Virus record (IMG/VR): IMGVR_UViG_3300032242_001842 | Span: 1-22,490 of that record | DNA length: 22,490 bases | Strand: one strand, 5' to 3' | Origin: a virus | In this document: positions 1 through 22,490 of the stretch, one piece after another | How positions within the stretch are numbered: position 1 is the first letter of the stretch | Layout: each line of letters starts with the position of its first letter | Translations under genes and position numbers: made by a program | Notes under the pieces: model-generated | What the model was told of the DNA's origin: nothing | The model's database searches: none | What the model saw: the letters and a program-made list of their open reading frames with translations, nothing else

Positions 1-38
1 GTATTGGCATATCTTTTGAATTGTAATGTTCTTGGCAT
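1..38 (-). CDS. Start of a further gene (partial), possibly fibre-like
   Basis: An ATG at 38-36 opens a frame that runs off the left edge, encoding M-P-R-T-L-Q-F-K-R-Y-A-N-T. It begins one base after the gp15 stop codon (TAA-A-ATG). The end of gp15 supplies an AGGA ribosome site about seven bases upstream, so a real coupled gene is likely. The short hydrophobic strand followed by a basic pair (LQFKR) resembles the first residues of the 661-residue fibre (VIRIKR) and the 576-residue fibre (VLIHKK) in this window. Those two look like the small N-terminal domain of Mtd-type tail proteins. The rest of the protein is outside the window, so function is inferred from 13 residues only. In T4 the next gene would be gene 16 (small terminase), which this start does not obviously resemble. 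Confidence 0.6.
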   Translation of the reverse strand, partial: MPRTLQFKRYAN

Positions 39-39
39 T

Positions 40-1128
40 TTACTGTCCTAAATCTATTGGGTTTTCTAATTCGGCCTGTAGATCGTCTGCGCCAAACTGT
101 ACTGACATATCTCCAGTTAAGTTTGTTGATATAACCACATCCGCAGAAATTGTTGGCGTTTCTTGTATCTGTGTAGTATATGTATACAAAGTATTTGCAT
201 TGGCATCTGTTGGTGTAGGTGTAACAACAACCTGTGCATACTTTTGTGTTGTAATATTTAAATATGAATCGAATGAGTAGCTTGAATTTGTCGTCAAACC
301 CACAATTGGTTTATTAGAAACAAAATTTCCGTTAATATTGGTTACAGTTAAAATCTTATTTATTGAGTCCCAATATGTAACTTTACCTGTCGCTATTGAA
401 GTTCCTAAAGAGAATCCTTGATATATCACTTCACCAATCTGGTAATCACCAAATCCACCGGTCGAAATCAACTTAAATTGTATTTGATTGTCCGGACTTA
501 TTTCATTGTAAATATTGGTAATTGAACTTGTGATATACGAGAAAGTTGAAGTAGAACCAAATATAAAACCTTTGACCGTAAAATTAAGTGTCCATATGAC
601 TAAACGCGGATCACCTTCTCTTGGACCTTCATATTGAATGTCCTGTGATGTGTTGTTTAATACGATAGGAATGTCTTTAGATATTCCCATTTCAGGTATT
701 AAATTCAACTTGATAGTATAATCAGGTGTAAAAAATGGTAGTATATGTTCGATAACTTGGGTACCATCTTCTATGTTTCTGACATACAGATATAAATTAA
801 AGTCAAAGTTATACGGTACTGGATTATACTGTGCAAGATTATTTGCATAGTTTTTAATGTTTGTGTTTTGTTTTCTTGATGCGTCATAACTAAACCCCGT
901 CATCTCATATGACATACGCGGTAAAGTCATTTGAACTTTTTTGTGTAGATCAGGATCGCCTTGTAGTCTTTGCACATATAATTCTTTTGGTGCATATGCA
1001 ATAGGAACAAGAAATCGTTCTTCTTCTGTTAGATCTAAATTATATCTAACTAAGGTTATGTTATTGAATAAGTCTCCAAACCCTACTATAAGTTTTCGTA
1101 TGACTCTATTATATTGTGGATTTGACAT
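40..1128 (-). CDS. gp15: Tail sheath stabiliser / tail terminator, T4 gp15-like
   Basis: This is the T4 gp15-type protein that caps the tail tube and sheath and joins the tail to the neck. Residues 1-192 follow the family: GFGDLFNNI (16-24), a VPIAYAPKE strand (41-49), LPRMSYEMTGFSYD (69-82), QYNPVPYNF (100-108), then HILPFF (128-133). A KDIPIVL strand (151-157) and a WTLNFTVKGFIFG segment (179-191) follow. T4 gp15 is about 270 residues, while this one has 362. The excess is a C-terminal extension holding a small beta module (about 232-290) that also occurs in the neighbouring gp14, then a Thr/Ala-rich tail. The ATG overlaps the gp14 stop by one base (TAATG), which implies translational coupling. 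Core assignment is firm; the role of the extension is unknown. Confidence 0.9.
   Translation of the reverse strand: MSNPQYNRVIRKLIVGFGDLFNNITLVRYNLDLTEEERFLVPIAYAPKELYVQRLQGDPDLHKKVQMTLPRMSYEMTGFSYDASRKQNTNIKNYANNLAQYNPVPYNFDFNLYLYVRNIEDGTQVIEHILPFFTPDYTIKLNLIPEMGISKDIPIVLNNTSQDIQYEGPREGDPRLVIWTLNFTVKGFIFGSTSTFSYITSSITNIYNEISPDNQIQFKLISTGGFGDYQIGEVIYQGFSLGTSIATGKVTYWDSINKILTVTNINGNFVSNKPIVGLTTNSSYSFDSYLNITTQKYAQVVVTPTPTDANANTLYTYTTQIQETPTISADVVISTNLTGDMSVQFGADDLQAELENPIDLGQ
259..435 (-). other. Beta module in gp15 shared with gp14
   Basis: gp15 residues 232-290 contain E233-V-I-Y-Q237, W253 and L260-T-V-T-N-I-N-G-N-F269. gp14 has the same landmarks at residues 198-258. The distances from W to L (7) and from L to F (9) are the same in both proteins. 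It lies after the part of gp15 that matches T4. Confidence 0.7.
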
Positions 1129-2009
1129 TATAGACTACCAAATGAATTTGTTTTTGATGTATCTATAATAGGTGTTGCAGAACTCTGTATGTATTTGTTA
1201 TCGTATACTTCATATTTAACATTAACATTCATTGGATCATATGTTGCAAGCGTATATTGTGCGTTACTCGATGATCCAATAAGAGCATAACCACCCGAGA
1301 ATACTCCTGTTATATTTGTAACCGACAATGTATTCGCCAACGGATACCATGTTTGTACTGTGGCAGAAGCATATGCATTTGCATACGTATTGTCGCTAGA
1401 TTGGAATACAATTTCTGAAGTTGCAAACATACCTGTTCCTGATCCAACATTGAGTGTAAGTGTGTATGCGGAATCTGTGACAACGATATCGATATCTGGA
1501 ACTCCTGTAGAAATAACTTCTTGTGAATACTTGAATTTCTCTAATTCTAATTCATAGAAGTAAGCTACTTTTCTACCTAATGTAAAGAAGTCTTTGGTCG
1601 AATTTGTAAATTTAATTTCAAATAATTCACCGGTACCTCTTAGAAAAGGAACATATATGAGATCGCCTTCCCTAGGTCTTGTAAAAGTGTTTTGTGGAAC
1701 TCTTTCAGAAAATGATCTTTTGGATACAATAACATTAACATTATTCTTAATCTCTAGACCAAATTTGGAAAAGAATTCTCTCTCACCCATATATTCAATA
1801 GAATTAGAAAGATAAAATTCTAATGGAAATGCGGTTGAAAACTTCTTAACAGGATCTTCACCATACAATAAATCTCTAGCCGCATCGTTATCATTAGGCA
1901 AATAATAGGCATCGAATCCCATTATCTTGATGGATTCTACAATTAAATCCTCAACAAGCCTTTGCTCATTTTTTGAGTTATAGTTATTAAAAAAAGGATT
2001 AGTTGCCAT
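1128..2009 (-). CDS. gp14: Neck protein, T4 gp14-like
   Basis: T4 gp14 forms part of the neck connecting the DNA-filled head to the tail. Residues 1-165 match the family: an N-terminal NPFFNNY, LVEDLIVESIKIMGFDAYYLP (18-38), LLYGEDPVKKF (47-57), then FFSKFGLEIKNNV (79-91). REGDLIYVPF (113-122) and a segment rich in aromatic and acidic residues ending near KFKYSQE (158-164) complete the match. T4 gp14 is about 256 residues and this protein has 293. Residues from about 198 to 258 form the beta module also found in gp15. The start follows the gp13 stop by one base, and no strong Shine-Dalgarno is visible, so it probably relies on coupling to gp13. Confidence 0.9.
   Translation of the reverse strand: MATNPFFNNYNSKNEQRLVEDLIVESIKIMGFDAYYLPNDNDAARDLLYGEDPVKKFSTAFPLEFYLSNSIEYMGEREFFSKFGLEIKNNVNVIVSKRSFSERVPQNTFTRPREGDLIYVPFLRGTGELFEIKFTNSTKDFFTLGRKVAYFYELELEKFKYSQEVISTGVPDIDIVVTDSAYTLTLNVGSGTGMFATSEIVFQSSDNTYANAYASATVQTWYPLANTLSVTNITGVFSGGYALIGSSSNAQYTLATYDPMNVNVKYEVYDNKYIQSSATPIIDTSKTNSFGSL
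1236..1418 (-). other. Beta module in gp14 shared with gp15
   Basis: gp14 residues 198-258 carry E199-I-V-F-Q203, W221 and L228-S-V-T-N-I-T-G-V-F237, followed by a G-S-S-S-N-A-Q-Y strand. This parallels gp15 residues 232-290. It follows the T4-like core of gp14 and looks like an added domain. Confidence 0.7.
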
Positions 2010-2010
2010 T

Positions 2011-2784
2011 TTAGTTCATGTACATTTCGAGAGGCGCACCATAATTCATATCCATTTCTTTCTCCAGCCTTTCTATTTCTGTCGTGGCTTCTTCATAAAT
2101 CTTATCACCATTCAGCATAACACCACCAGGCAATTGAATGCCTTGAAATTTCTTTAAATTTTCACCCCATGTTCTTTTAATCAATACCGTGGCATATTCT
2201 TTCAACCAACGGTCATTCCATACCAGTGTGTACACATTGGGATTGATTAGTGCATATGCTTCGGCAATTACAACGGTACCAACAGGAGCTTCTGATGCAC
2301 CCCAAGCCCAATCAATATAAAGACGTTGCATATGTCTTTGAAAACGAATAGGGACTTCACCTGTGAACATTAGTTCTAACGAACGCAAGTGTTGTTGAGT
2401 TAGTGTGTAGTTGATATATGAAGCGGAGGTGAAGTCGTACAGTTCGTTGAGGCGCAACTGGTATCTAAGGTCAAACATATTAACAGTTGCCGATGAATCG
2501 GACACTGGAAATATGCGTGTGATGCCGGCTATTTCAATACTATTATTTTGGGAGTCAACAGCTTGTGTGGCATCCAAATATTTGTTCGCCACATCGTCCG
2601 GCGTAACATGATGAATCCAATATACTTTTTGTAAACCATCAAAATGATAATCTTGCCAGTATTGTAGTGCATCATCAATACGGTCTTGTACTTGCGTATC
2701 TTCTACGTTAATATCAACGACAGGCGCACCAAGTCTACGGAGACAATAGTTGGTAAAATCGGTTCTATTATTTAATGTTGCCAT
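2011..2784 (-). CDS. gp13: Neck protein, T4 gp13-like
   Basis: T4 gp13 is the head-completion or neck protein that works with gp14. The 257 residues follow the family closely: RTDFTNYCLRRLGAPVVDINV (7-27), DRIDDALQYWQDYHFDG (34-50), then a middle region with FDLRYQLRLNELYDF (104-118). The diagnostic C-terminal stretch follows: LVWNDRWLKEYATVLIKRTW (187-206) and NLKKFQGIQLPGGVMLNG (209-226), with an acidic helix EATTEIERLEKEM (232-244). It is shorter than T4 gp13 (about 309 residues). It sits first in the 13-14-15 block, 27 bases after the S74 fibre gene, with a late-promoter-like AATAAATA in that gap and only a weak GGA ribosome site. Confidence 0.92.
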   Translation of the reverse strand: MATLNNRTDFTNYCLRRLGAPVVDINVEDTQVQDRIDDALQYWQDYHFDGLQKVYWIHHVTPDDVANKYLDATQAVDSQNNSIEIAGITRIFPVSDSSATVNMFDLRYQLRLNELYDFTSASYINYTLTQQHLRSLELMFTGEVPIRFQRHMQRLYIDWAWGASEAPVGTVVIAEAYALINPNVYTLVWNDRWLKEYATVLIKRTWGENLKKFQGIQLPGGVMLNGDKIYEEATTEIERLEKEMDMNYGAPLEMYMN

Positions 2785-2808
2785 TGTATTTTTCCAAGTT
2801 TAATGGAG

Positions 2809-2816
2809 TATTTATT
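2809..2816 (-). promoter_or_regulatory. T4-late-promoter-like octamer ahead of gp13
   Basis: On the minus strand this reads AATAAATA followed by C, one mismatch from the T4 late -10 consensus TATAAATA. It overlaps the end of the fibre gene and stands 24 bases from the gp13 start, a plausible promoter-to-gene distance. The same octamer occurs in the gap before the 661-residue fibre. AT-rich DNA produces such octamers by chance (one also lies inside gp15), so this is a candidate only. Confidence 0.45.
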
Positions 2817-5226
2817 TTGAAAAAGATGCAACCATTTGCTTTAATTCGTCTATTTGCTTTTGTTGTTCTTTGATAGCTTGAATTAGTAATGGTACCAACT
2901 TTTCGTATTGAACCGTTTTATAGTTTTCACCCGACTTGCTGTATTCTGTTCCATCTTCATTCTTTGCGATATCAAATGGTGCAGGAACAACAACTTGAGG
3001 AAGAACTTTTTCTATTTCTTGTGCAATAACACCGACCTGTTCTTTATCATCCGTATACCCATATTCAGCCGCTGTTTCGTTTGATTCAAAAGTAACACCA
3101 GATATTTGCATAACTTTGCTAATTGCATTGTTAATCGGTGTAATATTCTTTTTTAACCTTCTATCAGAAAAATAGGCAGTAATGTTATTGGTAGCACGAA
3201 TTTCACCAGTAGTACCTGATGCAGCAGTACCAACACCAAACGAACCAAATTGTACCGAAGATGTTGTTGCAATTGATTGTGGTGTGGAGAGAGTGACTGA
3301 ACCTGTTGAACCCGAAACAGAAATTTGGTTCGTAGTACCCGTTAGACCAGTAACACCAGCATTTGAAATCGTCAGAGCGGCCGATCCGTTATATGTTGTA
3401 CCTGACGACAATGAAAGACCTGTACTGACTGTGAGCGCATTGGCAACCGAACCTGCCGAGCCGGTATAACCTGTGCAGTTTGTCAATGTTCCAGATGCTG
3501 GAGTACCCAATGCAGGTGTTGTAAATGTGGGTGATGTTAATGTCACACCAGCAAAACTGGTTACGGTAGAACCAAGAGATACTGATGTAGAACCAATAGT
3601 TACCGATGAATTAGCTAACGCCGAATTTTGAACTGTAGCTGAGCCAGTTACATATGTGGCCGAATTAGCAGAACCTGTGGTATTCTGGTTTAAAGTTGGA
3701 AACGTACAATTGGTTAAAGTACCTGATGCTGGAGTACCCAATGCAGGTGTTGTAAATGTAGGTGATGTTAGCGTTACGCCAGCAAAACTAGATACAGTAG
3801 AACCAAGAGATACTGATGTAGAACCAATAGTTAAGGATGAATTGGTTAATGCGCCATTCGGAATACTGGTTAATGATGCACCAGATCCGGAGAATGTACC
3901 TGCTGTCAGAACGCCGGTTGATGGGTTGTATGTGGCAGTACCATAAAGAATAGATGTTCCGTTATTTACAGCAATAGTATAGTTAGCGTTAGTTGAACTT
4001 AATGTTGTGGTTACAGAACCAGCAGTCAACGATGCAGCGGTACCATTTAAACCTGCTCCGGATCCAAAATGAGATCCAAAAAAACCTGTGTTGGAAGTTA
4101 CTGCGTTGGCAGACAAATTGCCTGTTGCTGCGTTAAATGATAAAGCAACGTTTGCGTTGGCCGCTAAGTTACCAGTTAACGCATTAATTAATACAGGATA
4201 AAATGTGCCCGTTGTGACTGTTGTAACCGGAATAGTGTTACCTACGTTTGCATAGGCACTGCTAGCCGATGTTACGGTAACGGAACCACCTAGTGAAACT
4301 GATGTTCCATTGATTGTTATACTATTCGCGGCCCATATTGGAGCACCAGATCCACCGGACACCAAAATCTGGCCAGCGGTACCCGTGGCAGTAGACCATG
4401 CAAAGGCAGTACCAGTTCCATAAGCGATTGCACCAGCAGTTGGTGTTGCTGTGGAGTTGGTGCCGCCATTACCAATAGGCAATGTACCTGTCACACCCGT
4501 TGTCAAAGAGATACTTGTTAGACCGGCACCGGATCCAAAATGAGATCCAAAGAAACCTGTGTTGGAAGTTACTGCGATGGCGGACAAGATACCTGTAGCA
4601 GCATTTAATGAAAGAGCTACGTTAGCACTTTGAGATAAAGTTCCAGTCAAAGCGTTAACAAGTACAGGATAATATGTTCCTGTCGTTGCCGTGGTTATTG
4701 GTGTTCCTATTGTTATTGAACCACCTAGTGAAACTGATGTTCCATTAACAGTTATACTATTGGCTGCCCATATTGGAGATCCAGATCCACCAGATACTAA
4801 AATTTGTCCTGAAGTACCTGTTGTTGAAAATGCGTATGCTGTTCCTGTTCCATATGCAAGAGCACCGGCTGTAGGTGTAGTTGTGGTATTTGTTCCACCA
4901 TTTCCTATTGGAAGTGTACCTGTTACACCGGTCGTTAGTGATATGCCGGTTAAACCAGAACCTGAACCAAAATGAGGTCCATAAATTCCGGTACTTGCTG
5001 TGATGGATGATACTGCTAAGTTTCCCGTTATCGTACCTGAAGTTGTATTGATATTGTTTGCAACTACGTTACCGGACGACCATACGTTACCAGAAACACC
5101 AATACCACCGGACACAATCAAAGCGCCAGTTAAGTTTGATGTTGCTGTATTGGCACCTAAAACGAACAACCTAGTGTTGACGTTTGCGCTACCGTATATT
5201 GTTGTTCCTGATTGTAGTTTTGCCAT
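2812..5226 (-). CDS. Tail fibre with C-terminal S74 self-cleaving chaperone (804 aa)
   Basis: This is a repeat-built fibre ending in a peptidase S74 (endosialidase-type intramolecular chaperone) domain. The domain begins about residue 687 with S-D-R-R-L-K. S687 and K692 occupy the Ser/Lys dyad positions (Ser + 5) of the family, in which cleavage before the Ser releases the chaperone after the fibre trimer folds. VGVIAQEIEKVLP and YKTVQYEKLVPLLIQAIKE follow, ending in a short coiled coil. The shaft is low-complexity Gly/Ser/Thr/Ala beta repeats: a roughly 150-residue unit between 80 and 393 (GTLPIGNGGTN, GQILVSGGSG, TGTFYPVLINAL), and a shorter pair at 460-585 (PTFTTPALGTPASG). The N-terminus (TSNLTGALIVSGGIGVSGNV) resembles a segment of the 576-residue fibre. 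Expected on the virion tail or side fibres; the receptor is unknown. No strong ribosome site is seen. Confidence 0.9.
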   Translation of the reverse strand: MAKLQSGTTIYGSANVNTRLFVLGANTATSNLTGALIVSGGIGVSGNVWSSGNVVANNINTTSGTITGNLAVSSITASTGIYGPHFGSGSGLTGISLTTGVTGTLPIGNGGTNTTTTPTAGALAYGTGTAYAFSTTGTSGQILVSGGSGSPIWAANSITVNGTSVSLGGSITIGTPITTATTGTYYPVLVNALTGTLSQSANVALSLNAATGILSAIAVTSNTGFFGSHFGSGAGLTSISLTTGVTGTLPIGNGGTNSTATPTAGAIAYGTGTAFAWSTATGTAGQILVSGGSGAPIWAANSITINGTSVSLGGSVTVTSASSAYANVGNTIPVTTVTTGTFYPVLINALTGNLAANANVALSFNAATGNLSANAVTSNTGFFGSHFGSGAGLNGTAASLTAGSVTTTLSSTNANYTIAVNNGTSILYGTATYNPSTGVLTAGTFSGSGASLTSIPNGALTNSSLTIGSTSVSLGSTVSSFAGVTLTSPTFTTPALGTPASGTLTNCTFPTLNQNTTGSANSATYVTGSATVQNSALANSSVTIGSTSVSLGSTVTSFAGVTLTSPTFTTPALGTPASGTLTNCTGYTGSAGSVANALTVSTGLSLSSGTTYNGSAALTISNAGVTGLTGTTNQISVSGSTGSVTLSTPQSIATTSSVQFGSFGVGTAASGTTGEIRATNNITAYFSDRRLKKNITPINNAISKVMQISGVTFESNETAAEYGYTDDKEQVGVIAQEIEKVLPQVVVPAPFDIAKNEDGTEYSKSGENYKTVQYEKLVPLLIQAIKEQQKQIDELKQMVASFSK
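3179..3240 (-). repeat. 62-bp exact repeat, copy 1 (S74 junction)
   Basis: This stretch is identical base for base to 13115-13176 in the 1731-residue fibre. It encodes the segment immediately before the S74 cleavage site (FGVGTAASGTTGEIRATNNI). The flanking S74 codons differ at many positions between the two genes. Confidence 0.9.
3472..3849 (-). repeat. Internal duplication in the 804-aa fibre
   Basis: Residues 460-507 and 536-585 repeat the series IGSTSVSLGSTV, SFAGVTLTSPTFTTPALG and TPASGTLTNCT. At DNA level 3494-3528 and 3725-3759 are identical over 35 bases, which suggests duplication or conversion within the gene. Confidence 0.8.
4048..4989 (-). repeat. Large tandem beta repeat in the 804-aa fibre shaft
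   Basis: A unit of about 150 residues is present roughly two and a half times between residues 80 and 393. Landmarks of each copy are FGSxFGSGxGL, LTTGVTGTLPIGNGGTN, GQILVSGGSG, PIWAANSIT, NGTSVSLGGS, then TGTxYPVLxNALTG and LNAATG. Its modules also occur singly in neighbouring fibres. Confidence 0.8.
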
Positions 5227-5241
5227 AGTTTTATATTTACT

Positions 5242-5904
5242 TTAAAAAGAAATGCCTTTAGTCTGGAAGAAATCATAATCTTCTTTCGAATATGATATTA
5301 TATAATCGATCTCTTCTTGAGTAATTGCGGGATCATTGGGTATGTATTGCTTTTCATTTAATATATTTAGTGCATAATCACTGATGCCTAATTCAGCCGC
5401 AATTGATGCCACTCCCGTGGAAAATTGACTATACGGCAATAACTCTATATTATCAAATGCTAGCCAATCTCGTTGAGGGTATAATAATGGCCAATTAGGG
5501 GATACTTTTTCCTTAAAATCGCTTTCTAAGAAATCTATAATTTTAATTCTCGCCAAAGCGTCTTGTATTTCTGTAGACAAACTCTCAAAAGAATCTCGAT
5601 TTAAATGAGAGATTTTAAATTGATTGCCATAAAAATAATTTAACATCTTCACTAGATGACCAGGAGTAGTTCTTATATAATTCCACATAGATAACATTCG
5701 CTCTACGGGTTCTCTGTAAAAACAAAACATTTTAGTTGTGCTTAAATTTGGGTTGTACCTCTGCACAAAATGATTAACATTCATATGATTATGAATACAC
5801 TGATCAAATGTGAATGTGGTATTTTGAAAACAATCAACCAAACTAGTTGTGCCAGTTTTGGGATTTAAAAATACAGCAACTGATTTTTCAGCGGAGTAAA
5901 TCAT
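5242..5904 (-). CDS. Sulfotransferase-like enzyme
   Basis: A 220-residue protein with the layout of carbohydrate sulfotransferases, which move sulfate from PAPS to a sugar hydroxyl. Residues 14-21, N-P-K-T-G-T-T-S, after a short beta strand (VAVFL), match the 5'-phosphosulfate loop. Residues 58-74, ending C-F-Y-R-E-P-V-E-R-M-L-S-M-W, match the 3'-phosphate-binding motif (R64, R69, S72). YPQRDWL (142-148) and a C-terminal SKEDYDFF (206-213) also fit the family. There is no signal peptide or membrane segment, so it should act in the cytoplasm of the infected cell. Its start overlaps the preceding 75-residue gene by four bases (ATGA), with GGAG just upstream, so the two are translated together. 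It lies between an adhesin-like gene and an S74 fibre. The fold assignment is fairly sure. The substrate (host surface glycan, phage fibre or a metabolite) is unknown. Confidence 0.78.
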   Translation of the reverse strand: MIYSAEKSVAVFLNPKTGTTSLVDCFQNTTFTFDQCIHNHMNVNHFVQRYNPNLSTTKMFCFYREPVERMLSMWNYIRTTPGHLVKMLNYFYGNQFKISHLNRDSFESLSTEIQDALARIKIIDFLESDFKEKVSPNWPLLYPQRDWLAFDNIELLPYSQFSTGVASIAAELGISDYALNILNEKQYIPNDPAITQEEIDYIISYSKEDYDFFQTKGISF

Positions 5905-6128
5905 TGCTCCAATCTCGCAATATTTTTATCTTGTGCAGCAACCATGTCAAAATTTGTATCAATATATTTGTTTATATCACCAGTAAAATCCAATGGTGGA
6001 TTTGGTATAGTATAATCCTCCGTGACTAATATATTGGTGTTATGGTCAATTGTGTATAATCTAAAGACAATAACACCCTCAGTAGGTATCAATTCAATCC
6101 AGTGTTTGTAGGCGGGAAATATGGGCAT
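5901..6128 (-). CDS. Small protein of unknown function, coupled to the sulfotransferase-like gene
   Basis: A 75-residue protein that I do not recognise. It has no signal peptide, membrane segment or cysteine. The first half is rich in aromatic and beta-prone residues (WIELIPTEGVIVFRLYTID, 10-28). The second half carries a proline run (IPNPPLDFTG, 41-50) and ends in a probable helix (NFDMVAAQDKNIARLEQ). The gene begins four bases after the glycine-rich adhesin gene and its stop overlaps the sulfotransferase-like start as ATGA. The position suggests a fibre accessory or assembly factor for the adhesin, or a partner of the enzyme. Both are guesses from context. Confidence 0.7.
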   Translation of the reverse strand: MPIFPAYKHWIELIPTEGVIVFRLYTIDHNTNILVTEDYTIPNPPLDFTGDINKYIDTNFDMVAAQDKNIARLEQ

Positions 6129-6132
6129 TGCA

Positions 6133-7686
6133 TTAATAGTAGCTGATCACTACTGCTCCTGTTAGTCCATTATCCCCACCATCGGTATATGTACCATAAT
6201 TACCTTTACTAGTTAAGTTTTTAATAACTCTACCAGCGGAACCATATCTTGCACCATAATAACCAACGACTCCTAAATTAGGTGTGTACATTATTCCATT
6301 AGGAGGAGTTTGACTACTGTTTGGTGCGGTGTAAGAATAAGCGATTCCCGTAGTATTGGTGCCGACAATATTTGCATCAGTACCGCCAGTTGCTGTGCCA
6401 CCTGCAGCAGCAGTAAATCCTGATCCAATACCGCCACCGCCACCACCCGCAGTCATAGTTGTAATGGTAGCTGTACCACTTGATACTGTTGATGTATTTC
6501 CTGCAAGTGCTGAAAAATTGCCACCACCAAGTCCTCGACCAGTACCGCCACCACCCACAGTAATTGATAGAGTTAATCCTGCTAAAGAAGCAGCATTAGT
6601 GAGAATAGTTCTACAATATCCTCCAGCACCTGGATCAGTTCCGCCAGATGACGTATATGACGGAGAGTTGCCTCCCGTATCTTCATAAACCTGCGCGCCA
6701 CCTCCCCCACCGCCCCACGCTTCTATCACCATAACACTATATCCAGCAGGTATCGTGTGCGTATATGTATTTTGTATCTGCCTTGCGGTTGTTACATAAA
6801 TTGTGGTGTTTGATGGGATTCCTGTTACTTCGTCAAATATACCAGCAATTTGCATTGAACCAGTATTTGTTAACCTACTCGCAATACTACCGCCATTAAT
6901 AGTTAACTCGTCTAACTCATTATAGACTACTTCATTTTGAGTGATTCTTGATTGAGTTGTAGGTGTTGACTGTGTATATGGCGAATTGAGAGAAAATCCT
7001 GGCAGAGGAGATCCAAGTAATGGAGATTTTATATTTGTCGCACCTAATGCAGCGTCATAAAATCTATTATAATAATCTGTGACATTAAGTAAAAAAATAG
7101 TATTTGCTAACTTACTAAGAACAGAAGTAGGCGGTGTGAAATTGCCTGTATACACTACTGATGTGGTTAATCTAAAATCTTTTATATACCCGTTATACCA
7201 ATACCCCAAACCAATGGTAGTATTATACCCAAATGTTCCTATTAAATTAAAATTAAAAGCAGTGTTATCTGTATAAGTTGCTGATGAAACTCCATTAATA
7301 TAAAGAGTATTTGTTGTTCCACTTCTCACCCAAGCCAGATGAGCCCATTGACCTGGGATAACAGAAGTTCCAACATATTGAAATACTTGCGTTCCATTAT
7401 TATAGACACCCACAGATCCTTTTGGACCAAGATTTTCATTAAGTCTAAATATTTGTAAATTACTGTCAATGTCACTTGATGCAACCATCATCTCAGCATA
7501 ACTTAAAGGATAGACCCAAGTTTCAAGAGTAAAGTCGCCCGACACTGTTGCAATAGTAGTTGACGGTTTATAATACATTGTAGTATCAAATGCCAAACTG
7601 CCGCTATATAATGCAGTTTCATCAAACGGAATATTTGAGTTTGTTAGCAAATTTCCAGTGCTTTTTAAACTCGTTACAACAGGCAT
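6133..7686 (-). CDS. LamG-like and glycine-rich adhesin/tail-fibre protein (517 aa)
   Basis: Residues 25-202 look like a LamG/concanavalin-type jelly roll, a fold that often binds sugars: a SLAFDTTMYY strand, GDFTLETWVYP (50-60), GQWAHLAWVRSG (112-123), NTLYINGV (126-133), IGLGYWYNGYIKDFRL (158-172). A linker follows. Residues 305-517 are a glycine-rich domain that starts with TIPAGYSVMVIEAWGGGGGG (311-330) and carries further Gly runs (GGGGTGRGLGGG, GGGGGG). This is typical of glycine-rich phage tip domains and recalls the polyglycine-helix adhesins at T-even fibre tips. It ends in a beta strand (GAVVISYY) with no S74 chaperone. It is probably a receptor-binding tip protein. The start is two bases after the 576-residue fibre stop, with GGA seven bases before the ATG. 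Confidence 0.82.
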   Translation of the reverse strand: MPVVTSLKSTGNLLTNSNIPFDETALYSGSLAFDTTMYYKPSTTIATVSGDFTLETWVYPLSYAEMMVASSDIDSNLQIFRLNENLGPKGSVGVYNNGTQVFQYVGTSVIPGQWAHLAWVRSGTTNTLYINGVSSATYTDNTAFNFNLIGTFGYNTTIGLGYWYNGYIKDFRLTTSVVYTGNFTPPTSVLSKLANTIFLLNVTDYYNRFYDAALGATNIKSPLLGSPLPGFSLNSPYTQSTPTTQSRITQNEVVYNELDELTINGGSIASRLTNTGSMQIAGIFDEVTGIPSNTTIYVTTARQIQNTYTHTIPAGYSVMVIEAWGGGGGGAQVYEDTGGNSPSYTSSGGTDPGAGGYCRTILTNAASLAGLTLSITVGGGGTGRGLGGGNFSALAGNTSTVSSGTATITTMTAGGGGGGIGSGFTAAAGGTATGGTDANIVGTNTTGIAYSYTAPNSSQTPPNGIMYTPNLGVVGYYGARYGSAGRVIKNLTSKGNYGTYTDGGDNGLTGAVVISYY

Positions 7687-7688
7687 AA

Positions 7689-9419
7689 TTATCCAAACAC
7701 CGTGTCTAAACTGGCTGTTACTGAGTTATAATATTGATAGATAACAGATACACTATTCGAGTTTGCCCAACCAACACGGCCGCCAACATATACGTTACCT
7801 GATACACCTACACCACCGGCAACAACCAACGCACCCGTTAAGTTTGAAGTAGAGGCTAATGTACTCGATAAATTCAATTGTCCTGTTGCAGCATTAAAGT
7901 TTAATGCCGAAGCAGCATTGGCGCCTAAGTTGCCTGTGACAGCATTAACCAGCATAGGATAGAAAGTACCTGTTGTCGCTGTTGATACGTTAACGGTGTT
8001 TGCAATGTTTGCGTAATTGACACTATTGCCTACAGAAGAAGGAAGATTGGTGAGTAAAGAACCGTTACCAATAATATAGCTTCCATTAACATTACCAGGA
8101 ACAGTCAGCGCACCTGCGTCTGTTAAATTAAGTATATTTGTTGAGTAAACACCATTAATTATCTGTAGAGCACCAGTACTATCTATTCTAAAATATTTGC
8201 CTGTATTAGCTACACCACCATAAGAAAGATTATTGGCCGACAGAAAATCAAAATAACCAAGACCACCTCTGGTATTTGCACCAACCGCATTAAGTGCGGT
8301 TAATTGGCTATTAGTTGGTCCTGCAAAATACGATATAGTAATAGTATTGGCGTAAGTATTTCCCGCAATAAACAAAGTATTATTTGCTGCGTTATATGAA
8401 AGACCAGATGAAGCATTGGCACCTAAGTTGCCTGTAACAGCATTAACCATAACAGGATAGAAAGTACCGGTTGCTGCTGTTGTTATGACTTGAGTGTTAG
8501 AACTGTTTGCATAGGGAATATTGAATAAACCTGCACCAGATCCGGCGTGGTTTCCTGTTACCGTGCCACCACTATAAACGTTTCCTAGAACACCAATACC
8601 ACCAAGTGCAACTAATGCACCAGTAGAAGTTGAAGTGGATGTATTATTACTGTTGGCATAAATTATGCCAGTACCTTTAGGAGTTAAATTGATTCCTATA
8701 TTAGGATCTGAACCTTGCGCTCCAAAAGTAACTGGAAAACCAGTGACGTTTCCTGTTATGAAAGCATAGTTTACGGCAGCTGCTGTTCCGTAGATTCGAG
8801 CCTGTTCGTATCCACCCGCAACGAAACCCACATCGCCATTGGGTGATGGAGTTCCTGTAGAAGGGTTATAAATTCCTCTGTTGGTCGAACCAAAACTAAG
8901 GCCTGGTTGAGAAACACTTCCACCACCAACAACAACACCATACGTGCCTTTTGGAACTAGTGTAATACCAATATTAGGATCAGAACCTGCTGCGGATATT
9001 CTAGGTGAAGATACTGCAGCACTGACGTTAGGAACTGCCGAATCAATTTGTATATAGTTATTTCCGCCGGTATTACCAAACGTAGAGTTATTTCCTGTTG
9101 TTAATTGTCCTGTAATGTTTATTGCATTAGACAACGCAATGTTTATTGTTTGCGTTGTTGTATTTGTTGTTATTGAAATGTTATTGCCGGCGGAAAACGT
9201 AAGTGTCTGGTTTGGCGCAGTTGGAATTAAAGAAGTTCCGTTTGCAGTTACAGTGCTAAAACCATTAGCATAAAAATAGGTGGTTGCACCACCCAAGTTT
9301 TTAAAGTACAACTTACCGTCGGCAAAGTTGAGAGCTATCTCTCCATTTGCCAATGATGAGGGTGTGCTTCCAGGTGTTGCTGACTTTTTATGTATTAATA
9401 CTGTATTTGCTATTGCCAT
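7689..9419 (-). CDS. Repeat-rich tail fibre with Mtd-like N-terminus (576 aa)
   Basis: The first 50 residues (VLIHKKSATPG, LANGEIALNFADGKLYFKNL) resemble the small N-terminal domain of Mtd-type tail-fibre proteins, which probably anchors the fibre. The rest is beta-prone low-complexity sequence. It includes two GSDPNIGINLTPKG-type segments (near 146 and 237), two copies of a TGTFYPVMVNAVTGNLGA module (about 317-334 and 483-500), and two TGALVVAGGVGVSGNVYVGG-like segments (266-285 and 528-547). The last two module types are also in the 804-residue S74 fibre. There is no S74 domain, and the protein ends in ASLDTVFG. It begins three bases after the coiled-coil gene, whose last codons supply a GGCGGAAG ribosome site. 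Fibre identity is firm; the receptor is unknown. Confidence 0.82.
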   Translation of the reverse strand: MAIANTVLIHKKSATPGSTPSSLANGEIALNFADGKLYFKNLGGATTYFYANGFSTVTANGTSLIPTAPNQTLTFSAGNNISITTNTTTQTINIALSNAINITGQLTTGNNSTFGNTGGNNYIQIDSAVPNVSAAVSSPRISAAGSDPNIGITLVPKGTYGVVVGGGSVSQPGLSFGSTNRGIYNPSTGTPSPNGDVGFVAGGYEQARIYGTAAAVNYAFITGNVTGFPVTFGAQGSDPNIGINLTPKGTGIIYANSNNTSTSTSTGALVALGGIGVLGNVYSGGTVTGNHAGSGAGLFNIPYANSSNTQVITTAATGTFYPVMVNAVTGNLGANASSGLSYNAANNTLFIAGNTYANTITISYFAGPTNSQLTALNAVGANTRGGLGYFDFLSANNLSYGGVANTGKYFRIDSTGALQIINGVYSTNILNLTDAGALTVPGNVNGSYIIGNGSLLTNLPSSVGNSVNYANIANTVNVSTATTGTFYPMLVNAVTGNLGANAASALNFNAATGQLNLSSTLASTSNLTGALVVAGGVGVSGNVYVGGRVGWANSNSVSVIYQYYNSVTASLDTVFG

Positions 9420-9422
9420 TTA

Positions 9423-10025
9423 TTAAAAACTTCCGCCGTCCCTTATTTCTTCCATTGGTGTTTCAAGGGTATTTGATACAATACTTAGATTAACTTTCTT
9501 AATCTCTGGCACGTTCTTAACCTCATCATTTTTTTTCTTGGGTTTAGCAGGAGTTTTTACAAGCTCAGACAGTTTATTTTCTAATTTAGAAACTTTATCT
9601 TCATAAGTTGTGGTTAACTCTGAAACTTTATTTTCATGAGCTGTAGCCAGAGAGGACAATTCATTTCTGTGATCCTCTCTTGCCCTCAACAACTCATTTC
9701 GCGTTGTTTCAAGGTGTCTCGAATCACTTTTGCTAATTTCATAATGTTGTTCAACAACTCTTAACCGGTCCATTTCATTATTCATACCAGAAATAATTCG
9801 ATCTTTTTCTAAATTTTGTGCAACCAATATTTCAATTTGTTGATTACCAGAATTTACAGAACGATCTCTGTAACTTTCTAGTTCACCAATCATTTTAGAC
9901 TGTTCATTAATGATATCATCCGTCACTTTGGCATTTGCCTGTAACGAAAGATTTCTCATGATGCACTCATTTAACGAGGCCGTCAAAGTTTCAATATAAT
10001 AATTAATATACTTTTCATTGTTCAT
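9423..10025 (-). CDS. Coiled-coil structural or accessory protein (200 aa)
   Basis: A charged, mostly alpha-helical protein. Residues 30-155 give long coiled-coil segments (IGELESYRDRS, NNEMDRLRVVEQHYEIS, HENKVSELTTTYEDKVSKLE). They are followed by a lysine-rich stretch (KTPAKPKKKNDEVK, 156-169) and a flexible tail ending in R-D-G-G-S-F. No catalytic motif, signal peptide or membrane segment is seen. The end matches the D-G-G-x-F ends of the two preceding non-identical genes. An AGGAG ribosome site lies at 10034-10038, eight bases before the ATG, in a 42-base gap. It lies between two fibre genes, so a connector, oligomerisation or assembly role is likely but unproven. Confidence 0.75.
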   Translation of the reverse strand: MNNEKYINYYIETLTASLNECIMRNLSLQANAKVTDDIINEQSKMIGELESYRDRSVNSGNQQIEILVAQNLEKDRIISGMNNEMDRLRVVEQHYEISKSDSRHLETTRNELLRAREDHRNELSSLATAHENKVSELTTTYEDKVSKLENKLSELVKTPAKPKKKNDEVKNVPEIKKVNLSIVSNTLETPMEEIRDGGSF

Positions 10026-10067
10026 TTCAAAAACTCCTATGATGAATGTATTATGTAGTCAAAATTT

Positions 10068-12053
10068 TTAGAATGTTCCTCCGTCGAGCGTTGTCGACCA
10101 GACAGGTATACCGGCATTTGTTACCGTCAATATTTGGTTAGAATATGTCTGATCAGCAGTACCAGCCGCTGCTGTAACCTGCATGGCGCCTGTACCATTT
10201 CCATATACCATACCGTTGGTAGTTGCCGTTGCAAATCCTGTACCGCCTTGAGGCACGGTTAGACCAGCAATTGGTGTGTACACCACAGCAGTTGCACGAC
10301 CAAAGTTATCTACTGTTACAGCAGTGATGGTCGAGTTAGTGCCGTATGTGCCCGTATTGGAGAACGAAATGTTGGCAAGAGAAACAACACCTGTACCGTT
10401 ATAGTACGTTAATGTATTATTGGTGTACGATGTGTTGTTTGTACCGCCTGATGCAATAGGTAGTGTGCCTGTTGTCAGAGCAGATGTTGACGTTGCATAC
10501 ACCGCACCGCCGCTGGTGAACGTATTAAGTCCTGTACCACCAAAGGAGGTTGCTAATGTACCTGAGTTAACTTGTGCCGCAGAAATTGCAATGTTGGCCG
10601 CGGTGTATGCAGACACACGACCATAAGCATCTGTTGTGAGTGACGTAATTGTGGCGTTTGTTGATAACGTGCCTGTTACAGTAGGCGTTAGGTTGGCGAT
10701 TGAAGAAATACCGTTTGTTCCAGCACCAACCAAGATTTGACCCGAAGGTAGTGTTGATTGTCCTGTACCGCCTTGTGATACAGTCAGGCCAGATATTGAA
10801 GAATATGTGGCCGCAGTCAATCTACCCCACGCATCAACTGTCAGTGAGGTAACAGTTGAGTTTGTGGCACCCGATCCTGTTGGTGTGAAAGTTGAGTTGG
10901 CGAGTGAAGTAAGTGTTGAACCACCAATTATCAACTGACCAGATGCAAATGAGGTCGAACCTGTACCGCCAGAACCGATTGGTAATGCAGACGAAAGGTT
11001 GACAATGTTTGCATTGTAAATTGTTGAGTTGACTAAGTTAGCTTGCAAGTTTCCAGTATTTGCGGCAGTCAACTGTGCGTATGTGACTGTATTACTTACC
11101 GGATTTATACTTAAATTCTTAAACAGATAGTAGTTACCTGCAACGCTGGCGCCGCCTCCAGAACCTGCACGAATAAGACCGTGAAAATAGTTTGAATTGG
11201 TTGCAGAAGTATTTGTGTTGGACAATCCGTAAAAACCAATATCAACTACGTCAGCCGTATTATTAGCAGCCAATTCAATCAACGAATCTACCGTTTGATA
11301 TATCGCTGTATTTGTATACGACTGAGTACCTTGTACATACAAGTTACCAACAACAGTAAGATCGGTTGTGATAACCTGCGGACCAACTGCGGCTGTATTT
11401 GAACGAAGAATTGTTGAGTCTGTAGTAATAACTACGTTGGCATTTGAACCAACAGGAGCAAAAGAAGTTGTTGTGATACCAGAACCAGTTGCACCAACAA
11501 TACTAATTGTGTTGCCTGTTACAAACGAAACGGTGCCTGTGTTACCGCCGACGTTAAAAGAACCAGAAGATGCTGAACCTACGGTCGAAATTGCAAGAAC
11601 ACGGCCGTTGGCACCTACGGTGATTACAGGAATAGTAGCGCCCGAACCGTATGTGCCTGCACCAAGACCGGGTACCGAATTCAATGCGGCGTTTAATGTG
11701 ACGCCGTTCTGACCACCAAACGAAACCGCTGATGCGGTAATATCAGAACCAGAGATAGAGAAGTTCTGTGGTGCCTGTAGATACGAGGCCGAGTTTGCGT
11801 TACCGTACAGAGAGGCGGCAATATTGCCTGATGCGTCTCTCTTGACTAGTGTTCCTGCTACGTTTGCTGCGGTTGCAGAATCGACAGTAGATGTATAGTA
11901 TTGGCCACCAACGTTATATACACCAGAACCTAAAATGTTACCGATGAATAATGTGTTTGATGCATATGAGTAAGCTAATTCACCGGTGTTTCCTGTGGTT
12001 GGTATACCAACGGTACTGGAGCGTTTAATTCTGATTACTGTATTTGCGGCCAT
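10068..12053 (-). CDS. Repeat-rich tail fibre with Mtd-like N-terminus (661 aa)
   Basis: The N-terminus (VIRIKRSSTVG, NTGELAYSYASNTLFIG, residues 6-38) looks like the small Mtd-type tail-fibre anchor. A middle module at 235-328 (SLIELAANN, VDIGFYGLS, HGLIRAGSG, YYLFKNLS) recurs in the 1731-residue fibre. Residues 357-650 are repeated units combining GGTG, GQILVGA and VTSLTVDAWGRL-type segments, as is common in phage fibre shafts. The C-terminus is L-D-G-G-T-F and there is no S74 domain. A clear AAGGTGA ribosome site at 12058-12064 lies four bases before the ATG. A late-promoter-like octamer is at 12088-12095. Together these make it a likely start of a transcript. Probably a virion fibre; the receptor is unknown. 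Confidence 0.83.
   Translation of the reverse strand: MAANTVIRIKRSSTVGIPTTGNTGELAYSYASNTLFIGNILGSGVYNVGGQYYTSTVDSATAANVAGTLVKRDASGNIAASLYGNANSASYLQAPQNFSISGSDITASAVSFGGQNGVTLNAALNSVPGLGAGTYGSGATIPVITVGANGRVLAISTVGSASSGSFNVGGNTGTVSFVTGNTISIVGATGSGITTTSFAPVGSNANVVITTDSTILRSNTAAVGPQVITTDLTVVGNLYVQGTQSYTNTAIYQTVDSLIELAANNTADVVDIGFYGLSNTNTSATNSNYFHGLIRAGSGGGASVAGNYYLFKNLSINPVSNTVTYAQLTAANTGNLQANLVNSTIYNANIVNLSSALPIGSGGTGSTSFASGQLIIGGSTLTSLANSTFTPTGSGATNSTVTSLTVDAWGRLTAATYSSISGLTVSQGGTGQSTLPSGQILVGAGTNGISSIANLTPTVTGTLSTNATITSLTTDAYGRVSAYTAANIAISAAQVNSGTLATSFGGTGLNTFTSGGAVYATSTSALTTGTLPIASGGTNNTSYTNNTLTYYNGTGVVSLANISFSNTGTYGTNSTITAVTVDNFGRATAVVYTPIAGLTVPQGGTGFATATTNGMVYGNGTGAMQVTAAAGTADQTYSNQILTVTNAGIPVWSTTLDGGTF
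11070..11351 (-). other. IELAANN beta module, copy in the 661-aa fibre
   Basis: Residues 235-328 align with residues 1089-1175 of the 1731-residue fibre. Shared landmarks in order: SLI-x-LAANN, DIGFYGLS, HGLIR-x-GSGG, YLFKNL, NTV-x-YA. Only these two proteins in the window carry it. Confidence 0.8.
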
Positions 12054-12087
12054 TATATCACCTTATAGTTATTTTGTTGATGTCTTG

Positions 12088-12095
12088 TATTTATT
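12088..12095 (-). promoter_or_regulatory. T4-late-promoter-like octamer ahead of the 661-aa fibre
   Basis: The minus strand reads AATAAATA then C, one mismatch from the T4 late consensus TATAAATA. It sits at the end of the 100-residue gene, 34 bases from the next ATG. That gap also holds a good ribosome site, which a gap in a tightly packed cluster would need if transcription begins there. Confidence 0.5.
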
Positions 12096-12396
12096 AAAAC
12101 CCGCCACCGTCTATGGAGGTCGAAAGTGTATTAGCTAAAATAAATGCGCCATTAGCAAGATCATAACTTATTGTTGCTTCTGTGTTTGCAGTAACCGCTA
12201 TTGCATATGCATTATTTGCAACGACATAAACAGAATTTGCTAAATAGTAGGCCGAATTTGCCTCTTGTGCCGCTGCATTGACAGCTGGACCAAGATCGGA
12301 AGCACCATTAAATTGAGAGATGGCTGCCACCCTCTGTGGAGTAGGACCATTCATCCTGACATTAATTGTCTGTATCGGCGCGACTACTACAGCCAT
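12094..12396 (-). CDS. Small heptad-repeat (trimeric coiled-coil-like) protein, 100 aa
   Basis: After an N-terminal strand (MAVVVAPIQTINVRMNG) the protein becomes a run of heptads from about residue 47: NSAYYLA, NSVYVVA, NNAYAIA, VTANTEA, TISYDLA, NGAFILA. The Ala and aliphatic spacing fits a coiled coil, probably trimeric as in phage fibres. The heptads resemble the 14-residue repeat of the 1731-residue fibre (for example NAVNTYAISAYATA). It ends in I-D-G-G-G-F. The start is 11 bases after the 119-residue gene, with an AAGGTAA ribosome site overlapping that gene's stop. It may be a short fibre, whisker or collar element; the exact place is unknown. Confidence 0.72.
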   Translation of the reverse strand: MAVVVAPIQTINVRMNGPTPQRVAAISQFNGASDLGPAVNAAAQEANSAYYLANSVYVVANNAYAIAVTANTEATISYDLANGAFILANTLSTSIDGGGF

Positions 12397-12407
12397 TTTA
12401 TATTACC

Positions 12408-12767
12408 TTAGTAGGGTATGCTTACAGACGGAGAAACAAATATCTGTCCCTCTAGTACGCGAGTTATATTTCCTGATCCCGTGGTATCTTGTATTATTAC
12501 ATCATATACTAATTTATTGACCGAATTTGGAACAACATTAGCCGTCGTGGCTGCATTTGCTGATAGTTGTAATATACCAGAATTTGCATTTACCACATTG
12601 GCGGTAAATTGCAAAGCGACATTGGCCGAAATATAAGAAGTCTTTGCATAACTGAATACGTTAAAGTTATTTAAATTATATGGAAGACCATTGTTATCAG
12701 TCAGAGTTAACTGGCTGGTAAATGTTGCTCCCTGTTCCATGTATAAGTCTTGATAACCTGCTGGCAT
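12408..12767 (-). CDS. Small beta-rich tail/baseplate-associated protein (119 aa)
   Basis: The sequence follows a pattern I associate with small structural proteins in marine T4-like phages: AGYQDLYMEQGATFTSQLTL (3-22) at the start, a short NNGLPYNLNNF turn, and a C-terminal series VYDVIIQDT (87-95), ITRVLEGQIFVSPSVSIPY (101-119). It is nearly all beta-prone, with no signal peptide or helix, and resembles an immunoglobulin- or BppU-N-terminus-like fold. The ATG is one base after the stop of the 1731-residue fibre. It could attach a fibre to the baseplate, but this rests on context. Confidence 0.7.
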   Translation of the reverse strand: MPAGYQDLYMEQGATFTSQLTLTDNNGLPYNLNNFNVFSYAKTSYISANVALQFTANVVNANSGILQLSANAATTANVVPNSVNKLVYDVIIQDTTGSGNITRVLEGQIFVSPSVSIPY

Positions 12768-12768
12768 T

Positions 12769-15700
12769 TTACTTCTTCTTTAGTTCTTCGATTTCGGCCT
12801 TCAGTTCTTTGATGGCTTCGATCAATAATGGTACCAATTTTTCGTAATGAACTGTTTTATAGTTCTCACCCGATTTACTATATTGAACACCATCAACATA
12901 TTCCGTGTCAAATGGTGCAGCAACCACAACTTCTGGCAACACCGCTTCAACTTCTTGTGCAATAACACCAACTTGAGTTCTTTTATCGGTGTAACCGTAC
13001 TGTTCTGCAAGTTCATTTGAATTGAATTTTACACCAGATATTTGCATAACTTTATCAAGAGCATTGGATATTGATGTAATATTTTCTTTTAGTCTCTTGT
13101 CAGAATAGTACGCGGTAATGTTATTGGTAGCACGAATTTCACCAGTAGTACCTGATGCAGCAGTACCAACACCAAAAGATCCGTGTTGTACCGAAGATGA
13201 TGTTGCAATATCTTGAGGCAGACTTAGTAAAACATTACCCGTTGAACTATTTGCAGTAACCTGATTTGTAGTACCTGTTATTGATGTTACGCCACCACTC
13301 GCTCCACTAGAGGCCGCAGTGACACGACCATATGTATCTACGGTTAAGTTTGCATTGGTGTATGAACCTGCTGTTACGACACCCGATTTAAGGTTCAATG
13401 TTACTGCTGTATTGCCGTAATATGTTGTGCCGCTTGACAATGAAAGTGTTGAACCAATTGTCAGAGCGTTAGCAACTGAACCGGCTTGTCCGCCTGTTGC
13501 TATAGGCGTATAACCTAATGCCGTCGTAATTACAGATGAGGTAATATACGAAGATGTAATGTAACCAGATGGATTGGTTGCGTTATATGGTGTAAAACCT
13601 AAACCAGCAACAATATTGGCGTTTGTCAAATAACTCGATGTAATGTAACCAGATGGATTGGTTGCGTTATATGGTGTAAATCCAAGTGCCGTTGTTACCT
13701 GACTTGAGGTGATCGATGCACCGGTAGATAGTGCAGTTGCAGTACCGTTGAACGTCACACCACCAGAAGTTTGTGTAATAGAACCTACAGAAGCACTTGC
13801 GGCGTTCATGAAGTTTAATATTGTTGTGCCGTCTGTTACAGGCAAGAAAGTCATACCGTATTGACTGGCGCCGCCTGTATAATTAACAACTGCTGCTGAA
13901 GTACTACCAGATACTTGAGATGCACCACCTATTAATGCTGTTGTGGCATTTAGTGTTACAATCTGACCAAGTGAAGTCAAACTTGAACCAGTAACACCTG
14001 ATGCCAATGTTGCACCTGTTAATGTTCCGGCGGCCGCGGTCACAGTAGCAGAACCACCAAGACTTATTGAAGTTCCGTTTACAGTGATCGAAGAATTCGC
14101 TAATGCATTATTAGGTACTGAACCAATTGTGATGTTGCCGCCGGATAAGTTTGTTAGATTTGCACCCGATACTGCACCGAACGTTGATGACCAAGTTCCT
14201 GATGTTATTGTTCCAACAGAAGTTAAACTTGAACCAGTAACACCCGATGCCAATGTGGTGCCGGTTAATGTTCCTGCTGCAGCTGTTACAGTAGCAGAAC
14301 CACCGAGACTTATTGAAGTTCCGTTAACGGTAACTGAACTGTTAGTCAAAGCAGAGTTAGGTACCGATGCCGCAGTTATATTGGCACCCGCAATGCTTGT
14401 TAGTGCCGCGCCATTACCTGAGAATGTTCCTATCAATGTTGCTGGAGTTAACGATGCATAATTTACCGTGTTACCTGTTGGTGCAGTCGCCAAATTCTTA
14501 AAGAGATAGAAACTACCTGCATTAGTTCCACCCGAACCTTCTCGAATTAAACCGTGATATCCAGCACTTGATAAACCGTAAAAACCAATATCAATTACAT
14601 CTGACGTAGAATTGTTGGCGGCCAGTTGTATTAACGACTGAGTTGTTTGCAATGTAGAAGTATTAACATACTCAGCTGTTCCTGAAACTCTCAGGTTACC
14701 AGAAATTGATACGTCATTCTGGAATATTGTGGCACCGGTAAATAATCCACCTGTATTAGCCTTGTTATATGCTGATATTGCGTAAGTATTAACAGCATTA
14801 GATGAATTATAACTAGATGCAGCTAACGTATTAGCCGCATTTGCTTGGTTAAATGCAGGAGTTACAAGGGTTCCTGCATTATTGGCCAAAGCATAGGCCG
14901 ATATTGCGTAAGTATTAACGGCATTTGCTGTTGCATAACTTGATATTGCGTATGTATTAACAGCGTTGGACGAATTATAACTGGATGCAGCCAAAGTGTT
15001 TGCAGCATTAGCCTGGTTAAATGCAGGAGTTACAAGTGTTCCAGCATTATTTGCTACGCTATATGCTGATATTGCGTATGTGTTAACGGCATTTGCTGTA
15101 TTGTAACTAGAGATTGCATACGTGTTAACGGCATTAGAAGATGCATATGCAGAAATTGCAAAGGTATTAACCGCGTTGGCTGTGTTATAACCAGATATTG
15201 CATACGTATTTGTTGCGTTTGCTGTTGCATATGCAGATATTGAATATGTGCTAACTGCGTTAGAGGATGCATATGCAGAAATTGCAAAGGTATTAACCGC
15301 GTTGGCTGTGTTATAACTAGCTATTGAATATGTGCTAACCGAGTTGGCTGTAGAATACGAAGAATACGAATAAGTGTTAACAGAATTTATGTTTGTATTC
15401 TGTAAATTATTTACCTGTTGTAAATAATACACAGCATTAGATGTTGCAACATTTGTTGATGATGCTGTTGTTACAGAATCAGATCGATATTCATCTGTTA
15501 GTATTCTATAAAAAATTCCTGTATTAACATCGTTTAGATCCCAATACAAGTTTGATTCTGTCCAACGAATATATGCATTTCCTGCGCCGGTATTTCTATA
15601 TGTACCAATTAGAGTTGTCTGGTTTGGTGTTGAAGTACTCAAAGTGAAATTAGGAGTATTGTAGACTGTATTACCATTTATGGTAAAGTTTCCAGATACA

Positions 15701-17964
15701 GAAACGTTACCAAATGCAGCAGTTATTCCAGTTGCAGTTAACGTTGTGCCTGTCAGTGTAAGGTTTGTACCTGTTATTGCTTGACCAGAAATTGAAGTAT
15801 TTGACACTAACGAGTTTACTACAGCAGTCGAGGCAACACTCAGTGTTGATGTGTTTACACCAGTATTACTTTGTAAATTATTCGTGTAGATTGTTCCACC
15901 ATTAGTATGCGAGGTAGAAATTATCGACACAGTATTCATCGATGTTGCAGTTACCGATGACGTATTTACGGTTGTGTTTGCTTGTAGTATATTGGTATAA
16001 ACAGTACCAGTATTAAAAATTGTTGTCGAATTTAACGTTGGTGTGCTAACCCAAGCATTTGATGTTACGTTCGTTGATACAATGTTTGATATAGTTGCAT
16101 TGCTTGACGTTAACAAACCAGTATTGAAATGACTTGTTGAATATACCGTTTGGGTACTGACCCAAGTATTTGATGTTACGTTTGACGATACGACATTGGC
16201 TATGGTTGCATTATTAGCAGTCAACTGCGATGTATTAACCGAAGTATTTGATTGTAGTGTAGCAGTATAAATGGCACCTGTATTATTTACTGTCGTAGAA
16301 TTTACAAGAGGAGTGCCAACAGAAGTATTTGCTGTCACGACTCCTGTAATCACACCAGAAGTTACCGTTGCATTTGTAGCGGTGACCAATGGTGTATTGA
16401 CATTGGTGTTTGCTTGAACAAAGTTTGCGTAAGCGGTACTAAGAGTGTTTAATGTATTTGTTGATAGAGTTACGGTGTTGATTGACAGGTTTGCTTGTAC
16501 CAAGTTTGCTGTTAGTGTTCCAGCAACCGTAAGATTAGCAACAGACATTGAAACGTTGGCAACAATATTATTAGCATATACCGTGCCAGTATTGTTTATT
16601 GTTGTTGAGTTGACCAATGTTGTATTAACGTTGGTGTTCGCAGTTAATGCGTTTGTAATAACAATGGCTGATGCAGTAACGGCCGGTGTTGTAATGTTGG
16701 TGTTTGCCACCAAGTTGTTTGTATAAGCAATGCCGGTATTATTTAATGTAGCGCTATCTACTGTTCCAGCATTGACAATATTGTTAGCCTGCAATATGTT
16801 TGTATATGTGGTGCCTGTATTGTCTATTGCGTTAGTTATTATCTGTGGCGTCTGCACGTTTGCATTAGCCGTTAATACGTTAGTAATTAAATTGTAGGTA
16901 ACTGTTGCGTTTTGTGCAGTAACCAACGGTGTGTTAACGTTTGTATTTGCTTGAACTGTATCTGTAATCACACCAGAAGTTATCGTTGCATTTGTGGCAG
17001 TAACCAACGGTGTATTAACATTGGTGTTTGCGCGCAAGTTATTTGTATAAGCAGTACCAGTATTGTTTAGTGTTGTTGAATTTACGAGAGGAGTATTGAC
17101 CGTAGTGTTTGATGTTATTACTGCGGCAATTAAACCAGTAGAGATAGTCGCATTGTTGGAGGTTAATAAACCGGTATTTGCGTTTGTTGCTTGTAGGGTT
17201 GCTGTTGAAGTCGCACCCGTATTTGTAATAGTGGTAGAATTTAATGTTCCTGTAGAAACAGAACTGTTGGCAGTTAAGTTATTTGTAATGATATTGTACT
17301 GTACTGTTGCGTACTGCGATCCAAAGTTTGGAGAATTCATTACAGTGTTTGATGTTATGCCAACCGATGCAAACACGTTTTGAGAAGCAAACAAACTGTT
17401 TGTTGTAACAAAGTTATTTGCTTGTACAGACGCAGCAAATGATTGTTGAGGAGTTACAATGTTACCAGCAACAAATAAGTTTTGTGCTATTGTGGCGCTA
17501 TTAGCAACAACGGGATTACTATAAACATATAGTGGTCCTTGCGCTAGTGTATTGCCTGAAAATATTGTGACGCCATTTACGGTAACATTACCTACAAACA
17601 ATGAATTATTTGATACGTTTAGTCCTGTACCAGAACCCGTCAGATACAATGTACCGTTTACGTTGGCCTGTCCAGAATTAACCAGACCCAATGTTGTATT
17701 AGAAAAGTATACTTGTCCACCAACCAATAAGTTATTCTGAATTTGTCCGTACGATCCAATACCCGTAGATACTAAACCACCACCAATCGTGGCGTTGTTA
17801 CTAATTTGCAGACCTAGTGTTGAGTCAGCAAGTACTAAAGTTCCTACTGGTTTAGTGTAACGTGCAGCCGCAAAGGCATTATTCTCAAAAATCAGAGAAT
17901 TGGTTGCAACGACCCAATCGCCAAACGTATTGGCATTGCTTATAGTAGAGTATGTGTTAGCCAT
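12769..17964 (-). CDS. Giant tail fibre with C-terminal S74 self-cleaving chaperone (1731 aa)
   Basis: The largest complete gene here. Order of parts: an N-terminal segment (1-230) with beta-prone turns (NNATIGGGLVSTG, NVNGTLYLTGSGTG); about 17 copies of a roughly 27-residue repeat (233-721); a short IRWTESNLYWDLND module (799-812); fifteen 14-residue repeats (860-1069). Then come an IELAANN-type module (1089-1175), paired TNSSVTVNGTSISLGGSATV and TLASGVTGSSLTS repeats, GFTPYNATNPSGYITSS repeats typical of T4 gp37-like shafts, and an S74 domain from S1621. S1621 and K1626 in S-D-K-R-L-K-E-N-I fit the Ser/Lys dyad; YKTVHYEKLVPLLIEAIKE and a terminal coiled coil follow. The start overlaps the preceding small gene by eight bases, with AAAGG upstream. 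Probably a long tail fibre, matured by self-cleavage. Confidence 0.9.
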   Translation of the reverse strand: MANTYSTISNANTFGDWVVATNSLIFENNAFAAARYTKPVGTLVLADSTLGLQISNNATIGGGLVSTGIGSYGQIQNNLLVGGQVYFSNTTLGLVNSGQANVNGTLYLTGSGTGLNVSNNSLFVGNVTVNGVTIFSGNTLAQGPLYVYSNPVVANSATIAQNLFVAGNIVTPQQSFAASVQANNFVTTNSLFASQNVFASVGITSNTVMNSPNFGSQYATVQYNIITNNLTANSSVSTGTLNSTTITNTGATSTATLQATNANTGLLTSNNATISTGLIAAVITSNTTVNTPLVNSTTLNNTGTAYTNNLRANTNVNTPLVTATNATITSGVITDTVQANTNVNTPLVTAQNATVTYNLITNVLTANANVQTPQIITNAIDNTGTTYTNILQANNIVNAGTVDSATLNNTGIAYTNNLVANTNITTPAVTASAIVITNALTANTNVNTTLVNSTTINNTGTVYANNIVANVSMSVANLTVAGTLTANLVQANLSINTVTLSTNTLNTLSTAYANFVQANTNVNTPLVTATNATVTSGVITGVVTANTSVGTPLVNSTTVNNTGAIYTATLQSNTSVNTSQLTANNATIANVVSSNVTSNTWVSTQTVYSTSHFNTGLLTSSNATISNIVSTNVTSNAWVSTPTLNSTTIFNTGTVYTNILQANTTVNTSSVTATSMNTVSIISTSHTNGGTIYTNNLQSNTGVNTSTLSVASTAVVNSLVSNTSISGQAITGTNLTLTGTTLTATGITAAFGNVSVSGNFTINGNTVYNTPNFTLSTSTPNQTTLIGTYRNTGAGNAYIRWTESNLYWDLNDVNTGIFYRILTDEYRSDSVTTASSTNVATSNAVYYLQQVNNLQNTNINSVNTYSYSSYSTANSVSTYSIASYNTANAVNTFAISAYASSNAVSTYSISAYATANATNTYAISGYNTANAVNTFAISAYASSNAVNTYAISSYNTANAVNTYAISAYSVANNAGTLVTPAFNQANAANTLAASSYNSSNAVNTYAISSYATANAVNTYAISAYALANNAGTLVTPAFNQANAANTLAASSYNSSNAVNTYAISAYNKANTGGLFTGATIFQNDVSISGNLRVSGTAEYVNTSTLQTTQSLIQLAANNSTSDVIDIGFYGLSSAGYHGLIREGSGGTNAGSFYLFKNLATAPTGNTVNYASLTPATLIGTFSGNGAALTSIAGANITAASVPNSALTNSSVTVNGTSISLGGSATVTAAAGTLTGTTLASGVTGSSLTSVGTITSGTWSSTFGAVSGANLTNLSGGNITIGSVPNNALANSSITVNGTSISLGGSATVTAAAGTLTGATLASGVTGSSLTSLGQIVTLNATTALIGGASQVSGSTSAAVVNYTGGASQYGMTFLPVTDGTTILNFMNAASASVGSITQTSGGVTFNGTATALSTGASITSSQVTTALGFTPYNATNPSGYITSSYLTNANIVAGLGFTPYNATNPSGYITSSYITSSVITTALGYTPIATGGQAGSVANALTIGSTLSLSSGTTYYGNTAVTLNLKSGVVTAGSYTNANLTVDTYGRVTAASSGASGGVTSITGTTNQVTANSSTGNVLLSLPQDIATSSSVQHGSFGVGTAASGTTGEIRATNNITAYYSDKRLKENITSISNALDKVMQISGVKFNSNELAEQYGYTDKRTQVGVIAQEVEAVLPEVVVAAPFDTEYVDGVQYSKSGENYKTVHYEKLVPLLIEAIKELKAEIEELKKK
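13115..13176 (-). repeat. 62-bp exact repeat, copy 2 (S74 junction)
   Basis: Identical to 3179-3240 in the 804-residue fibre, in the same orientation about 9.9 kb away. It encodes the residues just before the S74 cleavage site. The base after the repeat (a here, c in the other copy) and the base before it (g here, a there) both differ. Confidence 0.9.
13553..13680 (-). repeat. 84-bp tandem duplication in the 1731-aa fibre
   Basis: 13553-13596 and 13637-13680 are identical over 44 bases, offset by 84. They encode FTPYNATNPSGYITSS-type shaft repeats like those of long tail fibres. Confidence 0.8.
14440..14700 (-). other. IELAANN beta module, copy in the 1731-aa fibre
   Basis: Residues 1089-1175 carry SLIQLAANN, VIDIGFYGLS, HGLIREGSGG, FYLFKNLA and NTVNYASL. 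This matches residues 235-328 of the 661-residue fibre. It is slightly shorter in the middle, lacking a NTNTSATNSN-like insert. Confidence 0.8.
14758..15387 (-). repeat. Fifteen tandem 42-bp repeats (14-residue units)
   Basis: Residues 860-1069 are exactly fifteen 14-residue units with consensus NAVNTYAISAYATA. Two heptads per unit suggest a coiled coil. Some units are almost identical in DNA: 15140-15191 equals 15266-15317 over 52 bases, an offset of three units. A four-unit block containing NNAGTLVTPAFNQA and NAANTLAASSYNSS is itself repeated. Copy number may vary between related phages. Confidence 0.92.
15802..17268 (-). repeat. Degenerate 81-bp repeats (27-residue units)
   Basis: Residues 233-721 are a series of units, mostly 27 residues with shortened ones of 22 or 26 and a few longer. 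Each opens with N-T-x-V-N-T-P or a variant, passes through an N-A-T-I-T or N-N-T-G-T-x-Y-T-N core and ends in L-x-A or V-x-S. The regular Asn/Thr/Val pattern fits a stacked beta structure. The units are too diverged for exact DNA repeats of great length. Confidence 0.8.
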
Positions 17965-18184
17965 TTAAACCTTTGCTCAGTAGTTGAGTTAACATCTGTT
18001 TTATCTCTGACATTTCATTTCTAATGCCTTCAATCTCAGACTTAACTATATTTATTTCTTCTTTTTGAGTCTTTAGCATACGGACTTTGGATTGATAATC
18101 ATTTTTTTGTTGTGTGTCGGTATTAATCAATGCCATAGTTGTCGTATCACGAACAAAATTTGTACCCGTAACTTTGACTAACAT
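17957..18184 (-). CDS. Small coiled-coil protein (75 aa)
   Basis: Starts MLVKVTGTNFVRDTTTMALI and then forms a charged helix (SKVRMLKTQKEEINIVKSEI, 32-51; GIRNEMSEIKQMLTQLL, 53-69) with heptad-like spacing. I chose the ATG at 18184 because it lies two bases past the TAA of the preceding gene and has AGGA about seven bases upstream. A longer in-frame reading from 18352 would lie entirely inside the preceding gene. Its stop overlaps the giant-fibre start by eight bases. I associate similar small proteins with marine T4-like phages but know no function. It may bridge the large tail protein and the fibre. Confidence 0.75.
   Translation of the reverse strand: MLVKVTGTNFVRDTTTMALINTDTQQKNDYQSKVRMLKTQKEEINIVKSEIEGIRNEMSEIKQMLTQLLSKGLNG
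18049..18056 (-). promoter_or_regulatory. Late-promoter-like octamer inside the 75-aa gene
   Basis: The minus strand reads AATAAATA, 84 bases upstream of the giant-fibre start. It is the same octamer as at 2809 and 12088. Being inside a coding region and farther from the next start, it is the weakest of the three candidates. Confidence 0.25.
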
Positions 18185-18185
18185 A

Positions 18186-21100
18186 TTATATTCCTGTTCC
18201 TGGTGGTAGAGCAATAGCTCGCAAGTTCTCAATGATAGGAGGGTTTGTATTGTCATTGGTTGCCATGACAAGTTTAACAGCAAACTGTATAAAGTTATTG
18301 TAAGTAACACCAGCCGTATTGGTATACGATATGTTATTATTTGCCACACCACTCAAGAATATACCAGGCGCACATTCATACTCAATAATATTTGTTGGAC
18401 TCGTTGAAAACACGTTCTGGTTTGTTACTTGCGTCATCAACTGCCAATATTGGTTATCAAATAAATCTGTATCACTTGAACTAATTATTTTATAGTAAAC
18501 GTAGACACTAGTTCCTGGTGGTTTATATGCAGAATAGTAAACTCTTAGATCACCAGAATCATTATTAACTGGCATTACAACCTTTTTGGTCACATATCTA
18601 GCCAAACCGTTGCCGCCATGTTGTGATGTTTCGCCAATGACAGAGACTATTGCGTTTGCATTACCTGATCGTGTTGCAGCGTCTGTGATAGTGATGGTTG
18701 GTGTCGTTACATAACCAGCTCCTGGTGATACAACATACACTCCAATTATTGCGCCATTGGCCACGTTAGCGGCAAGTACTGCACCTGAACTACCAATATC
18801 AGGATTACTAATGGTTACAGAAATATTGTTTGCATTGTAACCGGATCCTGTATTTGCAACAGAAATAACAGCATTACTGATTCCCATATTGTTAACAATA
18901 TTACGAATATTATACAGAGTAATTCCGTCGTCAGAAATTATAGGACTAACATTAGGATCTGTTGATGATAGTGTCGCTGTCATAGCAAATGAATTTGGTA
19001 TTGTTGATATCAAAGATCTTTCGCCCAGACCATCATTCAATAATATATTTCCTGGATTTGGAGAACCATATTTTCCTGGTGTAACACTATACGGTCCAAC
19101 TGGAATATTTCCATTGGCCAATATTGAACTGTATTGATACGATATGCCTGTCTGTGATGGTACAAAATCAGTTGTCGTGATGTTGTATGCATCTGACGGC
19201 ATTGTTGTATTATAATTTCCGTATAAATTTGTCGCGCAGTTCGCATCTAATCCTTGCTGAATAGCGTGGTGATGTATCAATTTTCTGTGCGGCAGTCCTT
19301 GAGGAATACCAAAAACGATTGAAGGCGCTACCTTTGTATTGAATACACACTTATCCATTACAAACATTAAATCGGATGTTTGATCTGCCGTCCATGTAAT
19401 TGAATTCTGAGATTCAAACAAAGCACCAACATAAGGCGCAGCACCTATTTTGCTTGTTGATGTTGGGTTTGCGTCGGTTGGATAAGCTTTGGCTGTTGAA
19501 GCTATAGCTAAGGAATTTTGTTGACCATAATATACTGTATAATCGGGTGAACTTGCTTTGAGAATAAATGCATATAGAACGCCAGATTGTACATATACAG
19601 GAGCACTAAATTTAAATTCTGTCCAAGTTGTTGAATCCAAATAATGTGGTGTAGTAGAAGTTTTTATTTGGCTAGTTTTTAAAGTCACAGATGAATAACT
19701 TAATGCAGGGCCTGATGGAATTCCATTTTGTGTATTTGTAATAAACAATGTTACAGGATAATTTGATGTAGGTTTTGTTGCAAAAAATACTTTGATTGAA
19801 TTCAAAAATACACCATTAGGATAATTTAATTTATCAATAATAAATGATTGAGCAATTGGATCCCATGGCGTATAGGTTGTAATTGTACTAATTTTCTGTA
19901 CAGGTGATTGTGCAACAGATGTAAATTTGGTTGCTGCAGAATCAATGGAAGGCGCAAATTCTAAAGATTGTGATGTTGTTGCAAGACCTGATGCGGTAAA
20001 GGTTGACTGTGCGTAACACGTTGCAGTTGTTGGATCTGTTGCGACTGTTCGGTTATCAACACGGAAAATTCTCTCTCCTGTTTGAAATGTATTTGGTGGT
20101 ATGTTGAAAATACCTACCAAATTTCCACCCTCATCTGTTGATATACTAGGCAGACCTGTTCCTTGTGATATGGCACCAGCAACTGTTGTAATTGTTCCCG
20201 TTAAATTATATTGAGAACTTATATCACCCAAAGAACTATTGTGTCCTAATGATATACAAACAGGAGAATCTAGCGTAGCAATCTTGTTGACAGAATCGTA
20301 TGCTGTAACATTTGCCGTGTAAGTAAATTGGGAAGGAATTGCCACTATTGTAGTTGTGTATTTTGTATACTTATATGATCCTGTTTTAAAAGATATTTTT
20401 CCACCAGTTCCTGCTAAACCGGAATAAGAATTTCGGTTACCGCCAGCTGAATTTATTGGAGTTCCTAAATCTGTAGTTGATTTAGGAACTACGGTTGCTG
20501 TTGTAATTTTCTGTTGCGTTACAAATGTAGACGTTACTGAAATTTTTGCACCAACATAGTAGTTGGTAATTTCAGATGCTTTTTGATCAAGAGCAATCTT
20601 AGTTACGCCAGTAAAATAAGCACCACCTTTATACATAACTATTTCATATGATCCATCAGACTTTGTTGTTCCTGGAGGATTAAGTGAACTAAAAGCAACC
20701 TCTTCATTTAAATCATATATGACAAGTGCATGACCAGAAGCATAACCCGATGGACTTCCTGTTACTGCCCACGAAATGGTGTATTGTGTTCCAGCAACAA
20801 AAGAGTAAGTAAATGTTGCGCCAGTTTTGTGTATTGCAGAACTTGTTGTGAATACAGAAGAACCGTTTATTGATATCGTTGTGTGGTTTGTACCTGTTCC
20901 AGTATTTGACACAACAAATGTGTGTATTCCAGTATATGAAGGTATCCAATAAAAAGTGGCTGAATGTGAAGATGTCCGTTTTAGATCACCCCAAATGCCG
21001 TGACTATTTAAGAAAGTACCCCAGCGATTTGGATCTCTAACTTTATAAAATCTAAAACCAGAACCACCCGTTGTTGTGTAAGTATTACCAACAGCAGTTA

Positions 21101-22490
21101 CGGAACCAGCAGTATTGATTGGTGTTACACCAGAGTTGACTGTACCGTTAGCAGTCGTTCCAATATAATTTCCATTTACATCATACTGTCCATTTTGTAT
21201 GGTCGACGTTTGCGAATATACAGGAGCACCAACAACAGAAGAAACATACAGACGAATCGTGTTGTTTGATGTTCCGTATATGTGTGTTCCTAAAACTCGA
21301 GCCGTCGGTGAAAACTGGTTATTATTATAGAATCCAACAACGTCGCCTTCACTGAATGTTCCAGACACATTGACTAATTCAATTGTATCTGGTGAGATGA
21401 GATATGAATTTACATCAACACCGTCGAACGTAACTGTAACAGGAGAATTTGGTAATAGGCCTGTGACATTAAATCCAAGTTGTTGAGATCTAATATACGG
21501 CAATATCGATATATTCTTCAAATAATTGTTATTCAAATTCAATGACGAAGATACTGGACTGTAACCAGTTGAAGTTGTAACATTTTGCAATTGAGATGCA
21601 TATGTTGTGGTTGTTGTTGCCGTGTAACCTTGATAACCAAATGGACTTGGATTGCTATTATGTCCAACGTTATTTGTTGTAGTTGTTGTTGTTGAAGATG
21701 TACCAGGAATTACCGCAAAGTCACTAGAGTTGGTCAGGTTTACTCCGTTATCTTGTTGGAAAACCTGTATGTTTGGGTCAGTAATTAATATTGATGGAGA
21801 TTTTGTATTATCAACCCAGTTGTCCATTGGAGGACTTAAGCGCGCGTTGCCTTGATATACAACAACAGCAAAAGGATTTAAACTGATTGCTGAACTGGCC
21901 AGTGGTTGTGTTGCCACGTTAGCGGTTGTATATGGTAATGTAAACAAGTTTGTTGAAGCAGAACCTATTGAGTTTATGGCAAAGCTAGAAGTTCCCGATA
22001 ATGTACCTAAACTTGCAACAACATAAGGATTTTGTAATTGAAAATTATCAACAATACTCAAAGGAGTGAGTTGACCACTTCTAACACTAATGTTGGCCAT
22101 ATAGTCTGGATTAGCAGTATCTGATGTTGTATATGATGTGAACGAGTCTACTAAAATTCCATAATTTGGACGAACAACACCATTGGTATCTGATACTTGA
22201 GATGAAATAGCAGAAGTTTCAAGTTGGCTTAAAGACGCATAGTATTCTAAATTGTTAACGCGAGTTTGTAAATTTGTAATATCCGATTTGGCCCAACGAT
22301 TATGTGGAACTTTAACTATAGAAAGATTTGAAGGTATTCCTGGTGGATTTTCACCAGGAACATATGCTGTATACGGATCTAAGGTTAGATTTGCAAGTAC
22401 AAGTGAACCATCTGGTGCAGCTGGTGACAATGGATTCAGTGAAGAAGTTCCTTCAATGATTTGAAAATTCTTGTCCTTACTCAATATAAA
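18186..22490 (-). CDS. DUF4815-type large tail/baseplate protein, 5'-truncated by the window
   Basis: At least 1434 residues are visible and no stop precedes them at the right edge. A TTG at 22484 could be read as a start, but the sequence there (F-I-L-S-K-D-K-N-F-Q-I-I-E-G) fits the middle of DUF4815 proteins, where a similar K-D-G-x-F-x-V-I-E-G stretch follows several hundred residues. So the N-terminus probably lies outside. Numbering from the TTG: a short coiled coil at 66-92 (ITNLQTRVNNLEYYASLSQL), a PA14- or CBM-like beta-sandwich insert at about 476-592 (FRFYKVRDPNRWGTFLN, TFYWIPSYTGIHTFVVSN, NGSSVFTTS). The DPIAQSFIID core follows at 874-884 with FFATKP, VTLFITN and YTVYYGQQ. Two GxGY repeats lie at 1214 and 1256 (SGYNANN, AGYVTTP). 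The protein is likely at the baseplate or a fibre attachment site. Confidence 0.8.
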   Translation of the reverse strand, partial: FILSKDKNFQIIEGTSSLNPLSPAAPDGSLVLANLTLDPYTAYVPGENPPGIPSNLSIVKVPHNRWAKSDITNLQTRVNNLEYYASLSQLETSAISSQVSDTNGVVRPNYGILVDSFTSYTTSDTANPDYMANISVRSGQLTPLSIVDNFQLQNPYVVASLGTLSGTSSFAINSIGSASTNLFTLPYTTANVATQPLASSAISLNPFAVVVYQGNARLSPPMDNWVDNTKSPSILITDPNIQVFQQDNGVNLTNSSDFAVIPGTSSTTTTTTNNVGHNSNPSPFGYQGYTATTTTTYASQLQNVTTSTGYSPVSSSLNLNNNYLKNISILPYIRSQQLGFNVTGLLPNSPVTVTFDGVDVNSYLISPDTIELVNVSGTFSEGDVVGFYNNNQFSPTARVLGTHIYGTSNNTIRLYVSSVVGAPVYSQTSTIQNGQYDVNGNYIGTTANGTVNSGVTPINTAGSVTAVGNTYTTTGGSGFRFYKVRDPNRWGTFLNSHGIWGDLKRTSSHSATFYWIPSYTGIHTFVVSNTGTGTNHTTISINGSSVFTTSSAIHKTGATFTYSFVAGTQYTISWAVTGSPSGYASGHALVIYDLNEEVAFSSLNPPGTTKSDGSYEIVMYKGGAYFTGVTKIALDQKASEITNYYVGAKISVTSTFVTQQKITTATVVPKSTTDLGTPINSAGGNRNSYSGLAGTGGKISFKTGSYKYTKYTTTIVAIPSQFTYTANVTAYDSVNKIATLDSPVCISLGHNSSLGDISSQYNLTGTITTVAGAISQGTGLPSISTDEGGNLVGIFNIPPNTFQTGERIFRVDNRTVATDPTTATCYAQSTFTASGLATTSQSLEFAPSIDSAATKFTSVAQSPVQKISTITTYTPWDPIAQSFIIDKLNYPNGVFLNSIKVFFATKPTSNYPVTLFITNTQNGIPSGPALSYSSVTLKTSQIKTSTTPHYLDSTTWTEFKFSAPVYVQSGVLYAFILKASSPDYTVYYGQQNSLAIASTAKAYPTDANPTSTSKIGAAPYVGALFESQNSITWTADQTSDLMFVMDKCVFNTKVAPSIVFGIPQGLPHRKLIHHHAIQQGLDANCATNLYGNYNTTMPSDAYNITTTDFVPSQTGISYQYSSILANGNIPVGPYSVTPGKYGSPNPGNILLNDGLGERSLISTIPNSFAMTATLSSTDPNVSPIISDDGITLYNIRNIVNNMGISNAVISVANTGSGYNANNISVTISNPDIGSSGAVLAANVANGAIIGVYVVSPGAGYVTTPTITITDAATRSGNANAIVSVIGETSQHGGNGLARYVTKKVVMPVNNDSGDLRVYYSAYKPPGTSVYVYYKIISSSDTDLFDNQYWQLMTQVTNQNVFSTSPTNIIEYECAPGIFLSGVANNNISYTNTAGVTYNNFIQFAVKLVMATNDNTNPPIIENLRAIALPPGTGI

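Follow-up and report, generated by a model that had tools for sequence, protein, structure and literature searches.

A predicted beta-barrel module common to the neck protein gp14 and the tail terminator gp15 of an uncultured T4-like phage

The window analysed here, a 22.5-kb stretch of DNA from an uncultured T4-like phage, has gp13, gp14 and gp15 next to one another at its left end, all three on the minus strand. The gp14 gene (1128-2009, minus strand) encodes 293 aa, of which aa 1-175 (1485..2009, minus strand) form a neck or head closure (Hc2) core matching phrog_460 and the Pfam family T4_neck-protein (PF11649; aa 3-175, E = 1.4e-30, 107 bits against a curated cut-off of 25), with T4 gp14 as the best PDB sequence match (E = 9e-22). 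The gp15 gene (40-1128, minus strand; 362 aa) has a tail terminator or sheath stabiliser core at aa 1-195 (544..1128, minus strand), matching T4-gp15_tss (PF16724) over aa 6-211 (E = 5.7e-61, 206 bits, curated cut-off again 25) and, as best PDB sequence match, T4 gp15 (E = 1.6e-19). On these matches we identify gp14 as the T4 neck protein, its core profile scoring over the cut-off and its gene lying between gp13 and gp15, and gp15 as the T4 tail terminator by a core profile likewise over the cut-off. The adjoining gp13 gene (head-tail adaptor Ad2; 2011..2784, minus strand; phrog_211, E = 3.5e-41) has no insert in the window.

The initial annotation had proposed that gp14 and gp15 carry one additional beta module past their T4-like cores, and the segments it named do align when gp15 is compared with gp14 by BLASTP (E=5e-7). 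Profiles of 57 gp14 modules and 54 gp15 modules align over 69 columns (hhalign, 99.5%, E = 4.5e-23); a profile of gp14 modules only gives the window's gp15 51.1 bits (at most 11.7 in 5,000 shuffles), and one of gp15 modules only gives the window's gp14 41.5 bits (at most 11.3 in 5,000). Together with AlphaFold2 models, profile matches place the module at aa ~182-261 of gp14 (1227..1466, minus strand; E = 3.4e-27) and aa ~215-292 of gp15 (253..486, minus strand; E = 7.3e-32 at 262-483). The annotated position after the cores stands, though the module is somewhat longer than had been described (gp14 184-258, gp15 215-292). The reported identity of W-to-L and L-to-F spacing was recovered as well: W-x6-L and L-x-V-T-N-I-x-G-x-F are present in both proteins (WYPLANTLSVTNITGVF / WDSINKILTVTNINGNF) and absent from all other ORFs of the window. 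No third copy was found in the window, where the next-best profile score was 4 bits, and a "weaker echo" noted in the 1432-aa DUF4815-type protein (VTAYDSVNKIATL) does not rise above chance (2.9 bits; 79 of 2,000 shuffles equal or better). No Pfam family covers the module across its members (single-member matches only, best E = 0.0017), and the module profile matched no PDB sequence. By sequence, the two segments are homologous copies of a single domain of ~75 aa.

Could they instead belong to the normal gp14 and gp15 cores and resemble one another by chance? T4 gp14 and gp15 likewise have C-terminal extensions past the core, but the Pfam cores stop before the modules, the module profile finds no sequence match in T4, gp15 exists without the module, and unrelated virion proteins carry the same domain; we regard this explanation as very improbable. 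Alignments with relatives and T4 show that the conserved tip of gp14 (aa 263-293; 1131..1223, minus strand) comes after the module and ends with an N-[SP]-F-G motif, comparable to ESSPFDND in T4 gp14. In gp15, alignments and AlphaFold2 indicate a segment with two more strands past the module (aa ~298-325; 154..237, minus strand).

AlphaFold2 models of the C-terminal parts, built from family alignments of 57 (gp14) and 39 (gp15) sequences, predict six strands for both modules, with identical order and register: 184-192, 200-204, 212-222, 227-234, 242-245 and 251-256 in gp14, and 215-220, 234-237, 246-254, 259-267, 275-277 and 286-292 in gp15. High model confidence is found mainly in the module in both models (pLDDT of most module blocks 86-92 in gp14 and 90-98 in gp15). 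The models were compared through shared PDB matches, and alignment end points on 8apf_C1, 1nrk and 3qtg_A give a consistent gp14-to-gp15 offset of 31-32 residues, with an hhalign offset of 32. The predicted folds of the two regions therefore agree both in strand order and in the solved barrels that they resemble. Since the two halves of the module are weakly alike (hhalign 69.6%), the six-stranded (3+3) barrel may have arisen by internal duplication.

The best solved-structure match of the gp14 module is residues ~760-846 of T4 gp7 (5iv5, 5hx2; KP1-variant homologue 9f4a), the chain being taken as gp7 from its length of ~1,030 residues and the baseplate titles of the entries. Over residues ~758-846 of the gp7 chains, Z is 8.2, 7.8 and 7.4 (rmsd 2.2-2.7 over 76-79 residues); the next unrelated structure, at Z 5.7, falls below these T4-type gp7 rows. 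Among the listed structure matches of the gp15 model gp7 is absent. A common arrangement of strands can suffice for a Z near 8 between the predicted module and T4 gp7. Cyanophage gp7 (P-HM1) holds the module at sequence level, whereas T4 gp7 has no significant sequence match to it; T4 gp7 and the Methylophilales-type gp7 give only a weak collinear alignment (E = 3e-4, probability only 38%). Both the gp14 and gp15 models also align with the six-stranded barrels of EF-Tu and eIF2-gamma domain 3 and of YgfZ (Z ~4.3-5.7). These likenesses to barrels of elongation-factor and aminomethyltransferase type are weak and their functions unrelated, and probably reflect only a common barrel arrangement. 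Ig-like domains are promiscuous phage virion domains, but the structures matched by the module are six-stranded barrels, not Ig folds.

The module is widespread in gp14 and restricted in gp15. It is present in gp14 at 80 of 80 loci of the window's clade and at all 80 marine cyanophage loci, where the C-terminal module of cyanophage gp14 (PHROG 460, head closure Hc2) is the same module in the same protein and position. Unlike the window, these cyanophages have a gp15 without it. Of the 71 complete gp15s in the window's clade, 70 have the module; outside the clade none of 75 complete gp15s does, these gp15 data coming from loci found through gp14 (a gp15-based locus search gave only two distant loci). 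The one exception in the clade, L072, has a complete gp15 in which the flanks join cleanly and the post-module segment is continuous with the core. Because this gp15 lacks the module while the 70 others have it, we consider the module a discrete domain. A cyanobacterial host was also sought through psbA, which was found neither in a 177-kb relative nor in seven shorter ones (S-PM2 gave the positive), an absence that is not decisive.

Its range extends well beyond the neck. When the gp15 module was used in tblastn, cyanophage gp14 and gp7 were found, and 94 of 95 records were named as Synechococcus or Prochlorococcus phages or as cyanophages. A profile search of whole records located the module in gp8, in gp7-type baseplate proteins and in several giant virion proteins; a 1201-aa baseplate wedge protein has two copies. 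Matches of the module profile to PHROG families likewise went past neck proteins, with baseplate wedge, tail fibre and structural families among them; fold matches in BFVD to gp53 and tail sheath are leads only. These sequence data identify the module as a mobile domain of virion proteins that is not specific to the neck. The initial annotation had suggested a decoration particular to the head-tail joint, a view that finds no support, since gp8 of the baseplate, gp7-type proteins and further virion proteins have the module too.

How did two neighbouring neck genes come to hold it? In a tree of the modules (~75 columns, midpoint rooting), the gp14 and gp15 copies of the window's clade group together (support 0.96), with gp14 copies in a group of their own (0.99) and gp15 copies in another (0.72). 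The module would have been in gp14 before the split between the window's clade and the marine cyanophages, and the gp15 copy would have been derived from it later, in the ancestor of the window's clade. Because gp14 has the module in both clades, this is the simplest and most likely reading of the sequences. The copying event appears to be old, since the gp14 and gp15 copies of one genome resemble each other no more than copies taken from different genomes (identity 0.341 versus 0.345, p 0.89); this equality shows no signal of recent gp14-gp15 gene conversion. Mean identity is lower in the module than in the core for both gp14 (0.57 versus 0.81) and gp15 (0.53 versus 0.74).

The T4 structure suggests where the modules would lie in the particle. 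In T4, both gp14 and gp15 are hexamers (PMC12270204, PMC3004832), and residues 178-256 of gp14 lack order before docking of the tail and afterwards contact gp15 residues 203-245 (PMC12270204). These contact stretches map to gp14 from aa 163 and to gp15 from aa 194 in the window, a transfer for which sequence identity in the arms is low, and both modules start ~20 residues into the mapped segments, interrupting the C-terminal arms. A position at the head-tail joint, as had been proposed, is supported by homology because the modules interrupt the arms by which T4 gp14 and gp15 make contact (PMC12270204); the location in the particle is inferred from T4.

We favour, with some confidence, a reading in which the two are homologous copies of a mobile barrel that gp14 had first and gp15 later acquired from it, and which serves to brace or space the joint. 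Each would be one independently folding six-stranded barrel from a mobile set inserted into many T4-like virion proteins and, if gp14 and gp15 form hexamers as in T4, the gp14 and gp15 rings would bear six barrels each, which would surround the joint and stiffen the docked neck. The bracing or spacer role is the inferred part of this reading. Marine cyanophages and L072 have a working gp15 that lacks the module, which counts against this role; for the same reason the gp15 module is not essential there.

The same evidence allows plain decoration, in which the modules would be solvent-exposed, bind fibres, the host surface or glycans outside the particle, and have no role at the joint. Such binding to things outside the particle has been proposed for Ig-like virion domains. 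That the module diverges faster than the core fits decoration and bracing alike, and decoration would also accord with a module that can be missing from gp15 and recurs in many virion proteins. The modules, however, lie within arms whose T4 counterparts form part of the junction (PMC12270204), and no lectin or carbohydrate-binding family match was found for them. Nor was fibritin (Fibritin_C, PF07921) detected in the module-bearing phages examined: searches of the window, of the related genomes G001-G005 and of S-PM2, Syn1 and Melnitz-3, several of these records being fragments, gave no match, and T4 was positive. As T4 whiskers bind domain III of gp13 (PMC12270204), the suggestion that the module binds whiskers finds no support. 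Overall, we consider decoration without a joint role unlikely, though worth keeping in view.

A different role at the joint would be homotypic pairing, with the gp14 and gp15 modules binding each other as a direct head-to-tail fastener. The same domain on both partners of one interface, in corresponding arms, is what such pairing would look like, but marine cyanophages hold the gp14 copy only, L072 lacks the gp15 copy, and the two copies are not matched within genomes; we think it improbable. Slightly more doubtful still is its extended form, in which a collar of 6+6 gp14 and gp15 barrels locks head to tail and gp13 adds a third copy in some relatives. If true, the collar would be a junction fastener made from one mobile virion domain duplicated onto both faces of an interface. 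Close relatives with and without the gp15 module make a role at the joint directly testable.

Domain mosaicism is established for phage structural proteins (PMC10684548), and the module resembles the promiscuous virion domains described there in being a small beta domain found in functionally different virion proteins and gained and lost between relatives. It differs from them in having no Pfam family and in occupying both sides of one docking interface. The novelty lies in finding a defined barrel, one that no Pfam family covers, on both the gp14 and the gp15 side of the head-tail interface. In T4-like phages the shuffling of domains is thus not limited to receptor-binding proteins but reaches the joint itself, on head and tail sides. 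The module has been hidden in many separate PHROGs, each defined by its host protein.

Other inserts occur in the neck proteins of relatives. In several of them gp13 is ~335-349 aa long rather than ~260, because its N-terminal third contains a beta insert of ~75 aa (L205, 1588-2601, minus strand; also L049, L012, L035, L047/L048, L055 and L021/L022). Since this insert is weakly similar to the gp14/gp15 module, all three stacked neck proteins may carry a barrel in those relatives. The gp15 of P-RSM6 (L084) has a different insert at the module's site, the gp14 of P-SSM2 (L090) has extra repeats, and across L084, L090, L098 and L099 the gp14/gp15 arms contain a VGDEF..I-type domain or GSGY..P-type repeats. 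With other insert types in the same arms, these look like an insertion hotspot that accepts several different modules.

Elsewhere in gp14, aa 60-112 (window 1674-1832, minus strand) match Hfq chains (phmmer E = 0.0015; only 0.12 with the family profile). In T4, host Hfq recruited by gp14 serves as a genome plug (PMC12270204), and a ring fold common to the gp14 core and Hfq is a candidate worth a structural check.

Further along the window, aa 1206-1275 of the 1432-aa DUF4815-type protein (18660-18869, minus strand) match PHROG 460; we rejected this stretch as a copy of the module since, by eye, it is a different, GSGY..PTITI-type repeat. That repeat is a second recurring virion module, distinct from the gp14/gp15 barrel. 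A 220-aa protein with an NPKTGTTSL motif (5242-5904, minus strand) matches a PHROG galactose-3-O-sulfotransferase (E = 1.4e-4) and is under the Pfam cut-off; it is possibly a phage-encoded sulfotransferase among tail genes. Two fibre-like proteins (2812-5226 and 12769-17964, both minus strand) end in a Peptidase_S74 intramolecular chaperone domain, and a further protein (6133-7686, minus strand) combines an N-terminal Laminin_G_3 lectin-like domain with a glycine-rich C-terminal part.

Follow-up and report, generated by a model that had tools for sequence, protein, structure and literature searches.

Among the auxiliary metabolic genes of phages, sulfotransferases are a frequent entry without a known role, and the locus analysed here raises the question of what such an enzyme does among the tail-fibre genes of a virus. 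The whole stretch of DNA that was analysed (the window) is a virus fragment of 22,490 bases, in which neighbours of T4 type surround a sulfotransferase gene of 220 codons on the minus strand (5242..5904); the plus-strand frame over 5242-5904 is full of stops and the open reading frame runs from 5904 to 5242. The neighbours include gp15 (PF16724, E=5.7e-61) and the neck protein gp14 (PF11649, 1.4e-30), both matched in Pfam, and gp13 (phrog_211 in PHROGs), the remainder being fibres with S74 chaperones and a LamG adhesin (Pfam and PHROGs). By gp14, the nearest isolates are marine cyanophages at ~38% identity, and gp14 is common to 80 IMG/VR loci at 67-82% identity with the window. On this gene content the window phage is classed as a T4-like virus of bacteria. 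A repetitive fibre of 1,731 aa was also observed at 12769-17964; its C-terminal end matches the same fibre PHROGs as does the S74 fibre at 2812-5226, so that two fibres of this phage are alike in their C-terminal regions.

The sequence-only reading had called the gene a sulfotransferase from two PAPS-binding motifs, and both were located where it had placed them: a 5'-phosphosulfate loop of the PKTGTTS type after the first beta strand (NPKTGTTS, residues 14-21) and a 3'-phosphate motif R-x7-S (RDPxxRxxS; R64, P66, R69 and S72), colinear with that of heparan sulfate 2-O-sulfotransferase (HS2ST). Only two close relatives of the enzyme were found in IMG/VR, on contigs 3300032242_002820 (about 79-80% identity) and 3300032240_001991 (326,658 bases, 53% identity; hereafter the 327-kb contig). 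These orthologues were reached by searches that started from the 75-aa neighbour and by one with an alignment as query; with the single sulfotransferase protein, phage tblastn and an exact-peptide scan of IMG/VR returned no close relative. A degenerate loop motif gave eight matches in genome contigs, all in unrelated reading frames, and this search thus yielded no close relative of cellular origin. Across the three orthologues (53-79% identity) K16, T17, T19, S21, H38, H40, R64, P66, R69 and S72 are invariant, and donor-loop position 20 varies (T to N in the orthologue at locus L084); K16, T17, H40, R64, P66, R69 and S72 are still invariant after three distant phage proteins are added in a six-sequence alignment, a conservation beyond what chance would give. 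A dN/dS of ~0.17 (NG86, window versus L084) indicates that the protein is under purifying selection.

The best PHROG of the window protein was phrog_3347 (Galactose-3-O-sulfotransferase; E=1.4e-4, full length, residues 6-215), which is also the best PHROG for both orthologues. A Pfam search with the window protein gave no match, the curated cut-off of PF03567 Sulfotransfer_2 (22 bits) not being reached; both orthologues gave sub-threshold Sulfotransfer_1/2 matches, scoring 16.6 and 11.6 bits against the same cut-off. The protein is therefore termed Sulfotransfer_2-like and is not filed as a member. A two-motif DNA pattern identified another virus contig, L097, with two tandem sulfotransferases that both pass the PF03567 cut-off, and profile-profile comparison in hhalign aligned the three orthologues with these two enzymes over residues 7-213 (probability 95%, E=3.9e-8). 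The Sulfotransfer_2 profile search suggested by the sequence-only reading thus left the window protein below the Pfam cut-off, while homology to members of the family was found at the profile level. The two L097 genes (L097:7095-8482) are 41% identical and lie downstream of glycosyltransferase-like and UDP-sugar-dehydrogenase-like genes; no relatives of the L097 enzyme were found among isolate phages.

As controls, the three-orthologue profile was compared in hhalign with Sulfotransfer_3 enzymes from related phages (0.5%, the alignment being limited to the R64 region) and with APS-kinase-like proteins (0.3%). Membership in PF13469 Sulfotransfer_3, the family of the related phages' enzymes, was rejected on the former value, and an adenylylsulfate-kinase-like P-loop identity on the latter together with the missing Walker A motif (GxxGxGK[ST]), which is absent from the window sequence; no other P-loop family matched the protein. 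Against the PDB, a six-sequence profile returned HS2ST at the top with a weak E of 0.014, PKT, HxH and RDPxxRxxS being colinear, and in this alignment H38/H40 of the window protein correspond to the HxH of HS2ST. By this alignment and the HS2ST numbering, H40 would be the counterpart of His142. In HS2ST, His142 is the putative catalytic base and the H142A variant has <1% activity (PMC6094399). A PDB match to F-actin-capping protein (phmmer E 0.2; three-sequence profile E 0.005), confined to residues 69-141, was rejected as spurious, since the donor loop lies outside it and it is missing from the extended profile and from the top of the fold search.

A structural model was calculated with AlphaFold2 from a five-sequence alignment, single-sequence prediction being unusable (pLDDT 38). 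The model (pLDDT 67.8, pTM 0.65) has a strand at 9-13 followed by a helix at 15-27 at the donor loop and a strand-helix at R64-S72; residues 14-41, the donor loop region, were modelled at pLDDT <50, so that the PAPS pocket is not resolved. The best Foldseek match in the PDB had E=0.046 and nearly all of the first 24 matches were sulfotransferases, while among viral models a phage sulfotransferase ranked top (E=3.9e-7, probability 1.00), with further sulfotransferases next. Sulfotransferases of known type make up two of the five sequences used as input, and the model may be pulled toward that fold for this reason. A sulfotransferase-like fold is nonetheless supported by the modelling, with the PAPS loop at low confidence; neither the model nor the profile searches gave the results that the sequence-only reading had set as refuting its call. 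No signal peptide was found, the first beta strand beginning at residue 9 of the model, and a cytosolic substrate is therefore expected. The full-length match to phrog_3347, the profile-profile alignment with the PF03567-passing phage enzymes and the fold search bear out the original call and support a PAPS-type sulfotransferase of Sulfotransfer_2-like or phrog_3347-like kind as the predicted activity.

Gene order around the enzyme is identical in all three phages: fibre, LamG/glycine-rich adhesin, 75-77-aa protein, sulfotransferase and MAKL-fibre. The window adhesin (6133..7686, minus strand, 517 aa) matches LamG PF13385 (E=3.1e-13) and, slightly below the cut-off, glycine-rich PF21722 (E=5.5e-5); the adhesins of the two relatives are 80% and 40% identical to it. 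The 75-aa protein (5901..6128, minus strand), whose counterparts in the relatives are 89% and ~48% identical, overlaps the sulfotransferase start by four bases, its TGA and the ATG of the enzyme forming ATGA in the window and in both orthologues. Co-translation is thus plausible, as had been proposed for a shared message. Adhesin and enzyme have nearly equal dN between the window and the two relatives (0.126/0.125 and 0.49/0.41). The link with the adhesin, which the sequence-only reading had proposed to look for in homologous phages, is present in 3/3, and in these three phages the sulfotransferase invariably belongs to an exchangeable cassette for host recognition.

By identity to the relatives, the upstream edge of the cassette falls in the last 62 residues of the fibre gene 7689-9419 (7689..7877, minus strand) and the downstream edge in the first 55-70 residues of the S74 fibre gene 2812-5226 (5020..5226, minus strand). 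Over residues 512-576 the upstream fibre is 64.5% and 53% identical, mainly in the last 62-66 residues, with hardly any similarity or none detected over the rest of its length, and the 40% identity of the downstream fibre is restricted to residues 1-55/69. The exchangeable unit would accordingly span roughly 5020-7877 of the window, and as similarity is confined to the ends of the flanking fibres, exchange is naturally read as passing through conserved fibre ends. The 327-kb contig encodes gp23 and gp15 of the T4 superfamily and gave no match to the window gp14; its cassette lies >60 kb from gp15, on a backbone very different from that of the window and in another place. Judged by these sequence comparisons, the cassette moves between distantly related phages as one block. 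Neither the 75-aa gene nor a sulfotransferase of the window type is present in the 80 closest gp14 relatives, many of these loci being short.

The L084 adhesin (L084:2874-5996) has ~520 additional N-terminal residues ahead of the part homologous to the window, and a homing-endonuclease-like gene was recognised by eye beside the fibre genes of the same locus (L084:697-1500). Genes of this kind (GIY-YIG-like or HNH-like by eye) also lie between gp13 and gp14 in several relatives (L018:1351-2043, L023:3852-4547, L038:5336-6022, L015:501-1139, L048:9457-9999, L017:9472-9999 and L079:9799-9999), and could aid the movement of neighbouring fibre cassettes.

The slot upstream of gp13 was surveyed in the 43 gp14 relatives with at least ~3 kb of sequence there. 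Other modification enzymes occupy it in 16/43, comprising 2OG-Fe(II) oxygenases (10), Sulfotransfer_3 enzymes (6), APS-kinase-like proteins (5) and glycosyltransferases (2). The description of the surroundings as pure structural genes is therefore accurate for the window and does not extend to its relatives, where the same place often carries modifying enzymes. Sulfotransfer_3 is present in 5/5 loci with an APS-kinase-like gene (P ~6e-6 assuming independent loci, some of which are close relatives). The product of APS kinase is PAPS, the sulfotransferase donor, and such slots possibly constitute an island for PAPS supply and sulfation. In related T4-like phages these slots hold Sulfotransfer_3 (two in tandem in L051), APS-kinase-like, TPR and methyltransferase-like genes (L051:2702-7678, L075:4344-8994, L046:626-6293 and L056:122-4717). 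By eye, the C-terminal half of the APS-kinase-like protein at L051:6794-7678 looks like a nucleotidyltransferase (HxGH and ISATxIR), reminiscent of a fusion enzyme for sulfate activation. In three further loci (L002:3427-4300, L030:8263-9137 and L054:7051-8027) a PF13759 2OG-Fe(II) oxygenase adjoins a small protein of 75-94 aa directly upstream of gp13, a layout of small protein and modifying enzyme as in the window, although the proteins look unrelated. In cyanophage S-SRM01 the sulfotransferase stands in a run with a 2OG oxygenase, a TPR protein, a glycosyltransferase and a sugar epimerase, and relatives with sulfotransferases in places carry glycosyltransferases and sugar genes too.

The timing of expression was predicted from promoter-like elements. 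ATAAATA occurs <=80 bases upstream of gp13 in 42/59 relatives (0.026 expected per locus), and in the relatives it is found 225 times on the sense strand and 26 times on the opposite strand, a position and strand bias as expected of a T4-type late promoter. The window contains it only at 357, 2809, 12088 and 18049, always on the coding strand; as this total is below chance expectation, weight was placed only on position and strand. The T4-late-promoter-like site at 12088..12094 (minus strand) precedes a 661-aa fibre gene and is the nearest upstream of the cassette on the coding strand, and the next one downstream of the sulfotransferase gene, at 2809..2815 (minus strand), precedes gp13. As the stretch from 12088 to 2809 is free of further ATAAATA sites, one late operon probably comprises the enzyme gene together with the fibre and adhesin genes, and its expression is predicted to be late, with the tail genes.

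The linkage within the cassette suggests a role of the enzyme in host recognition, with sulfate being transferred either to the adhesin or to a sugar that the adhesin binds. Sulfation of the virion adhesin during assembly is the best reading, at a little below an even chance. The enzyme would be a cytosolic PAPS-dependent O-sulfotransferase, made late and drawing its sulfate donor from the host PAPS pool; the adhesin, or a residue or glycan on it, would be sulfated while assembling in the cytoplasm, with the 75-aa protein perhaps as adaptor or co-substrate, and the adhesin would thereby gain negative charge and depend on its sulfation to bind the receptor. This reading has a slight edge, given the apparently late and cytosolic enzyme and the oxygenases of a protein-modifying type that share the slot in relatives, 2OG-Fe(II) oxygenases being able to modify proteins. 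Counting against it, the nearest families, Gal3ST and HS2ST, act on carbohydrates and not on proteins, the cassettes known so far number three, and the sulfotransferase-bearing relatives with glycosyltransferases and sugar genes fit glycan modification too. Close behind is accordingly the first suggestion of the sequence-only reading, receptor modification, in which the enzyme would sulfate a cytosolic precursor of a host surface glycan read by the adhesin; progeny would then escape being trapped by debris or by cells already infected, or superinfection would be reduced, and the adhesin link would arise because both read the same glycan. The carbohydrate-acting families agree with this, and cotransfer of the adhesin is equally expected, as adhesin and receptor specificity would travel together here too. 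However, an enzyme that is late and cytosolic would have access to nascent glycan only, which makes up a small fraction of the surface, and the cassette contains no glycan-synthesis gene; receptor modification is held to be possible but doubtful.

Some phage sulfotransferases are located away from fibres, as they would be if the gene were an ordinary auxiliary metabolic gene whose product sulfates a small molecule or another host target, its adjacency to the adhesin being incidental. This is unlikely here, since the link with the adhesin and the 75-aa protein is kept in 3/3 phages, including a very distant one with the cassette in a different genomic place. The tight linkage to structural genes would also follow if catalysis had been lost and the protein acted as an assembly factor or chaperone for the adhesin, with which the variable donor-loop position 20 (T to N in L084) and the lack of a Pfam match for the window protein would agree; neither PAPS motif nor the candidate catalytic histidine varies, however, among orthologues and distant relatives, which makes such a loss highly improbable. 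Adhesin sulfation is therefore retained as the preferred reading, and we propose more tentatively its wider form, that the phage sulfates its own receptor-binding adhesin, making host recognition sulfation-dependent, and that parallel schemes in the same slot of relatives mark a general virion-modification locus. A sulfotransferase fixed to one adhesin and moving with it between distant phages provides a concrete candidate substrate or substrate class, and should the adhesin prove to be sulfated, a group of genes now taken as metabolic would need reinterpreting as genes for host recognition.

In a 2023 paper the biological function of sulfotransferases in phage genomes was stated as unclear (PMC10580990). 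The literature searched, with many journals outside its coverage, contained no report of a sulfotransferase fixed in an adhesin cassette, and none was found there of sulfation of phage tail fibres. Among known systems, phrog_3347, a phage 'moron' family, matches the window protein over its full length, though weakly and distantly; its label is an annotation, and an adhesin context is not part of the family. PF03567 Sulfotransfer_2 and human HS2ST (3f5f, 4ndz) have PKT, HxH and RDPxxRxxS in the same order as the window protein, and its distant phage relatives pass the Sulfotransfer_2 cut-off; the window protein is, however, much shorter, matched to HS2ST in the PDB only weakly and below Pfam detection. 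The sole isolate-phage tblastn match to the window enzyme, gp173 of Vibrio phage Bakedbeans (27%, first 96 residues), is itself near the Sulfotransfer_2 threshold, but it lies outside a fibre cassette, next to GTP cyclohydrolase and hypothetical genes, and a search for its relatives found none. The Sulfotransfer_3 enzymes of related T4-like phages and of cyanophages S-SRM01, S-SKS1 and S-SCSM1 are likewise sulfotransferases of T4-like phages, and in the window's relatives they occupy the same slot upstream of gp13; they belong, however, to another lineage, often accompanied by an APS-kinase-like gene and without the LamG/75-aa cassette. Phage sulfotransferases were thus already known, and the adhesin-cassette context is the new result here.
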